From: Tardibacter chloracetimidivorans
GTDB lineage: Bacteria; Pseudomonadota; Alphaproteobacteria; Sphingomonadales; Sphingomonadaceae
Reading direction: 5' to 3'
Length of the DNA stretch: 64,000 nt
Assembly: GCF_001890385.1 (NCBI RefSeq)
Contig: NZ_CP018221.1
Coordinates: forward strand, 434,001 to 498,000
The position numbers and the translations under genes were made by a program. This document shows, one piece after another, positions 1-64,000 of this stretch (the first letter of the stretch is position 1; every line of letters begins with the position of its first letter). The notes beneath the pieces were generated by a model, which worked only from the letters and a program-made list of their open reading frames with translations, searched no databases and was not told the origin of the DNA.

Positions 1-448
1 ACACGCCGCCCTTGATCGTGACGGCCTTCAACCCGCCCCAGCGCACCACACCCATCGGCGCGTCGCCCAGCTCCACCACATCGCCGTCGGCAAGCTTCGG
101 CAGCAGCGCCTTCACTTCGACGGACGTCGCCGCCTGATAGCTGGCCGCATGGGCGGACGCGGGCAGCAGCGCCAGCACCAGCCACACGGCCGCGACCGGA
201 AACGCCAAGTCTAGCCGATCGTCTTTCTTCCAGCGCGGGCCGAACGGGTTCAGGTCGGACACCACGGCGCGCCAGCCTTCCGGGCGGCCGTCGAGCTGCT
301 TGGACTTCTCGCCCGCCTCCCTTGCCCAGAAAATGGCGGTCGCGATCACCGCGCCGGCCACGGCCGATCCGAAGATGAGGCCGAACACCAGCATGATGAT
401 GAGCGCAAGCGCGGCGTGTATCAGCCAGTTTTTGAGCGATCCGTTCAC
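1..448 (-). CDS. Phage membrane/secreted protein, truncated by window edge
   Basis: An open frame starts at GTG 448 behind AGGAG and runs 149 codons off the left edge without a stop. Residues about 5-45 are strongly hydrophobic and Gly/Ala-rich (one or two membrane segments), followed by a charged stretch. Then comes a second hydrophobic run ending in ALLPASAHA, which looks like a signal peptide. The last visible residues (DGDVVELGDAPMGVV) could begin a beta-helix or surface protein. It is the next late gene after the tail fibre, separated by a hairpin terminator. It may be a holin-like membrane protein fused to, or followed in frame by, an exported protein; a second start near 190 is possible. 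Function is not assigned. Confidence 0.55.
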   Translation of the reverse strand, partial: MNGSLKNWLIHAALALIIMLVFGLIFGSAVAGAVIATAIFWAREAGEKSKQLDGRPEGWRAVVSDLNPFGPRWKKDDRLDLAFPVAAVWLVLALLPASAHAASYQAATSVEVKALLPKLADGDVVELGDAPMGVVRWGGLKAVTIKGGV

Positions 449-470
449 GGTAAAATCTCCTGCGGGCATG

Positions 471-491
471 AAAAAAGCCGCGCGAGGCGGC
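471..491 (-). terminator. Rho-independent terminator after tail fibre gene
   Basis: On the minus strand GCCGC pairs with GCGGC around a 5-nt loop and is followed by six T. It lies between the stop of the tail fibre gene at 518 and the next start at 448. Confidence 0.7.
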
Positions 492-517
492 CCGGACGAA
501 TGATGGAATGTGATCGG

Positions 518-1765
518 TCAGCCGACCTTGACGGCCACCCAGGCGCGCCCATCGTCGAGGATCTTCCACACCTTGCCGACGGCGGCGGCGTATTGAGCCA
601 TGCTCATATCGGCGAGCGCCCAGGCTTCCGTACCGATCGAGCCGTCAGGGTTGCGGATGGCCACGATATAATCGCCAACGATCGCGCCAATGTGATTGAC
701 CGGCACCTGGCCGGAAAAGGCAATCCGGTCATATTTCACCCGCTCGGCTTCCAGCGCCGCTTCCCATGCAGCAAGGTCCGCATTGTAGGCGTCCATCAGA
801 TCGGCATGTTCGACCAGCTTCAGGTCATAGAGCGGATGGTTTTCCGGCGGCGGCAACGGTGCGACCGGGCGCGCGCCGATCAGTTCCTCGCTGCCCCAGG
901 TGTCGCCGCCGACATAGGCGGGATCGGTCGATTTGATGACGAAGCTGTGCGCCAGGTCGAACTGGTCGACCAGCTCGCCATCGGCGTTGATGCCGCAGAC
1001 CTGCCCGGCCATTATGGTGCCGCAGCCAAGCGCCTTTTTCACATATTCGGCATAGTCCGCGCCCGATGCGTTGATAGTACCACCGGCATTGATTGATCTT
1101 GATGTGACAGAGTTTCTGCCGATGGCGAGAGCGGTGGCGGCCGATGACTGGCCGCCGGAGGTATGCGAGAAGAAGAACGCGCCACTGACGCCATTATCTA
1201 CGTCTAGAACGCCCACACCCTGAGCGACATTTTTGTGGACGCGGTGGTTCGGTCCAGCCGAAGTTCCGAGGATGACGTTGCCGCCATAGGGATTGAGCAT
1301 CAGGTCATAGGCGGTGATTCCCGCACCGTTCACCCGCTGGATATAGCCATGTCCGCTGGAAAATCCGCCGATGCTGGTGACCTGGGTGTTTGTCTTGTGC
1401 GTTTTGAACAGCGCGGTTGCGTTGTTGATCGTGTCGGCGAGCGCACCTGCCGACACCTCGCCCGGATGAGCGACCTGAAATGGCGCGCCGGGCGCGGTCC
1501 CCAGCCCAAAGCCTCCGGTCGACCGATTGAAGTACCACACCACCGGCCAATTGGCGGTGTCGCTCACCGTCCCGCCGACATAGACCCTGAGCGCCCAGAC
1601 CGGGTCGGCGCTGTCATCGAGCCACTTCCAGCCCGCCGCATCGGCATAGGTGGGTGGCGTCGGCCCCTTGTGAACGGTCGCGTTCGCCTTGTCGTTCTCA
1701 TTCATCGCTGCGCGCACCACTGCGCCGCCGCCATTGCCCCTTGGCCAGTTTGCCGATTGCGTCAT
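518..1765 (-). CDS. Tail fibre protein with ADYAEY (peptidase G2-like) region
   Basis: 415 aa. The ATG at 1765 overlaps the stop of the preceding tail-tip gene in an ATGA; a longer upstream frame is only the shadow of that gene. The N-terminal half is Gly/Asn/Thr-rich, as in fibre shafts. Around residue 238 the ADYAEY motif, followed by a G-x-I-x-A-G-Q-V-C-G pattern, resembles the peptidase G2 or S74-like appendage region that ends many phage fibres; self-cleavage is not provable here. Residues about 320-390 are helical (Leu/Ala/Glu-rich). As the last tail gene of the late run it probably encodes a distal fibre that contacts the host surface. Family assignment rests on motif resemblance. Confidence 0.75.
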   Translation of the reverse strand: MTQSANWPRGNGGGAVVRAAMNENDKANATVHKGPTPPTYADAAGWKWLDDSADPVWALRVYVGGTVSDTANWPVVWYFNRSTGGFGLGTAPGAPFQVAHPGEVSAGALADTINNATALFKTHKTNTQVTSIGGFSSGHGYIQRVNGAGITAYDLMLNPYGGNVILGTSAGPNHRVHKNVAQGVGVLDVDNGVSGAFFFSHTSGGQSSAATALAIGRNSVTSRSINAGGTINASGADYAEYVKKALGCGTIMAGQVCGINADGELVDQFDLAHSFVIKSTDPAYVGGDTWGSEELIGARPVAPLPPPENHPLYDLKLVEHADLMDAYNADLAAWEAALEAERVKYDRIAFSGQVPVNHIGAIVGDYIVAIRNPDGSIGTEAWALADMSMAQYAAAVGKVWKILDDGRAWVAVKVG

Positions 1766-4161
1766 GCCTCTACTCCATAGCCCTTGGCGAGCCAGTCGAA
1801 GGTGCGGCTCACCCCCGACCCGGCTGCATTGAAAAACCTGATGAAAAAGCCCGATGCCGTCTTGCTGGTGACGCTTGCATAATCGCCGGTCGCCAAATTC
1901 TGACCGGTGATCGCTACCGCCGGCACGGCGCGGAACGGCGTCGCAAAGCTCACCGTCATGCCGCCCGCCGGGCAGACGATGTCGTTGCCGCCAAGCGTCC
2001 GGTCGGGCATGTCGACGGTCACTGAAACCGCGACCAACACCGGCGTGACATAGGGATCGCTCGACCGCAGCCGCACCCGCCACTGAAAGGCGCGCGCCGT
2101 GTAATCGCCGATGGTGAAGGTCCGCCAGTCGCCAAAGGCCAGGCCGTCATCGCTGGTGCGAACCTGCAGCTCCACATTCCACGCGGTCGGATCGGCGCCG
2201 TCCCATGATTCCAGCGCGTCGACATCGGGCACCAGGTCAAAGCTGGTGCGCGTGTCCACCCCCGTCGCCTCGATCAGCGCGGTCAGGCGGCTCGTGTAGA
2301 CCGCGCCAAGGTCCAGATCATTGTCGAAATAGTAATAGCCCTCCTCGACAAAGGGAGAGCCGTCGCCGAAATCCACATCCTCGACGGCGTCGAAATCGCT
2401 CCAATTGTCCCAGCTCTGCCCGCCGGAGAGGATCAGCCCAAGCTCGCCCTCGATCACATCATCCCAGACGCCCGCGAAGGCAGGATCCTCGCCGACGGTC
2501 GCCACCAGGTTCAGGGCATTGAGCGTCAGCACATTGACGCTGACGATCGTCGCATTCACCGCCTCGCCGCCGTCGCGGTTCACCGCCTTGATCAGGAAGC
2601 TGCCGTTCATCGCGGGCAGCGAGAATCCGACGGTGTCGATCGACAGGCGCGGCAGCAGCGTGACTGCGTTGGGCCATTCCGCCCCGGTCACCACCGGCTG
2701 ATATTTGACCAGATAGTGGCTCAGCCCGTTGCCCGAAACGGGCTTCAGGCTGAAATGGGCGGTGTTGCCAAGCACGTTGACGCCGAATTCCTCGATATCG
2801 GGCGGCGTGTCGACCGTGATCAGCGATCCCGGTGCTTCCTCGTGCACCGTCCAATAGGTGCTGTTCGGCGGGGCATTGCCGGCGCTTGCCACCGGATTGA
2901 TGTAGCGATAGCGGCGGCCGTCGCTGGGCTGGCGCACGATGCTGCCCTCGCGGTAGATCCGCGTCGCGTCATAATCGCCCAGATCCTGGAGCGTGGCGGT
3001 GACCGCGATTTCCGAATAGGCGTGGATCCGCGCGGTGCGCGTTCCCTTCATCTGCATCCGCCAGAACGGCGGGGCGACCTCCAGCTGGGCGGGCTCGCCC
3101 GCGATCGGCAGGGCGCTGCCGTCCGTCTTCAGGGTCAGCGACGCCGAATTGCTCAGCATCACGCGGCAGGCGAACAGCTTGCCCATCAGGCTGACGCCGG
3201 CGACGGCGTTGGCCGATCCGGCGATTTCACCGATCGCATCGCGCGGCGTCGTCTGCTCCCCGAAATAGCGCGACAGGTTGCGCGGCACCGCCGTATCGAG
3301 CGCGGTGAGCGAGGCGCTGTCGATCTGCCCGGCCGAAGCGCCGGCGATCTCGGCAAGCCGCTTGATGACGGCGCCGGGCGTGCGCACGAAGCCGCCGGAA
3401 CCGCCGCTGTCGCCTTCCACCATATAGCTCAGCACGCCTTCGGGCGGCGCGCCGTGCCGGACCATGCCGACGGCCTTTGCCGTTGCATATTGGCCGGGCG
3501 CGATGGTGGCGGCGACCAGCGCAGCATAGCTTGCATGATCGGCGATCGGCGCGCCGAAGCGCACCAGTCGGTCCATCGCCACCGGAACGGCGTTGATCGC
3601 GCCATAGCCGTGGAGCTGCACCACCGTGTTGACGCTGTCGATCAGCTGCCCCTCGACATAGCGCGGCGCGCCGATCGCAAGCGGCTTTGCCACGCCCTTC
3701 TTTTCAGCAGGACCTTCCGCGCCGGTGGTGCCTTCATAGCTTTCCGTCAGCAGCGGCCCATCCAGCCAGTCGTCATTGACGCGAAGCTGCAGGGCGATCC
3801 GCCCCCCTTCCACCCGGGCGGTGCGCACCAGCCCGTCGAAGATCTGGGTGAACCCGCCCCAGGCCGCGCCAAGCTCGCCGATCCAGATCCGGGCGGGCCT
3901 GTCGCCCCAGGTATAGCTGGCGGCGTCGGGGAACACGTCGAGCGACAGTTCCATGTCGCCGCCGCCGGGCGTCATCCGGCCTGAAAAGCCGCCGTCGAAC
4001 AGGCGCAGCGACAGGCGCGGCAGCCGGGCGATTCCGGGCCACCAGGTGACGGCGTTCAGCGCGGTGAGCGCCGCATTGTCATGACTGCACGCACGAAGCG
4101 TCACGCTGGATGCGGCCGACGGGTCGAACGGCTCCAGCTCCACCAGAACGGCCAGCGTCAT
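1762..4161 (-). CDS. Tail tip / host-specificity (J-like) protein
   Basis: 799 aa. The ATG at 4161 overlaps the upstream stop (ATGA). Position after the tape measure and two small tail genes, the large size and multi-domain build point to the central tail-tip protein. The N-terminal ~350 residues are beta-rich and lack a motif I know. Residues about 480-560 look fibronectin-III-like (YLVKYQPVVTGAEW). The C-terminal ~60 residues (PAVAITGQ, then GDYASV and FDWLAKGYG) match a short domain that often ends alphaproteobacterial J-like proteins. It should bridge the tail tube end and the fibre encoded next. Family naming is inference from context and style. Confidence 0.7.
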   Translation of the reverse strand: MTLAVLVELEPFDPSAASSVTLRACSHDNAALTALNAVTWWPGIARLPRLSLRLFDGGFSGRMTPGGGDMELSLDVFPDAASYTWGDRPARIWIGELGAAWGGFTQIFDGLVRTARVEGGRIALQLRVNDDWLDGPLLTESYEGTTGAEGPAEKKGVAKPLAIGAPRYVEGQLIDSVNTVVQLHGYGAINAVPVAMDRLVRFGAPIADHASYAALVAATIAPGQYATAKAVGMVRHGAPPEGVLSYMVEGDSGGSGGFVRTPGAVIKRLAEIAGASAGQIDSASLTALDTAVPRNLSRYFGEQTTPRDAIGEIAGSANAVAGVSLMGKLFACRVMLSNSASLTLKTDGSALPIAGEPAQLEVAPPFWRMQMKGTRTARIHAYSEIAVTATLQDLGDYDATRIYREGSIVRQPSDGRRYRYINPVASAGNAPPNSTYWTVHEEAPGSLITVDTPPDIEEFGVNVLGNTAHFSLKPVSGNGLSHYLVKYQPVVTGAEWPNAVTLLPRLSIDTVGFSLPAMNGSFLIKAVNRDGGEAVNATIVSVNVLTLNALNLVATVGEDPAFAGVWDDVIEGELGLILSGGQSWDNWSDFDAVEDVDFGDGSPFVEEGYYYFDNDLDLGAVYTSRLTALIEATGVDTRTSFDLVPDVDALESWDGADPTAWNVELQVRTSDDGLAFGDWRTFTIGDYTARAFQWRVRLRSSDPYVTPVLVAVSVTVDMPDRTLGGNDIVCPAGGMTVSFATPFRAVPAVAITGQNLATGDYASVTSKTASGFFIRFFNAAGSGVSRTFDWLAKGYGVEA

Positions 4162-4946
4162 ATCAGGCTCACCAGATCGGCCTGCCAGCGCCATTTGCCG
4201 GGGCCGGTGTTGATCACGCCCAGATCGCCCGCGATCCGCCCGAAATACATGCGGTTCTGGCGCTGGGCATCGGCGGCGGGATCGGTCACCACCAGCACCG
4301 GCTCGGTCGCCCCGATCAGCTCGATCAGCGGAAGGATCGCCTCTTCGGCTTCATCGCGATAGGCGCTCTCGAACAAAAGCGAGAGCGTGCGCAGCTTCCG
4401 TCCCCGCCGGATCAGCGGCACGCCATTGGCCGAAAAATCGGCGGTAGACGTGTCGCGCACGCCGCGCACCAGCCCATAGCTGAAATTGCGGGCGAGCTGG
4501 ATCTTCCGGCCGATGACAAGCCGCCCCGCGTCGAAGGCAGTGCCGCCCAGGCTTGCGAGATCGAACCGCCAGTAGCGGAACGTCTCGGCCGCCGCAGGCT
4601 CCCACCAGCTGTGCTTGCGACCGCTGACGGGCGTTGCGCTGCCCGCGAGCGCGGGCGTGATGACGCCGCTGTCATAGCCGGGCGCGGTTGTCAGATCGGC
4701 CGCAGCGGTTGCGCCGCGTACCCTGATCGTTGCGCCGGACGCCAGATTGGTTGACAGGAACGCCCCAAAATTGAGCGCGGCTGCGGCGCCAAGGTCCAGC
4801 TGCACCCAGGCCGTTGACGTGCCGGTGCCGCGATGGACGACGCCGATATGGTCGTTGTCGAGATAGGACGGGCTGGTGCCCGTGGCCGATCCTTCCGCCG
4901 TCACTGTGCCCAGCGACAGCGGCCTGACGATGATCGCATTTCCCAT
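4158..4946 (-). CDS. Phage tail protein with discoidin-like fold
   Basis: 262 aa. The stop overlaps the next start (ATGA). Residues about 30-150 show a galactose-binding/F5-8C-like pattern: STAWVQLDLG, then a beta-rich stretch and FRYWRFDL. The C-terminal half is rich in Arg and aromatic residues. It lies between a 124-aa tail protein and the J-like protein, so it is probably a baseplate or distal tail component. No catalytic motif is visible. Confidence 0.65.
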   Translation of the reverse strand: MGNAIIVRPLSLGTVTAEGSATGTSPSYLDNDHIGVVHRGTGTSTAWVQLDLGAAAALNFGAFLSTNLASGATIRVRGATAAADLTTAPGYDSGVITPALAGSATPVSGRKHSWWEPAAAETFRYWRFDLASLGGTAFDAGRLVIGRKIQLARNFSYGLVRGVRDTSTADFSANGVPLIRRGRKLRTLSLLFESAYRDEAEEAILPLIELIGATEPVLVVTDPAADAQRQNRMYFGRIAGDLGVINTGPGKWRWQADLVSLI

Positions 4947-4949
4947 GAT

Positions 4950-5324
4950 TTACCCGAACAGTTCGAGGATGGCCGAGTCGCTTTCCAGGTCGATCTCGAT
5001 ATTGGTGACCATGAACATGCCGTCCGCCTGCTGCTCTTCGTCCACCAGGCGCACGGTTGGCGTCACATTCAGGCTCGCGAGCAGATGGGTGACGTTCTGC
5101 ACCCCCATCACCGGCACCAGGAAGAGCCGGCGCTCGGTGCCCAGCAGCGCGAAGGCTTCGGCGTTCATTGCCGCAGTGTCCGCCGGATCGTCGAACCAGC
5201 CTTCGCGCGGGCTCGGGCCGGTGTCGCGGGCATTGGGATGCCAGGACTTGATCAGGCTGGACGATTGCGTGTCGATCTGGGCGTCACGCGTGGCGGCGCC
5301 GATGTCGGAATCAAGGGCGGGCAT
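4950..5324 (-). CDS. Small tail-tip protein, unknown function
   Basis: 124 aa, acidic, with no membrane segment or signal peptide. It follows the tape measure and a 49-aa gene, a place usually held by minor tail or tail-tip assembly proteins. The 5' end overlaps the 49-aa gene by 14 nt. I do not recognise the family. Confidence 0.65.
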   Translation of the reverse strand: MPALDSDIGAATRDAQIDTQSSSLIKSWHPNARDTGPSPREGWFDDPADTAAMNAEAFALLGTERRLFLVPVMGVQNVTHLLASLNVTPTVRLVDEEQQADGMFMVTNIEIDLESDSAILELFG

Positions 5325-5460
5325 CGTTCACCCCCACATATTGCCGATAATGATAGCGCAGCCATGGCCGCTGCCGAACCCTGCCGCACGAGCGGGTGAT
5401 CATCAGCCCGGTCGCCTTGCCGGTGCCGGTGCCGACCCCGATGAACAGGCCATAGGTCAT
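5311..5460 (-). CDS. 49-aa small tail-region protein
   Basis: Read directly from the sequence. The ATG at 5460 overlaps the tape-measure stop (ATGA) and the TGA at 5311 lies inside the next gene, so it is chained to both neighbours. The product starts MTYGLFIGVGTGTGK, has one Cys, and carries a basic, aromatic C-terminal half (RQRPWLRYHYRQY). The overlaps support real translation and filling an otherwise empty 130-nt gap adds to this. Function unknown. Confidence 0.55.
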   Translation of the reverse strand: MTYGLFIGVGTGTGKATGLMITRSCGRVRQRPWLRYHYRQYVGVNDARP

Positions 5461-8400
5461 TTCACGAAACTTAGATTAAGCGCGCTCAGGCCCCCGAAGC
5501 GGCGTAGAAAATCAGCCAGCATTGCCGTGTTCTGCTGAAGGGCTCCCACCATCTGTGCGGTGTTGGTCGCCGTTGCCTGGGCGGCGTTGGCCGTGGCCTC
5601 GGCAAAGGGGTTTTCAAAGGTCTTCGGATTGTTCTCGGCGGTCGATATCGCCAGTCCCAGAAGGCTCTGGACGCGCTCATAATCCTTAAAGAACGCATCG
5701 GTCGAACCGTGAAGGCCCCGGCTGACATCCAGATATTGCTGCGCCGCTTCGCTGAACGCATCCTGGTCGATCGATTTTCCGGCCCTGATCGCCTTTGCGA
5801 ACGGATCGAATGCTGCCCGCGCCGCCGCTTCCTGGTCACGCAACGACAACGGCGAATTGGACCCGATTTTTAGGCTCTCCTGAAAATCCTTCAGCGTCTG
5901 CGCATTGCTGCCCATGCGTTCAACCAGCGCCTCGCGTTCTTTATTGAACAGCTTTTCGGCATCGGCATATTGCTTCGCGGTCGCGCCGCCCTCATCCAGC
6001 GCCTTTTTGATCTTGCGGAATTCATCCACCAGCCCGTCCATCGCCGCACCCAGCGGATCGTCGATCGCCTTCAGCCGCTTCGGGATCGATTCGATCAGCG
6101 ACGCCTTGGTGATCGCCGCTTCCAGGTCATCCGATGACCGCAGGATCCGCTCGGCCGCCGCCGATATCCCCTTGATCGCCCCGTCGGCGATGGCGTCGCG
6201 GATGGCGAATTCTATGGCGGCCTGCTGATCGCCTTCAAAGCTGACCGCGCCATTTTTCATCTTCAGCGACGTGCCACGGGTGTTGACGCGAAAATCGTCG
6301 CCGCGTGTGCCGATGGTGACGTTGAACGCGCCCGCCTCGCCGCCCAGCGCATCGATGATCCGGGCGAGTCCCTCCTGCACCGATCCGCCAAGGCCGGACG
6401 CCGCACCGTAATTGCCCTTGTCGGCGCCGGCGACGTTCAGCCCGTCAAGCCCCGTCACCTGCGCGCGGGCGGTGCGATTGCCCTTGAGCAGGCCACCCAG
6501 CACCGAACCAAGCGCCGCGCCGATTCCGGCGCCGATCGGGCCTCCTGCGATGAACCCGCCGATCCCGCCGATCGCCCCGCCGGTGCTGCTGGTCTTCAGG
6601 CCGAACATGCCCGGCAGGCTGGTGCCGATCGCCGCCGCGCCCAGCCCGGCCCCCAGCGATCCCAGCACGCTGGAGATCGCACCGGTCGAGGCAATACCCG
6701 GCGTGCCGAAGACCGTCCCGTCAGGAAGCGTGTTGGTGATGGCGGCAAGCGCATTGTTGTCACTGACGCCAAAGACGCGGTCGAGGCTGCGTCCAATGTT
6801 GATGCCGCCATCGAATTCGCCCAGCCCGCCCAGACCGCCAGCGCCGCCGCCGAACAGCACGGACATCAGCCCGGTCGGGCCGGCCCCCTGCGGCATCCCG
6901 ACGGCATTGCCCGACAGGAAGCTCAGCGTCCATTGCGCGGCGAGATCGGCAAGCGCGCTCAGGCCCCGGCGCTTGAAATTGTCCCAGATGTTGCCGCCCT
7001 GGCCTGAGAATATGTCGTAATAGATATCGCCCAGGTCGCGGAACACGTCCTCGGCGTGGCGCCGCTGCTCCTCCAGCGCGGCCTCGGCCGCCCGCGCCTG
7101 TTCCTCGGCTTCGCGCTTCGCGTCGGCATCAGCCTTCTTTTTGGCCTCAAGCGCCTGTTCCTGCTTGACGATCTCGATCGTCTGACGTTCGAGCACGGCC
7201 AGCTGCTCGGCCGATAGATCCTTGTTGGACTGCCGGACCTGGAAGAGCCGATGTTCAAGCTCGGCCTGCGCCTCCTGGCCCTGCAATTTCAGGTCAAGCG
7301 CATGCAGTTCGGCGGCGTTGGCCTCCTCCTGGCGGCGGAAGCTTTCATCCCGGGCGCGGCGTTCTTTCTCTGCGGCCTCCGCCGCGCGCTCGGCGGCCTT
7401 GGCGGCCTTTTCGTCTTCATCGGCGGCCGCGCCCGGTCTGCGCTTCGGTAGAGAATTATCGGAGGCAGCTTTATCGTTGAGAGCCGCGGCTGCGTCGCGC
7501 TTCCGCGCCTCGGCCTTCGACGCCTCCACACCTCTGTCGAAACGCCCCTTGAGATCATATTCGGAATCGTCAACACGCGGCAGCACGCCCCCCAGACCCA
7601 AGCCTTCGACAACGCGATTATATTCGCGCTTCGCCGCCCGATATGGCGCGTCCGCGAAATTGAGCAGCGCGTCAATCGTGCCAAGTTCGCGGCTGATCGC
7701 GTCGCTAAGCGATGCGGCGCTGGTGCCGATCTGTGAGAACACCCACTGCGCACCGGCCAGCAGCGGCTCGAATGCGTCGGCGAGCCCTTCAAAGCTGGCC
7801 CGGACTTCAACGCCGGCTTCCCGCGCGTCGACGGCGAGCTGCTCGAAGCCGTCCGACCCATCCGAGACGAAGTTCGCGATCGATGAACTGAATTGGCCGC
7901 CCTGATCGAATTCGCCGAAGACGGTCAGCGCCGCATTGTAGATCTTCGTCGCCGCCTCGCTGAAGGCCACCGGCAGCTGCTTGAATTCTTGGTCGAGTCC
8001 GGCGGTGAATTTTCTTTCCGTAAACGCGGCCACCAGCTTGTCGGCCGTCAACTCGCCATCCTCGGCCATTTTGCGCAACCGGCCGATCGGCACGCCCAGG
8101 CTGTCTGCCAGCAGCTTTGCGAGGCGCGGCGAATTCTCCATCATGGAATTGAATTCGTCGCCGCGCAGCACGCCCGAGGCGAGCGCCTGCCCCAGCTGGG
8201 TGACGCCGGCGGCGGCGGATGCGGCCGACCCGCCACTGACGCGGATCGCCTTGTTGACCGTTTCCGTCGCCCGCGCGATCTGGTCCTGGCTGATCCCCAG
8301 CTCCTGGCCGTTGCGCGCCATGGAGGCATAGAGCTCAGCCGTTGCGCTCAGCGAGGTGCGCGTCTCGCCGGCGATCCGCCGCACATCGGCCTGCGCCTTG

Positions 8401-8660
8401 CTGAACGATCCGCTTTCGGCCGTCGCCAGCCGCAGGCGCGACGTGATCGTCGCATATTCATCGGCAAGCTGCCCGAGCTCACGCGCGCCGATCGCAAGCC
8501 CCAGGCCGCCAGCGAACGTCTTGATCCGGCTGAAGGCGCTGTTGATCTGGCTTGCGGTGCGCTCGACACGCGTTTCGACGGTGCCCAGCTCGCGGTTGAG
8601 CTCGCTCGAAAACTGCTGCGCGTTGAGCTTCAGCCGTGCTGTGATGTCGGCGTCGGACAA
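5457..8660 (-). CDS. Tail tape measure protein
   Basis: 1067 aa, the longest phage gene here. Residues about 1-215 resemble the tape-measure N-terminal domain family (SINSAFSRIK-like start, GVLRGDEFNSMMENSP, LRKMAEDGELTADKLV). Residues about 400-540 are Ala/Glu/Lys/Arg-rich and predicted long helix or coiled coil. Residues about 600-740 are Gly-rich and hydrophobic with GxxxG repeats, the usual membrane-interacting part. The protein sets tail length and occupies the tube lumen; the length implies a long siphovirus tail. It follows the chaperone frameshift pair and a DUF6441-like gene, as expected. Confidence 0.93.
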   Translation of the reverse strand: MSDADITARLKLNAQQFSSELNRELGTVETRVERTASQINSAFSRIKTFAGGLGLAIGARELGQLADEYATITSRLRLATAESGSFSKAQADVRRIAGETRTSLSATAELYASMARNGQELGISQDQIARATETVNKAIRVSGGSAASAAAGVTQLGQALASGVLRGDEFNSMMENSPRLAKLLADSLGVPIGRLRKMAEDGELTADKLVAAFTERKFTAGLDQEFKQLPVAFSEAATKIYNAALTVFGEFDQGGQFSSSIANFVSDGSDGFEQLAVDAREAGVEVRASFEGLADAFEPLLAGAQWVFSQIGTSAASLSDAISRELGTIDALLNFADAPYRAAKREYNRVVEGLGLGGVLPRVDDSEYDLKGRFDRGVEASKAEARKRDAAAALNDKAASDNSLPKRRPGAAADEDEKAAKAAERAAEAAEKERRARDESFRRQEEANAAELHALDLKLQGQEAQAELEHRLFQVRQSNKDLSAEQLAVLERQTIEIVKQEQALEAKKKADADAKREAEEQARAAEAALEEQRRHAEDVFRDLGDIYYDIFSGQGGNIWDNFKRRGLSALADLAAQWTLSFLSGNAVGMPQGAGPTGLMSVLFGGGAGGLGGLGEFDGGINIGRSLDRVFGVSDNNALAAITNTLPDGTVFGTPGIASTGAISSVLGSLGAGLGAAAIGTSLPGMFGLKTSSTGGAIGGIGGFIAGGPIGAGIGAALGSVLGGLLKGNRTARAQVTGLDGLNVAGADKGNYGAASGLGGSVQEGLARIIDALGGEAGAFNVTIGTRGDDFRVNTRGTSLKMKNGAVSFEGDQQAAIEFAIRDAIADGAIKGISAAAERILRSSDDLEAAITKASLIESIPKRLKAIDDPLGAAMDGLVDEFRKIKKALDEGGATAKQYADAEKLFNKEREALVERMGSNAQTLKDFQESLKIGSNSPLSLRDQEAAARAAFDPFAKAIRAGKSIDQDAFSEAAQQYLDVSRGLHGSTDAFFKDYERVQSLLGLAISTAENNPKTFENPFAEATANAAQATATNTAQMVGALQQNTAMLADFLRRFGGLSALNLSFVK

Positions 8661-8681
8661 ATGAAGCCTCCAGACCGGCTG

Positions 8682-9377
8682 TCAGAGCTCGCGCTCGGCG
8701 CGTTGCGCGGCGAGACGGGCATAGCCGGTGAATCGTGACGCCAGACGCCCGGAAAAGGGCGCCAGCGTCTGTTTGATCGAAAAGCGCTGCTGCACGTCGA
8801 CCAGCGGCAGCAATACGAAGATCGGCACGGACGCATGGCGTCCCTGCTCGATCCGCCGCGCGGTCGCCTTGCGGAATCGGCCGCTGCGCATGTTGATCGC
8901 GCCGGGGGCGACCAGCAGTGCGGGCTTTCCCCGGCGATAGACGAACTGCAGGCGAATGCCCGTCCGCCGCTCCCATTCGCCGGGCGTCAGATCCTGGCCC
9001 CGCCGACGCGGCCCTGCCGCCGGCAGCGGGATCGCCAGATACTGCCCATAGCTGCCCGAGATCCGCGCACCACGGGCATAGGCGGCCATCGCCCCCTGCG
9101 ACCGCTTGCGCCCCTTGACATAGATCGAACCGACAGGCTCCCGCGCACGTCCGCGCTCGGGATAGATCTCGCTCGCCCATGCCCGGGAAAGACGGCCCAG
9201 CCCGGCGCTGGCCGTCACCTGCTCAAGCGCCTTTTCCGCCTCGCGCGTGGTTTCACGCACGGCGCGATAGGCGGCCTCCAGCACATATTGATCGACCAGC
9301 GCCATGTGCCGCCGGAACCTTTCGGTCTCGAACAGCATCGAGAAGCCGGGCCGGCTGATCGTCGAACGACGCGCCAT
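8682..9377 (-). CDS. DUF6441-like phage tail protein
   Basis: 231 aa, basic. It sits between the tail chaperone and the tape measure. Residues about 65-125 (SEIYPERGRAREPVGSIYVK, then SQGAMAAYARGARI) and the Arg-rich LRxxARxx pattern resemble a phage family I know as DUF6441. No enzymatic motif is visible. Its ATG at 9377 lies directly behind the stop (9378-9380) of the -1 frame tail chaperone extension, so translation is likely coupled. The role may be tail assembly or tube completion, but that is only from position. Confidence 0.7.
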   Translation of the reverse strand: MARRSTISRPGFSMLFETERFRRHMALVDQYVLEAAYRAVRETTREAEKALEQVTASAGLGRLSRAWASEIYPERGRAREPVGSIYVKGRKRSQGAMAAYARGARISGSYGQYLAIPLPAAGPRRRGQDLTPGEWERRTGIRLQFVYRRGKPALLVAPGAINMRSGRFRKATARRIEQGRHASVPIFVLLPLVDVQQRFSIKQTLAPFSGRLASRFTGYARLAAQRAEREL

Positions 9378-10213
9378 TCACATATCCTCGGCAAATGCCT
9401 GCGCGACGATGGCGAATGCGTCCATCAGCCCGGCAGGCTGATCGCCGACGCCGCCCGCTGCCGGCAGCAGGCGACCGCCAAAGCCGCCCGACTGGCATTG
9501 CAGCCAGAGATCGACGATCGCGAAGTAGCGAGGGCTCAGGACGTAGCGGGGGTTTTCCGGCCAGACTTCCCCGTCGATTTCCCATCCGCGGGGGACGCGC
9601 TGTCCGAATTCGAAGTCTCTTGGCTTTCGCCGGACCCGGACAGCGCAGCGGAGTTTTTTGCGTGGCCCCCGCCATAGAGCATGGCATAGGCCTCGTTTCC
9701 GACGGTGCGGATGTCGAGCGGATGAACATGCGCCAGCGCCGCTTCGGCAACCTTTTCATCGGCGGTGAACGCTATCTTGCCGGGCACCGCATCGTCCCAG
9801 CCCTTCACGAACCACATGAAGGCCACCAACGGCAAAATGCTCCCGCGCTGGACCTGCCGTTCCTGCAGGATCCGGAATTCGGGCCAGGCATTGGCCATCA
9901 GGCGCTCGGTCTCGACCAGCAGCGCTTCGTCTTCCTTGCTCAGTTTTTCGGCCGCGCGGGAGAGACGGATCACCTCCAGCAGCCGCGGCTGATCTTCCTT
10001 CTCGGCGAGCGCGCGGACGCCGTCCGCCAGCGCGTCGCACAGCTGGAAATGATAGACCTTGGGCGCCCGCCAGCGGGCCGCCAGCTCGGCCTCGAACAGC
10101 TCGCGCTCGACGACGCCGCCGGGCTTGATCTGGAACGTCGCCGCCTTGCCGTCATAGCCCTTGATGGGCGACGTGAAGGCAACCAGCGCGGTTGAAAGTG
10201 CAATGTCGGTCAC
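9378..10213 (-). CDS. Tail assembly chaperone G-T, product of -1 ribosomal frameshift
   Basis: Predicted 278-aa product. The first 187 codons are shared with the G protein and end HAKN at the heptamer A_AAA_AAC (9653-9659). After a -1 slip, 91 further codons stay open to the TGA at 9378. The extension has no ATG, GTG or TTG start before its ATG at codon 77 and carries a WPENPRY...FAIVDLWLQCQ stretch, similar in flavour to lambda GpT-like extensions. Lambda and most long-tailed phages make G and G-T this way between the tail tube and tape measure genes. The frameshift is inferred from sequence, not measured. Confidence 0.75.
9536..10213 (-). CDS. Tail assembly chaperone (G protein, zero-frame product)
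   Basis: 225 aa, ATG at 10213, TGA at 9536. Lies between the tail tube and tape measure genes, the usual chaperone position. Residues about 40-150 are helical (FEAELAARWRAPK, ALAEKEDQPRLLEVI), then FVKGWDD. The last 38 residues after the slippery site are Ser/Gly/Lys-rich and look like non-structural tail, which is common in G proteins. It binds nascent tape measure protein in related phages. The zero-frame stop is embedded in the -1 reading frame extension. Confidence 0.8.
   Translation of the reverse strand: MTDIALSTALVAFTSPIKGYDGKAATFQIKPGGVVERELFEAELAARWRAPKVYHFQLCDALADGVRALAEKEDQPRLLEVIRLSRAAEKLSKEDEALLVETERLMANAWPEFRILQERQVQRGSILPLVAFMWFVKGWDDAVPGKIAFTADEKVAEAALAHVHPLDIRTVGNEAYAMLYGGGHAKNSAALSGSGESQETSNSDSASPADGKSTGKSGRKTPATS
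9653..9659 (-). promoter_or_regulatory. -1 programmed frameshift slippery heptamer
   Basis: On the minus strand the zero frame reads GCA AAA AAC, which gives the canonical X_XXY_YYZ heptamer A_AAA_AAC. The -1 frame stays open for 91 codons beyond it and ends 1 base before the next gene's start codon. I did not find a strong downstream stem by eye. Confidence 0.75.
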
Positions 10214-10224
10214 GATTGGACTCC

Positions 10225-11460
10225 TCAGTAAAAGCAGCGGATCACGTCGCCGTCGCGCGTGTTCGAATCCCTGCCCGGATTGATCGCGCGGAAGTTGACC
10301 TGTTCGGAGCGGAAGCTGCCGCGCGTGCCAGGATCGGCCGCGACCGGCTGCAGCTGCGGCAGGGTGATGCCGATGCGGTTGCCGGCGGCATAGCCAAAGC
10401 GGATGATGCCCGGATAGACGCTCCCCGCCGCGATTTCGGCCAGCGTGTTGCGGGTCGCGACCAGCGTTGCAAGCGGATCGCAGGTGACGCGGGGCGTGCG
10501 CCCGCCGATCTGGCCCGGCCCGAAGCCGTTGGTGGTGTTCGGATCGTCGGGGCTTTCCAGCTCCGCCCCGTCACTGATCGAGAACTGGCTGATCGGAAGC
10601 GCCTTGCGATTGATGTGGAATGCTTCCGACAGGGCCGAGCCCTGCAGCAGCAGCGGGCCGCTGTGGTTGGCGACGGTCAGGTTCGTCGGGATCCCGGCAT
10701 CCGAAAGCCCGGCATAGACGCCGGTGAATTCAAAGCTCTCGAACCCGGCGCCTGCCGCATTGCCCTCAAGCGTCACCTGGCCACGGCAACCGAGGAACTT
10801 CCGCAGCAGCCCGTCCTCATAGACGTAGATGGTCGCTGAAGGATGGTCGGTCGCGCGGGCGGCATTGTCCGCCGGGCTGGTGCCCGCATAGGTCCAGTTG
10901 TCGGGGATGCTCACGCTGGTGGTGGTGTCGAGCACCGGCGAGAAGCTGTCGGTCAGCGTCGCCACCCTGCCGACGGTATAGTCGGAGACAAAGGGAATTG
11001 CGCCGTCGCCCACGCCCGCGCCGATCACCAGCGGCATGCCGCGATAGAGCTGCGCCGTGGCGGCAAAGCTCGCCTCCAGCGTGGCCTCGCTTGCGCCGCC
11101 CGCCGCCAGCACCGCAGCCGAAACGGCGGCCTGGAAGAACCCGCGCTTGCCGCAGGCCGAATAGGGCGCATGAAGCGGCGGCTTGACCACCGACGTATAG
11201 GTGACGCCGAGGCCTGCGCCCTTCAGGCGCGAGCGGAAGCGGATGGTGGCGGGCTGGCCGACGATCAGCGGCGCGCCGGCGACCAGGCTGCCGGTCGCTT
11301 CGTTCGAATTCTCCTCGCGATAGGGCGAATTCCAGCCGACGCTGTCGGCCTCGACCGGGATTGCATCGGTGTTGCCTACGGGGGATGCATCCTCCCCTTC
11401 GGTTGATTCCAGCTTGACCAGCACCGCGACATTGCGCGGGCGGATGACGGGATCTGCCAT
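10225..11460 (-). CDS. Major tail tube protein
   Basis: 411 aa. Located between the tail terminator and the tail chaperone. It is beta-rich with alternating hydrophobic residues and Gly/Thr-rich loops (YVYEDGLLRKFLGCRGQVTLEG, shown only in part). The phrase FEFTGVYAGL around residue 250 resembles tube proteins of lambda-type phages. It is longer than lambda gpV (~250 aa), so it may carry a surface domain. It polymerises around the tape measure to form the tube. Assignment comes from gene order and fold style. Confidence 0.75.
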   Translation of the reverse strand: MADPVIRPRNVAVLVKLESTEGEDASPVGNTDAIPVEADSVGWNSPYREENSNEATGSLVAGAPLIVGQPATIRFRSRLKGAGLGVTYTSVVKPPLHAPYSACGKRGFFQAAVSAAVLAAGGASEATLEASFAATAQLYRGMPLVIGAGVGDGAIPFVSDYTVGRVATLTDSFSPVLDTTTSVSIPDNWTYAGTSPADNAARATDHPSATIYVYEDGLLRKFLGCRGQVTLEGNAAGAGFESFEFTGVYAGLSDAGIPTNLTVANHSGPLLLQGSALSEAFHINRKALPISQFSISDGAELESPDDPNTTNGFGPGQIGGRTPRVTCDPLATLVATRNTLAEIAAGSVYPGIIRFGYAAGNRIGITLPQLQPVAADPGTRGSFRSEQVNFRAINPGRDSNTRDGDVIRCFY

Positions 11461-11490
11461 CGCCTGATTTCCTTCCTGTGATGGTGACGA

Positions 11491-11919
11491 TTATTGAAGC
11501 GCCGGGTCCGTCCGGCGCGCGAAGAACTGGATTTCAGCCATGAGCACGAAGCCGAGCGTGCGAACCTCGGCGAATTGAGCTGGCTGGATGGTAAGATCGC
11601 CCTCGTTGAGATCGTCGGCGATCCCGCCAAAGCTGTGATCGGCCGTCAACGCGGAGATCGTGCGCGAATAAAGCGCGGTCAGCGCCTTTCGCGCATCGGC
11701 CCCGCCATCGCCCTGAACATGGCCCTCGATCAGAATGTTCATGGCATAGAGCGTGACCTGCGGCCCCTCCTGGATCACACGTTGCCCCCGATCCTCGACC
11801 CCAAGCCAGGGAAAGGTGTCCGGGTCGCCCACGGGCGTATCTTCGACTGTGACGCCTTGGAGCGCCTGAAGACAGGCAACGACTGCACCGAATATCCGGT
11901 CGCGGATGGCTTCCGTCAT
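11491..11919 (-). CDS. Tail terminator protein (gpU-like)
   Basis: 142 aa. It opens with a helix (MTEAIRDRIFGAVVACLQAL), followed by alternating strands (VTLYAMNILIEGHV) typical of minor tail/tail terminator proteins. It lies between the head-tail completion gene and the tail tube gene. Its ATG overlaps the upstream stop (11916-11919). In related phages this protein caps the finished tail and joins it to the head. Confidence 0.7.
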   Translation of the reverse strand: MTEAIRDRIFGAVVACLQALQGVTVEDTPVGDPDTFPWLGVEDRGQRVIQEGPQVTLYAMNILIEGHVQGDGGADARKALTALYSRTISALTADHSFGGIADDLNEGDLTIQPAQFAEVRTLGFVLMAEIQFFARRTDPALQ

Positions 11920-12227
11920 GTGCGGGTGGACCTTTCCACGTCCAGATACCAGGCACCGGCCTCATCGAGCCGCTTCACCTGGGTGACCAGCCAGACGGTG
12001 CCCGCCGCGTCGCGGATAGCATCTTCCTTGGCTGGATCCCGCGAGAGGCTTGATGCGGGCAGTTCGAACGCGATGCGCCTCATCGAGCGGCCTTCCATCA
12101 GGTCGGCAGGCTCATCGTGGCGGATCGCGTCCGATATCGTGACGGACGATCCGACCTTGGGAATGAAGGTGATCTCAACACCCCAGTCGTCGCGGAGCGC
12201 GTCAAGATCGTCCGTCAGGTCGATCAT
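11916..12227 (-). CDS. Head-tail joining (stopper) protein
   Basis: 103 aa from ATG 12227. A longer frame upstream lies within the Gly-rich neighbour and is a shadow. Composition is beta-rich with FELPASSL in the middle and WLVTQVKRLDEAGAWYLDVE at the end (an OB/FII-like pattern). Gene order, after a capsid-associated gene and before the terminator, matches lambda gpFII-type stoppers. It seals the connector before tail docking. Recognition is by position and pattern only. Confidence 0.6.
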   Translation of the reverse strand: MIDLTDDLDALRDDWGVEITFIPKVGSSVTISDAIRHDEPADLMEGRSMRRIAFELPASSLSRDPAKEDAIRDAAGTVWLVTQVKRLDEAGAWYLDVERSTRT

Positions 12228-12231
12228 CGGA

Positions 12232-12495
12232 TCAGGCGCCCGCGCCTGCGCCCTGGCCGGTGCCTTCGCCAGCGCCGGCACCTTCGCCGGGGCCGGAACC
12301 CTCGCCAGCACCCTGCCCGGAGCCTTCGCCCGATCCGGCGGCGGCCTTCTTGCCTCCGCCCTTCTTGACGGGCGCGTCATTCGATGCGCGCCGCAGGCGC
12401 ACCAGCATGTCCGCCGTCGCCTTGTCGGTGTTGATTTTGTCACCGACGTCATGGTGCTTGCCATCAACCAGGATGGCTTCCTTCGCGTAGATCAT
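12232..12495 (-). CDS. Small head protein with Gly-rich low-complexity tail
   Basis: 87 aa. Residues 1-50 are an ordinary folded segment (GKHHDVGDKI, then TADMLVRLRRA). Residues 53-87 are almost only Gly, Ala, Glu, Ser with dipeptide-like repeats (GEGSGQGAGEGSGPGEGAG). It lies downstream of the capsid gene and upstream of the stopper gene, the position of small head-completion or decoration proteins in lambda-type phages. The repetitive tract is also repetitive in DNA (about 12232-12335) and may vary in length between relatives. Confidence 0.65.
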   Translation of the reverse strand: MIYAKEAILVDGKHHDVGDKINTDKATADMLVRLRRASNDAPVKKGGGKKAAAGSGEGSGQGAGEGSGPGEGAGAGEGTGQGAGAGA

Positions 12496-12517
12496 TGCAT
12501 TTCCCCAGAATGACGAA

Positions 12518-12538
12518 GGGCGGCTCCCAGAGCCGCCC
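12518..12538 (-). terminator. Hairpin after capsid gene
   Basis: Perfect 9-bp stem (GGGCGGCTC with GAGCCGCCC) and 3-nt loop, 30 bases past the capsid stop. On the minus strand it is followed by TTCGTCATT, a weak T tract. It could be a partial terminator or an mRNA 3' end protector. Confidence 0.55.
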
Positions 12539-12567
12539 CACGTCGTTTCGACAATTCGACCAGCTGC

Positions 12568-14568
12568 TTATGCGGTCAGCGCATCCAGCATCGCCGAGAA
12601 GCTCTCCGGATGCCGGACATTGACGTCCAGCGACTGGAACGCCTCGACGCGAACCGAGCCGGTCGGCGACAGGATGTAGGGATTGACCATCAGGTCGAGC
12701 CCGCCCCAGAGGCCGATCAGCATATCGGCCCAATTGCCGTAGATGATGGCCGAGCAGACGCCGTCGGCGGTGCCCTTGGTGAGGGTCGCGGGCACCTGGT
12801 TGGAAACCGCCGCCCGGTAGCCGTTCACTTCATTGCCGCGCTCCCAGACCGGATCGCCATTGGTGCTGGAGAACTTCTGGGTTTTCTTCAGCTTGCCGCG
12901 CACCTTGGAGTTGGTGAGATAGCCAAGGCTGCCGAGATCGGCATTGGCGACCGACACGGCGGTTTCCAGATCCACCATGTGATCCCAGGTCGGCGCAGCG
13001 CCATTGGTGCCGCCCGCGACCGATCCGATTCCGGCGGTCTGCATGATGCCGCGCGGCTGATTGGACGTGCCCGAGCCGTTGACGCCGGCCAGGTCGATCG
13101 CAAGCGCGATCACCTTGGCGATATCGCTGCGAACGAAGCTCTCGATATCGATCGAGGACTGCATCAGCAGCTGACGGCCATAGTCGGTGAACGCACCCAG
13201 CGTCTTGGGCGACATGGCCACCTGGTCGAACGCCTGCTGGCTTTCGGTCAGCGCCACCGCTTCCCCCACCCAATAGGCGGTCGCCCCGCCGGTCTGGCGC
13301 GGGATCGCGATATTGCCGTTGAGATCGGTCAGCATGCGCACGCCAAGGCCGGTCAGCGCCAGCGCATTGCGGAGCATGTCGATGAACGATCCCGCCAGCA
13401 GGTCGGTTGCCACCGTATGGCCGCCCGCCGTCGCCGTGCCGACCGAAAGGTCGCGCTGCTGCGGGATAAGCGGGGCGCGCAGCACGTCGACCGGCACACG
13501 AAAGCCCCGTGCTTCCGTCTGGCCGGTGCGGACCTGGGCGGCCTGCGAGCACTCGATTTCGAACGCGGCGGCTTCGTTCGCCCGCCGGTCATTCGGATTG
13601 GCGAGCGCGTTCATCAGCCTCACAAAGCTGAACTGCCGCGTCTCGCGCTCGGTCAGACCGATCGCGGGATCCTCGGCGACGCGGATCTGGATCTGGTTGC
13701 CCGCGCGCTGTTCATAATCAGCGATGAACTGCTCCAGCGAGCGCCCATCGGCGATCGCATCGCGCGCGAGCTCGCCGCAATTGAGCCGTCCGCCCATCGC
13801 GGTGATGGTCTGGACGCGGGCGCGCTCTGCATCGGTTGCGGCGCGGGTCGCGGCGGCAACGTCAACGGTGGGGGCAGCCGGAACCGGCGCGGGTGCGACC
13901 GGGGCAGCTGCGGTGGTGCCGGCGGGTGCGGCAGACGGCGAAGCGCCGTCACGGCGTTGAAAATTCATGTCGTCTTCCTCCTCTGGGGAAACAAGCGTGC
14001 GTGGATCAAATGCGGGCGCTTCGCCGTCGCGGCCGACGCCCACGGTTGCGTCTGCCGGCACCGCGACAAGGCTGACTTCATACGGCTCCCAATCAGTGAC
14101 GCGGTACGTCTCCTGGTTGTTTTCCGACGATTCCAGCTTGATGCCCGCGATGCGGTAGCCGACGCTCACCAGTTTGCGGATGCCATCCTTGACATCCTGA
14201 TAGACCTCCTCGGCGCGGGGCGATCGGCCAAATCGCACCAGCGCACGGCCCTTTTTGCCGTCGAGCCAGGCCTTCTCCACCACGCCCACCTGGTCATCGG
14301 GATCGTGGTTCACCAGGAGCGCGGCGCCACCGTTCAGCCTGCCAAGGCGAACGGCTTTTCTGCCGTGATCCAGGATTTCGACACCCCACCACCGCTCATA
14401 GGGCTCCTCGGATGAGAAGCTGAGCTCGACGGTGCGGCTTTCTTCGTTGATCGATTCAGCGCGTACCTCGATCATCAGGTCGCGCCGAAGCATTTGTTCG
14501 GGCAGCTCGGCGTCACGCCGGGCGATCAGCGCAGCTGCGCTGGCCGTGGTCAGGATTCTCTGCATCAT
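12568..14568 (-). CDS. Prohead protease - major capsid protein fusion
   Basis: 666 aa. Residues about 30-185 are an HK97-type prohead protease (S78): VNHD with His88 and KLVSVGY with Ser135. Residues about 190-245 are an Ala/Pro linker, and residues about 280-666 are an HK97-fold major capsid protein (LTESQQAFDQVAMSPKTLGA, then the QPRGIMQTAG region). Fused protease-capsid genes are known. An ATG at codon 201 (13966-13968) sits behind AGGAGG, so the capsid plus a ~90-residue delta-like segment (466 aa) may also be made alone. The start is MMQ behind GGGAGGA; the second ATG is equally possible. Confidence 0.92.
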   Translation of the reverse strand: MMQRILTTASAAALIARRDAELPEQMLRRDLMIEVRAESINEESRTVELSFSSEEPYERWWGVEILDHGRKAVRLGRLNGGAALLVNHDPDDQVGVVEKAWLDGKKGRALVRFGRSPRAEEVYQDVKDGIRKLVSVGYRIAGIKLESSENNQETYRVTDWEPYEVSLVAVPADATVGVGRDGEAPAFDPRTLVSPEEEDDMNFQRRDGASPSAAPAGTTAAAPVAPAPVPAAPTVDVAAATRAATDAERARVQTITAMGGRLNCGELARDAIADGRSLEQFIADYEQRAGNQIQIRVAEDPAIGLTERETRQFSFVRLMNALANPNDRRANEAAAFEIECSQAAQVRTGQTEARGFRVPVDVLRAPLIPQQRDLSVGTATAGGHTVATDLLAGSFIDMLRNALALTGLGVRMLTDLNGNIAIPRQTGGATAYWVGEAVALTESQQAFDQVAMSPKTLGAFTDYGRQLLMQSSIDIESFVRSDIAKVIALAIDLAGVNGSGTSNQPRGIMQTAGIGSVAGGTNGAAPTWDHMVDLETAVSVANADLGSLGYLTNSKVRGKLKKTQKFSSTNGDPVWERGNEVNGYRAAVSNQVPATLTKGTADGVCSAIIYGNWADMLIGLWGGLDLMVNPYILSPTGSVRVEAFQSLDVNVRHPESFSAMLDALTA
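13966..13983 (-). promoter_or_regulatory. Internal ribosome binding site and start inside capsid fusion
   Basis: On the minus strand AGGAGG is followed by an 8-nt spacer and an in-frame ATG encoding MNFQRRDGAS, just where the protease domain ends. This would allow separate synthesis of the capsid part in excess. Confidence 0.5.
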
Positions 14569-14583
14569 GGGCTTCCTCCCATC

Positions 14584-14608
14584 AAAAAAGCCGCCCCTCA
14601 GGCGGCTT
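14584..14608 (-). terminator. Rho-independent terminator after portal gene
   Basis: AAGCCGCC pairs with GGCGGCTT around a 5-nt loop, followed by T tract on the minus strand. The first arm encodes the last codons of the portal gene and its stop sits in the loop. It separates portal and capsid expression, perhaps only partially. Confidence 0.7.
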
Positions 14609-16157
14609 CGTCGTCATCATCGTCATCGTCGGCAGCGGATGGCTGCTGACCGGGTTGCGGCGGCGGTTGCGCGACCGGGCCAAGTCGCTGCTCTTCGGCC
14701 TCGATCTCTGTCCACACCTGTTCAGGATCACCGCCGCGCTCCCGGATCACCTGCGCGCGGCTCTTGATCTTCAAGGCGACTGCCTCTTTCTCGGCCGCCA
14801 TATCGGCCTTCGGATCAACCCAGTCCCAGCGCCGCCCCTGGAAGACCGGCGCGTTGAACTTGTCGAACTTGGTAAAGGGCAGCTGCCGCAGATCCGTATC
14901 GTAGAGCAGCGCCCGCGCCAGCCATGCCTCGACGATGGGCTCAAGCGCATCGCCGACTTCCCAACCCTGCAGCAGCTTCCAGTGCTCCCGATCGTCCAGC
15001 GTGCCGGATCGGATCGAAGAAAAGTTCACCTGGGTCAGATCGCCGGTCAGCGAATGATAGCTGGTGAGCAGTCCCGTCGCCATTTTGCGCGCGACCGCCT
15101 TGGTGAACGGATCGAACACGTCATTGGGATAGGCCGGGTCGAAAGCCTTCATGTCATAGCCGTCCGGCAGCACGCCGAACGTGCCCGGCTCGAAATCGGA
15201 CAGGAATTCCGGCTGTTCGTCGCCCGAAGCTTCATCGGCCAGGTCAGCCGGGTTGGACGGCATGCCGTCCATTTCCTTTTTGAAGAAAAAGCCCATTTTC
15301 GAAGCGCCGGCGTTGGCGGCGACCAGTGCTGATTCCTCGAACTGATCCAGATGACGCGCCCCGCGCAGGCCCGCAAAGGCCCAGGGGACGCCGCGCCACT
15401 GGTTCAGCTCCTCCGGCACGAACAGGTGCAATATCTCCCGCGCCGGCACGCGAATGTGCTTTTGGGCGGCGGTCGGCCCGTCGATGTCGCTGCGCGGCCC
15501 GCCATCCTTGATATGATAGGCCACCGGCTTCATGTCCGGGTCGAATTCCACGCCCATGCGGATCACGCCGCCGCCGGGCAATTCGCGATGCAGATCCTCA
15601 TCGAGCAGATGGCCAGGGATCAGCTTCAGCTGAAAGCGATGAATGCCTCGGGTCGGGCCTTCGACGAACTGGATCAGCATCTCCCCATCGCGCGCCGTCA
15701 TGGTGGCGATCAGCTTCTGGATCTGCACCCAGCTCAATTTGCCGGTCACCTCGCACTGCCCGCGCTTGGCCCAGCGCTTGAACGCCTCCAGCACGCGCGC
15801 GCTGTCGACCTTGTCCACCGTGCCGTCAGGGCGCCGACAATCGAACTTCAGCGAAAATCCCGCATGGCCGACCATATTGGTCTGGATCAGCGAGAAGAAT
15901 TTGCGCCCATATTCACTGTTGCGCGCAAAATCCCGGCTCCGCGCGCGCATCGGCTTCAGCTTGCCGATCAGCGACTGGTTCACCGTCATGTCCGACGACG
16001 TCCAGCTGCTGGTGAGCCTGTCGGTGATGCCAGCCTGAAACGAACGGCGCTGCGGCGGGATCGAACTGCGGAATCGCGGCCTGGTCACAGGGGCAGCAAC
16101 CGGCTCGGCCGCCGGCGCGGATCGCCGCGCCCATGGCAACAGATCTCTAAGGGCCAT
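14598..16157 (-). CDS. Portal protein (lambda gpB family)
   Basis: 519 aa, usual for the lambda-type portal. It carries the family features near residues 70-115 (ARNSEYGRKFFSLIQTNMVG), the DGEMLIQF segment near 155 and LHLFVPEELNQWRGVPW near 240-260. The C-terminus is Gln/Pro-rich and ends in an Asp run. The portal dodecamer forms the DNA entry channel at one capsid vertex. It lies directly downstream of the gpW-like gene and upstream of protease-capsid, the lambda order. Confidence 0.93.
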   Translation of the reverse strand: MALRDLLPWARRSAPAAEPVAAPVTRPRFRSSIPPQRRSFQAGITDRLTSSWTSSDMTVNQSLIGKLKPMRARSRDFARNSEYGRKFFSLIQTNMVGHAGFSLKFDCRRPDGTVDKVDSARVLEAFKRWAKRGQCEVTGKLSWVQIQKLIATMTARDGEMLIQFVEGPTRGIHRFQLKLIPGHLLDEDLHRELPGGGVIRMGVEFDPDMKPVAYHIKDGGPRSDIDGPTAAQKHIRVPAREILHLFVPEELNQWRGVPWAFAGLRGARHLDQFEESALVAANAGASKMGFFFKKEMDGMPSNPADLADEASGDEQPEFLSDFEPGTFGVLPDGYDMKAFDPAYPNDVFDPFTKAVARKMATGLLTSYHSLTGDLTQVNFSSIRSGTLDDREHWKLLQGWEVGDALEPIVEAWLARALLYDTDLRQLPFTKFDKFNAPVFQGRRWDWVDPKADMAAEKEAVALKIKSRAQVIRERGGDPEQVWTEIEAEEQRLGPVAQPPPQPGQQPSAADDDDDDDEAA

Positions 16158-16161
16158 GCGC

Positions 16162-16749
16162 CTAGAACCTCGCTTTCAACGTACCGCCGCCCCGCCGCAG
16201 GCCCCGCCGCAGGCCCCGGCGCTGGTCGGACTGGCGCTGCTCAGCCGCAACAAGCGCCGCATAATGGCCGCGCAGCCGCATCAATTCCGCATGAGGAATG
16301 GATTTGACCTGCCGCCCGTCCGACAGCGTCGTTTCCTCGTGCGTTTTCGAAGCGCGCCGCTCGATCACCGCCTCGATCGCGTCCAGGACCTTTCGGGCAT
16401 GGCTGCGCGGATCGAAGCTTGCATCAACCACGGTCGGGTCCGGCAGCACGGTCAGGGATCCCGACGCGATCGTGCGCCGCCCATAGCTGCCGTGCGTGAC
16501 AACCGCCGACCAGCTGCGCGGGCCGGGTTCCCATCCGCTCGCCGCGACCGTGATCAGCCAGCCTTCGGCATCCCAGGTCGCGTCAACGGCGTCGATCGCG
16601 CCGCCGGTGCGCTGAAAATGATAGACCAGCGCATAGCCCTCGCCCTGCGGATAGAGCGAACTCAGATCATCGCGGCGGATCCTTACCGTATCGCCAGCGG
16701 TGATTGTGTCCGGCTCCACGGTCAGTGGGGCGGAAAGCAGATTGCCCAT
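16162..16749 (-). CDS. gpW-like head-tail connector protein, enlarged
   Basis: 195 aa from ATG 16749; a longer frame is terminase shadow. It sits between terminase large subunit and portal, where lambda gpW (about 70 aa) lies. Residues about 110-170 form helices with a gpW-like pattern (ARKVLDAIEAVIE, then ELMRLRGHYAALVAAE). Residues 1-100 are an extra beta-rich domain, not in gpW. The end is Arg-rich with a tandem LRRG repeat. The connector helps DNA retention and tail docking. The gpW link is by position and weak pattern. Confidence 0.6.
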   Translation of the reverse strand: MGNLLSAPLTVEPDTITAGDTVRIRRDDLSSLYPQGEGYALVYHFQRTGGAIDAVDATWDAEGWLITVAASGWEPGPRSWSAVVTHGSYGRRTIASGSLTVLPDPTVVDASFDPRSHARKVLDAIEAVIERRASKTHEETTLSDGRQVKSIPHAELMRLRGHYAALVAAEQRQSDQRRGLRRGLRRGGGTLKARF

Positions 16750-16759
16750 GCAGAAATCC

Positions 16760-18772
16760 CTATTTGAGACGGCCCATCCATCCGCCGGAGCGGCGCGGAC
16801 GGACCGGCATCTTGCGTTTTCCCGGCTTGGCCGCAGGCGGCCGTAGCGATTGCGATTCCTCGGCAGCGTCGATCGGCGCGGGCTCCGCGCCTTCGCGCGG
16901 CTCCGGAACCCTGAACCCTTGCGGCACCCAGCGCATGTGGGTGCGCGACCCGGCATAGGGCGGGCGATAAATGGCGACATAGCCATAGACGGCCAGGTCC
17001 CATGTCTCGTTACGCGCCCTGATCTTTTCCCATTTGCCGTTCTTGCGCTCTTCCGCCGTCAGCTCCTGGAACCAGACGGCGTCGAAATCCTCCGGAAAGT
17101 GATAAAATCCGGGTCCGGACGCCTCTCTTCGCAGCCGCTGCGCGATCACATCCTTGAACAGATGCACATTCGGCACGAACAAAGCCGGGCCGGTACGGAT
17201 CGCCTGCCCTTTCGCCTTCCGGTCCAGATAGGTCGGCGGCGGAAGCGGCTGACCTTTCGGATTGTTGCCACCCTTGATCAGCGTGATCCGGTTCGGATGC
17301 ACGCCCATTTCGACGGCGGCCCGAAACATCTTCGCCGCATTGTCCGAAGCGCCGTCGATGCCGCCCGTATCCACCGCCATGGTGAGGATCGGCACCCGCT
17401 GGCCGCCGTCCATCGCCAGCGGATAGGTCCGGTTCAGCACCTGGCTGATCAGCGTCAGCCAATGTTCAGCCCTGTGGCCAGGGTCGATCTGGGTCAGCCC
17501 ATCCTCCAGCACGGTGATCGCAAACCGGTCGATCGCCCAGCACTCCAGCCCGTCGCCATAACCCCAGACCGCCACCTCGAACCGGTCGATCTGGTTGTCT
17601 ACCGAGGCCACCAGCACCTTTGCCCCGGGCGGGACGGTGCCGAGCCGCCATTTTTCACGCCGGTCGGCGAAATCCTCCGCCTTCAGGGCGCGGGCACCGG
17701 CCATCTGCGACCGGAAATTATGGCCGCCGCGCGTGTTCATGAACGCGCGCAGCTCGCTTTCATCCTGGCGACTTTCCCAGGCGAGCTGCGCCTGCCGCCA
17801 TTCGCGCGCGAGCTTGCCCCAGCTGGTGAAGCCCATCAGCCCGTCTACGCTGAAGCCCCGCCGCCTGCGGATCTCCGGATGCTTGGCGACGAACCCCGCA
17901 TCGGGCAGGTTCGCCAGATCCTGGATCATCTTCAGCCGTTCGATCGGCTCCAGAATGCAGCCATTTGCCCCGCAGACCACATGTGCCGACGCTTCGGCTT
18001 CGTCTGGCGAGCCCTTGCCCTCAAACTTCAGGTCCGTCCGGATATCGATCTGCCACCGGTCGCCGCAGCTGGGGCAGCGCGGGTGCAGGCTTTCATCCGA
18101 TCCGCCGGCGCAGAACGCCTCTATGCCGCCGCCATCCTCGCGCGCCGGCGACGAACTGACGAACTTGGTGTCCCTTCCTTCAAACTGCGTTTGCCTGCCG
18201 TCGAGCAGCTTTACCGCCGAGCCCTGCCCGTCGATATCGTCCGGCAGCTGGTCGTAATCGTCGAGCCAGCCACGCGGAATCGGCCGCGCCGTGAACTGCG
18301 ATGCCACCGGCCAGACGCTCGCCAGCAGCGATCCCCTGAATTGCTTCAGGAAGATATTGTCGACCAGCAGCCGCTCTTTCAGCGCGGCCGTCCGGTCCAC
18401 CATTGGCTGGATCCGCCGGACGACGAAATCCTGCATCATCGTCTTGTCTGGCTGGCAGATCAGCAGATCCGCCGGATCGTGCTCGATCGACCAGCCCAGC
18501 CACGACAGGCCGATTTCCGACTTGCCCTGCTGCGCCGGACCCAGCAGTCCGACTTCGGCCGTTTCCGGATCGCTGAGCGCGTCCATGACGACAACCTGCC
18601 AGGGCATGACGCTCGGGTCATAGCCAAGGTGGCGCTGCGCCCATTGCGACACCGTCAGATGCTCGGGTGGCCGCACCATCTGGGCGATGCGGGCGACCAG
18701 CTCCATGCCCGTCTCAAAAGGCGGCACGGGCGGCAACGCCCGCCCATGCACCATCACCTGATGCACGGTCAT
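16760..18772 (-). CDS. Terminase large subunit (gpA family)
   Basis: 670 aa, close to lambda gpA (641). The ATPase P-loop-like segment GPAQQGKSE is at about residues 78-86, followed by LLICQPDKTMMQDF. A CPSCGDRW zinc-like pair is near residue 240, a position where gpA homologues have a metal-binding knuckle. The C-terminal half carries the nuclease domain (VDTGGIDG). With the small subunit it cuts concatemers and powers DNA packaging. The start ATG at 18772 is 1 nt from the preceding stop. Terminases of this family cut at cos sites. Confidence 0.95.
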   Translation of the reverse strand: MTVHQVMVHGRALPPVPPFETGMELVARIAQMVRPPEHLTVSQWAQRHLGYDPSVMPWQVVVMDALSDPETAEVGLLGPAQQGKSEIGLSWLGWSIEHDPADLLICQPDKTMMQDFVVRRIQPMVDRTAALKERLLVDNIFLKQFRGSLLASVWPVASQFTARPIPRGWLDDYDQLPDDIDGQGSAVKLLDGRQTQFEGRDTKFVSSSPAREDGGGIEAFCAGGSDESLHPRCPSCGDRWQIDIRTDLKFEGKGSPDEAEASAHVVCGANGCILEPIERLKMIQDLANLPDAGFVAKHPEIRRRRGFSVDGLMGFTSWGKLAREWRQAQLAWESRQDESELRAFMNTRGGHNFRSQMAGARALKAEDFADRREKWRLGTVPPGAKVLVASVDNQIDRFEVAVWGYGDGLECWAIDRFAITVLEDGLTQIDPGHRAEHWLTLISQVLNRTYPLAMDGGQRVPILTMAVDTGGIDGASDNAAKMFRAAVEMGVHPNRITLIKGGNNPKGQPLPPPTYLDRKAKGQAIRTGPALFVPNVHLFKDVIAQRLRREASGPGFYHFPEDFDAVWFQELTAEERKNGKWEKIRARNETWDLAVYGYVAIYRPPYAGSRTHMRWVPQGFRVPEPREGAEPAPIDAAEESQSLRPPAAKPGKRKMPVRPRRSGGWMGRLK

Positions 18773-18773
18773 G

Positions 18774-19070
18774 TCAGCTGGCGCGGGCGCGGAACCTGAG
18801 CGTGACGATATCGAATTCCTGCGGATCGCGCGTGCCGAAGATGACCTTCAGCGGCACCAGCCCGCCGGAGCCGATCACGCGCAGCACGATCTCGCTTTCG
18901 CTCACCGAAACCTTGCTCGCCGTTACGTCGCCGCCTTCCGCAACGATCGTCAGCAGCTCAACGTCGACCGGAGCCGGAAAGCTGTGCTCGATCGACACAT
19001 TGACGTCGGCGCGCGGGTCAAGATCCATGGTCCAGAACCCATCCACACGATCGCGATAAAAGCCGTTCAT
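18774..19070 (-). CDS. Fibre-tail adaptor-like small structural protein
   Basis: 98 aa from ATG 19070; the longer frame upstream is tailspike shadow. The pattern DLDPRADVNVSIE at the start, then a SESEIVLRV strand and the TLRFRARAS end resembles small beta-sandwich proteins called phage fibre-tail adaptors, which usually stand next to receptor-binding genes. That fits its place 13 nt after the tailspike gene. Assignment is by pattern and neighbour. Confidence 0.5.
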   Translation of the reverse strand: MNGFYRDRVDGFWTMDLDPRADVNVSIEHSFPAPVDVELLTIVAEGGDVTASKVSVSESEIVLRVIGSGGLVPLKVIFGTRDPQEFDIVTLRFRARAS

Positions 19071-19083
19071 TCCACTTGCCTCA

Positions 19084-21732
19084 TCACGCCGCGCGCAGAT
19101 CGAGCGTGCGATTCCTTGCCGGCAGTTGCAGCCGCTTGATCGGCGTCGGCGGCGTCGTCGTTGGTCCGCTCCCGACAGCCACCAGGGCCATGGCGGGGGG
19201 ACTGATCGCCGCCAGGCCTGAAATCCGTGCTGATCCCGACGCCACCAGCACCGGTGCGGGCAGCTGCACAATGACCGCCCCAGCGATCCCGCCGGAGCTT
19301 TCCCCCGATACCTGCAGCGGCCCAAACGTGATGGCGAGCGCGCCTTGAACCCTCACAGAGCCGGTGCCACCCTCCGTCACCGCCCCCAGCGTGATCGCCA
19401 CCGCGCCGGTCAATTGCGCAGAGCCCGCGCCGGCGCAGGTCAGCGTCCCAAGCGTGATCGAGCCCGATCCCTGAATGCCCGTTTCGCTACCTCCGGACAC
19501 GAGCATTTCGCCCATGCCGATTTCCGCCGCTCCGCTGACCTGCACGTTACCGGCGCCAGCGACGACAAGCCCGCCCATCTCGATCGATGCCGCGCCCTGG
19601 GCGGGCTGAACCCCCGATGCCGCGATCTCCATCGCGCCCATCGCGATTGTGGCTGAACCGTCAACGCTTGATCCACCAGCCCCCGACGCCGTCATGGCCT
19701 CCATGGTGACCGCCGCCGATCCTGAATAAGCGACCAGCGCCGCCACCGCATCGATCGTCGGTGCGATCTGGCGCCCGTTCGTTATGCCGTCGCCGTCGAC
19801 ATGATCGTCATAGATCATGTTCTGATCGGCCGTCGTCCCACTGGGGTCAGGATGACCCAGCGCATATACGTCCACGACGACATTGCCGGGATCGCTCGCG
19901 AGCCTCAGCGTGATCGTATCGGTGCCGACCGTGATCGGCGTCGATCCGTCCAGCGATAGCGCACCGCTGAGCGCGCCTTCCGGATACACCACAAAGCGCG
20001 GCGCGGGCGATCCGACCGCCACCAGCGCGCTTGCACCGCTGGGCAATGCAACCGACAGCACGATATCCGTGCTGCCCGGTGCGCGCCGCGCGCCAGTGAT
20101 CGCCGGTCCCGCGTTGCTACCCGACAGGCCCAGGCCCGGCAGCGCCGCACGATGGAAATGATGTGCCAGCGTGATATTGCCTGGCTGCCCCTGATGCACG
20201 GCATCTTCCAGCGTCACGTCATGCGGCTCGACATATTGCCCGCCGTTGACGGTCGCCCAGTTCCTGCCCGCGCGGCGTATCTCATGGATCTGCGCGATCG
20301 TTCCCGCCGCACCCGAGGTGCGGGTTCCCATCGCGCAGACGATGGTATCAAAGGCTGCGCCAAGCACGGCATTATGTGCGGCGGCATCCGCCACGATCGC
20401 GTCCAGATTGCTTTCGAACGTGGCCTGGCTGACGCCATCCCCGGCGTCATTGCCGCCCTGGTGGATCATCCACGTCTCAAAGCCGCCGACAGCATCCCAC
20501 ACGCCGCGCAGCTGGTTGTTCAGCGTGGTATCCGGCAGCCAGTCTCCCGTCGCGGTCGACCCCTGCGAATGGCCGGTCATGGCGCAGTTGACGCCGGACG
20601 CGGCCACCTGTCGCCGCAGGAATTCCGAGGCGAAGGTGCTGCCCCAATTCCCGCCGTCTGCCGGGGCCTCCCAGGCAGGCGACGCGACGCTGATGCCGGT
20701 TTCGCCGCACCGCGCATAGATTGAGCAATAGGGGCTGATCGTCACGCCAAGGCTGGCATTCGTGCCCGTATATGCAGGCATCTTGCCAAACTGGCGCGCG
20801 GCCTGGCTCTGCCCTTGCAGCGAGATAATCCGCCCGACCATGATCCGGGACGTGCCAAGCACGATCTGGCCGGTGTCGTCATCCGGCATCAGGTCGAGAT
20901 AATACCACCCCGTGCCCGCCGGAACATCCGGGCAGCTGATCGTTGCCGCACCCACCGAAAGCGCGCCGCTATGGGCAACGGTCCAATCCTGCACCACCGG
21001 ATTGCCGCCCGTCTCCGCGTCGCGCAGCCGGTATTTGACGCTGGACGTGATCGGGGCATTGACGGTGACAGGCACGGGCACGGTGCCAGTGCCCTTGCCG
21101 TTCGCCCCGCCGGTCTTCGTCGACCGCTGAAAGATCCGCAGATCGGGCAGCTGCGGCATGATGAGCGTGGCCGATGCGTAATCGGTGACCGTCAGATTAT
21201 CCCAGTGATAACCCGTCGAATCGGTGGGCGCTCCGCCCGAATTGCGGAAGCCGACCTTTCCGGCATCGGTAATGGTGTTGGCCGTTGTCGAACATGTCAG
21301 AACATCATCGACGTACAGCCGCTTGGTGCCGTTCCGGACCTCCACCCTCAGGTGATAGGTAGTGCCTGCCACCAGCGTAAAGGCCGACGAATTGTTGTTC
21401 GTGAACGAACCGCTGACCGTGTGGCCTATCGTCCAGCCAGTGCCGTTCAGCCACCCGAAAACGACGTAGGTATTGCTGCTCTGGATGCGGGCGGCGATGA
21501 AGGTGCTTTGCGATATCGTGGTGTGAACGTGGAAATCGGCTTCGATATCGTATTCTGCACCGGCGGGCGTCCACTCCGACTGGACAACGACGGTGGTGGC
21601 GTTTGCCCTGATGCGGTTGCTGCGGACAACGAAATTGCCGGTCAGCGCCGTCCATGCTTCACCGCTGTCTGCGGCATGCGCCGTCAGCAGCGTACCATCG
21701 GCCGCCGTAAAGGTGTCGTTTAGCGCAGCCAC
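19084..21732 (-). CDS. Tailspike with lectin-like and SGNH hydrolase-like domains and C-terminal repeats
   Basis: 882 aa. Residues about 5-185 look like a concanavalin/LamG-type beta-sandwich (YDIEADFHV, TYHLRVEVRNGTK). Residues about 290-560 resemble an SGNH/sialate O-acetylesterase: GQSQAAR near 305, HQGGNDAG near 424, and AHHFHR near 525 as the possible catalytic Ser-Asp-His zone. Residues about 665-850 are nine repeats of 20-22 residues with the pattern G-[SA]-A-x-I-x-[ML]-G-x-[ML]. The product is probably a receptor-binding spike that deacetylates host surface polysaccharide. The position between the two terminase genes is unusual. Confidence 0.75.
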   Translation of the reverse strand: MAALNDTFTAADGTLLTAHAADSGEAWTALTGNFVVRSNRIRANATTVVVQSEWTPAGAEYDIEADFHVHTTISQSTFIAARIQSSNTYVVFGWLNGTGWTIGHTVSGSFTNNNSSAFTLVAGTTYHLRVEVRNGTKRLYVDDVLTCSTTANTITDAGKVGFRNSGGAPTDSTGYHWDNLTVTDYASATLIMPQLPDLRIFQRSTKTGGANGKGTGTVPVPVTVNAPITSSVKYRLRDAETGGNPVVQDWTVAHSGALSVGAATISCPDVPAGTGWYYLDLMPDDDTGQIVLGTSRIMVGRIISLQGQSQAARQFGKMPAYTGTNASLGVTISPYCSIYARCGETGISVASPAWEAPADGGNWGSTFASEFLRRQVAASGVNCAMTGHSQGSTATGDWLPDTTLNNQLRGVWDAVGGFETWMIHQGGNDAGDGVSQATFESNLDAIVADAAAHNAVLGAAFDTIVCAMGTRTSGAAGTIAQIHEIRRAGRNWATVNGGQYVEPHDVTLEDAVHQGQPGNITLAHHFHRAALPGLGLSGSNAGPAITGARRAPGSTDIVLSVALPSGASALVAVGSPAPRFVVYPEGALSGALSLDGSTPITVGTDTITLRLASDPGNVVVDVYALGHPDPSGTTADQNMIYDDHVDGDGITNGRQIAPTIDAVAALVAYSGSAAVTMEAMTASGAGGSSVDGSATIAMGAMEIAASGVQPAQGAASIEMGGLVVAGAGNVQVSGAAEIGMGEMLVSGGSETGIQGSGSITLGTLTCAGAGSAQLTGAVAITLGAVTEGGTGSVRVQGALAITFGPLQVSGESSGGIAGAVIVQLPAPVLVASGSARISGLAAISPPAMALVAVGSGPTTTPPTPIKRLQLPARNRTLDLRAA
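19165..19730 (-). repeat. Nine coding repeats in tailspike C-terminus
   Basis: Tandem degenerate repeats of 60-66 nt encode units such as SATIAMGAMEIAASG, AASIEMGGLVVAGAG and AAEIGMGEMLVSGGS. The last two units (VIVQLPAPV, AISPPAMAL) are diverged. They suggest a repetitive beta-structured stem. Confidence 0.75.
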
Positions 21733-21747
21733 GGGCCTCAGATCCTA

Positions 21748-22149
21748 TCAGGCGCCGGGTTCGGTGAGTGTAAAGCCGGTGATCTCAATCGGCTGCCCCA
21801 GGGCAATGTTGGTGTTGTTCAGCGTCAGCTCCCCGCCGCCGCCGGTCGCGGTGATCGTCCCCTGCGCATGGCAGGTGGTGCCATCGGAAGCATAGATGCG
21901 GAAATGGGCCGCAACGCCCGCTGCGTCCGCCTCCGCGTCTTCCCATGTGCCGGATTTGGCCTTCGTGCCGCCGGAAGCCGCTGCCATCCAGTCCGAAGGC
22001 AGGTTCAGCGTCGCCAGCACCGTACCGCTGTCGGCCGTTGCACAGCTGGCAGGCGCAGCGCCTGTCCTGATCTTCATGATCGCGTCCGCGCCAATGGCGG
22101 ATTCGAATGCATCCAGGCGCGCGTTGCGCACCGACACCGATAGCTGCAT
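21748..22149 (-). CDS. Phage structural protein, unknown (133 aa)
   Basis: 133 aa. It opens MQLSVSVRNARLDAFESAIG and is Ala/Gly/Thr-rich with two Cys, ending in a beta-rich stretch (LGQPIEITGFTLTEPGA). It precedes the tailspike gene by 15 nt and follows a terminator after the small terminase gene. Small proteins of this style accompany receptor-binding genes in related prophages. Function unknown, probably virion-associated. Confidence 0.65.
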   Translation of the reverse strand: MQLSVSVRNARLDAFESAIGADAIMKIRTGAAPASCATADSGTVLATLNLPSDWMAAASGGTKAKSGTWEDAEADAAGVAAHFRIYASDGTTCHAQGTITATGGGGELTLNNTNIALGQPIEITGFTLTEPGA

Positions 22150-22168
22150 GTCAAAACCTCATCATATG

Positions 22169-22195
22169 AAAAGGGCCGCCACGAAGGACGGCCCC
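22169..22195 (-). terminator. Terminator between small terminase gene and receptor-binding cassette
   Basis: Minus-strand hairpin GGGCCGTCC / GGCGGCCC (one mismatch) with loop TTCGT, followed by TTTT. It starts 18 nt past the terminase small subunit stop. Confidence 0.65.
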
Positions 22196-22212
22196 GGACC
22201 AAAACGAGCGAA

Positions 22213-22773
22213 CTATTTCTCTTCCGCAGGCACCTGCGCGCCCATGCGTTTGAGCCGGTCAGCGATCAGGTGCAGATCGCCGTCGATCAACGCATCGAGC
22301 GCGATCAGGATTTCCCTGCGCACCTCAACGCGCTTGCCCAGGCGCTGTGGCATTGTCCGCAGCTGCTGCCGCAGCGCCACCATGAACTGGCTCAGCGCCG
22401 CTTCCACCTCAACTTTGCGGACCAGCTCGCCGCGCAGCTGCGCCAGCTTGATCGCATCGACCTCGGCCTGCAGGGCCTCGCTGATCTCGCGCGGGCTCAA
22501 GCCGCTGTTACCGGGCCGCGCCGCCGCGTCGCTGCCCAGCAGGTTCAGCGACAGCTGGTTCAAACGATCCTGCCGCTCGCGCCGGGCCTGCTCTTCCGCT
22601 TCGCGCCGGGCCTTCAGCCATTTCAGCCCGGCTTCGGCGTCGATCTCATAGGCCTGGCCATTCTTGCCCCGGCTGACCACCGGGAAATCCGGGTTTTCGT
22701 CGATCAGCTTGCGCAGCGTGGGCTCCGAAGGAACCCCCGGCATCGCGACGAATTCGGACAGCGAACAGTTCAT
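22213..22773 (-). CDS. Terminase small subunit (Nu1/DUF1441-like)
   Basis: 186 aa from ATG 22773. Residues about 1-55 form a winged helix like Nu1 (VPSEPTLRKLIDENPDFPVV, then GQAYEIDAEAGLKWLK). Residues about 55-130 are a long charged helix, and the last 70 residues are helical assembly domain. It binds the phage cos DNA and recruits the large subunit. Pairing with a gpA-type large subunit supports the call, although three genes separate the two. Some upstream coding frame exists but the ATG at 22773 gives the conserved N-terminus. Confidence 0.85.
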   Translation of the reverse strand: MNCSLSEFVAMPGVPSEPTLRKLIDENPDFPVVSRGKNGQAYEIDAEAGLKWLKARREAEEQARRERQDRLNQLSLNLLGSDAAARPGNSGLSPREISEALQAEVDAIKLAQLRGELVRKVEVEAALSQFMVALRQQLRTMPQRLGKRVEVRREILIALDALIDGDLHLIADRLKRMGAQVPAEEK

Positions 22774-23141
22774 CGCCGTGAACCGAAACCCAAAAAACAA
22801 CAAGAGAAGCCCTGAAAAATCAGGAACTTCGCACAACATGCGCCTTCGCGCCCCGCATAGGGTCGGAGCGCCAGGAAGGACCCAAGCCGCCCCGACCCCG
22901 CGCAGTGCGTCACATGATCGCCCCCCATCCTGCAGCGCGCCAGGGCATCCCTCGCAAAACGGCCCGCGCAACCGCACACACCCCCGACGCGCTCGAAGAT
23001 GACGGCGGCCACGCGGGCCAAGTGATTAGGAGAGGATGCCCAGAAGGCCAACGCTTCGATCTGCCCCCGCCAATGCGCGAGCGTCTCGCAACGCTGACAC
23101 CAAACATACGGATTTTTTGCGCCAGGGGGACACACGATATT
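22774..23141. other. 368-bp stretch without a confident gene; candidate cos region
   Basis: Upstream of the small terminase gene. A minus-strand frame 22770-23135 (121 aa, Cys-rich, ending in an ATGA overlap with the terminase start) is open, but its composition, especially the last 25 residues, looks non-coding. A short hairpin (CCTGA/TCAGG) lies near 22813-22827 and GGGTCGG/CCGACCC repeats near 22860-22900. In lambda the cos site lies directly upstream of nu1, so cos may be here; nothing in the sequence proves it. Confidence 0.35.
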
Positions 23142-23606
23142 TCAGCCTTGTACGATTTCTTGTCTTGACTTCGAATTCGTCAAATCAATTCCGGTATTTA
23201 ATGCTGCCGCGATCATATCCAGCGCGCGGCGATATCGCTTCTTCAGCGTGTCCGGCTTGCCCTCCAGCCCCCGTCGCGCCTTGATCCGGCCCCATGGGAT
23301 GCGGGAATAGCCCTTCGCCAGCACGGGCAGCACGGCGCCAACCAGCTTGCGGTCTTCGGGACGCAGCAGCTCCAGCCATTGAAGTGCCTCTTCCATCTGA
23401 TCCACCTCGACGGCGCGCAGCCCCAGCGTCAGGCGCACATCCTCGGCGTCCTGCGAATAGGCGCCCCACTCCCGCTGCACCTGACGCCAGAGCGACGACG
23501 TGCCCGATCGCATCCATCCCTTTTCTCGGTCGGGCATGCGCCGCAGGCTCTCCCATGCCTGGATGAAGCCTTCCTGCACGGCATCGGGCGTCCATTCCCC
23601 CTTCAT
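23142..23606 (-). CDS. DUF6362-like phage protein
   Basis: 154 aa from ATG 23606, chosen because the sequence MKGEWTPDAVQEGFIQAWE then matches the usual start of this phage family and because a preceding frame ends in an ATGA overlap there. Helical, with tryptophans in the first 60 residues and a basic segment (WGRIKARRG, then LKKRYRRAL) near 115-135 that could be a helix-turn-helix. Related proteins lie between replication and terminase genes. Function unknown; DNA binding is possible. Confidence 0.65.
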   Translation of the reverse strand: MKGEWTPDAVQEGFIQAWESLRRMPDREKGWMRSGTSSLWRQVQREWGAYSQDAEDVRLTLGLRAVEVDQMEEALQWLELLRPEDRKLVGAVLPVLAKGYSRIPWGRIKARRGLEGKPDTLKKRYRRALDMIAAALNTGIDLTNSKSRQEIVQG

Positions 23607-23887
23607 ATCGCAGCCATCCTTCCACATTTGGCGCAAAGCTTCCGCGAAAGGCGCGATCCTTCCACGATCAAACCATTGTTTTCATTGAAGGTTGGAAGGT
23701 TATGGAAAGATAGGAAGGTTATATGTGACCCGTGCTTTACGCATGCGCGCCTGCGCACACACGCTAGGAGCGGCGGGCAGACAAAACCCTTCCTATGTTT
23801 CCACAACCTTCCAAAGCCGCAGAAATTCGCGACTTTCGAGAAGCCTCTAACCTTCCATTTTTGGAAGCTTGGAAGGATCGTCACCAT
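23603..23887 (-). CDS. Possible 94-aa protein between primase and DUF6362 genes
   Basis: The start ATG at 23887 overlaps the primase stop and the stop overlaps the next ATG (ATGA), as in coupled genes. The product is basic with many Phe, Lys, Arg and Cys. However the same DNA carries a near-perfect 29-nt inverted repeat and GGAAGG motifs, which argues for a regulatory or origin role. It may be both or only the latter. Confidence 0.35.
   Translation of the reverse strand: MVTILPSFQKWKVRGFSKVANFCGFGRLWKHRKGFVCPPLLACVRRRACVKHGSHITFLSFHNLPTFNENNGLIVEGSRLSRKLCAKCGRMAAI
23692..23814. repeat. 29-nt inverted repeat with GGAAGG motifs, candidate replication origin
   Basis: The left arm 23692-23720 and the right arm 23786-23814 match in inverted orientation at 26 of 29 positions, with a 65-nt spacer. 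Each arm holds three spaced GGAA-type units (GGAAGGTT, GGAAA, GGAAGG). Further CCTTCC/GGAAGG units lie at 23850-23880. Iterated motifs beside a primase-helicase gene suggest an origin or autoregulatory site; not proven. Confidence 0.55.
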
Positions 23888-26577
23888 TCATCCCCCACAT
23901 CATCGGGTCTGAATGTGCCGCCCCCGCTGTAATCGTCCGGGCCATCGTCGGGCCTGCGATCCTCCAGCGGCCGTCCATGTTCGTCGACGAAGTCGCTCAC
24001 CTGCTTGATGAGCTTCACGTCTTTCCACTGCATCCCGTTCGACCTGAGCTTCCGCCAGCCTCGATCGAGCAGCGCCGACGACAGGCCCTTGGGCGACCAT
24101 TCCTTTTCGCCGGCGGACTTGCACCAGGCGGAGAAGACCGCGTGCAGCGCCGACGCGCCGATCCGCTGATCGCGCTCCTCGACGACGCACAGGCCGAGGA
24201 ACTGCCCCAGCGGGTCACTGTCCGCCCGATAGCGCGATGTCGCCTCATCCACCTCTTCAGGCGGCTTCAGCCCATGTTCCATCCAGTCGAGCAGCCCGGC
24301 CAGCAGCCGGTTCAATATGCCCGCGCCTTCGGCCTGCAGCTTTTTGGGCAGGTCGCGGTCCACCTCTTCCTTCGGGATCGTCACCTGCCACGGCACCAGC
24401 AGCATGCGCCGCCAGATGCCTTCGTCCGTGCCGTCGATCTTCGGGCGGTAATTGCCCGAGATCGTCAGCTTGAACTTGATGATGAGCTTGAAGAAATCCT
24501 TGTTCAGGTGGCGCACGTCCACCGGCTCGCCGCCCGTCACCAGCTTGATCAGCGCTTCGGCCAGCTTCGCGCCCTTTTCCGGCTCCGATGCGCGCAGCAG
24601 GCGCACGCCGGTCAGCTTGGCGAGATCGGGCGTCGCGTCGCCGCCCTTGCGCTGGCGGCCCTGGTCCATCAGCGAATTGATCGGCACCGTGTCGGAATAG
24701 TCGCCCGCCAGCCATGCCAGCGCTTCCACCCAGGTCGATTTGCCGTTCCGCCCGGTGCCATATCCGAACACCAGCTTCTGGTCGCTCACATCGTCGGTCA
24801 GGCTCAGACCGCCCCATGCATGCAGGAATCGCCGCGTCGCCTCATTGGGCTGCACCCGCTCCATGAATGCGTCATAGTCCGGGCTTGCTGCCTGCGGATC
24901 ATAGATCACCCGCGCAATCTTGGTGATCCTGTCGGCGGGATCGTGCCGCGTGAAGCGCACCCTGGGCTTGCCGTCATCGCCCTTGCCGACGCGGATGGTG
25001 CCGTTCAGCACGTTGATCGCGAACGGATCGACGTCGAAATCGTCGACGTCCACTTCAAGAAATGGCTGGGCCAGCCTTGCGATGCAAGCCAGATGCCCCG
25101 CGCCTTCGGACACCCGGCCCCATTGCGCTATCTTGTCGGAATACCAGGTGATGGTCCCGTCGCGGGCCACCTTCACGATGAAATCCAGCCCGCCATCATC
25201 GCGGTGGCCGGATGCCTTCACCAGCTCGGCTTCATCGCCGATCGCCCGCACCGTGTCATAGACGGCGCGCTGCACCAGCGCCTCGGCGGCATGGCTGTTC
25301 CAGCGTTTGCCGTCCCAGGCGAACCAGCCGATCGCCGGGCACCACAGGAATCGCCCGCCAAACCGGTCGCGGAACCGCTCGGCATTGCCCAGGTCGGTGA
25401 GCGGATAGAACGCCAACTTGCGGTCAAGTTCATCGTCCCCCCGCCCCCCAGCTGGTGGAGAAGGCGGTGGCCCTTCCATTTGGAAGCTTGCCGGTTGGCC
25501 ATCCCCATCGGGAGGGGGTGCGGGGGAGAAGCCGAAATCGTCCGCGCTGTCGGGCGGCGGCGGCTCGGGCCTTTGCACCGGGCTGAGGCCAGCTCCCGTC
25601 CTTCCACCACGACGTTGCCCGCGCGCAGCAGCAGCGGACGCGATCTCGCTGAGATCGCGCGGTTGTTCGATTCCGGCCGTCAGACCGCTTTCGATCGTCC
25701 CTTCCGATTTGGGATAGTCCGGCCACGCCCTGGCGGCGTCCTGCAGCGCCGCACGCACCAATGAGATCGGCAGCGCACCCGCGCCCACCAGCTGGCCCAG
25801 CGCATAGGCCGAAGCGTTCAGCTGATTGTTGCGGGTGCCGTCGGGCGCGCCCTGCACCGTGCGGATCTCGCCGTCCAGCGCCGCCATCGCATATTTGCGC
25901 ACGGCATCATCCACCTGGCCCTGCACATCGGGCTGGGCGGCGCGCTTCACATCACCGGATGGCTTGCGTTCGCCTTTGCCCTTGGTTCGCAGGATCTCGA
26001 CCAGCACCGGCGGCGCTTCGGCCGCTTCGGCCTGGTCCTCCCCCCGCAGCCAGCGATAGCCGATGCCGTCGGCGCGTGACGATGGCGGCGCGATCACATA
26101 GCCGCCCTCGCCACGCACATCGACATGGCGCGGCAGATTGCCCCGGTTGCGGATCGGCTCACCTTCGGGCTGGCGCAGATAGACATGCACCCCGCCCGAT
26201 GGAGTCACCACCGCCAGCGACGCCGGCAGCGCGCAGCCCATCTGGGTTTCCAGCTCTGCTTTCAGCGTATCGAGCGTGAAGACCTCGCCGGTTTCGTCAT
26301 CGATGCGCGGGTCGAAATCGAGCGCGAACAGCCCGTTCCGGCCCATGGCGAGGCCGATCATCGCGTTCGGCCATTTCGTCCACCACGCCTGCACCTGGTT
26401 CGCGTCGCAGCTCGCCGCCGACACGCCGCCCGTGCCCCGGATCGGCTTGCCCTCGCCGTCGCGCCGGGCCGCGACCAGCGGCTGCTTGTTCTCGGGAGAA
26501 CAAGGGAAAACCGGCCAGCCACGGGCGGCAAAATCCTGCGCCGCAGAAAGCAGCGTGTTGTCACTCGGCACTGTCAC
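23881..26577 (-). CDS. Primase-polymerase / D5-type helicase
   Basis: 898 aa. Residues about 10-200 are a bifunctional primase-polymerase domain (ARGWPVFPC, GLFALDFDPRID with the metal-binding Asp residues). Residues about 250-420 are linker, partly Pro/Gly-rich. Residues about 560-760 are a D5-type SF3 helicase: Walker A GTGRNGKST near 606 and the SGNYRPKIDGTDEGIWRR segment near 705. The protein primes and unwinds phage DNA during replication. It lies 6 nt after ssb in the early minus operon. Confidence 0.92.
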   Translation of the reverse strand: MTVPSDNTLLSAAQDFAARGWPVFPCSPENKQPLVAARRDGEGKPIRGTGGVSAASCDANQVQAWWTKWPNAMIGLAMGRNGLFALDFDPRIDDETGEVFTLDTLKAELETQMGCALPASLAVVTPSGGVHVYLRQPEGEPIRNRGNLPRHVDVRGEGGYVIAPPSSRADGIGYRWLRGEDQAEAAEAPPVLVEILRTKGKGERKPSGDVKRAAQPDVQGQVDDAVRKYAMAALDGEIRTVQGAPDGTRNNQLNASAYALGQLVGAGALPISLVRAALQDAARAWPDYPKSEGTIESGLTAGIEQPRDLSEIASAAAARGQRRGGRTGAGLSPVQRPEPPPPDSADDFGFSPAPPPDGDGQPASFQMEGPPPSPPAGGRGDDELDRKLAFYPLTDLGNAERFRDRFGGRFLWCPAIGWFAWDGKRWNSHAAEALVQRAVYDTVRAIGDEAELVKASGHRDDGGLDFIVKVARDGTITWYSDKIAQWGRVSEGAGHLACIARLAQPFLEVDVDDFDVDPFAINVLNGTIRVGKGDDGKPRVRFTRHDPADRITKIARVIYDPQAASPDYDAFMERVQPNEATRRFLHAWGGLSLTDDVSDQKLVFGYGTGRNGKSTWVEALAWLAGDYSDTVPINSLMDQGRQRKGGDATPDLAKLTGVRLLRASEPEKGAKLAEALIKLVTGGEPVDVRHLNKDFFKLIIKFKLTISGNYRPKIDGTDEGIWRRMLLVPWQVTIPKEEVDRDLPKKLQAEGAGILNRLLAGLLDWMEHGLKPPEEVDEATSRYRADSDPLGQFLGLCVVEERDQRIGASALHAVFSAWCKSAGEKEWSPKGLSSALLDRGWRKLRSNGMQWKDVKLIKQVSDFVDEHGRPLEDRRPDDGPDDYSGGGTFRPDDVGDEW

Positions 26578-26583
26578 TTGCCC

Positions 26584-27051
26584 CTAGAAAGGAACGTCGT
26601 CGTCTAGATCGCTATCGAAGGGCGCGGACGCCCCTGCCCCTCCGCCAGCGGATGCCCCCTGCGCCTCCCGCGTCTGGTGGCTGGAATAGTCGTTGCGCCC
26701 CGGGTCGCTTTCGCGCTTGTCGAGCAGGGTCAAAGCACCGCGGAATCGCTGCAGCACGATCTCGGTCGAATAGCGCTCGATCCCGGCATTATCGGTCCAT
26801 TTGCGGGTCTGGATCTGGCCTTCGGCGAAGACCCGGCTCCCCTTGCGCAGATATTTCTTCGCCACATCGACCAGGTTTTCGTTGAAGATCACCACCTTGT
26901 GCCATTCGGTGCGCTCCTGGCGCTGCCCGGACTGGTCTTTCCAATGTTCGGACGTGGCGACGTTCAGCGTCACCACCTCGCCGCCGTTCTGCATTGTCCG
27001 CGCCTCTGGGTCGCGCCCAAGATGGCCGATCAGCGTCGCTCGGTTAAGCAT
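26584..27051 (-). CDS. ssb: Single-stranded DNA-binding protein
   Basis: 155 aa. An OB fold fills residues 1-110 (MLNRATLIGHLGRDPE, TEWHKVVIFNENL, GSRVFAEGQIQTRKW). It ends DLDDDVPF, the acidic tip that binds partner proteins such as host PriA or the primase. Full length for the family. It is a phage copy in the replication operon, beginning inside the 3' end of a 56-aa gene. Confidence 0.95.
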   Translation of the reverse strand: MLNRATLIGHLGRDPEARTMQNGGEVVTLNVATSEHWKDQSGQRQERTEWHKVVIFNENLVDVAKKYLRKGSRVFAEGQIQTRKWTDNAGIERYSTEIVLQRFRGALTLLDKRESDPGRNDYSSHQTREAQGASAGGGAGASAPFDSDLDDDVPF

Positions 27052-27200
27052 TGCGCCTTCCCCTCCATTTCCCTGTCAATCTGCCCGGCGCGCGCCTCGG
27101 CAAGCTCGATCGGCATTCCGACCTTTTCGGCGATATCGACCAGCAGCGCGCGGCCCAGCTGGCGGTAATGCACCTCGAATTGTGCCCAGGCGCGGCTCAT
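27030..27200 (-). CDS. 56-aa early protein
   Basis: Starts at ATG 27200 in an ATGA overlap with the preceding gene and ends inside ssb. The product is helical (SRAWAQFEVHYRQLGRALL, then a short basic end). The coupling on both sides supports expression. Function unknown. Confidence 0.65.
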   Translation of the reverse strand: MSRAWAQFEVHYRQLGRALLVDIAEKVGMPIELAEARAGQIDREMEGKAQCLTERR

Positions 27201-27487
27201 GCCCGCCACTCTCGAGCAAAAGGCTCATCTTCAAGAATGCGCACCCGGATCGCTTTTCGGATCAGGTATCCCTGCCGCCGATCAACCACGAGCGCGCCAT
27301 GCTCGATCGCTTTGCCGCGACGGGTGAGGCACACATCGTAGTGAGGGAAGCTGAACGGCTGATACCATGAGCGCCGCATGCCGATTCTCGCAGCCATGGC
27401 GTGAAGCTCATCCGCCGTATCGGCGAACATGTGGCACATCACCATGCGACCGAAGCGATTACGCTCGCTGTCGACGTAGACGCTCAC
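27197..27487 (-). CDS. DUF4031-like protein
   Basis: 96 aa. Matches the DUF4031 pattern: MSVYVDSERNRFGRM, the HMFADTADELHAMAARIG stretch, WYQP and HYDVC, then a basic end. Small phage and bacterial proteins of this type have no proven function. It sits between a DNA methyltransferase and ssb with coupled starts and stops. Confidence 0.8.
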   Translation of the reverse strand: MSVYVDSERNRFGRMVMCHMFADTADELHAMAARIGMRRSWYQPFSFPHYDVCLTRRGKAIEHGALVVDRRQGYLIRKAIRVRILEDEPFAREWRA

Positions 27488-28104
27488 TGGAAATCCTTCC
27501 AGTCGAACCAGCGCGGCGGCCCGGCCATCGCCATGCGCGACCAGATGAACCAGGCGAAATCCATGTTGGTGCTGCCGGCATCAACCGGGATCTCGGCGTC
27601 GCCCGGCCACATCGAAAAGCGGCGAAGGCTGACCAGCAACTGCGGCGCGCCAAATTCCGGAAAGGCGGTCCACAGATTGCGCCCGCGCCACTGCCCGCCC
27701 AGAAAGCCGATCGGCAGCAGCATGGCGACGTGCTGCGGTCGAAGGCTCAGCGCGTGACGCGCGAAGGCGGACGCAAGTTTGAACGGCGGATTGGTGATGA
27801 TCGTCGGCGCCAGCGGTCGCTGTTCCAGAAGGAAATCGATCCCGCCTTGCCCAATGCCGCCGCGAAAGACCAGATCGGTCCCGATGACCGCATATCCCTT
27901 GTCGGCGATGACATTCGCCATCCGGCAATCGCCGCAGGCGGGCTCCCACACGGGCGACAACACGTCCGGTCCCGCCCAGAACGTCCAGTGATGGAGCAGC
28001 GCGCGCGTGACCGGCTCCGGCGTCGGATACCAGTCATCGGGATGCCGCTTCACCTTTGCGGCAGCAGCATCAGGGCTGGACGATCGCACGCGCGCAGCTG
28101 TCAT
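27484..28104 (-). CDS. DNA N6-adenine methyltransferase (Dam-like)
   Basis: 206 aa. Motif I EPACGDC lies at residues 54-60 (SAM binding) and the catalytic motif IV NPPF at 105-108. A DWYPTPE motif is near 24-30. These are typical of phage solitary adenine methyltransferases. It should mark phage DNA, protecting it from host restriction or altering host regulation. No endonuclease partner is near. Start overlaps the cytosine methyltransferase stop (ATGA). Confidence 0.88.
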   Translation of the reverse strand: MTAARVRSSSPDAAAAKVKRHPDDWYPTPEPVTRALLHHWTFWAGPDVLSPVWEPACGDCRMANVIADKGYAVIGTDLVFRGGIGQGGIDFLLEQRPLAPTIITNPPFKLASAFARHALSLRPQHVAMLLPIGFLGGQWRGRNLWTAFPEFGAPQLLVSLRRFSMWPGDAEIPVDAGSTNMDFAWFIWSRMAMAGPPRWFDWKDFQ

Positions 28105-29324
28105 GCCGCCATCCTCCCGTACACGGCAGCAAGCGCCGCCTCAGTCTTCAGGATTGCGCGCCCGATCGCTTCCGGGATTTGGGGGACGACGGCATCCCCG
28201 AACGCTTCGACGATGAGGGAAGCGGCAGCAGTCCCTTTCGGACCGCCGATTCCAACGCGCGTCCCAGCCAGCCTGGCGGAAAGCCCATCATCCAGTTGTA
28301 GGTGGCGGGCAAGGTCATCGAGGCTCCAGAGAGTCCCGCTTCCGTCAGCATTGCCGCGATCTGGCGGGCATAGGCCCATTTGTCCGGCGCGCGATCCGTC
28401 ATCGCTCCATCCAGCACGGCGTCCATCGTCGGCGACTTCCGCTTGTCGTATGCCGGAGACCATGCATCCATGCGCTTGTCGCGCTTGGTCGGGGTCGGGA
28501 GTTTCCCGTCTATCAGGAAATGCACCATTTCCGCTGCCGATGGCGTCCGGTCGAATGAGTCCTCCGGCGAAGTTTCCATCCCCTTCGATCTTCTCAGAAC
28601 AGAACCGCGCGGGGCCGCGTTGGCGGTGGGGGTGCCAAGCATCGCCTGCGTCAACTGATGCCGCACCGTTCCCATCCGGCCCGTGTCGCCATGACCGCCA
28701 GCCTTCATGTCCGATGCGCGAGGCGTGGAGAGGATCATCCGAAAAGGGTACGTCGAACCCGCGCCGCCTCCCGCTCCATTGCGCTGCCCATCCATCGCCA
28801 TTTGCGTCGGCAACTTGCTCAAGGTCGCATCCGATGAGCCAGCTCCGGGGCCGTTCGTGATTGGCGCCGATGTCCCGAGCACGTACCACGAGCGGCCAGC
28901 AGGCGTAGTCGAGCGCTTCCAGTGCGGCGAGCACGGCGTCAGCGCCCCGAGTTCTGAGATTAGCGCTGTTCTCAAAAGCGAACCAACGAGGTCGGCACTC
29001 TCCGACAAGGCGGACGGCTTCGAAATAGAGGCCGGACCTCTCGCCGTCGACGCCTTTGCCCTTGGTGTTGGCGCTGCTGATGTCCTGACACGGCGGGCTT
29101 CCGGCGATGAAGTCGGGAAGGTATCCGAAATCTCCCAGAAGCCGCTCTGCCGTGAGGGTTCGGACATCATCATAGATCCTGACATCGGGATTGTTCTGCG
29201 CATAGATGACGCGCCGCCACTCCACGGCCTCACAAGCGGCCATAGTGCGGAACCCGGCGCGGTGCAGGCCAAGCGACCACCCGCCTGCGGCGGCACTGAA
29301 CAGGTCGAGAACCCGCAATCTCAC
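28101..29324 (-). CDS. DNA C5-cytosine methyltransferase, possibly frameshifted
   Basis: 407 aa from GTG 29324, which overlaps the previous stop (GTGA). Motif I DLFSAAAGG is at residues 7-15, the catalytic PCQ at 78-80, ENS at 118-120 and the RARDIGANHERPR region near 147-159. A motif X-like stretch (AFGDAVVPQIPEAIGRAI) lies near the end. Between about residues 180 and 350 this frame loses family resemblance. The +1 frame there carries phrases expected of this family (GTPTANAAP, LPTPTKRDK, WMMGFPPGW) with higher third-position GC. This may be two compensating indels in a pseudogene, or sequence error. Confidence 0.7.
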   Translation of the reverse strand: MRLRVLDLFSAAAGGWSLGLHRAGFRTMAACEAVEWRRVIYAQNNPDVRIYDDVRTLTAERLLGDFGYLPDFIAGSPPCQDISSANTKGKGVDGERSGLYFEAVRLVGECRPRWFAFENSANLRTRGADAVLAALEALDYACWPLVVRARDIGANHERPRSWLIGCDLEQVADANGDGWAAQWSGRRRGFDVPFSDDPLHASRIGHEGWRSWRHGPDGNGAASVDAGDAWHPHRQRGPARFCSEKIEGDGNFAGGLIRPDAIGSGNGAFPDRRETPDPDQARQAHGCMVSGIRQAEVADDGRRAGWSDDGSRAGQMGLCPPDRGNADGSGTLWSLDDLARHLQLDDGLSARLAGTRVGIGGPKGTAAASLIVEAFGDAVVPQIPEAIGRAILKTEAALAAVYGRMAA

Positions 29325-29485
29325 CGCGCCCTCTCCCGCATCCGCTCATATTTGCACCAGCGCGACAGGCCGATCTCCAGCTGGAATTGGCCGATGCGCA
29401 CCACCAGCACCCGCCCGTCGAATGTGCGGTCGCGCTCATCGCAGATGCTCTGCAGCTGCAGCCCGATGTGAAACCAGCGGCTCAC
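29321..29485 (-). CDS. 54-aa early protein
   Basis: GTG start at 29485 overlaps the preceding TGA, and the TGA at 29321 overlaps the next GTG start. The product starts VSRWFHIGLQLQSICDERD and has a hydrophobic beta-rich middle and basic end. The chained overlaps support it. Function unknown. Confidence 0.65.
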   Translation of the reverse strand: MSRWFHIGLQLQSICDERDRTFDGRVLVVRIGQFQLEIGLSRWCKYERMRERAR

Positions 29486-29988
29486 GCCCGCGCCTCCCGC
29501 AGCACGCCCCGCGACCGCCGCTTGACCTTGATGGTCTTGCGGATCGGCGGCAGGTAACGGACCTGCCCTGCGGCGGCGAGCGCCTTCAACGCCCGGCTGA
29601 TCGCCTGCGGCGCTTCGCGCGAGGCAAGCGCGATGCTGCGCCGGTCGGGCATCGGCTCGCCAAATCCGTGCGCGCGGGCGATCTGAGTGGCGACGCGATG
29701 CACCGCGCCGTCCAACCCGCCCCGGTCGCGCCCCCGGCGCTCCATATCGTGAAATCCGGTCGCGGGCGGGCGCGGATGGGCGCGCCGCTCGGCGATGTAA
29801 TCGTAAAGCCCCGGCCCGACCTTGCGTTGCTTCAGGGTCAGCAGGCCGGTGTCGTGCAGCAGCCGCACTTCGTCGGTGATATCGGCCCGTGGGCAGCGCT
29901 GCGCGCGGGCATAGGTGAAGCTTTCCCCGCCGCTGGCCTTTGCCATCCACTGGCGGAACGTCGACACCGATTGCGTCATTGCCTGCAT
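29482..29988 (-). CDS. Early protein with winged-helix-like region
   Basis: 168 aa from ATG 29988, which has a purine-rich site (AGGGGGG) 6 nt upstream; a GTG at 30021 would add 11 residues. Residues about 30-75 (ADITDEVRLLHDTGLLTLKQRKVG) and about 100-155 (ISRALKALAAAGQVRYLPPI) look like two winged-helix segments with a basic tail (KTIKVKRRSRG). It may regulate or start replication. No named family recognised. Confidence 0.6.
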   Translation of the reverse strand: MQAMTQSVSTFRQWMAKASGGESFTYARAQRCPRADITDEVRLLHDTGLLTLKQRKVGPGLYDYIAERRAHPRPPATGFHDMERRGRDRGGLDGAVHRVATQIARAHGFGEPMPDRRSIALASREAPQAISRALKALAAAGQVRYLPPIRKTIKVKRRSRGVLREARA

Positions 29989-30053
29989 GGAAGACCCCCC
30001 TGGAAAACCGTCACTCGCCACCCCGGCCCCCGCCGGGCATCCCTCGCCCGCCG

Positions 30054-30542
30054 TCAGCCGGGATCGTCGATCGCCTGGGCCAGCGCCGCGCGCAGGTTGA
30101 CCGCGATCTCCAGCAGCTGCTCGGCATCGGCAATCAGCCCGTGCGCCTTCACTTCGCGCCCCGTCACCTTGCCGTCATCGGCCAGCGCGACGCAGATCTT
30201 GCGGGTGATGTCGCCCGCCTCTTCGGCAAGCCCGCCGATATGATCGTGCCAGTTCGCAGAAACCGCCCCCAGCTCTGGCAGCGCCACCAGGCCGAAGCCG
30301 GCCGCGCGCGCCAGATAGCGGGTGACATGCGGCGCGCCGGGTTCGCCCCGGGTCACGGCCTCCAGGTCCATCACCACATCGGCGGGCATGAACAGATCGG
30401 CGTTCACCGATCCATATTCGGAAAGCCGCTGCTGGCTCACGCGGCAGAACCCCGCCGCCGCCTCCTGCCCGCCGACGCTTCGCACCAGATCGCGCGCCGC
30501 CAGCTTCAGCCCCTGCTTTTCGGAATTGAGACGCTCAGCCAT
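30054..30542 (-). CDS. Phage regulatory CII/CP76-like protein
   Basis: 162 aa from ATG 30542. Residues about 5-45 (LAARDLVRSVGGQEAAAGFCRVSQQRLSEYG, shown in part) form a helix-turn-helix similar to the phage CII (CP76) family. The middle has MPADVVMDLEAVTRGEP, and the C-terminus is helical. Such proteins activate or adjust early transcription and lysogeny. It is the third gene of the early minus operon behind the Cro-like gene. A longer start is possible but lacks a site. Confidence 0.7.
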   Translation of the reverse strand: MAERLNSEKQGLKLAARDLVRSVGGQEAAAGFCRVSQQRLSEYGSVNADLFMPADVVMDLEAVTRGEPGAPHVTRYLARAAGFGLVALPELGAVSANWHDHIGGLAEEAGDITRKICVALADDGKVTGREVKAHGLIADAEQLLEIAVNLRAALAQAIDDPG

Positions 30543-30628
30543 TGGCGCGCCCTTCGGGGGCGGGACTTGCGGCCCCACCCCCATCGACTATCGTGACGTC
30601 GTCGAAACCATCACGAAAGGAACTGGCT

Positions 30629-30838
30629 TTGTCCGTCGCTGAATTGCTGCTACGCGCCCTTATATCAACGCTTGTGCGCAAAGGCATGATCGACCAGGCC
30701 GATCTCGCACGCATGCAAAAGAGCATTTCAAGCGTGAAACCGGTCGATGGCAATGACGCAGCAGCCATTGCCGCCGCATACGATGCGCTCACCACCGTCA
30801 TGCTCGGAAACCCGAAAGACGCCGCAGGAAGCGCTTGA
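30629..30838 (+). CDS. Small plus-strand protein opposite the early minus operon
   Basis: 69 aa from TTG 30629, with AAAGGAA 6 nt upstream; an in-frame ATG at 30542 overlaps the other strand's gene start. The product is helical (SVAELLLRALISTLVRKGMI, then DQADLARMQKSI) and ends acidic. It overlaps the end of the next minus-strand gene by 41 nt. A lone gene facing the operon could be a lysogeny-specific or antisense product. Function unknown. Confidence 0.5.
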   Translation: MSVAELLLRALISTLVRKGMIDQADLARMQKSISSVKPVDGNDAAAIAAAYDALTTVMLGNPKDAAGSA

Positions 30839-31265
30839 TCCGGTTGGGCCAACGCCTTTCCTCCCGCGCATGTCGGTGTTGATCCACCATATTGGCGAAC
30901 ACGGCATCCATCATCCGGTCGCCCGCCTCATCATCCATGGGAGTGAAACGTATCCCATCGGGGATAGTGCACTCACGGATCGTCGCGCGGATCGCCTCGG
31001 CGGACGCCTGATCGTGCGCCCGCAGCGCCTCGCGCACCATCTCGCGGATGCGCTCCTCCTGCTCGGGGGTGAAAGGTGCGCGCTCAACTTCCCCGCCGCT
31101 ACGGCTGAACCCCTTCAGGCCGTCCAGCGCAAGGATCTTCATTTCTTCGAACAATTCGTCGGATCGGTCGGCACATGCCGCCCGCCGCTCGATACGACGC
31201 AACCGACGATCGATCACCGCCACCGCCGCCCCGATCAGCCAGATACATGACCAAAGCGCGCTCAT
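30798..31265 (-). CDS. Membrane-anchored early protein, unknown
   Basis: 155 aa. Residues 3-18 are a membrane segment (ALWSCIWLIGAAVAVI), followed by an Arg-rich stop-transfer. The rest is charged helix (FTPEQEERIREMVREALRAH). It is second in the early minus operon after the Cro-like gene, overlapping it by ATGA. A host-takeover or exclusion role is possible from location only. Confidence 0.6.
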   Translation of the reverse strand: MSALWSCIWLIGAAVAVIDRRLRRIERRAACADRSDELFEEMKILALDGLKGFSRSGGEVERAPFTPEQEERIREMVREALRAHDQASAEAIRATIRECTIPDGIRFTPMDDEAGDRMMDAVFANMVDQHRHAREERRWPNRIKRFLRRLSGFRA

Positions 31266-31525
31266 GCCCGCGCCTCTGCGGTAGTTTCGCGTCCGTTACC
31301 GGATGACGGGCCAGTGGCGGCGGGGGTAACTGAGGCTCTATGACGCCTCACCAACTCATCAAGAGACTCCGCACCCAAGGCCCGCGCCGCCTCTTCAAGC
31401 TGAGGCAGCCGCCAACGGGGAATGCGATTTTTGGCCGTCCACGAATGGATGGTGCTCGTTGGCACATCAATGCGACGTGAGACCTCACTGATGCCGCCCA
31501 AGGCGAGGATGATATCTGCAACCAT
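31262..31525 (-). CDS. Cro-like repressor
   Basis: 87 aa. Residues about 5-45 form a helix-turn-helix of Cro type (ALGGISEVSRRIDVPTSTIH, then SWTAKNRIP). It begins the leftward early operon, divergent from the cI-like gene. The -10 hexamer of its promoter lies so close to the ATG that the transcript would be leaderless or nearly so. An operator fills the spacer of that promoter. It probably binds the same operators as the repressor and favours lytic growth. Confidence 0.8.
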   Translation of the reverse strand: MVADIILALGGISEVSRRIDVPTSTIHSWTAKNRIPRWRLPQLEEAARALGAESLDELVRRHRASVTPAATGPSSGNGRETTAEARA

Positions 31526-31532
31526 AGGTGGG

Positions 31533-31562
31533 ACATTCCGATATTCGGAACGTCATTGTCAA
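31533..31562 (-). promoter_or_regulatory. Leftward early promoter with operator in the spacer
   Basis: TTGACA (-35, 31557-31562) and GAATGT (-10, 31533-31538), 18 nt apart on the minus strand. The spacer holds the perfect inverted repeat TTCCGA-N3-TCGGAA (31536-31550). It drives the Cro-like gene. Confidence 0.75.
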
Positions 31563-31611
31563 CCATGATTTTCCGAACTTCGCAATCGACGGCAATTTCC
31601 GAACGTCGCAT
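31536..31611. promoter_or_regulatory. Three repressor operators between cro-like and cI-like genes
   Basis: Copies at 31536-31550 (perfect, TTCCGA-TAT-TCGGAA), 31571-31585 (TTCCGA-ACT-TCGCAA, 11 of 12) and 31597-31611 (TTCCGA-ACG-TCGCAT, 10 of 12). Spacing of 35 and 26 nt resembles a tripartite immunity operator. Confidence 0.7.
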
Positions 31612-31621
31612 GCCGTTCTTC

Positions 31622-32191
31622 ATGACCGATCTGGACCTTATACGGGAGGCGATGAAGGCGAAGGGTCTTACCCACGCCGACCTCGGAACTGCGTTGGGTC
31701 GAAGCACCACCGTCGGGCATCAAGTCTATCATGGCCGCCGGCCATTGCGCGCCGCTGAACGCGATCTGCTGTTCAAGTGGCTCGGTATCACCGACGATAA
31801 TGATTCCGGAGCACCGCCTATTCGACGGGTGCCAATAGCTGGCAAGATAACTGCCGGAAACTGGAGCGAGGCCGTCCAAGACCCGCAAGGCTGGGTTTGG
31901 TGCGAGAATGGCGGGCCGAACACGTTCGCTCTTCGGGTTGAGGGCGACAGCATGAATCTTGTCATCGAAGAAGGGGGCTATATCGCGATTGACCCCGACG
32001 ATAAGGCGTTGGTTTCCGGCCGTATCTATGCCGTCATGAATGGAGATGGCGAAACGACCGTAAAGTGCTTCCGCACCGATCCCGCCCGACTTGAGCCCAT
32101 GTCAACCAATGAGAGCCATCACACGATCATGCTTGGCACAGACCAGTTTCAGGTCGTAGGCCGAGTCGTTTGGAAAGCCTCGCCGCTTTGA
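31622..32191 (+). CDS. CI-like phage repressor with LexA/S24 peptidase domain
   Basis: 189 aa from ATG 31622 (MTDLDLIREAMKAKG); upstream in-frame ATGs give unlikely N-termini. Residues about 1-45 are a helix-turn-helix. Residues about 70-185 are an S24 latent protease: Ser110 in GDSMN, Lys148 in TVKCF, with Ala-Gly cleavage candidates at 73-74 and 78-79. It should maintain lysogeny and be inactivated by RecA during the SOS response. Its 3' end overlaps the convergent TerB-like gene by 43 nt. Confidence 0.92.
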   Translation: MTDLDLIREAMKAKGLTHADLGTALGRSTTVGHQVYHGRRPLRAAERDLLFKWLGITDDNDSGAPPIRRVPIAGKITAGNWSEAVQDPQGWVWCENGGPNTFALRVEGDSMNLVIEEGGYIAIDPDDKALVSGRIYAVMNGDGETTVKCFRTDPARLEPMSTNESHHTIMLGTDQFQVVGRVVWKASPL

Positions 32192-32793
32192 TCGGACGCG
32201 GCGAACGCCGCCCGAATATCATTCAACACAGCATGTCCTTTGGAGCCGCAGTGTTGTGCCATCTGAGTTACCACCTCCTGAAACTTTTTCTTCTGCTTCG
32301 TTGAAAAATCCGAAGAAATTGCCTGTAGCGCCAGAGAGAACTCATGCTCCGTCGCGTGCAGTTCAGAACACAAATCCGCAATGGCAACACGCTTTGGCTC
32401 AGTATACACCCCTCCCCAATGTGAATTTTCCAGCCTCCATTGGTTCCAAGCAGCGATAGCATCGCTCTCGTATTCAGATATTACGCCATCAGCTCGCGCG
32501 AGATATTTCAAGACCAACACAGGGCTTCGCATGCGAACCCAATCGTCGGGATGTATCCAGCCTCGATCATCCCAATTCCCGTCGCTTCTTGCTTTCGCCC
32601 GCGCCCGTTCGTTGAACCGCTCTGCCTCGCGCCGCGCCGCGCCGTTCAAGGGGTTTCTCGCCCGCTTGTTCCGCCGCTCCGGCCCTCTTGCTGACGTTGA
32701 CCGGGTGGCACCGGAACCCCCGGAATCTTGGTTCAATGCCCCGGCCAAAGCAAAACCCACCAGCACAAGCGCCCCCAGTACAAGATATTCCAT
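32149..32793 (-). CDS. Membrane-anchored TerB-like protein, probable lysogenic cargo
   Basis: 214 aa from ATG 32793. Residues 2-19 form a membrane segment (EYLVLGALVLVGFALAGA). Residues 25-90 are Arg/Ser-rich linker. Residues about 100-205 resemble a TerB-type helical domain (ARADGVISEYESDAIAAW). The base composition is visibly lower in GC than neighbours and codons are unlike. It is convergent with the repressor, the usual place for prophage genes expressed in lysogens. A role in exclusion or defence is inference only; function otherwise unknown. Confidence 0.6.
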   Translation of the reverse strand: MEYLVLGALVLVGFALAGALNQDSGGSGATRSTSARGPERRNKRARNPLNGAARREAERFNERARAKARSDGNWDDRGWIHPDDWVRMRSPVLVLKYLARADGVISEYESDAIAAWNQWRLENSHWGGVYTEPKRVAIADLCSELHATEHEFSLALQAISSDFSTKQKKKFQEVVTQMAQHCGSKGHAVLNDIRAAFAASDQSGEAFQTTRPTT

Positions 32794-32847
32794 GAACGCC
32801 CCCGATCCGTGATCGGAAACAATGCGAAAACGGCGTCGCGCTGTCAT

Positions 32848-32891
32848 TTCCGATTTTCGGATTGACAATTGCATTCCGATTATCGGAATAT
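32848..32891 (+). promoter_or_regulatory. Rightward early promoter with two operators
   Basis: TTGACA (-35) is at 32862-32867 and GAATAT (-10) at 32886-32891. The operator TTCCGA-TTA-TCGGAA (32874-32888) fills the spacer. A second copy (32848-32861, one mismatch) abuts the -35. The layout matches the promoter of the Cro-like gene base for base in spacing. Confidence 0.75.
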
Positions 32892-32917
32892 GGCCCATCA
32901 CCCGATGGGAGGCGACC

Positions 32918-33130
32918 ATGCTCAAGACTTCAACCGAATTTCCCCAGGTCGGCAGCCACGCGCTGCTGAAGGCCGGGCGCAAGCGCGTCCGCATCACCCA
33001 GCGCAACGCTGACGGCACGCTGCTGGTCAGCGGCGGCAACACCACCAAGACGGTTCGCCTGGACGAACTGCTGCCGATCGGCAGCGCCATGACGCGCGGC
33101 AGCGCCCAGCTCAGCCGGGGCGCGGCATGA
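32918..33130 (+). CDS. First gene of rightward early operon, 70 aa
   Basis: 70 aa from ATG 32918 with GGGAGG 5 nt upstream. The product is basic and beta-rich (GSHALLKAGRKRVRITQRN, then TKTVRLDELLPIG). It follows the repressed rightward promoter, so it should be made early in lytic growth. It overlaps the next gene in ATGA. No family recognised. Confidence 0.7.
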   Translation: MLKTSTEFPQVGSHALLKAGRKRVRITQRNADGTLLVSGGNTTKTVRLDELLPIGSAMTRGSAQLSRGAA

Positions 33131-33279
33131 AGCCGCACGGCATCGAGCTCACCGGCAGGGTCGCCCCGCACGGCGGCGTGTCACTTCGCGAGGGCCTGGT
33201 CTGCATGGGCATCGGCGCCGCGTTCGGCCTCGCCATCGCACTCGCCCTTCTCTGGGAGAAAGGGCTGCTGTCATGGTGA
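33127..33279 (+). CDS. 50-aa membrane microprotein
   Basis: Starts in an ATGA overlap with the previous gene and ends inside the next. Residues about 25-42 are a membrane segment (VCMGIGAAFGLAIALALL). Likely an early phage membrane peptide; function unknown. Confidence 0.65.
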   Translation: MKPHGIELTGRVAPHGGVSLREGLVCMGIGAAFGLAIALALLWEKGLLSW

Positions 33280-33749
33280 TCCGCCACGCCATCGCCCATC
33301 GTGCGCTCCGCACCATGACCAGCCGTTTGCCGGATCTGGTGATCGGTGACCCCGCGCGTCCATATCTGAAGCGCTGGTACGTCATCCCGCGCAATCCGCT
33401 GTTCAACATCTACCTGCACCAGGTGCTGCGCTCGGACGATGATCGCGCGCTCCACGATCATCCCTGGTGGAATGTCAGCTGGCTGCTCGCGGGCGAATAC
33501 GTCGAACACACGATCGACGCCGGCGGCATTCATCACCGTCGCCTCAGGACGGGCGGAGACTTCAAGTTCCGGAGCGCCCGTTCCCCGCACAGGCTCGAGA
33601 TCCGCCCCGGCACGTCCGCGCTCACCCTGTTCATCACCGGCCCCCGCATTCGCGAATGGGGTTTTCACTGTCCCGATGCCGGGTGGCGGCACTGGCGGGA
33701 TTTCACCGCCGGCGCGAACGGCGAAGTCGTAGGAAAGGGATGCGAATAA
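33273..33749 (+). CDS. Cupin-like early phage protein
   Basis: 158 aa, ATG 33273 overlapping the previous gene. Residues about 50-130 carry a double-strand pattern with LHDHPWWNVSW (His pair) and a later IREWGFH, as in small cupin-like proteins common in phage early regions. The histidines could bind a metal. The biochemical role is unknown. It ends in a TAATG overlap with the next gene. Confidence 0.7.
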   Translation: MVIRHAIAHRALRTMTSRLPDLVIGDPARPYLKRWYVIPRNPLFNIYLHQVLRSDDDRALHDHPWWNVSWLLAGEYVEHTIDAGGIHHRRLRTGGDFKFRSARSPHRLEIRPGTSALTLFITGPRIREWGFHCPDAGWRHWRDFTAGANGEVVGKGCE

Positions 33750-34222
33750 TGAACACGCCCTATCTCTGGCCTGTCGATGACGGCCCCCGCCCCGATCGCC
33801 TGCCGCGAAAGGCCGCGCCCGGCCTGATCACCCCCGGCCAGGACGAAGACCGGCCCGTGATGGTCGACGACTGGATGATCGTCGCGATCGACGACGCCAA
33901 CGACACCGGCGAGCTGATCGGCACCGCCGCCAGCTTTGGCGAGGCCTATGCAAAGGCCAACGCCGCGCCCCAGCACGCCGAAAGCGGGCGCTGGATCGCC
34001 GTCGCGCGGATCAGCTTCATGCAGACGCGCGGCCCCGATCCGAGCCGCCCGACCCGGCTCTGGTCGCGCGCCATCCGGCCCGATGCGCCCAAGGCTCCTC
34101 GCGTGCAGCACCCGGCGCCGCCCGCCGCCTCGCCCGTCGAGCTGCGCTTTCAGCGCTTCGCGATGCTGTGCCTCATCTGCCTTGGCGTCATCGCCATCGC
34201 ATCCATGCTCCTGGGGAAATAA
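33749..34222 (+). CDS. Early protein with C-terminal membrane anchor
   Basis: 157 aa. The start overlaps the upstream stop (TAATG). Residues about 30-100 form a soluble domain (VDDWMIVAIDDANDTGELIG). The last 23 residues are a membrane segment ending in GK (FAMLCLICLGVIAIASMLL). It precedes the beta clamp gene by 3 nt. Function unknown. Confidence 0.65.
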   Translation: MNTPYLWPVDDGPRPDRLPRKAAPGLITPGQDEDRPVMVDDWMIVAIDDANDTGELIGTAASFGEAYAKANAAPQHAESGRWIAVARISFMQTRGPDPSRPTRLWSRAIRPDAPKAPRVQHPAPPAASPVELRFQRFAMLCLICLGVIAIASMLLGK

Positions 34223-34225
34223 TCC

Positions 34226-35407
34226 ATGGCACGAACCGCCGCGAAGAAATCCGCGCCCGAAGCGCCGCCGATCACCACCGCCACCGTCAAGCGCCACGAT
34301 CTGGCCGATGCGCTCAGCCTTGTCGCCAGCGTGGCACCCAGGCGCGCGACCATTCCGGTGCTGGAAGGCGTGCTGATCGAGACCGGCAATGCCCGGCTGC
34401 GGCTCACCTGCACCGATCTCGATACGCGCATCACCACCGCGATCGATTGCGACGGCGTGCTGAACGCGCCGGTGATCGTCAGCGCCGCAATGCTCCGCGA
34501 TGTCGCAAAGACGCTGGCGGGCGATCAGGCGAGCCTTGCCCTTGATGACGGCAAGCTGGTGATCACCGCCCGCAACGGCGGCAAGCGGCGGCTCTGGACC
34601 ATGCCGGTCGAGGATTTCCCCGACATCAGCCTGGCGACGCCGGACAATGCCGTCACCATGCCGCGCGACCTGCTTGCAAAGGCGCTCGGCAATGTCGCTC
34701 CGGCCCAGTCCGCCGAAGAGACGCGCTATTATCTGAACGGCATCCACATCCACCCGGAGCCGGGCCAGGGCGGGCAGGATCTGCGCCTTGTCGCGACCGA
34801 TGGATCGCGCCTTCACCTGGATCGTGTGGAACTCGCCGAATTCGACGATGAGGCATGGCCCGACAGCGCGATCCTTCCCACCCGCGTGATCACCACATTG
34901 ATCGGCCTGCTGAAAGCCGCAGGCGAGGATGTGACCGATATCGGCATGGAGATCTCGGCGCGCCACTGCCGGTTCACCGTCGGAGACGTAACGCTCTGGT
35001 CAAGGCTGATCGACGGGACATTCCCCGATTATCGCCGCATCGTGCCCGGCAGCCTGCCGATCCAGTTCGAATGCCCGGCGGCCGAGCTGGTCCGCGCCAT
35101 CGCCGCGGTGGAACCGGTCGCGACCGAAAAGACCCGCGCCGTCCGCCTCCAGCTCGGCACCGCCACGTCTTCGGTCTGCATCACCACGGCCGAAGGCGGC
35201 GAGGCGATCGAGCCGATCGACGACGCCCAGCTGCGCATGGCCGATGAGATCGCCATCGGCTTCAACGCGCGGCTGCTGAAATCCGCGCTGCAGCTGTTCG
35301 GCGGCGAGCGGGCGACGATAGAGCTGTCGGACGCCGGCAGCCAGGCACGCCTCAGCTGCCCCGCGCACCCGGGCCTCACCATCATCCTGATGCCGATGAG
35401 GATCTGA
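34226..35407 (+). CDS. dnaN: Phage-encoded DNA polymerase III beta clamp
   Basis: 393 aa, close to bacterial beta (~370). Three clamp folds: about 20-135 (RRATIPVLEGVLIE), 140-260 (AEETRYYLNGIHIH, LRLVATDGSRL) and 265-390 (WSRLIDGTFPDYRRIVP). It ends ILMPMRI, like the VMPMR end of host beta. It forms a ring that tethers a polymerase to DNA. With no phage polymerase visible here, it may redirect host Pol III or repair factors. It sits mid-operon in the rightward early genes. Confidence 0.92.
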   Translation: MARTAAKKSAPEAPPITTATVKRHDLADALSLVASVAPRRATIPVLEGVLIETGNARLRLTCTDLDTRITTAIDCDGVLNAPVIVSAAMLRDVAKTLAGDQASLALDDGKLVITARNGGKRRLWTMPVEDFPDISLATPDNAVTMPRDLLAKALGNVAPAQSAEETRYYLNGIHIHPEPGQGGQDLRLVATDGSRLHLDRVELAEFDDEAWPDSAILPTRVITTLIGLLKAAGEDVTDIGMEISARHCRFTVGDVTLWSRLIDGTFPDYRRIVPGSLPIQFECPAAELVRAIAAVEPVATEKTRAVRLQLGTATSSVCITTAEGGEAIEPIDDAQLRMADEIAIGFNARLLKSALQLFGGERATIELSDAGSQARLSCPAHPGLTIILMPMRI

Positions 35408-35409
35408 GC

Positions 35410-35577
35410 ATGGCCGCCCTGCTCACGCCCGAGACGCTGGAGCTGATCGGCCTCACGGTGATCGTCGCCATCATCGCCACGCTCATCGTCGTCGCGTTCT
35501 GGGATCACGATCCGGATGCGCCACCGCCCTGCGGCGGCTGCGACAGCGCCTCCTGCATCCACTGCAACCCGTTCTGA
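35410..35577 (+). CDS. 55-aa membrane microprotein with Cys motif
   Basis: Starts 2 nt after the clamp gene. Residues about 11-30 are a membrane segment (IGLTVIVAIIATLIVVAF), followed by a Pro/Asp linker. The end is CGGCDSASCIHCNPF, four Cys in paired spacing that could bind zinc or form disulphides. Function unknown. Confidence 0.65.
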   Translation: MAALLTPETLELIGLTVIVAIIATLIVVAFWDHDPDAPPPCGGCDSASCIHCNPF

Positions 35578-35588
35578 AAAGGATCGAC

Positions 35589-35741
35589 ATGCAGCAGCAA
35601 GCATCCACCGATTGCCCTGAGCGCGCCGACGCCGACCGCTGGCGGCGCGTCCATCTGGCGGGCGACCGCAACCCGCCGATCCGGCTCATCCGGGGGAAAG
35701 TCTTCGCCTTCCCCGCCAAGGGCGAGGTGCTTGGCAAATGA
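35589..35741 (+). CDS. 50-aa early protein
   Basis: Starts MQQQASTDCPERAD and has a basic, beta-like second half (PPIRLIRGKVFAFPAKGEV). It overlaps the next start in ATGA. No family recognised. Confidence 0.6.
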   Translation: MQQQASTDCPERADADRWRRVHLAGDRNPPIRLIRGKVFAFPAKGEVLGK

Positions 35742-35971
35742 GCGGCGATCAGGACCTCTCACGCGAGATCCGCCACATGGTGCGCGAGGCCTCGGACATT
35801 ATCGAGGATCCGCGCGCCGCGCAGGAAATGGCGATCGGCATCTTCGCCACCATCCTCTCGGCCGTGCCGCCCGTGCATCGGCGCATCATCGGCCTGCACT
35901 TGGTCAATCGTGCCATCGCCCATCTGGGCGACCAGCCCGCATCACCGAAAGGGATCACCATCCATGGCTGA
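35738..35971 (+). CDS. 77-aa helical early protein
   Basis: The start overlaps the previous stop (ATGA) and the end overlaps the DUF5131 start. The product is helical and acidic (LSREIRHMVREASDIIEDPR, then FATILSAVPPVHRRI). No family recognised; possibly a small regulator. Confidence 0.6.
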   Translation: MSGDQDLSREIRHMVREASDIIEDPRAAQEMAIGIFATILSAVPPVHRRIIGLHLVNRAIAHLGDQPASPKGITIHG

Positions 35972-36950
35972 TCACACCCATATCGAATGGACCGACGCGA
36001 CGTGGAATCCGGTCACCGGCTGCAGCGTCGTCTCGCCGGGCTGCACCAATTGCTATGCGATGAAGCTGGCGGGCACGCGGCTGCAGCACCACAAGTCGCG
36101 CTATGGACTGACGGTCGGCAGCAAAGCCGGGCCGGTCTGGAACGGCGAGGTGCGCTTCAACGCCGAATGGCTGGACCAGCCGCTGCGATGGAAGCGCCCG
36201 CGCAAGATATTCGTCTGCGCGCATGGCGACCTGTTTCACGAGAACGTACCCGACGAATGGATCGACCGGGTCTTCGCTGTCATGGCGCTCTGCCCGCAGC
36301 ACATTTTCCAGGTGCTCACCAAGCGGCCAGACCGGATGCGCAAATGGGTCAGCCGCGCCGTGGGGCTCGCGCAGGCCGCACAGTGCGGCGGGACCGTTAT
36401 CGCAGACGAACTTCCCTATGTGACGGGGGCGATCTGCCACCCTGCCGGGCAGCGCGACTGGCCCCTCCCCAACGTATGGCTGGGCGTGTCGGTCGAGGAT
36501 CAGGCGCGCGCTGATCAGCGCCGGGAAGACTTCGCGAACACCCCGGCCGCGATCAAGTTCGTCAGCTACGAACCCGCGCTCGGTCCCGTGGACTGGGAGG
36601 GATGGGATTTCATCGACCAGATCATCAGCGGTGGCGAATCCGGCTCAGCCGCACGGCCATCGCATCCGGATTGGCACCGCGCCGCGCGTGATTTCTGCGC
36701 CGCAAACGACATGGCGTATTTCTTCAAGCAATGGGGTGAATATGCGCCGGGCGAAATCGCGGGCGACTATCTCGACCCGGAGCGGGTCGCCAAGGGGATC
36801 AGCCTTTGGGATGGCCGCTGGGAAGAGAGGTGGTCATATCCCGATGGTCACGTCGACGACGAACCAGATCTCTACCGCGTCGGCAAAAAGCGCGCCGGTC
36901 GCCTGCTCGATGGCGTGCTGCACAGCGCATTCCCGCAGGTGCGGGCATGA
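35964..36950 (+). CDS. Phage Gp37/Gp68 family (DUF5131) protein
   Basis: 328 aa from ATG 35964. The start IEWTDATWNPVTGC, then PGCTNCYAMKLA, gives three Cys (GC-x6-C-x2-C) as in the Gp37/Gp68 family of phages, including the KIFVCAHGDLFHE and VLTKRPDRM segments. The Cys cluster suggests a metal or iron-sulphur site, and some authors relate the fold to radical SAM proteins. The reaction is unknown. It is chained by overlap to neighbours. Confidence 0.85.
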   Translation: MADHTHIEWTDATWNPVTGCSVVSPGCTNCYAMKLAGTRLQHHKSRYGLTVGSKAGPVWNGEVRFNAEWLDQPLRWKRPRKIFVCAHGDLFHENVPDEWIDRVFAVMALCPQHIFQVLTKRPDRMRKWVSRAVGLAQAAQCGGTVIADELPYVTGAICHPAGQRDWPLPNVWLGVSVEDQARADQRREDFANTPAAIKFVSYEPALGPVDWEGWDFIDQIISGGESGSAARPSHPDWHRAARDFCAANDMAYFFKQWGEYAPGEIAGDYLDPERVAKGISLWDGRWEERWSYPDGHVDDEPDLYRVGKKRAGRLLDGVLHSAFPQVRA

Positions 36951-37273
36951 GCCTGCTCGACAGCTTCGGCTATGTCCGTTCGGAATGCCGCATCCTCGAA
37001 AGCGTCGGCTATGAGCGCAAGATCAAGGCGCTGGTGCGCGAGGTGGAGCGCCGCCGCCGCGTCTATCCGGCTATCGTCGAAAGCGGCAAGGCCAGCCAGG
37101 CCGACGTGGACGAAGAGATCGCCGCGATGGAGGCGATCCTGTCCGATTATTGGGACAAGCTGCTCACCATCCAGATCGGCGGCGCGGCCCAGGAGCTGGA
37201 GCGGCGCAGGCGTTGCCTCGACGCCGGCATCGATCCGCTCACCTTTCAGGAGCCGCAGGAGAAAGCCGCGTGA
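36947..37273 (+). CDS. 108-aa helical early protein
   Basis: ATGA overlap at the start; the stop overlaps the next GTG. The product is highly charged helix (YERKIKALVREVERRRRVYP) through most of its length, perhaps a coiled coil. No family recognised. Confidence 0.65.
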   Translation: MSLLDSFGYVRSECRILESVGYERKIKALVREVERRRRVYPAIVESGKASQADVDEEIAAMEAILSDYWDKLLTIQIGGAAQELERRRRCLDAGIDPLTFQEPQEKAA

Positions 37274-37737
37274 CACCAAGGCGCATCAAGCGGGGCCGCA
37301 CCCTGGGCTGGCGCATGCCGGAGAACACGGTCACGGTCGACCGTCGCACCAAATGGGGCAACCCCTTCAACCTGAAAGCGTCCGAACACTGCTGGACGGC
37401 GCTCGCCTGCGGCTGCAAGGGCGACCCTGCCGGCCGCCAGCGCGCATCGGTGATCCTGTTTCGCGAATGGATCAATAACGCGGCGGCGTGCCGGATCCAG
37501 GACTGCGGCCTCTATGCTGAACGGGAAGGCGAGCGCGTCGCCTTTGCAACGTCTCCCGCGATCACCGCGCCCCAGCCACCTGCGATCGAAGACATCCAGG
37601 CCGAACTGCGCGGCAGGAATCTCGCCTGCTGGTGCAAGCTGTGCGAGGCGCACCAGGACGGCCTCCCGCTTGGCGTCCAATGCGATCAATGTGCGCCGTG
37701 TCATGCCGACGTGCTGCTGGAAATCGCAAACCGGTGA
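37270..37737 (+). CDS. DUF4326-like protein
   Basis: 155 aa from GTG 37270 (GTGA overlap). Matches DUF4326: RTLGWRMPENTVTVDRRT, KWGNPF, and a late LRGRNLACWCKLCEA. Cys and Trp recur, suggesting metal binding near the end (QCDQCAPCHAD). Common in phages and elements; function unproven. The GTG start agrees with the family's short N-terminus. Confidence 0.8.
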   Translation: MTPRRIKRGRTLGWRMPENTVTVDRRTKWGNPFNLKASEHCWTALACGCKGDPAGRQRASVILFREWINNAAACRIQDCGLYAEREGERVAFATSPAITAPQPPAIEDIQAELRGRNLACWCKLCEAHQDGLPLGVQCDQCAPCHADVLLEIANR

Positions 37738-37862
37738 AGCCCGCCGCCGCCCCCTTGCAGCGCCAGCCGGACGAGGCCATTCTCCGCCTCGCCAGGGCGC
37801 TCGCACGCGCAGCGGCGAGAGAGGATCACAGACGGCTTCAGGATGAACGCGATCAGCACTAA
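37734..37862 (+). CDS. 42-aa protein preceding the integrase
   Basis: GTG start overlaps the previous TGA; its TAA lies 20 nt inside the integrase gene. Basic, helical (AILRLARALARAAARED). Small genes in this place sometimes act with serine integrases as directionality factors, but there is no direct sign here. Confidence 0.5.
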   Translation: MKPAAAPLQRQPDEAILRLARALARAAAREDHRRLQDERDQH

Positions 37863-39483
37863 GGCGGCGATCTACGCCCGGTTTTCAACCGAACTCCAGA
37901 GCGACCGCTCGATCGACGATCAGGTTGCGCTGTGCCGGGCCTTTGCCGAGCGCGAAGGTCTGGAAATCACGGCCGTCCATTCCGATCGCGCGCGCTCCGG
38001 CGGCTCGCGTTTCGGTCGCGAAGGGCTCGATGCGCTGATGGAAGACGCACGCGCCGGGCGGGTGGGCGTGGTCATCGTCGAGGCGCTCGATCGTCTCTCG
38101 CGCGACATGGAGGATCTCGCCGGCATCCATAAGCGGCTCACCTTCCAGGGCGTGCAGATCCGCGCGGTGCACGAAGGCGCGGTGAACACTGTTCTGGTGG
38201 GCCTGCGCGGCCTGATCGGCCAGCTCTACCGCGAGGACAATGTTCACAAGATCAGGCGCACCATGGCGGGCATTGCGCGCGACGGCCGTTCCGCCGGCGG
38301 GCGCGCCTATGGCTACCGGCCGTTGCCGGGTAAGCCGGGCGAGCGTGTGATCGTGGAAGAGGAAGCGGCGATCGTCCGGCGCATCTATGCCGAATATCTG
38401 GCCGGAAGGACCCCGCGCGATATCGCTTGCGGCCTCACCAAAGACGCGGTTCCGGCACCCTTCGGGGCGCGCTGGAACGCCAGCACCATCGTTGGTTCGC
38501 GGGCGCGGCAGAACGGCATTCTGCACAATCAACTCTATGCCGGCAGGCAGGTCTGGAACCGCGTGCGCATGGTCCGCGACCCCGACACCGGCAAACGTGT
38601 ATCGCGCGAGAATCTACCCGAAGAATGGACGATCACCGATGTGCCGGCGCTGGCGATCGTTGACAGCGACACCTTCGCTGCCGCCCAGGCGCGGCTGTTG
38701 GCGCGGGGCGGCGCGCGGCCATGGGAAAAGCGTCGCCCGCGCCGCATCCTTTCCGGGCTGCTCAGGTGCGGCGCATGCGGTGCGGGCATGTCCACGATGG
38801 GAAAGGACAAATCCGGACGTACCCGCATCAGGTGCACGGCCCAGGCCGAGCGCGGCGACTGCCCCGATCCGGCGACCTTCTATCTCGACACCGTCGAGAA
38901 GGCGGTGCTCGACGGGCTGCGCGGCGAGCTTGTTCACCCGACCATCATGACCGAATACGTTCGCGAGTACCACGCCGAACGGCAGCGACTGGCGGCTGAC
39001 ACCATCTCGCGACGGGCGGATATCGAACGGCGGCTCGCCGCGATCGACAAGGAAGCCGAACGCGTTACCGATTGGCTGGTGAAGGGCGTGGGCGACGTCG
39101 ACCGCCTCGATCGGCGGGCAAAGGAACTGATGGTCGAAGAATCCGCGCTGCGCGAGCAACTGGCGTCGTCTGGCGAAGCCCCGAACATCGTAACCCTGCA
39201 TCCGCAGGCGCTTAAACGCTACGAGCAGCAACTCGGTGAATTGCACAGCGCGCTCGGCCGCGCGCTGGAGCACGGCGTACAGGAAGCCGCCGACGCGGTG
39301 CGCGACCTGGTCAGCAGCATCACACTCGCCCGCGCCACCGACGGCGGCATAGCAATCGATATCGAAGGACGTCTCAACGCTTTGCTTGGCCCCGTCGCCT
39401 ACCCCAACAGCCGCCACACAGCCGTGTCGGGGGGGGTGATGGTAGCGGAGGAGGGACTTGAACCCCCGACACGCGGATTATGA
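37843..39483 (+). CDS. Large serine integrase
   Basis: 546 aa. Residues about 7-150 are the resolvase catalytic domain: Ser15 in ARFSTE, then DRLSRD near 83 with catalytic Arg. Residues about 160-270 are the recombinase domain (GYRPLPGKPGERV). A zinc ribbon follows: LRCGACGAG near 309 and CTAQAERGDC near 330-338. Residues about 370-450 form a coiled coil. The last 13 residues (VAEEGLEPPTRGL) are translated from the antisense strand of the tRNA-Met 3' end. It integrates and, with a helper, excises the phage. Confidence 0.93.
   Translation: MNAISTKAAIYARFSTELQSDRSIDDQVALCRAFAEREGLEITAVHSDRARSGGSRFGREGLDALMEDARAGRVGVVIVEALDRLSRDMEDLAGIHKRLTFQGVQIRAVHEGAVNTVLVGLRGLIGQLYREDNVHKIRRTMAGIARDGRSAGGRAYGYRPLPGKPGERVIVEEEAAIVRRIYAEYLAGRTPRDIACGLTKDAVPAPFGARWNASTIVGSRARQNGILHNQLYAGRQVWNRVRMVRDPDTGKRVSRENLPEEWTITDVPALAIVDSDTFAAAQARLLARGGARPWEKRRPRRILSGLLRCGACGAGMSTMGKDKSGRTRIRCTAQAERGDCPDPATFYLDTVEKAVLDGLRGELVHPTIMTEYVREYHAERQRLAADTISRRADIERRLAAIDKEAERVTDWLVKGVGDVDRLDRRAKELMVEESALREQLASSGEAPNIVTLHPQALKRYEQQLGELHSALGRALEHGVQEAADAVRDLVSSITLARATDGGIAIDIEGRLNALLGPVAYPNSRHTAVSGGVMVAEEGLEPPTRGL
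39440..39483. other. Probable attachment-site region (tRNA 3' end inside integrase gene)
   Basis: The integrase stop at 39481-39483 lies inside the intact tRNA-Met gene. The prophage abuts the tRNA 3' end, so the attachment core should fall within the 3' half of the tRNA. The partner copy is outside the window. Confidence 0.6.
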
Positions 39484-39516
39484 TTCCGCTGCTCTAACCA
39501 GCTGAGCTACTCCGCC
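39440..39516 (-). tRNA. tRNA-Met (CAT), elongator
   Basis: 77 nt with encoded CCA. Acceptor stem GGCGGAG/CTCCGCT with one G-T pair; D arm GCTC/GAGC; anticodon arm GCGGA-ATCATAA-TCCGC with anticodon CAT; T arm closing TTCAAGT. The acceptor and anticodon stems lack the initiator features, so elongator Met is preferred. tRNA-Ile2 (CAT) cannot be excluded by eye. Confidence 0.93.
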
Positions 39517-39538
39517 CCGAAAGGCTGACGCGCAGGCG

Positions 39539-39567
39539 CTATAAGCAGGACTCGCATCAAGGGTCAA
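39539..39567 (-). promoter_or_regulatory. Promoter of tRNA-Met
   Basis: Minus-strand TTGACC (39562-39567), 17-nt spacer, and TTATAG (39539-39544), 22 nt upstream of the mature tRNA 5' end. Confidence 0.7.
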
Positions 39568-39631
39568 CTAGCGCTGCAAAAAGCTTTCCGCTAGGGGATG
39601 CCAACCAAAGGAAAACCGGGAGTCGGAAGGA

Positions 39632-40861
39632 ATGTCGGACAAGGTTGATGTGCTTATCGTCGGCGCGGGCCATGGCGGTGCTCAGGCGGCGGTGGCGCTT
39701 CGTCAGCACAAGTTCGAGGGGTCGATCGCCATCGTCGGCGACGAACCCGAAATCCCTTATGAGCGGCCTCCCCTGTCCAAGGAATATCTGTCGCAGGAAA
39801 AGACCTTCGACCGCATTTTGATCCGCCCGCGCAGCTTCTATGAAGAGCGCGACATCGATCTGGTGCTGAATGCGCGCGTGACCGGGATTGACGCGGTCGC
39901 CCACACCGCGACCCTGGCGGACGGGCGGACGATCTCCTACGGCAAGCTGATCTGGGCGGCCGGCGGCAGCCCGCGCCGGCTCACCTGTAGCGGATCGGCG
40001 TTGCAGCGCGTCCATGCAGTGCGGACCCGCGCCGATGTCGACCGGCTCATGTCGGAGCTTCCGACGATCAACGAGGTCGTTGTCATCGGCGGCGGCTATA
40101 TCGGACTGGAAGCTGCTGCCGTCCTTTCAAAGCTGGGCAAGAAGGTGACGGTGCTGGAAGCGCTGGACCGCGTCCTCGCCCGCGTCGCCGGGGAGACGCT
40201 GTCGCGCTTTTACGAGGCGGAACACCGCGCCCATGGCGTCAACGTGCGTCTCAACGCCCGCATCGACTGCATCGAGGAAAGCAACGGCGAGGCCTCAGGT
40301 GTCCGCATGGAAGACGGCGAGATACTGCCCGCCCAGTGCGTGATCGTCGGCATTGGCATCATCCCTGCGATCGACGTGTTGAAGGATGCGGGCGCGGTCT
40401 GCTCCAACGGCGTGGAGGTGGACGAGTTCTGCCGCACCTCGCTGCCCGACGTGTTCGCCATCGGCGATCTCGCCAATCATGTAAACGGCTTTGCCGACGG
40501 CCAGCGGATCAGGTTGGAATCGGTACAGAACGCCAATGACCAGGCGACCACCGTCGCCAAATACATCACCGGAGCGCCAGCGCCCTACACTGCGATCCCG
40601 TGGTTCTGGTCCAACCAGTACGACCTTCGCCTCCAGACCGTGGGGCTTTCAATCGGATATGACGAAACCATCGTACGGGGCCGGCCGGAAGACCGCTCCT
40701 TCTCGGTCGTCTATCTTCGCGGCGGACAGGTGATCGCGCTCGATTGCGTCAATGCGGTGAAGGACTATGTCCAGGGCCGCGCGCTGGTGATCGCAAAGGC
40801 GCGTCCCGACAAGGCCCGACTGGCGGATGCCGGCGTGCCGTTGAAGGAACTCGCCGCCTGA
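39632..40861 (+). CDS. FAD-dependent ferredoxin/rubredoxin reductase
   Basis: 409 aa. FAD-binding GAGHGG lies at residues 11-16, the typical [11 protein letters not shown] motif near 45, the NAD-binding [12 protein letters not shown] near 152, and ATGD-like [10 protein letters not shown] near 280. The family passes electrons from NAD(P)H to ferredoxin partners of cytochrome P450 or ring-hydroxylating dioxygenases. No ferredoxin or oxygenase gene is adjacent, so the partner is unknown. First chromosomal gene right of the prophage; GGGAGT-like site upstream. Confidence 0.88.
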
Positions 40862-40936
40862 TCCTTTCTTCCGATCCTGCGACAGCGCAACCTGTGCTAT
40901 CCTCGGTTGTTGATAGGCGGCAGCAAGGAGGCACAA

Positions 40937-41350
40937 ATGGAGCTTTCGGTTTCGCTTGAGGAACTTTGCCGGATTGTCCTCCGGCTCCGCGAATATGAGG
41001 CGCAGGTTCCAGCCGTGGACCCTGACGATGGATCAAATCCCACCGACGACAAGGATGTCTCCGTTCTGGAAGATGAATCGAACGAGTCCGTCGAGCAGGA
41101 GCTGATCGCCGCCATAGGCGATCTGGCCGAGGATGAGGCGGTCGAAATGATTGCGCTTTCGCTGGTCGGCAGGGGCAGCTTCGATGCATCCGAATGGGAC
41201 GAGGCGCTGGAAGCCGCGGCCGAGGAGATCGCGAGCATGGATGGCCACGCAGCCGCCGTCGTCATGGAGCTGCCGATGGGCGCATCCTATATCGAGGCAG
41301 GCCTCGCGGCCTTCGATCTAAGCTGCGACGGGTTCGGGCAGATCAGCTAG
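40937..41350 (+). CDS. DUF3775 domain protein
   Basis: 137 aa from ATG 40937 with AAGGAGG 7 nt upstream; an earlier in-frame ATG lacks that site. The start ELSVSLEELCRIV and the middle FDASEWDEALEAA match DUF3775. The protein is strongly acidic and helical. Function unknown. Confidence 0.75.
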   Translation: MELSVSLEELCRIVLRLREYEAQVPAVDPDDGSNPTDDKDVSVLEDESNESVEQELIAAIGDLAEDEAVEMIALSLVGRGSFDASEWDEALEAAAEEIASMDGHAAAVVMELPMGASYIEAGLAAFDLSCDGFGQIS

Positions 41351-41393
41351 GCTCGGCTGCCAGATGCAGCCCGAGCCCGGCGATGGATGAGTC

Positions 41394-42263
41394 TTAACGG
41401 GTCGGCACGGGTGTATCGCCCGAATAGTCGTAGAAGCCGCGCCCGGTCTTTCTGCCATACCAGCCTGCTTCCACATATTTGATCAGCAGCGGTGCCGGCC
41501 GGTATTTGGAATCGCCCGTGCCGTGCTGAATCACGCGCATCGCCGCCAGCAACGTGTCGAGCCCGACGAAATCCGCCAGCGTCAGCGGCCCCATCGGGTG
41601 ATTGGCGCCAAGCTTCATGCCCGCATCGATGCTCTCGACCGTTCCAATTCCCTCGCCGAGCGCAAATATCGCCTCGTTGATCATAGGGCAGAGGATCCGG
41701 TTGACGATGAATCCGGGAGCATCCTCGGCATCGAGCGCCGTCTTTCCGATGCGCTTCACGAACTCGGCGGCCAGCGCCGCCGTCTTGTCGGAGGTGGCGA
41801 GTCCGCGAATAATCTCGACAAGCGCCATCATCGGAACGGGGTTGAAGAAGTGCAGCCCGACGAAGCGATCCGGACGGTCGGTCTTTGCCCCGAGGCGCGT
41901 TATCGAAATGGACGAGGTGTTGGTCGCGATGACGGTGTCGGCGGACAGTTTCGGCCCAAGATCAGCGAAGATGCGGTTCTTGATCTCCTCATTTTCGGTG
42001 GCGGCTTCGATCACCAGTCCGGCGTCCCTGAACTCGGCGGTGTCGGTGGTCAGCCGCACGCGATCGAGCGTCGCCTTGAAGTCCGCTTCGGAAATCCCGC
42101 CCTTGGCAAGCTGGCGGCCGAGATTTTTCTCGATATTCGCCTTGCCTGCCTCCGCACGCTCAATCGAGACATCGGACAGGATGACGTCATAGCCCGCAGC
42201 GGCCGCCACATGCGCAATGCCGTTGCCCATCAATCCCGCGCCGATCACGCCGACCTTGTTCAT
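41394..42263 (-). CDS. 3-hydroxybutyryl-CoA dehydrogenase
   Basis: 289 aa, full length. NAD-binding [14 protein letters not shown] is at the N-terminus, the catalytic HFFNPVPMM (His) near 142 and the C-terminal domain with [15 protein letters not shown] near 230. It oxidises 3-hydroxybutyryl-CoA to acetoacetyl-CoA in fatty acid or PHB metabolism. Single gene on the minus strand; no operon partner nearby. Confidence 0.93.
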
Positions 42264-42356
42264 CGCTTCTTCCCTGCTTTTTCCAATGCGTCACAGGGGC
42301 GGCCCAGAGGCTCGCCTCCGCCGCCACGGATGGACCAATCGCCACGATGTGACAAG

Positions 42357-44300
42357 TCAGTGGAGTGGAATGAGTTCCCCGTCGCCGCTCCAGGAGCCGG
42401 GCGCCGCCCGTTCCTTCCTGCCGATCTGCGCGGGCGCGATCTGCACCACATTGTCCCATTCGGTCCCGCCTTCCAGCAGAAGCTGGGAGGGACGCAGCTC
42501 TTCGGGCGTCGCGAAAAGACCCGCCCGGCGGGTCCATACGCCCAGGTCGCGCCTTGAGGTGAGCATGACGAGCCAGGGCGAAAGCAGCAGGCCGATGACC
42601 ACCGGCAGCAGCCACAACAGCATGGAAGGCACTGCAACGCAGGCCGCTGCCAGAACCAGCCCCGTGACCATGTGAGGGCGATAGCAGTCAAGCGCCTCAC
42701 GGGCGGAGATCGCGGCCACGTCGCGGCGCTGCGCCGCCCAGCCGCTGGGCTTGCCGCTGAGAAGGCCGATCAAAATCCCGATCTGGGTGACCATCATCGC
42801 AGGCGCCATGAGCGCGGCCAGCGGAATATCGGTGAGGACGCTCATCGCCAGCTTTCGCGATCCGCCGAATTCCGCCCGACGGTCCCTGTCGATCAGCGTC
42901 CAGGCGAGCGACATCAGCTTCGGTCCAAACAGCAGCGCGGTGGTGAGCAGGAACAGCCAGCCCGACATTGCGCCAAGCGCTGCGCTTATTTCTCCGCCCC
43001 CCGCAAGACCTGCCTGAACCAGACTGACGCCGATCAGCAACGCCCAGAGCGGCGAAGTGAGATAGGCGAATGCTCCCATCAGCAGGTGCAGCCGGCTGAC
43101 CCAATGCATCCGGCGGCTCGCCAGCAGCTTCAGATGCTGGAGATTGCCCTGGCACCAGCGGCGGTCGCGAATGGCGAAATCGATCAGCGTCGGCGGATAT
43201 TCCTCGTAACTGCCCTCGTCGAGCGTCACCATATGAACGCCCCATCCGCGCCGCCGCAGTAGCGCCGCCTCCACCATGTCATGGCTCATGATCGCGCCGC
43301 CGAAGGGCGCAGGGCCCTTCAACGGCGGCAGACCGCAGCTTTCGGCGAAGGCGCGAACGCGGATGATCGCATTATGACCCCAGAAGCTGCCCTCCGCGCC
43401 AGACCACCAGAGCAGGCCCGCCGTCGCGACGGGGCCGTAAAGCCGCGCGGCGAACTGCTGCCACCGGCCGAACAGGGTCGAGCAGCCAGCAACCACCGGC
43501 ACCGTCTGGATGAGGCCGACCTTGGGATGGCTTTCCATCGCATGAGCCAGTCGCAGCATCGCGCGGCCGCTCATCAGGCTGTCGGCGTCCAGCACGATCA
43601 TATAGGCATAGGCCCCGCCGAACCGGCGCACCCATTCGGCGATATTACCAGGCTTGCGTTCGATATTCTCCGCGCGGCGGCGGTAGTAGAGCCGCACCGG
43701 GCAGTGTTCGCGTAGGCGCTCGAACGCCAATCGTTCTGCGTCGTGGATTTCCGGATCGGTGCTGTCGCTCAGGATGAATATGTCGAAAGCGCCCGCCATG
43801 GTCACCGACTGCAATGAATCGGCCATCACGCGGACCCGGCGGAAAACGGCGTCGACATCCTCATTATAGACGGGAACAAGAATGGCCGTTCGCGACATCG
43901 GACGACTGGGGGATTCGGACAGCAGGGCTGCGCCGGGGCGGCGCGACATCAGCACACAGAAGCCGGCCAGCGCGCTGCCGAAGGAAAAAGCGATCCAGGC
44001 GAACAAAGGCAGGAACAGCGCCAGGATTGCGCCTTCGATCACATCGACGCCATCCGGGATGCTGACGCGGAGCAGTTCCCCGAAGGAAACGCAGGTCAGC
44101 GCCAGAACTGTGGTGAAGAGAAGCAGTCGCCGGTCGGTGATGTTGAGCGGCGCGGTCGGGGGGACGGTGAAACGACCGGGGCATTCGCCGAACGCCTGAA
44201 GAGGCATCGCCAGCGGCTTTTCGGCCGGAAGGTCGGCGGGCAGCCTGTGGAACAGGCTGGCCCAACGGTCGGCCTCAAGGGAGGAAATGACTGGTTTCAT
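42357..44300 (-). CDS. opgH: Glucans biosynthesis glucosyltransferase
   Basis: 647 aa from ATG 44300, which overlaps the opgG stop (ATGA). Membrane segments are near 60-125; the cytoplasmic GT2 domain follows with LVPVYNED, the catalytic LDADSLMSG near 243 and RRWCQGN near 380. More membrane segments lie at about 410-600. It makes the beta-glucan backbone of osmoregulated periplasmic glucans and exports it, with opgG acting in the periplasm. The two form one operon. Confidence 0.93.
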   Translation of the reverse strand: MKPVISSLEADRWASLFHRLPADLPAEKPLAMPLQAFGECPGRFTVPPTAPLNITDRRLLLFTTVLALTCVSFGELLRVSIPDGVDVIEGAILALFLPLFAWIAFSFGSALAGFCVLMSRRPGAALLSESPSRPMSRTAILVPVYNEDVDAVFRRVRVMADSLQSVTMAGAFDIFILSDSTDPEIHDAERLAFERLREHCPVRLYYRRRAENIERKPGNIAEWVRRFGGAYAYMIVLDADSLMSGRAMLRLAHAMESHPKVGLIQTVPVVAGCSTLFGRWQQFAARLYGPVATAGLLWWSGAEGSFWGHNAIIRVRAFAESCGLPPLKGPAPFGGAIMSHDMVEAALLRRRGWGVHMVTLDEGSYEEYPPTLIDFAIRDRRWCQGNLQHLKLLASRRMHWVSRLHLLMGAFAYLTSPLWALLIGVSLVQAGLAGGGEISAALGAMSGWLFLLTTALLFGPKLMSLAWTLIDRDRRAEFGGSRKLAMSVLTDIPLAALMAPAMMVTQIGILIGLLSGKPSGWAAQRRDVAAISAREALDCYRPHMVTGLVLAAACVAVPSMLLWLLPVVIGLLLSPWLVMLTSRRDLGVWTRRAGLFATPEELRPSQLLLEGGTEWDNVVQIAPAQIGRKERAAPGSWSGDGELIPLH

Positions 44301-45853
44301 ACGCTGTAACGGTTCACCCAAATCTCGCCGATGGGGCTGCCATCGCGGCGTAGCTCCAAGCGGAGATCAACAGTTCCCGCCGGTGGCGGCGTAAGGTCAA
44401 AGCTCACTCTCACGCGATCGGACTCCCCCGGCGCGGCCGGATAAGGGTCAAGTCGAACGGGCGATAAAGACCCCAAGCTTGCGCTTAGATGAACACTCAG
44501 ACGATCCAGCCCTTCTCGCAGGCCCAGTCCTTCATAATCCACGGCGAAATGTCTGCGGCCGTCGACGCGCGTGCCGATCCGCGTCTCGCCCACCCGTGTC
44601 GCGACAACGCGTGCGGCAGGCGTCGGCGTGGGGCTGCCATCGCCCCAATGCAGCCGATAGGCGAGGTCCACCGGGCGGCCTGCCCGCCACGCCGCCTTCG
44701 GCCGCCAGAAGGCCGCGATGTTATCGGCGGTTTCGTCGTCGGTCGGAATCTCGAGCAATTGGACGCTGCCCGCGCCCCAGCGGCCCACCGGCTCCACCCA
44801 CAGGCTGGGACGGCGTTCGTACCGCGCTTCGAGATCATTATAGGCTTCAAGCGCCCTGCTCCGCTGCATCAGGCCGAAGCCCTTCGGATCATGGTCCTGA
44901 AAGGCGCTGATCTGCACGGTGGAGGGGTTGGACAGCGGACGCCAGAGGTGTTCGCCCGCGCCCGTCCACATCTTCAGCCCGTCCGAATCATGGACGGCCC
45001 CGCGAAAATCGTCGAAGCGCCGCCGCCCTGCCGGACCGAGGAAGAACATGCTGCTCATCGGCGCAACGCCCGGCGTCTGGACGGTTGTGCGGGGAAAGAG
45101 CCTAGACCGGACATCGATCACCGTCGTTTCGCCGGGGTCGATCGTCATGTGATAGGCGCCGGTCACGCTCTGGCTGTCGAGCAGCGCATGGACCTGAACG
45201 GCCTCCGCACCCGGCTTGGGCTTTTCGAGCCAGAAGGTCCGGAAGAGCGGAAACTCCTCCTGCGGTCCGCCGGTGCCGATCGAAAGGCCGCGCGCGGAAA
45301 TCCCGTACAGATTGCCCCGCCCCAGGCTGCGGAAATAGCTCGCGCCCTGAAACACCGCGATCTCGTCGAACACGTCGGGATTGTTAATGGGCGACAGCAG
45401 CCGCACCCCCGAAAAGCCGAGCGAGGGGTCTTCCACCGGCGACACGTCATCGGGAAAGCTGAACAGCCTGGGGGAATAGGGAACGGCTCTCGCCTTCCCC
45501 CCTTCCACCTCAAAAACCTCGACATGGTCGCGCGCTAGCCAGCCGCGCATCAGCAGATCGCCGATGAACCGGCCGTTCTCTCCCGCCCAGAAAGCCTTGC
45601 TGCGATCAAAGCGGATGCTGCGATACTGGTCGTAATCCAGATTCGCGATTGCAGGCGGCAAGGAACGATCGGGCGGATTGAAGGGCTTGCGCGCCAGCCT
45701 TCTGGCGATCGCTTCGACCGTGCCTGGCCCGAAGGGCGCGGACTGGCCTGCGGCGGGCGCGGCGCGCAACAACGCCTGCCCTGCAACGCCCAGCGAAGCC
45801 ATTCCAAGCATCAGTTCCCGTCTGCCCAGACGGCTGTCCTTCAGTAACGTCAC
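44297..45853 (-). CDS. opgG: Periplasmic glucan biosynthesis protein OpgG
   Basis: 518 aa. N-terminal twin-arginine-like signal (GRRELMLGMASLGVAGQALL) predicts Tat export. The mature part carries the MdoG pattern (LDYDQYRSIRFD, FQGASYFRSLG, GEHLWRPLSNP). It acts on periplasmic glucans after OpgH. First gene of the opgG-opgH pair. Confidence 0.93.
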   Translation of the reverse strand: MTLLKDSRLGRRELMLGMASLGVAGQALLRAAPAAGQSAPFGPGTVEAIARRLARKPFNPPDRSLPPAIANLDYDQYRSIRFDRSKAFWAGENGRFIGDLLMRGWLARDHVEVFEVEGGKARAVPYSPRLFSFPDDVSPVEDPSLGFSGVRLLSPINNPDVFDEIAVFQGASYFRSLGRGNLYGISARGLSIGTGGPQEEFPLFRTFWLEKPKPGAEAVQVHALLDSQSVTGAYHMTIDPGETTVIDVRSRLFPRTTVQTPGVAPMSSMFFLGPAGRRRFDDFRGAVHDSDGLKMWTGAGEHLWRPLSNPSTVQISAFQDHDPKGFGLMQRSRALEAYNDLEARYERRPSLWVEPVGRWGAGSVQLLEIPTDDETADNIAAFWRPKAAWRAGRPVDLAYRLHWGDGSPTPTPAARVVATRVGETRIGTRVDGRRHFAVDYEGLGLREGLDRLSVHLSASLGSLSPVRLDPYPAAPGESDRVRVSFDLTPPPAGTVDLRLELRRDGSPIGEIWVNRYSV

Positions 45854-45948
45854 GATTAACCAATAGCCGTTAAAGCGCCGTCATGAAATCGCCACTTCGC
45901 GGCCGCAGCATGACTCGTCCCGCACGGAAGTCGTTCTATCGCATCACT

Positions 45949-46491
45949 TTACTTGGACGGCGCGATGACCCCGCAGGCGATTCGGGCGCCGCTGTCGCCG
46001 GAGGGGTTGGTCTTGTAGTCGTCCGGTCCGGCGTGCAGGACCGCCGCCGCCCCATCGGCATCGAGCAGCGCATTCTCGCCCTTGGTGAGCGTGGCGGCCG
46101 AAATCTTCTGCTCCAGCGAACCAGAACCCGACGCCGCCACTTCGATGTTCGGCAGGTCGCCCATGTGCTTGCCCTGCGGGTTATCCTTGCCATGCTCCTT
46201 GCCCGTGGGGTTCCAGTGGCCTTCCGCGCTGGTGAAGCCCGGAGCCTCGCACTTGCCGACGGTGTGGAGATGGAAAGCGTAGTTGCCCGGCTTCAACCCG
46301 GTGACGGTGGTCTTCACGAGAAGCCCGTCGTCCTCCTTCTTGATCGAGACCTGGCCGATCGATTTGCCGTCAGCATCCATCAACGTCGTCCCGGCGCTCT
46401 TTCCGGCTCCGCCCGCATTGGCCGCGGCTGCGCCAAGCGCTCCGGCTGCCACCAGGCTCAGAACCAGTCCCGTCTTCCTGAATGCCATCAC
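45949..46491 (-). CDS. sodC: Cu/Zn superoxide dismutase
   Basis: 180 aa with a signal peptide (FRKTGLVLSLVAAGALGAAAANA). Copper ligands are His74 and His76 (FHLHTVGKC), His92 and a later His; zinc ligands include His109 and Asp112. Cys81 and the late Cys (IACGVIAPS) make the disulphide. Acts in the periplasm to convert superoxide to hydrogen peroxide. The ATG at 46488 is equally plausible. Confidence 0.93.
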   Translation of the reverse strand: MMAFRKTGLVLSLVAAGALGAAAANAGGAGKSAGTTLMDADGKSIGQVSIKKEDDGLLVKTTVTGLKPGNYAFHLHTVGKCEAPGFTSAEGHWNPTGKEHGKDNPQGKHMGDLPNIEVAASGSGSLEQKISAATLTKGENALLDADGAAAVLHAGPDDYKTNPSGDSGARIACGVIAPSK

Positions 46492-46642
46492 AACTCTCCA
46501 TCGTTCATCGGGTGCGTCCAGGGCTTAACGGAAAAGCCGCCGGTAAGTTGCGGCCAGCCTTAGCCGCTCGGCACAATTGCGTGCAACGGTGGAACGTCTC
46601 CGCAGCCCGGACATTGATCCGGTCATGGAAGGAGCCTGAAAG

Positions 46643-47158
46643 ATGGAGACGTTCTCGACCGATCAATGGATCATTCTGCTGCTGGTCCTGCTGCTTGGCT
46701 GGCTGCTGGGGTTGCTGACCCGTTCAGGCGCGAAATGGCGGCACGCCTATCATGACGAGGAAGGGCGGCGAAAAGCGGCCGAGGCGCGCGCGGCCGAGGC
46801 CGAGGCCAGGCTTCACGAGATAGAGAAACGGCGGCCGCCCGCGGCCCCTGCCCGCCCGGCCAAGACAGCCACCGGCAGAAAAGCTGCCTCGGCAAGCGCC
46901 ATCGCCAATGGCGGCACGGAGGGGCGAGACGATCTGTCGCTGATACGCGGCGTCGGCGCGTCCGGCGAGGCGCGGCTGCATGAAGTCGGCATTTTCAGCT
47001 ATCACCAGATCGCCGAACTAAGCGCTCGAGACGAGGCCGATCTGGAATCGCGGCTGGGTGCGCCCGCCGGCACGATCGAACGGGAGGAGTGGCGCGAACA
47101 GGCGCGGATGCTGGCTCACGGCGACCATGAGGACCACCGGAGCCGGTTTCACCCGTGA
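46643..47158 (+). CDS. Membrane protein with helix-hairpin-helix-like domain
   Basis: 171 aa with AAGGAGC 6-8 nt upstream. Residues about 8-27 are a membrane segment (WIILLLVLLLGWLLGLLTRS), then an Ala/Glu/Arg-rich coil (residues 40-65). A Lys/Ala linker follows. The C-terminal ~70 residues (DDLSLIRGVGASGEARLHEVG) look like the HhH-type fold seen in DUF4332 proteins. Function unknown. Confidence 0.7.
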   Translation: METFSTDQWIILLLVLLLGWLLGLLTRSGAKWRHAYHDEEGRRKAAEARAAEAEARLHEIEKRRPPAAPARPAKTATGRKAASASAIANGGTEGRDDLSLIRGVGASGEARLHEVGIFSYHQIAELSARDEADLESRLGAPAGTIEREEWREQARMLAHGDHEDHRSRFHP

Positions 47159-47168
47159 GACGTCCCTT

Positions 47169-49832
47169 CTAACTCCGCTTCAGCGCCGCCTGAGCGGCGG
47201 CAAGCCGTGCGATCGGCACCCGATAGGGCGAGCATGACACATAATCCAGCCCCGTCGCCTGGCAGAAGGCGATGGAGGCCGGATCCCCGCCATGTTCCCC
47301 GCAGATGCCGAGCTTCAGGTCGGCGCGCGTCTTGCGGCCACGCTCCTTGGCGATCGAGATAAGCTCGCCCACACCTTCGACATCCAGGCTGACGAACGGG
47401 TCCTTGGGATAGATGCCCTGTTCGACATAGGACGTCAGGAACCGGCTTGCGTCATCGCGCGAGACGCCAAGCGCGGTCTGGGTCAGGTCGTTGGTGCCGA
47501 AGCTGAAGAACGCGCCCACTTCTGCGATCTCGCCCGCCATCAGCGCGGCGCGCGGAAGCTCGATCATCGTACCGACGAGATAATCGACCCGCCGTCCCTT
47601 TTCGGCAAAAACCGCTTCCGCCGTCCGGTCGATCACCGCCTTCATCAGTTCAAGCTCGCGCCTTGTCGCGACCAGCGGCACCATCACTTCCGGCAGCGGC
47701 GCGGCCCCGGATTTTTCGGCCACGTCCACGGCGGCCTCGAAGATCGCCCGCGCCTGCATCTCGTAGATTTCAGGATAGGTCACGCCCAGGCGGCAGCCGC
47801 GATGGCCCAGCATCGGATTGACCTCGTGAAGCTCGGCGGCACGACGTTTCAGCACGTCGACGGCGACCCCCGCTGCCGCGGCCACTTCGGCGAACTCCTC
47901 CTCCTCATGCGGGAGGAACTCGTGCAGCGGCGGATCGAGCAAGCGGATCGTGACCGGCAGGCCCGCCATGATGTCGAACAGTTCGGTGAAATCCTTGCGC
48001 TGTTCGGGCAACAGCCGGTCCAGCGCCGCGCGGCGTCCGGCTTCGTCTTCCGCCAAAATCATCTGGCGAACGGCGGTGATCCGGTTCGCATCGAAGAACA
48101 TGTGTTCCGTGCGGCAAAGGCCGATCCCTTCGGCCCCGAAATCGCGCGCGGTTCTCGCATCCAGCGGCGTCTCCGCATTGGCGCGCACCTTGAGGCGGCG
48201 GACCTTGTCGGCCCAGACCATCAGCGTTCCGAAATCGCCCGCCAGTTCGGGCTGCACCGTCGGCACCCGCCCCATCATCACTTCGCCGCTCGCGCCGTCG
48301 ATGGTGATGACGTCGCCTTCCCTCACCTCGCGGCCGGCCACGCGCATCACGCCCGCCTTGCCGTCGATCGCAAGGCTTCCAGCGCCCGAAACGCACGGCC
48401 GCCCCATGCCGCGCGCTACCACGGCGGCGTGTGACGTCATGCCGCCACGGGCCGTCAGAATGCCGCGCGCCGCGTGCATGCCGTGAATGTCCTCGGGCGA
48501 AGTCTCGACGCGCACCAGGATGACGTCCTCGCCCGCAGCCGCCCGCTTTTCGGCATGATCGGCATCGAAGACCACCACGCCCGAGGCAGCGCCCGGCGAG
48601 GCGGGCAGACCCTTGGCGATCACGTCGCGCTGCGCCGCCGGGTCCAGCGTCGGGTGCAGAAGCTGGTCGAGCGCCGCCGGGTCGACGCGCGCAATCGCCT
48701 CCTCCTCAGTGATCAGCCCCTCGTTCGCCATGTCGATCGCGATCTTGAGCGCGGCCTTGGCGGTGCGCTTGCCGCTCCGGGTCTGGAGCATCCAGAGCTT
48801 GCCCTGCTGCACCGTGAACTCGATGTCCTGCATGTCGCGATAATGCGTTTCCAGCAGATCGAACACGCGGGCAAGCTCGGCATAGACGTCCGGCATCGCC
48901 TCTTCCATCGACAGCGGCTTGGCGCCCGCGGCTTCCCGCGCCGCCTTCGTCAGATATTGCGGCGTGCGGATGCCCGCGACGACATCCTCGCCCTGCGCGT
49001 TGATGAGGAACTCGCCATAATAGGCGCGGTCGCCCTTCGACGGATCGCGGGTGAAGGCGACGCCGGTGGCGGACGTATCACCCATATTGCCGAACACCAT
49101 CGCCTGCACGTTGACCGCCGTGCCCCAGGCGTCGGAAATGTCGTTGATGCGGCGATAGACCTTCGCGCGCTCCGACTGCCACGAGCCGAACACAGCGCCG
49201 ACAGCGCCCCAAAGCTGGTCGTTCACATCCTGCGGGAACGGGTGGCCGAGCGCCTCCTCCACCTTTTTCTTGTAGACGCCGACCAGCGCCTGCCAGTCTT
49301 CGGCCGCAAGCTCGGTGTCGAGCAGCAGGCCCTTGTCTTCCTTGCGGATTTCAAGCGCTTCCTCGAACAGATAGTGGTCGACGCCAAGCACCACGTCCGA
49401 ATACATCTGGATGAAACGGCGATAGCTGTCCCAGGCGAAACGGGCATCGCCCGACGCCGCCGCAAGCCCCTCGACCGTCTGGTCGTTGAGGCCCAGGTTC
49501 AGCACCGTGTCCATCATGCCGGGCATGGATACGCGCGCGCCGGAGCGCACCGACACCAGAAGCGGGTCGGAAGCGTCGCCGAACTTCTTGCCGGTCACGC
49601 CCTCGATATGCGCAATACCGGCGGCCACCTGCTGCCGCAGTTCATCGGGAAAGCGCTCGCCTTCCTCATAATAGCGGATGCACATTTCGGTGGAGATGGT
49701 GAGGCCCGGCGGCACCGGAAGGCCGATGCTCGCCATTTCAGCCAGGTTCGCGCCCTTGCCGCCAAGCAGGTTCTTGTCGCCCGCCTTGCCTTCCGAAACA
49801 CCGCCGCCGAAGCGGTAGACGTATTGCGTCAT
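47169..49832 (-). CDS. ppdK: Pyruvate, phosphate dikinase
   Basis: 887 aa, standard length. N-terminal ATP-grasp (GGKGANLAEMASIGLPVPPG), the phospho-His domain near 468 (GGMTSHAAVVARGMG) and the C-terminal PEP-binding TIM barrel (MLGHRGCRLG, FGTNDLTQTALG). It interconverts pyruvate and PEP, using ATP and phosphate. It is next to glyS, as in other sphingomonads, on the same strand but likely with its own promoter. Confidence 0.97.
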   Translation of the reverse strand: MTQYVYRFGGGVSEGKAGDKNLLGGKGANLAEMASIGLPVPPGLTISTEMCIRYYEEGERFPDELRQQVAAGIAHIEGVTGKKFGDASDPLLVSVRSGARVSMPGMMDTVLNLGLNDQTVEGLAAASGDARFAWDSYRRFIQMYSDVVLGVDHYLFEEALEIRKEDKGLLLDTELAAEDWQALVGVYKKKVEEALGHPFPQDVNDQLWGAVGAVFGSWQSERAKVYRRINDISDAWGTAVNVQAMVFGNMGDTSATGVAFTRDPSKGDRAYYGEFLINAQGEDVVAGIRTPQYLTKAAREAAGAKPLSMEEAMPDVYAELARVFDLLETHYRDMQDIEFTVQQGKLWMLQTRSGKRTAKAALKIAIDMANEGLITEEEAIARVDPAALDQLLHPTLDPAAQRDVIAKGLPASPGAASGVVVFDADHAEKRAAAGEDVILVRVETSPEDIHGMHAARGILTARGGMTSHAAVVARGMGRPCVSGAGSLAIDGKAGVMRVAGREVREGDVITIDGASGEVMMGRVPTVQPELAGDFGTLMVWADKVRRLKVRANAETPLDARTARDFGAEGIGLCRTEHMFFDANRITAVRQMILAEDEAGRRAALDRLLPEQRKDFTELFDIMAGLPVTIRLLDPPLHEFLPHEEEEFAEVAAAAGVAVDVLKRRAAELHEVNPMLGHRGCRLGVTYPEIYEMQARAIFEAAVDVAEKSGAAPLPEVMVPLVATRRELELMKAVIDRTAEAVFAEKGRRVDYLVGTMIELPRAALMAGEIAEVGAFFSFGTNDLTQTALGVSRDDASRFLTSYVEQGIYPKDPFVSLDVEGVGELISIAKERGRKTRADLKLGICGEHGGDPASIAFCQATGLDYVSCSPYRVPIARLAAAQAALKRS

Positions 49833-49926
49833 TTCACCATCCCTGTTCGCTCAAGCGCGTATCATCGATCCATATCGTCATGCTGAAACAGGTTCAGGGT
49901 GACGGTTTCAGGTCAATTGCCATTAG

Positions 49927-52248
49927 CTAACCTTCAATCCGCGAGAAATCCGCAACGGCATGAACCGCCTCGCGGATGCGGCCAAGCAACCGCAGGCGGG
50001 CAGCGCGCACATGCGGCCGCTCATCGTTCACCGTAACCTCATCGAAAAATGCATCGATAGGCGCGCGAAGGCGGGAGAGCGCTGCCATCGCCCGCTCGAA
50101 ATCCTCCGCCTCCACAGCCGCGCGCGCTTCGGTTTCGGCAAGGTCCAGCGCGTCGATCAGCGTGTCCTCGGCGGGTTCGAGCCTGTATTCGCCCGTCTCC
50201 TCGAGGCCGCCCTTCTTCTCCTCGATCTTCAGGATGTTCGCCGCGCGCTTGTATCCGGCGAGCAGATTTGCGCCGTCATCAGTGGCGATAAAGCTCTGAA
50301 GCGCCTTCACCCGCGCCAGCAGCCGGACGAGATCGTCCTCCCCGCCAAGCGCGAACACGGCGTCGATCAGGTCGTGGCGGACACCGGCTTCTCGCTGCTG
50401 CACCTTGAGGCGGTCGGCGAAGAAGTCGACCAACGTTGTTATCGCTTCGAAGTGCGTTTCCAAGATTGGGCTATCATTTATTTCCAAAGCTCGTAGCTCA
50501 ATTAGGTCGTCCAGCTTGCTTTTCGACGGAGTTGTGCCGTAGGCCTCAGCCAGCCCATGATATACCTCCGCAAAAATCGCTTGCCCTTTCTTTTGGCGAG
50601 TTTGCAGATAATATTGATAGCCTGATCCTAGAAGCACATCCTCCAATGAATAACGCAGCCCTCCCTCCATCGTAATTTGGAGGACCGCCAAAGCTGCCCG
50701 CCGTAGGGCAAACGGATCTTTCGAGCCCGTTGGTGGCATCTGTTCGATAAAGAAACCTAGCAACGCATCCAGTTTGTCGGCCAGGCTTACCGCCACGGTC
50801 ACGGGGGCGGTGGGGACTTCATCGCCCTGCCCCACCGGCTTGTAGTGATCGCGGATGGCATCGGCCACTTCGTCCGGCAGACCTTCCGCACGGGCGTAAT
50901 AGCCGCCCATAACGCCTTGAAGTTCCGGAAACTCTCCCACCATGCCGGTGACGAGATCGGCCTTCGCCAGCCGCGCGGCCTGTTCGGCCATGTCGGCGAG
51001 GCGCGCCCTCTCCCCGTCATTCCCGCGAAGGCGGGAATCCATGGACACCGCGTTTTCAGAACCGGAACCGCCGTGTTCATGGCCCCCCGCCTGCGCGGGG
51101 GTGACGGAAGACTGGACAACCCCCTCCTCCACCAGCCAGCGGGCGAGCTTCGCCACCCGCTCCACCTTGTCCGCGACGGTACCCAGCTTTTCGTGAAAGA
51201 CGATCTGGTCCAGCTTGCCGGCGAAATCCGCCAGCTTCGTCTTCCTGTCCTGCTCCCAGAAGAACTTCGCGTCGGCAAGCCGCGCGGCAAGCACCTTCTC
51301 ATTACCCGCGACGATCGCCTTGCCGCCATCCTTTGCATCGATGTTGGCGACACAGATGAAATTGGGTGCGAGCTTTCCGGTGGAAACGTCTATTAAAGCA
51401 AAATATTTCTGATTCACCCGCATGGTGAGCTGGATCACCTCAGGCGGCACCTCCAGAAAGGCCGGATCGAACGACCCGAGCAGCGGCACCGGCCATTCGG
51501 TGAGCCCCGCGTTTTCGGCCAGAAGCCCTTCGTCCGGCACAAGCTCCAGCCCGGCCGCGCTCGCAAGCGCCTCCGCCTTTTCAGCGATGATCCGCCTGCG
51601 CTCGGCCGGATCAAGGATGACATGGCAGGCGCGCAGCTTTGCCGCATAATCGTCGGCCGAGCCGATCGTCACCTGATCGGGATGATGGAAGCGATGGCCC
51701 AGCGTCGTGCTGCCTGCCGGAACACCGTCGATCGCGACATTCACTTCCTCGCCGTCCAGAAGCGCGATCACCGATTTCAGCGGGCGCACCCAGCGCATCG
51801 AAGCGGTGGACTGAGACGCCCGCCCCCAACGCATCGACTTGGGCCAGGGAAATGCGCGGACGATCTCGGGCACGGCTTCGGCAAGCACGTCGGCCGTCCT
51901 GCGGCCCGGCTTTTCGATCACCGCATAAAGGAACCGCCCCTTGGGGTCGTCCCGCTCCTCCAGCTGATCGCGGGTGAGGCCGGTCGATTTGAGGAAGCCG
52001 GCAAGCGCCTGCTCCGGCGCATCGGCACGTGGCCCCCGGCGTTCCTCGCGCACCGCCTCGGTCTCCGTCGGCAGGGCGCGCGCGATCAGCGCAAGACGGC
52101 GCGGCGTCGCATAGGTTTCGACAGCGCCTGCCTTCAGCCCGGCGTCGGCCATCTGCTCGTTGAACAGGCGCGCCAGATCGTCGCATGCCCTCGCCTGCAT
52201 CCGGGCGGGGATTTCCTCGGAGAAAAGTTCAAGCAGGAAGTCAGCCAT
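49927..52248 (-). CDS. glyS: Glycine-tRNA ligase beta subunit, with unusual inserts
   Basis: 773 aa from ATG 52248, overlapping glyQ by 8 nt; the family is usually about 690-700. The N-terminus [15 protein letters not shown] and the [29 protein letters not shown] and [18 protein letters not shown] segments match GlyS. It has an inserted stretch of about 30 residues ([13 protein letters not shown], then [12 protein letters not shown]) that is the translation of a REP-like pair. A lower-GC part lies at about 50440-50760. The beta subunit binds tRNA-Gly and edits. Confidence 0.93.
51014..51107. repeat. Inverted pair of REP-like palindromes inside glyS
   Basis: Two 33-nt elements, 51014-51046 and 51075-51107, in opposite orientation and identical at 26 of 33 positions. 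Each holds a GC hairpin: ATTCCCGC/GCGGGAAT at 51019-51038 and CCCCCGC/GCGGGGG at 51084-51101. The 28-nt spacer has no repeat. Both lie in frame within glyS. Confidence 0.8.
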
Positions 52249-53125
52249 TGGCGACATCCTTCCACCCGTTCTTTTCCATCCAGCCTTCGCAGCAGCCCTT
52301 CGCCAACTCCCGCACGCGGGCGATATAGGCCTGACGCTCTGCGACCGAGATCACCCCCCGCGCGTTCAGCAGGTTGAACAGATGGCTCGCCTTGATCGCA
52401 TGGTCATAGGCCGGAAGCGGCAGCTTTGCCGTCAGCAGTTCCTTGCACTGCTCCTGCGCTTCCCTGAACTGGTCGAACAGGAAATCGGTCTTCGCATGCT
52501 CGAAATTATAGGCGGAGAACTGGCGCTCGCTTTCAAGAAAGACATCGCCATAGCTGACGCCTTCATTGTTGAACTTGAGGTCGTACACCCGGTCCACGCC
52601 CTGGATATACATGGCCAGCCGTTCCAGCCCGTAGGTGATCTCGCCCGCAACAGGCGTGCAATCGAACCCGCCGACCTGCTGGAAATAGGTGAACTGCGTC
52701 ACCTCCATGCCGTCGCACCAGACTTCCCAGCCAAGGCCCCATGCGCCAAGCGTCGGGCTTTCCCAGTCGTCTTCCACAAAGCGGATGTCGTGATTGGCGG
52801 TGTCGATGCCGATCGCCCGCAACGAACCCAGATACAGGTCCTGAATGTCGGGCGGGCTTGGCTTCAATATCACCTGAAACTGGTAATAATGCTGGAGCCG
52901 GTTGGGGTTTTCGCCATAGCGCCCGTCGGACGGGCGGCGCGACGGCTGGACATAGGCGGCCTTCCAGTGGTTCGGTCCAAGCGCGCGCAGGGTGGTCGCC
53001 GGGTGGAAGGTGCCCGCCCCCATTTCAAGGTCATAGGGTTGCAGGATCACGCAGCCCCGCTCGCTCCAGTAATGCTGAAGCGTGAGGATCAGATCCTGAA
53101 AACTAAGCGGTTGAGGGTCGCTCAA
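52241..53125 (-). CDS. glyQ: Glycine-tRNA ligase alpha subunit
   Basis: 294 aa from TTG 53125 with AAGGAC 6 nt upstream; a longer open frame continues upstream only as antisense of the plus-strand TraB-like gene. Class II catalytic core: [35 protein letters not shown], and [19 protein letters not shown] (shown in part). Aminoacylates tRNA-Gly with GlyS in a tetramer. First in glyQ-glyS. Confidence 0.95.
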
Positions 53126-53278
53126 CGCAATGTCCTTCGCGCGTGCAAAACTGAACGCGGGCGTTAGCGGTTCGGTAGCCCGCTGGTCAAGCAAGGATAG
53201 CTGCACCGCCGCCGCCGCCGTGCAGCGAGGCAGGCGGAAATGATTTGGCGCGGGCGCGCAATGGGCTAGATACCTGCC

Positions 53279-54166
53279 ATGTTCAGGAAAACGATCGGCT
53301 CCCTCCTCCTCGCCCTTGCCGCTCTTGTGCCCACCGCCGCCTGCGCGCGCGCGCCGGAGGCACGACCCGCGCTGTGGAAGCTGGCGGACGAGGACACCAC
53401 CATCTATCTGTTCGGCACCGTCCATGCGCTGCCTAGGGAACTTGCCTGGAATACGGGCGCGGTTCGCGATGCGTTCGATTCCGCCGGAACGCTGGTGGTG
53501 GAAGTCGCGGATGACAAGGACGCGGCGTCGCTCGCCCCCATGCTGAAGCTGGGACTCGCCGAGCCGGGCAGCGTGACGCCGCTGAGTGAGCGCGTTCCCG
53601 AAAAAGAGCGTGAGGCGCTGAAAGCCCTCATCGCGCGCACGCCCTTCCCGCCACAGGCGATGGACAGGTTCGAAACATGGCTCGCCGCCCTTTTCCTCGT
53701 CGCGCCGACGCTTGCCGACGCAGGGCTGGACCCGGCGACGGGCGCGGATCGCGTGCTGATGGCCTCCGCGCAAAAGCGCGGCATCGCTGTCGTAGGCCTT
53801 GAGACGACCGAGGAGCAGCTCGGCTATTTCGACAAGCTGCCCGAAGCCGATCAACGCTCCCTCCTTTCCGCCGTGATCGAGGAAGAAGGGTCGATGAAGA
53901 AGCAATTCCAGCAATTGATCGCCGCCTGGGCGCGGGGCGACGTGGCTGCGCTGGAAGAACTCGCCGATGATGAATTGAAGGCGAACCCCAATGTCCGCAA
54001 AGTGCTCCTGACGAGCCGCAACGCCCGCTGGGCGGACTGGATCGCCGAGCGGATGGATACGCCCGGAACCGTGTTCGTCGCGGTTGGGGCCGGGCATCTG
54101 GCGGGCGACGATTCCGTCCAGCACATGCTCGGCCTCAAAAAGCTGGACGTTGAACGGGTGCAATAA
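53279..54166 (+). CDS. TraB/GumN family protein
   Basis: 295 aa with an N-terminal signal peptide ([18 protein letters not shown]). The family pattern [10 protein letters not shown] and, near the end, [12 protein letters not shown] supply the two paired His-motifs, thought to bind a metal in a protease-like fold. Probably periplasmic. Divergent from glyQ. Substrate unknown. Confidence 0.85.
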
Positions 54167-54284
54167 CCCGGCGAGCCTTGCTTTCCCGGCAGCCCTCCGC
54201 TACACGCGCGCATCCTTTTTCATGGTCATCCCTGGAGGCGTGGAAAGGGCGAATGTTTAACCCAAGCGATTTTGGAGAAATGCG

Positions 54285-54914
54285 ATGAGCGATGCGCTGA
54301 CGCTGACGGCCGAGACGCGCGACCGGGCTGGCAAGGGAGCCTCCCGTGCACTGCGTCGTGAAGGCCGCGTACCCGCCGTGATCTATGGCAACAACGAGGA
54401 GCCGCAGGGCATCCACGTTGAGGAAAAAGTGCTGATGAGGGCGCTGAACACCGGCCACTTCATGAACACGGTGGTGATGATCGATGTCGGCGGCTCATCC
54501 GTCCGCACCCTGCCCAAGGACGTGCAGTTCCACCCGGTGAGCGATCGCCCGCTTCACGTGGATTTCCTGCGCATCAGCGAGCATGCGACCATCCATGTCA
54601 ACATCCCGGTCCGTTTCGTCGATGAAGAGACCTCGCCCGGCATCAAGCGCGGCGGCGTGCTCAACATCGTCCGTCACGACCTCGACCTGGTCGTCGACGC
54701 GGCGAACATTCCGGAAGAAGTCGTGATTTCGCTGGCCGGCCTCGATGTCGGCGCGTCGATCCACATTTCCAATGTGACGCTGCCGCAGGGCGCGGAAAGC
54801 GGCATCACCGACCGCGACTTCACCATCGCGACGATCGTCGCGCCTTCGGCGCTGAAGTCGAGCGAAGGCGAGGAAGCCGCCGCCGGCGAGGAAGCCGCCG
54901 AAGGCGAAGCCTGA
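54285..54914 (+). CDS. rplY: 50S ribosomal protein L25 (CTC form)
   Basis: 209 aa. L25 domain at about 5-95 ([20 protein letters not shown]) binds 5S rRNA; the CTC extension follows ([19 protein letters not shown]). The last 25 residues are acidic Glu/Ala. First of rplY-pth-ychF. A terminator stands after it. Confidence 0.95.
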
Positions 54915-54921
54915 CGGATCC

Positions 54922-54946
54922 GGCCCCGAAGCACGTCTTCGGGGCC
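54922..54946 (+). terminator. Terminator/attenuator between rplY and pth
   Basis: 10-bp stem GGCCCCGAAG/CTTCGGGGCC with a 5-nt loop, followed by ATTTCCTTT. It lies 8 nt past the rplY stop and would separate abundant rplY transcript from pth. Confidence 0.75.
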
Positions 54947-54957
54947 ATTTCCTTTCC

Positions 54958-55536
54958 ATGCAGCTTTGGGTCGGCCTTGGTAATCCGGGCGCGCAATATG
55001 CGCTCAACCGGCACAATGTCGGCTTCATGGCCGTGGACGCCATCGCCGAGGTTCACGGCTTCGATCCGTGGCGCAGCCGCTTTCAGGGCTGGACGAGCGA
55101 GGGCCGCCTCGGCGCTCACAAGATCCTGCTGCTGAAGCCGTCCACCTATATGAACGAAAGCGGACGCTCGGTGGGCGAGGCCATGCGCTTCTTCAAGCTG
55201 GAGCCGGGCGATGTCACCGCCTTTCACGACGAGCTGGACCTCGCGCCCTTCCGCGTGAAGGTGAAGACCGGCGGCGGCACGGCGGGACACAATGGGCTGA
55301 AATCGACGGGCGCGCACATCGGCAATGATTTCCGCCGGGTGCGGATCGGCATCGGCCATCCGGGCCACAAGGATCGCGTCAGCCCCTATGTGCTGGGCAA
55401 TTACGCCAAGGCCGAGATCGATCCGCTGGCCGACATGCTGGGGGCAATCGCGGCCGAAGCGCCGTTGCTGGCGGCGGGCGACGACGCCCGCTTCATGAAC
55501 GAGATTGCGCGCCGGCTGGCGGCGCCGGGAGACTGA
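54958..55536 (+). CDS. pth: Peptidyl-tRNA hydrolase
   Basis: 192 aa. Signature GLGNPGAQYALNRHNVGF at the start with catalytic His, LLKPSTYMNESG near 60, and GGGTAGHNGLKS near 107. It recycles peptidyl-tRNA released from stalled ribosomes. Located between rplY and ychF. Confidence 0.96.
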   Translation: MQLWVGLGNPGAQYALNRHNVGFMAVDAIAEVHGFDPWRSRFQGWTSEGRLGAHKILLLKPSTYMNESGRSVGEAMRFFKLEPGDVTAFHDELDLAPFRVKVKTGGGTAGHNGLKSTGAHIGNDFRRVRIGIGHPGHKDRVSPYVLGNYAKAEIDPLADMLGAIAAEAPLLAAGDDARFMNEIARRLAAPGD

Positions 55537-55537
55537 G

Positions 55538-56638
55538 ATGGGTTTTCGCTGCGGCATCGTGGGCCTGCCCAATGTGGGCAAATCGACGCTTTTCAACGCG
55601 CTGACGGAGACGGCGGCGGCGCAGGCGGCGAATTATCCATTCTGCACGATCGAACCCAATGTCGGCCAGGTCGCCGTGCCCGATCCCCGGCTTTACGAGA
55701 TCGCGAAGATCGGCGGTTCGGCCAAGATCATCGAGACACAGCTTGGCTTTGTGGACATTGCCGGCCTGGTGCGGGGCGCTTCCAAGGGCGAAGGGCTGGG
55801 CAACCAGTTCCTCGCCAATATCCGCGAAGTGGACGCCATCGTTCATGTACTGCGGTGCTTCGAGGATGGCGACGTGACCCATGTCGAGGGCCGCGTCGAT
55901 CCCATCGCCGATGCCGAGACGGTAGAGACCGAACTGATGCTCGCCGACCTCGACAGCCTTGAGAAGCGCGTCCCGAACCTCTTCAAAAAGGGCCAGCAGG
56001 GCGACAAGGAGGCAAAGGCTGCGGCGTCGGTGCTCGGCCAGGCGCTTGACCTGCTCCGGGAGGGAAAGCCCGCCCGCCTCACCCGGCCAAAGGACGATGA
56101 GGAAGCCCGGCTGTTCGCCCAGGCGCAACTCCTCACCTCAAAGCCCGTGCTCTACGTCTGCAATGTCGAGGAAGCGTCCGCCGCTTCGGGCAACGCACAC
56201 AGCGCGCGCGTGTTCGATAAGGCAGGGGCGGAAGGCGCAAAGGCTGTCGTCATTTCCGCCGCCATAGAGGCCGAGATCGTGCAGATGGACGCGGCGGACC
56301 GGCCGGAGTTCCTTGCCGAACTGGGCCTGTCGGAAACCGGCCTCGCCCGCATTATCCGCGCGGGCTATGAATTGCTGGATCTGATCACCTTCTTCACCGT
56401 CGGCCCCAAGGAAGCGCGCGCCTGGACGGTGGAAAAAGGCGCAAGGGCGCCGCAGGCGGCCGGCGCCATCCACACCGATTTCGAGCGCGGCTTCATCCGG
56501 GCGGAAACCATGTCCTATCAGGATTATGTGACGCTGGGCGGAGAAGCGGCCGCGCGTGACGCCGGGCGGCTTCGCTCGGAGGGCAAGGACTATGTCGTCC
56601 ATGACGGCGACATCATGCTATTCCGGTTCAACGTATAG
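55538..56638 (+). CDS. ychF: Ribosome-binding ATPase YchF
   Basis: 366 aa from ATG 55538, 1 nt past pth. P-loop [11 protein letters not shown] near residue 8-18, the G2-G3 region [20 protein letters not shown], and CNVEE in place of NKxD, typical for YchF (ATP preference). C-terminal TGS domain ([14 protein letters not shown]). Binds ribosomes; linked to stress responses. Confidence 0.96.
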
Positions 56639-56674
56639 AGCGGCCGCCGTTCGTCAGGACGGTCTCAGCCGTCC

Positions 56675-57367
56675 CTAATCCGCGTCGAGCGCATATCCCG
56701 CCGACCGGACGGTACGGATCACGTCCGCCCCGCCATTGTCGTTGATCGCCTTGCGCAGGCGGCGGATGTGCACATCCACGGTGCGAAGCTCTATGTCGGT
56801 GTCCTGCCCCCACACGGCGTCGAGCAGCCGCTCGCGCGAGAAGACGCGGCCGGGGTGTTCCAGGAAATGGCGGAGCAGGCGAAACTCTGTCGGCCCCAGG
56901 GGAACCGCCTTTCCGCCCCTGCGGACGCGGTGCGCGGCCGTATCCATTTCGATATCGGCATAGCTCAGGCTGCCGCCCGCAAGCGCGGGACGCACGCGGC
57001 GAAGCACGGCCGAGACGCGCGCTGCAAGCTCGCGCGGGGAAAAGGGCTTGGTGATATAATCGTCCGCGCCCGTCTCCAGGCCACGGATTCGATCTTCTTC
57101 CTCGACCCGCGCCGTCAGCATGATGATCGGCACATTGGCAGTTTCCGGCAAGCGGCGCAGCCTTCGGCAGACCTCTATGCCGGACAGGCTCTCGATCATC
57201 CAGTCAAGCACCACCAGATCGGGAGGCGTTTCCCGCGCAAGCAGCAGCGCCTCCTCCCCGTCGGGCGTGGTCTCGACCTCGAAGTCCTCGCGCTCCAGAT
57301 TGTAGCGCACCAGCTCGGCGAGATTGGGATCATCCTCGACAAGGAGGATGCGGGGACGTGCGGCCAT
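56675..57367 (-). CDS. phoB: Phosphate regulon response regulator PhoB
   Basis: 230 aa. Receiver domain with acidic pocket at residues 11-13, phosphorylation at Asp55 (LVVLDWMI) and Lys near 105 (TKPFSPREL). The winged-helix output domain is near 130-228 (GPTEFRLLRHFLEHPGRVFS). Phosphorylated PhoB binds the Pho box upstream of pstS. Last gene of the pst operon. Confidence 0.95.
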   Translation of the reverse strand: MAARPRILLVEDDPNLAELVRYNLEREDFEVETTPDGEEALLLARETPPDLVVLDWMIESLSGIEVCRRLRRLPETANVPIIMLTARVEEEDRIRGLETGADDYITKPFSPRELAARVSAVLRRVRPALAGGSLSYADIEMDTAAHRVRRGGKAVPLGPTEFRLLRHFLEHPGRVFSRERLLDAVWGQDTDIELRTVDVHIRRLRKAINDNGGADVIRTVRSAGYALDAD

Positions 57368-57374
57368 GGCCGGA

Positions 57375-58085
57375 TTATCCCGCCTTCACCGGGGTGATCG
57401 AGTCCCCGCCCTTTTCACGTTCGTCCAGATAGACGCCCGTCGCGCTGTAATAGACCATCTCGGCGACGTTGGTGGCGTGATCGCCGATCCGCTCCAGATT
57501 CTTGGCGATGAACAGAAGGTGGGCCGACGCGGTGATGTTGTTCGGATTTTCCATCATATAGGTCAGCAGCGTGCGGAACAGGCTGTTGTAGAAATCGTCC
57601 ACCGTCTTGTCGCGTTCGCGGACCCGCGCGGCCAGTTCAGCGTCGCGGGCGACGAAGGCGTCGAGCGCCGATTTCACCATCTGCGCCACGACCCGGGCCA
57701 TTTCCGGCACGATCGTCATCGGCGCGATGGGATTGGATTCGGCGAAGATCGCGACACGCTTCGCGATGTTCTTGGCATAGTCGCCGATCCGCTCGATGAC
57801 GCCCGCCGTCTTCAGCGCGGCGACGACTTCGCGAAGATCGTCCGCCATCGGCGCGCGCAGCGCGATGAGCCGCACCGCCAGACGTTCCACATCGACTTCG
57901 ATCTGGTCGATCTTCTTGTCGCCCTCGATCACGCGAAGCGCGAGGTCGGTGTCCTTGCGGGCAAGGGCTTGCACCGCATCGGCGATCGCGGCTTCCGCTA
58001 GGCCGCCCATCTGGCTGATGAGCGCCCGCAGTTCGTCGAGATCGTCGTCGAATGCCTTGACTGTATGTCCGGTCGTGGTGGCCAT
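57375..58085 (-). CDS. phoU: Phosphate transport regulator PhoU
   Basis: 236 aa from ATG 58085. Two PhoU helical repeats, with the metal-binding type ERIGDYAKNIAKR near 100 and ERIGDHATNVAEM near 205. Represses phosphate signalling in complex with Pst and PhoR. Lies between pstB and phoB. Confidence 0.95.
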   Translation of the reverse strand: MATTTGHTVKAFDDDLDELRALISQMGGLAEAAIADAVQALARKDTDLALRVIEGDKKIDQIEVDVERLAVRLIALRAPMADDLREVVAALKTAGVIERIGDYAKNIAKRVAIFAESNPIAPMTIVPEMARVVAQMVKSALDAFVARDAELAARVRERDKTVDDFYNSLFRTLLTYMMENPNNITASAHLLFIAKNLERIGDHATNVAEMVYYSATGVYLDEREKGGDSITPVKAG

Positions 58086-58101
58086 GAACCTTCCTCCACA
58101 C

Positions 58102-58914
58102 TCAGCCGTAGCGGCCGGTGATGTAATCCTTGGTACGGGTTTCGCGCGGGTTGGTGAAGATTTCCGACGTGTCGCCATATTCGACCAGATTGCCGAGATG
58201 GAAAAACGCCGTCTTCTGGCTGACGCGCGCAGCCTGCTGCATATTGTGGGTGACGATCACGATCGCATAGCGCCCGCGCAATTCGTGGATCAGTTCCTCG
58301 ATCTTGGCGGTGGCGATCGGGTCCAGCGCCGAGCATGGCTCGTCCATCAGGATTACCTCGGGATCGACCGCGATGGCGCGGGCGATGCAAAGGCGCTGCT
58401 GCTGGCCGCCCGAAAGCGCGGTCCCGCTGTCAAGCAGGCGATCCTTCACCTCTTCCCACAGACCGGCGCGCCGCAGCGACTTTTCGACCATGCGGTCCAG
58501 ATCCGCCTTGGTGGACGCAAGGCCATGGATGCGCGGCCCATAGGCGACGTTCTCATAGATCGACTTCGGGAACGGGTTGGGCTTCTGGAACACCATGCCC
58601 ACACGGGCGCGAAGCTGCACCACGTCCATGCTGGACCCGTAGATATCCTCGCCGTCCAGCGTGATGTCGCCTTCGACACGCGCGCTTTCAACGGTGTCGT
58701 TCATCCGGTTCAGCGTCCGCAGGAAGGTGGACTTGCCACATCCCGACGGACCGATGAAAGCGGTCACATGGTCCTGATCGACGTCGATCGAGACATCCTT
58801 GATCGCCTGCTTGTCGCCATAGAAGACGTTGACGTTGCGGGCGGTCATCTTCAGCGGGGACGTACCACCCGCCGTGCGATGCGCGGGGGCATCCATTGTC
58901 AATTGCTCGCTCAC
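58102..58914 (-). CDS. pstB: Phosphate ABC transporter ATPase PstB
   Basis: 270 aa. Walker [10 protein letters not shown] at residues 55-63, signature LSGGQQQR near 168, Walker [14 protein letters not shown]. Energises phosphate uptake through PstC-PstA. Overlaps pstA by ATGA. Confidence 0.97.
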
Positions 58915-60218
58915 CAGCGCCTCTCGAATTTGTTGCGGAGATAGATGGCCAGGCCGTTCATCGCGAGCAGGAAGACCAGCAGCACAATGATTGCGGCAGA
59001 GGTTTTCTCGACGAACCCGCGGCTTACCTCGTCGGACCAGAGAAAGATCTGGACGGGCAGCACGGTTGCCGGTTCGGTGATTCCGGTCGGCGGCGCGGAT
59101 ATGAAGGCGCGCATGCCGATCATCAGCAGCGGCGCGGTTTCGCCAAGCGCGCGGGCCATGCCGATGATCGTGCCGGTCAATATGCCCGGCAGAGCCAGCG
59201 GAAGGACGTGATGGAACACGACCTGCACCGGCGATGCGCCAACGCCCAGCGCGGCGTCGCGAATGGACGGCGGCACCGATTTGATGGCGTTGCGCCCCGC
59301 GATGACGATGACCGGCAGCGTCATCAGGGCCAGCGTGAGGCCGCCCACGAGCGGGGCCGATCGCGGCATGTGCATGAAGTTGAGGAACACGGCCAGGCCG
59401 AGCAGGCCGAAGATGATCGAAGGCACCGCCGCCAGATTGTTGATCGAAACCTCGATCATGTCGGTCCAGCGATTCCTCGGGGCATATTCCTCAAGATAAA
59501 GCGCCGACAGCACACCGACGGGGAAGCTGATCAGTAGGGTCACGAACATCGTGATCAGCGATCCCTTGAACGCGCCCCAGATGCCCGCCAGGGTCGGATC
59601 GGTGGAATCAGCGCCCGTCAGGAAGGTCCAGTTGAAGGCGACGCGGACCTGGTCCTGCGCCATCAGCCGCTGATAGGAGGCAGCGGCTTCGGGCGCGGCG
59701 GATTCGGGCATCTTGCCCTTGGCGATGAGATCCAGATTGCTTTCGGCCGACAGCCACATGGTGGTCGTCTTGCCGAGCAGCGACGGATCATCCTCCAGCA
59801 TGTTGCGGACGCGCACCCATGCGCCTTCCGACAGCAGGCGGATGCCCTTGTCGCCATAGGCTTGGGTCGCGCCACGGACCACCGCGCCCTGAATGTCGGC
59901 CGCGGCGAGGGCAGCGTCCGCTTCAGGCCCCTGCAACTGGGCCTTGGTCAGCATCAGCTCCCCGCTGTCCAGCGTCACCGGGACGGCGATCTCCGCCTGC
60001 TGGAAGCCGGACGCGCCCTTCGACAGCATGTCGAACAGAAGGAACGCGAGGAACAGCACCGACAGGCTTACCGCAAGGAACCCCGTCGTCCGGAAGATCC
60101 GCTCGGACCGGTAACGGCGGCGAACACGTGACCGCATCGCGTCGCTCGACCAGTCGGTCGGCTTGCGGTCGGCGGCGACGATGTCCGAGGGCACGTTCAG
60201 ACTTGCCACTTTACTCAT
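58911..60218 (-). CDS. pstA: Phosphate ABC transporter permease PstA
   Basis: 435 aa, longer than the ~300 typical because of a large loop after the first membrane segment (residues about 65-200). The BPD permease domain with EAA-type [20 protein letters not shown] is at about 310-330. Pairs with PstC in the inner membrane. Overlaps pstC. Confidence 0.94.
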
Positions 60219-61599
60219 AAGCCTCGCGATATTTTCTCACCACGCGAAGCGCGATGATGTTGAGGGTCAGGGTGACGATGAACAGGACCAGGCCCAGCGC
60301 GAAAGCCGACAGCGTCTTGGGCGAATCGAACTCCTGATCGCCCGTCAGCAGCTGGACGATCTGGGTCGTGACCGTGGTCACCGAAGCAAAGGGATTGGCG
60401 GTCATGCGCGCGGCAAGACCGGCGGCCATCACCACGATCATCGTCTCGCCGATCGCGCGGCTTACCGCCAGCAGCACGCCGCCGACGATGCCGGGAAGCG
60501 CTGCGGGCACCAGCACGCGGCGGATCGTCTCGGATGTCGTCGCACCCATGGCGAGCGAACCATCGCGCATCGCCTGCGGCACGGCGTTGATCGAGTCATC
60601 GGCCATGGAGGAAACGAACGGGATGATCATCACGCCCATCACCATGCCGGCCGCAAGCGCGGATTCGGACGAGGCGTTGCTTATGCCGATGCTGACCGCG
60701 AACTCGCGAACGGCCGGGGCGACGGTGAGAGCGGCGAAATAGCCGTAGACCACGGTCGGCACGCCGGCCAGCACCTCAAGCACCGGCTTCAGCACGCTGC
60801 GCACCTTTGGGCGGGCGTACTGGGTGAGATAGATCGCGCTCATCAGCCCCAGCGGGATGGCGACGATCATCGCAATGATGGCGCCGATGAATATCGTGCC
60901 CCAGAACAGCGGCACCGCGCCGAATGCCCCGCTTGACCCGACCTGATCGGCGCGGATCGCGGTCTGCGGGCTCCAGTTCGTCCCGAACAGGAACTCGAAT
61001 GGCGAGACGGACTGGAAGAAGCGGATCGATTCCAGCAGCAGCGACGCAACGATGCCGAAGGTGGTGACAATCGCGATCAGCGAGGCGACCAGAAGCGTCC
61101 CCATGACCACGCGTTCGACGCGGGTGCGGGCGCGAAAATCGGGGCGGACGCGCGAGAATGCCCAGGCCGCGCCAGCAAGGCCGACCAGCGCCGCGACGAC
61201 AAAGGCGATCCAGCCCCAGCGGGCGGACGACGCCTCGTAAACTTCCACGCCCTGATCGGCCCGCGGATCGAACGCGGCCTCGATGCTCCCGGAAACAAGG
61301 CCGTTTATCTCGGCGAGCAGCGCCTGACGTTCTATGTCCGTCTGCGGCCGCTCGGCGGCGGAATAGGAGGAAAGGATGTCGGCGGTGACGAGCGAGGGCT
61401 GGACAAAGCTCCACGCCGCCAGAAGCAGCAACGCAGGTCCCGCAGCCCAGATCGCGACATACCAGCCATGATAGTTGGGCAGGGAATTGGGCCGCGTCTT
61501 CCTGCCTGGACCGGCAAAGGCCGTGGCGCGGATACGAGCGGTGATCCAGCCGATCGCGCCGAGCCCGAGGATGAGAACCGCAATGACGAGCAATGACAC
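60211..61599 (-). CDS. pstC: Phosphate ABC transporter permease PstC
   Basis: 462 aa with an N-terminal extension compared with the ~320 norm, including a periplasmic loop (residues about 70-140). EAA-type motif DGSLAMGATTSETIRRVLVP is near 350. Forms the phosphate channel with PstA. Confidence 0.94.
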   Translation of the reverse strand: MSLLVIAVLILGLGAIGWITARIRATAFAGPGRKTRPNSLPNYHGWYVAIWAAGPALLLLAAWSFVQPSLVTADILSSYSAAERPQTDIERQALLAEINGLVSGSIEAAFDPRADQGVEVYEASSARWGWIAFVVAALVGLAGAAWAFSRVRPDFRARTRVERVVMGTLLVASLIAIVTTFGIVASLLLESIRFFQSVSPFEFLFGTNWSPQTAIRADQVGSSGAFGAVPLFWGTIFIGAIIAMIVAIPLGLMSAIYLTQYARPKVRSVLKPVLEVLAGVPTVVYGYFAALTVAPAVREFAVSIGISNASSESALAAGMVMGVMIIPFVSSMADDSINAVPQAMRDGSLAMGATTSETIRRVLVPAALPGIVGGVLLAVSRAIGETMIVVMAAGLAARMTANPFASVTTVTTQIVQLLTGDQEFDSPKTLSAFALGLVLFIVTLTLNIIALRVVRKYREAYE

Positions 61600-61637
61600 C
61601 GGCCGGACCTATCGATAGCCTATGAACCAGATGAAGA

Positions 61638-61659
61638 CTTCCCGGCCGAAGCCGGGAAG
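61638..61659 (-). terminator. Hairpin between pstS and pstC
   Basis: Perfect 9-bp stem CTTCCCGGC/GCCGGGAAG with a 4-nt loop, 13 nt past the pstS stop, with no T tract. It may protect pstS mRNA or partly stop transcription, explaining higher pstS levels. Confidence 0.65.
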
Positions 61660-61671
61660 CCTCACAACAGC

Positions 61672-62718
61672 TTACTTCACGCTGGCGAGATCCAGCGGAG
61701 CGAGCGAACCGGCGATCTTCGCGTAGCGCTGACGCTCCGCGGTATCCATCGGAACCAGCCCGCGACGGACCAGATAACCCTGCGGGCCCCAGGTGGACTC
61801 GCGGGTATATTCAGCCACGAATTCCTTCAGGCCGGGAACGGCCTTCAGGTGCGCGCCCTTGATGTAGACGAACAGCGGACGGGCAGCCGGATATTTGAAG
61901 CTCGCGATGCTTTCCATCGAAGGCTCCACGCCGTTGATGGCGATGCCCTTCACCTTGTCGCCGTTTTCCTCAAGGAAGCTGTAGCCGAAGAAGCCGAGCG
62001 TGTTGGGATTGGCGGCCAGCTTCTGGACGATGAGGTTGTCGTTCTCACCGGCTTCGATAAAGGCGCCGTCCTCACGAATCTTCGTGCAGACTTCCTCGTG
62101 CTTCTTCTTGTCCGACTTGGCGAGCGCCTTCATAGCCGGGTTGGAGTTGCAGCCCGGAATCAGGTGGAGCTCATGCAGCGAGTCGCGGGTGCCGGACGTG
62201 GGCGGCGGGCCATAGACGCGGATGGCGACGGCCGGAAGCGCCGGGTTGACGTCCTTCCAGGTCTTCGCGGTCTGCGGCTTGCCGAACGGGTTGGCGGCCA
62301 GCGCCTTGTAGATGTCGGCCGTGGTCAGGCCGGGGAACTGCGTGGCCTTGCCGGTCGCAACCGCCAGGCCATCGACGCCGACCTTCAGCTCGATGATGTT
62401 GGTCACGCCATTGGCGGAGCACTGGGCGACTTCGGAAGCCTTGATGCGACGCGAGGCGTTCGACACGTCCGGGTGCTGTGCGCCGACGCCGCCGCAGAAC
62501 AGCTTGAACCCGCCGCCGGTGCCGGTCGATTCGACGATCGGCGGCTTGAACTTCGGATTCTTCTGAACGAACTGCTCAGCAACAGCCGTGGTGAACGGAT
62601 AGACGGTGGAGGAACCAACCGCCCGGATCTGAGTACGAGCTTCGGCGGAACCGCCTACGCCCTGACATGCCGCGATAGCGGCGATAGCGGCGGATGCCGC
62701 GAGGAGCTTGCTTGCCAA
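61672..62718 (-). CDS. pstS: Phosphate-binding lipoprotein PstS
   Basis: 348 aa from TTG 62718, chosen for AGGGAGG upstream; the in-frame ATG at 62757 would put 13 extra residues before the signal. Lipobox IAAC with Cys18. Phosphate-binding motifs VGSSTVYPF and ASRRIK and GTRDS are present. Delivers phosphate to PstCA. It is the first gene after the Pho box. Confidence 0.93.
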   Translation of the reverse strand: MASKLLAASAAIAAIAACQGVGGSAEARTQIRAVGSSTVYPFTTAVAEQFVQKNPKFKPPIVESTGTGGGFKLFCGGVGAQHPDVSNASRRIKASEVAQCSANGVTNIIELKVGVDGLAVATGKATQFPGLTTADIYKALAANPFGKPQTAKTWKDVNPALPAVAIRVYGPPPTSGTRDSLHELHLIPGCNSNPAMKALAKSDKKKHEEVCTKIREDGAFIEAGENDNLIVQKLAANPNTLGFFGYSFLEENGDKVKGIAINGVEPSMESIASFKYPAARPLFVYIKGAHLKAVPGLKEFVAEYTRESTWGPQGYLVRRGLVPMDTAERQRYAKIAGSLAPLDLASVK

Positions 62719-62804
62719 AATTACCTCCCTTGAGGGGCTGAACAGCGCTTCTTTCACGCAAGTGCTCCGCTAAAGACTTAACATGTGCGTCTGATGACGC
62801 CGCA

Positions 62805-62844
62805 GTTATGCTTCTGTGACAGCTTTATTACACTATGATGACAA
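62805..62844 (-). promoter_or_regulatory. Pho box (three repeats) and promoter of pstS
   Basis: Three 7-nt repeats on the minus strand, TTGTCAT (62838-62844), GTGTAAT (62827-62833) and CTGTCAC (62816-62822), each separated by 4 nt. The -10 CATAAC (62805-62810) is 5 nt downstream. Matches PhoB-activated promoters. Confidence 0.8.
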
Positions 62845-62853
62845 AGCGGGCGT

Positions 62854-64000
62854 TCAGCCCAGCGAAGCGGCGGTCGGTAGCAGTGCGGTGACGCGGGTTC
62901 CGACGCCGATTTCACTGTCGATCAACAGCTGTCCGCGATGCCGCTCGACGATATGCTTGACGATCGCCAGCCCCAGTCCCGTGCCGCCGACCGAACGCGA
63001 CCTTCCGGGATCGACTCGATAGAATCGCTCGGTCAGCCGGGGGAGATGCTCGGCCGCAATTCCCTCCCCCTCATCCTCTACCGTCAGCCGCACCATCGAC
63101 GCGCCGTCGCGCCGCAGACGGACTTTGACCGTCGTGCCCGGCCGCCCATATTTGATCGCGTTGCCGACCAGATTGTGCAGAAGCTGGAGAAGCTGATCCC
63201 TGTCGCCCGCGACCGGCGGCAGCCCCGGCTCGGCGTCGATCAGCATCTTCCGCTCTCCCTTGGCCAGCCGGTGGCCCAGCGCGTCGCGCACCTCCTCTGC
63301 CAGCGGGATGAGCGCGACGGGGGCCGTCGGCTGCCGGTGCTTGTCGGCCTCGATTCGCGACAGCGACATCAGATCGTCCACCAGCCGGATCATGCGCTGC
63401 GCCTCGCCGCGCATGATGGCGAGGAAGCGCCGCCTGGCATCGGCATCCTCTACCGCCGGACCTTCAAGCGTCTCAATAAAGCCGATCAGCGTCGCCAGCG
63501 GGGTGCGAAGTTCATGGCTTGCGTTGGCGACGAAATCGACGCGCATCTTTTCGGCCGCGCGCAGGGCCGTGCGATCGACGATGCGTACCGCCTGCTTGTC
63601 GTTTCCGATGGGGTCGGCAAGCAGTTCCCACCGCTGATCCTGTCCGCCCAGATCGAGGAGTTCGGTTCTGGAGCCGGGCGGCGCGCCCTCCGTCAGCAGC
63701 GCCGCCGCTGCCGGGTTGCGGAGCGCCAGTCGCACGTCCTGCCCCACGATATGTTCGCCCAGCAGTTTGCGCGCCATCGCATTGGCAAGCTCCACCCGGC
63801 GCTTTGCATCGACGACGATGAAGGGATGCTCGATCCGTTCGATCAGTTCATGCGCCGGGGGATCATAGCTGTCCCTCGACGGCACATTCGCCTCGGCTGC
63901 GGAATAGGACGGCGGGTCCTGCACCAGCAAGGCGCCGGCGACGGCTGACAGAACCGCGGGAATGATGACCGCCCACCAGGGCGCGAGACCGAATCCGATG
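62854..64000 (-). CDS. phoR: Phosphate regulon sensor kinase PhoR (5' end beyond window)
   Basis: Open to the right edge; visible 382 codons. The first 30 visible residues include a membrane segment (PWWAVIIPAVLSAVAGALL). A PAS domain follows (HPFIVVDAKRRVELAN), then the H-box NASHELRTPL (His at 63513-63515) and the ATPase boxes (LLHNLVGNAIKYG; GGTGLGLAIVKHIV). Autophosphorylates and transfers to PhoB under phosphate limitation. It is upstream of pstS on the same strand. Confidence 0.93.
   Translation of the reverse strand, partial: IGFGLAPWWAVIIPAVLSAVAGALLVQDPPSYSAAEANVPSRDSYDPPAHELIERIEHPFIVVDAKRRVELANAMARKLLGEHIVGQDVRLALRNPAAAALLTEGAPPGSRTELLDLGGQDQRWELLADPIGNDKQAVRIVDRTALRAAEKMRVDFVANASHELRTPLATLIGFIETLEGPAVEDADARRRFLAIMRGEAQRMIRLVDDLMSLSRIEADKHRQPTAPVALIPLAEEVRDALGHRLAKGERKMLIDAEPGLPPVAGDRDQLLQLLHNLVGNAIKYGRPGTTVKVRLRRDGASMVRLTVEDEGEGIAAEHLPRLTERFYRVDPGRSRSVGGTGLGLAIVKHIVERHRGQLLIDSEIGVGTRVTALLPTAASLG

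Follow-up and report, generated by a model that had tools for sequence, protein, structure and literature searches.

The question raised by positions 9378-10213 of the window, i.e. the whole 64,000-nucleotide stretch of DNA that was analysed, is how two overlapping minus-strand reading frames, offset by a single base, are expressed. The preliminary description had proposed that a ribosomal slip joins them into a tail chaperone fusion beside the shorter product of the first frame. According to the analysis presented here, a programmed -1 frameshift very likely produces a 278-aa G-T protein beside the 225-aa G protein, and a chaperone role is likely, because of the -1 register, the conservation of the heptamer, and the gene order. 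Taken as a whole, the reading that a slip at A_AAA_AAC yields a minority of G-T beside G, and that both act as tail assembly chaperones like those of phage lambda, is held with high confidence. The mechanism as such is well known (lambda G/GT type), and the pair in the window is very probably another case of it in a prophage. The coordinates of all features are given in Table 1.

Table 1. Tail genes, slip site and candidate stimulators in the window.
Feature	Position	Strand	Remarks
Tape measure protein gene	5457..8660	-	matches PHROG tape measure families
DUF6441 protein gene	8682..9377	-	PF20039, E 8e-26; directly after T
T extension, -1 frame	9378..9652	-	91 codons + TGA; conserved domain
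Predicted G-T product, 278 aa	9378..10213	-	length computed; production predicted
Gene G, zero frame	9536..10213	-	225 aa; GTG start, GAGGAG upstream
Two-frame overlap	9536..9652	-	zero frame encodes a 38-aa Ser/Asp/Gly-rich G tail and the stop
Stem, 3' arm	9596..9606	-	pairs with 9637..9647
Stem, 5' arm	9637..9647	-	11 bp, last pair G-U; starts 5 nt past the heptamer; candidate downstream stimulator
Slippery heptamer A_AAA_AAC	9653..9659	-	zero frame GCA AAA AAC; equivalent place in relatives
Shine-Dalgarno-like GGCGGGGG	9666..9673	-	6 nt before the heptamer; candidate upstream stimulator
Probable tail tube gene, 411 aa	10225..11460	-	directly before G; named from its place; no Pfam match
Tail terminator gene (lambda U position)	11491..11919	-	phrog_4204, E 3.4e-07

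The -1 frame of the window is open from 9755 and, in the reading of the ORFs, ends with the TGA at 9380-9378 on the minus strand, immediately followed by the ATG of the DUF6441 gene at 9377. The heptamer described before was found exact to the base in the zero frame, and the 91-codon extension does end one base before the next start. Recomputation of the lengths gave the same values for G and for the predicted fusion. It had also been stated that the extension lacks a plausible start codon of its own, which agrees with the absence of ATG, GTG and TTG near its beginning. Such codons occur in the -1 frame of the window at 9425 and 9383 only, both late in the T domain, and the first ATG comes 234 nt after the heptamer begins, within the conserved domain.

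Judged from the window sequence alone, the heptamer is mildly unusual, which is suggestive but not decisive. Among 6,129 zero-frame positions in 13 minus-strand ORFs, picked by the analyst as phage genes, X_XXY_YYZ heptamers occurred seven times, and the one at the junction is the sole A_AAA_AAC of these seven. In 5,000 synonymous resamplings, the heptamer was retained at its site in 1.5% of the cases, while an A_AAA_AAN or G_GGA_AAN anywhere in gene G was obtained in 15.2%. Chance is ruled out by the comparison with relatives, since an X_XXY_YYZ heptamer is kept at 62 of the 63 distinct junctions, the window counted.

These relatives were collected by several searches. With the single G protein as query, matches came from 8 of the 298 genomes searched within the family (the window's own counted), and none from genome contigs, viral contigs or named phages. 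Profiles of G and T were built from nine loci of the family-level matches, and the T profile yielded 14 loci in genome contigs and 43 in viral contigs. As seed, both contig scans used a single peptide pattern around QPA, well away from the heptamer. One or two residues encoded by the heptamer (the last of G, the first of T) did enter the profiles, which leaves the site not entirely outside the search, although it did not serve as a search key. Across the order the T profile matched 6 of 396 genomes, and across the class the G profile matched 5 of 385, the window's own counted in each. The first eight relatives showed identities to the window of 41-50% for T and 31-40% for G.

The resulting census comprises 77 loci, including the window's own and some duplicates, all with a T match. 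Both halves were recognised in 75 of them, and in 75 of these 75 the T part is in the -1 frame relative to G. L071 and L072 gave no G match, yet both show an open zero frame and A_AAA_AAC at the junction. After removal of identical junctions, 63 distinct loci remained (window included), comprising A_AAA_AAC in 30, G_GGA_AAC in 28, A_AAA_AAA in two, and A_AAT_TTT, C_CCT_TTG and no heptamer in one each. Heptamers were counted if they lay at most 36 nt before or 12 nt after the expected place, and all of the 62 lie exactly there except those of L054, L059, L062, L065 and L074. A phylum search of 299 genomes with a larger T profile gave four matches, one of them the window itself and the other three new and partial. 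With matching register they carry A_AAA_AAC, A_AAA_AAC and A_AAA_AAG, and having been found after the counting they stand outside the 63.

A missing heptamer in a locus that retains both frames, which according to the preliminary description would refute the frameshift, was observed in one of the 63 distinct loci and in none of the other 62. This junction, identical in two viral records (L046 and L048), retains the -1 register and both frames. There, the -1 frame becomes open only shortly ahead of the site, and nothing but a TTTT run looks slippery. Tentatively, this may be a weaker site served by a single tRNA, or else one in decay. The heptamer-free junction lies near 3998-4004.

The genes of the window stand in the order tail terminator, probable tube, G, T, DUF6441 and tape measure, and this order was constant across the 63 distinct loci wherever the parts were found. 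Homologues of the window's genes were found in 60 of these loci for the tube, in 58 for DUF6441, in 45 for the terminator and in 17 for the first 400 residues of the tape measure protein, many of the locus stretches being too short to reach the outer genes. The earlier placement of the pair between tube and tape measure genes holds as to the order, but DUF6441 (9377-8682) intervenes between T and the tape measure gene. DUF6441 starts no more than 240 nt from the end of T in 54 of the 58 loci. In L014, L037, L041 and L051 the two are separated by 519-770 nt, which leaves room for an extra gene, and no DUF6441 homologue was found in the searched stretches of L058 (97 nt after T), L065, L071, L075 and L076. 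The literature searched contained no mention of DUF6441.

Compared to lambda, the pair shares the place after the tail tube gene, the -1 register, the heptamer near the end of G, and the two products. It differs in its A-site codon, which is AAC and not AAG as in the lambda site G_GGA_AAG (read from the sequence), in the extra gene between T and tape measure, and in a longer zero-frame tail past the site. The alignment to lambda that had been suggested gave no sequence match to lambda G or T; such pairs are reported to have little sequence in common (excerpts of PMC5009743). The chaperone gene of Rhodobacter phage RcKemmy, annotated as a joined gene, shows the same order of tube, G and G-T with the site G_GGA_AAC; its G is smaller and its T is cysteine-rich. 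The RcKemmy genome likewise carries a homologue of the window's DUF6441 protein (L078 3860-4504, annotated as minor tail protein), located not after T but behind the head-tail attachment gene and ahead of the next minor tail gene. DUF6441 appears to be a relocated tail gene of unassigned role, standing after T here and after the head-tail attachment gene in RcKemmy.

In Synechococcus phage MinM1, the T homologue (41% identity, E 8e-10) is followed by DUF6441, and the junction GCA AAA AAC TGA has the right phase. However, its T (L080 83-403) is annotated as hypothetical from an internal start without a frameshift, and its G runs past the end of the record. The frameshift reading explains how such a T gene can appear in records as unknown or with an erroneous start. 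The public records of MinM1 and Sc-Yong805-1 both seem to mis-annotate the module. In the latter (L079 5101-6039) a "tyrosine recombinase" stands, by position, in the place of the tail tube gene before a G-like ORF with A_AAA_AAA.

Neither 46 G members nor 46 T members gave a Pfam match at an E limit of 0.01. At the same limit PHROGs gave none for T and two marginal single-member matches for G, phrog_8155 (E 0.0036) and phrog_17827 (E 0.0092). The pair would accordingly add a chaperone family unmatched in Pfam to a conserved phage mechanism. A profile-based PDB sequence search with G and T showed no credible match. The AlphaFold models were usable, with a mean pLDDT of 92.8 for G and 81.7 for T, and neither had a Foldseek match at E 0.001 or better, with the PDB covered for G. 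Some of the BFVD entries for G are named tail assembly, tape measure or pre-tape-measure chaperone, none of them significant. The top three VIA-align structures for G were YqbN (3klu, Z 5.7), which we take to be a member of a tail chaperone family, a protein of a V. cholerae PICI-like element (5ir0, Z 5.0), and the HK97 tail assembly chaperone (2ob9, Z 4.5), all with Z values below the level of trust advised for the tool. Alone these values would not carry the chaperone claim. A chaperone function of G and G-T is likely from gene position together with the weak fold resemblance.

A real frameshift whose products serve a role other than tail assembly chaperoning would fit the missing direct backing of chaperoning by a family profile or a significant fold match. 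It is nonetheless considered improbable, as the pair in the relatives follows the probable tail tube gene and precedes the tape measure gene, the two-product logic speaks for chaperones, and chaperone structures are among the best, though weak, VIA-align results for G.

The fusion could also arise without any ribosomal shift, if RNA polymerase slipped on the A run and the resulting mixed mRNA encoded G-T. Six consecutive A are present in the window and seven in L054 and L065. However, runs within the heptamer do not exceed three in the 28 distinct loci with G_GGA_AAC, where place and register are unchanged, and polymerase slippage is regarded as very unlikely compared to a slip of the ribosome.

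The ribosomal slip also agrees with the pattern of conservation after the site, where the -1 frame is the conserved one. For 790 pairs of loci with at least 60% identity over the 60 nt after the site, the mean amino-acid identity reached 0.639 for the -1 frame, compared to 0.471 for the zero frame and 0.458 for the +1 frame. Mismatches were most common at the third position of the -1 codons (0.371 vs 0.267 and 0.290). Within the first 19 codons, none of 62 loci showed a stop in the -1 frame, compared to seven in the zero frame and six in the +1 frame. Since the -1 frame is the conserved one, the zero-frame G tail looks like a by-product of the T code. In seven of the 62 loci the zero frame has its stop directly after the heptamer and the G tail is absent, and consequently T can be reached there only via a slip or a separate start.

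Such a separate start, with T made as a protein of its own by re-initiation, could be provided in nine of 62 distinct loci, where an ATG, GTG or TTG of the -1 frame lies no more than 60 nt from the heptamer, and it corresponds to the annotation of the MinM1 record. Against this, 53 of the 62, including the window, have no such start within this distance, an initiation at the first -1-frame ATG of the window would cut into the conserved domain, and the heptamer would be left without explanation. We give re-initiation even less credit than polymerase slippage. A broken gene or a sequencing error, to which the single base between the frames might point, can be dismissed as the least probable origin of the split, as many genomes and viral contigs share the -1 arrangement, and the protein is conserved to either side of it.

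Altogether, register, heptamer, neighbourhood, the missing start codon and the conserved -1 extension agree with the lambda-type G/G-T frameshift proposed before. From the sequence, its conservation and the gene order, we infer the slip, its rate, the stimulators and the function of the proteins as follows. Most ribosomes would read G to its own stop, resulting in the 225-aa protein. A smaller share of them, carrying tRNA-Lys at AAA and tRNA-Asn at AAC, would slip back by one base, both tRNAs would re-pair on AAA AAA, and 91 further codons would be translated to give the 278-aa G-T. The rate of slipping may be raised by a G-rich upstream stretch pairing with the 3' end of 16S rRNA, and likewise by a strong stem just downstream. 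By analogy to lambda, G would bind the tape measure protein during tail assembly, while the T part of G-T would recruit tail tube subunits.

Excerpts of PMC5009743 describe the lambda mechanism with a ratio of G to G-T of 30:1 and the G/G-T frameshift as widely conserved despite low sequence similarity. For the g-t genes of haloarchaeal HCTV the same excerpts give G_GGA_AAC and A_AAA_AAC sites; their hosts are archaea, unlike that of the window, and the likeness concerns the sites. According to excerpts of PMC5009743, E. coli ribosomes slip far less at A_AAA_AAC than at A_AAA_AAG, and slipping in the window may accordingly be modest. Measured frameshifting amounted to 6% and 7% in two genes belonging to a tail chaperone cluster (excerpts of PMC3711429). 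The parts seen of PMC10885494, PMC3711429 and PMC8601537 treat the tail chaperone frameshift as a common device, and the last of these also names RcZahn as a phage in which the frameshift lacks clear evidence. A literature search for sphingomonad phages with such a frameshift brought up PMC2920897 and PMC8785237 as the only titles.

The codons of the site show a distinct pattern. The A-site codon is AAC in 58 of the 63 distinct loci and the enteric AAG in none. Among the 62 heptamers, the A-site half AAAC is present in 58, while the P-site triplet is AAA in 33, GGG in 28 and CCC in one. On a quick tree of 61 G+T rows, from which the heptamer-coded residues were excluded, the two main heptamers (56 rows) require at least nine changes of state, compared to a mean of 19 after shuffling. 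Three of these changes are forced by strongly supported branches, and the stops right after the site need three changes, on a tree that gave a warning of long branches meeting and has 17 weak branches among 58 inner ones. The absence of intermediates between the two forms is partly due to construction, since the list took only loci with a full heptamer; the sole heptamer-free distinct junction (L046/L048) is not an AAA/GGG intermediate either.

What would lift this case above the ordinary is an explanation for the dominance of AAC and the switching of the P-site half. Tentatively, the slip signal may be built and tuned unlike the enteric model, with AAC and tRNA-Asn nearly fixed, the P-site triplet switching between AAA and GGG, selection keeping the full site through three-base changes, and the rate depending on codon identity and Shine-Dalgarno-like pairing more than on one conserved stem. 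This is a possible reading, held with less than even confidence.

Two causes residing in the tRNAs were considered. A loss of queuosine as the cause of AAC was rejected, as tRNA-guanine transglycosylase is present in most of the genomes searched: it was matched in 193 of 197 genomes of the order and in 14 of 17 module-bearing genomes. The window's own genome, in which no match was found, is one of the three without. This genome also showed no tRNA-Asn among the 37 tRNAs found, for which reason its assembly may lack pieces and is probably incomplete. A dedicated tRNA-Lys(CUU) behind the avoidance of AAG is unsupported, as a CTT anticodon also occurs in G1075, the host of L124, the one A_AAA_AAG locus. 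The window's genome has two tRNA-Lys genes with the CTT anticodon and one with TTT, and CTT-anticodon genes are present in six other hosts of AAC loci (G093, G219, G323, G796, G898, G1003). The tRNA scan covered 17 of 30 fetched loci, and in the two G1024 loci it found no tRNA.

Regarding the upstream stimulator, pairing with the 16S 3' end peaked at a mean of about -5 kcal/mol in 8-mers whose first base lies 11-14 nt before the heptamer, compared to -0.5 to +0.8 kcal/mol at 40 to 21 nt upstream. A second dip at -6 to -3 was discounted, as it overlaps the heptamer itself. The mean best value of -6.04 exceeds the synonymous expectation of -5.05 modestly, and a value of -5 or lower was observed in 44 of 62 loci vs 26 by the control means. 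Since the synonymous expectation is beaten only modestly, part of the signal is attributed to the encoded residues.

For the downstream side, folding of the mRNA, which had been proposed as a check, was favourable for the window in part. The 78 nt from the heptamer on gave a z of -3.06, with an extra 5-bp helix pairing the 5 nt between heptamer and stem with bases further downstream, but the z depends on the stretch chosen (+1.69 and -1.8 in one comparison, +1.36 and -2.7 in another). Across the family, the 50 nt from 12 nt after the first base of the heptamer showed a mean z of -1.56 vs dinucleotide shuffles, with 23 of 62 loci under -1.5, and a 70-nt stretch a mean z of -0.89 compared to -0.09, -0.45 and -0.23 for control stretches. 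Against synonymous resampling in the -1 frame there was no excess of folding across the family (mean z 0.03 and -0.04), and RNAalifold gave no common structure for the relatives. On both grounds a conserved downstream stem was rejected. A short hairpin, picked by eye on an alignment consensus (A5; 43 loci, 42 distinct rows; 19 of the 62 loci excluded), was paired in 78.9% of cells vs 56% in the synonymous control, and none of 300 draws was as high. Since the control breaks the relatedness and the hairpin was chosen after looking, it is taken as a lead only. The window does not form this hairpin and folds into another stem.

Two further features of the window concern the prophage around the tail genes. 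A large serine recombinase ORF at 37843-39483 on the plus strand ends inside the tRNA-Met gene at 39440-39516 on the minus strand, and the region 37843-39516 is a likely prophage end and attachment site. At 23881-26577, a primase-polymerase with a D5 N-terminal-like domain was found, a replication protein of phage type.
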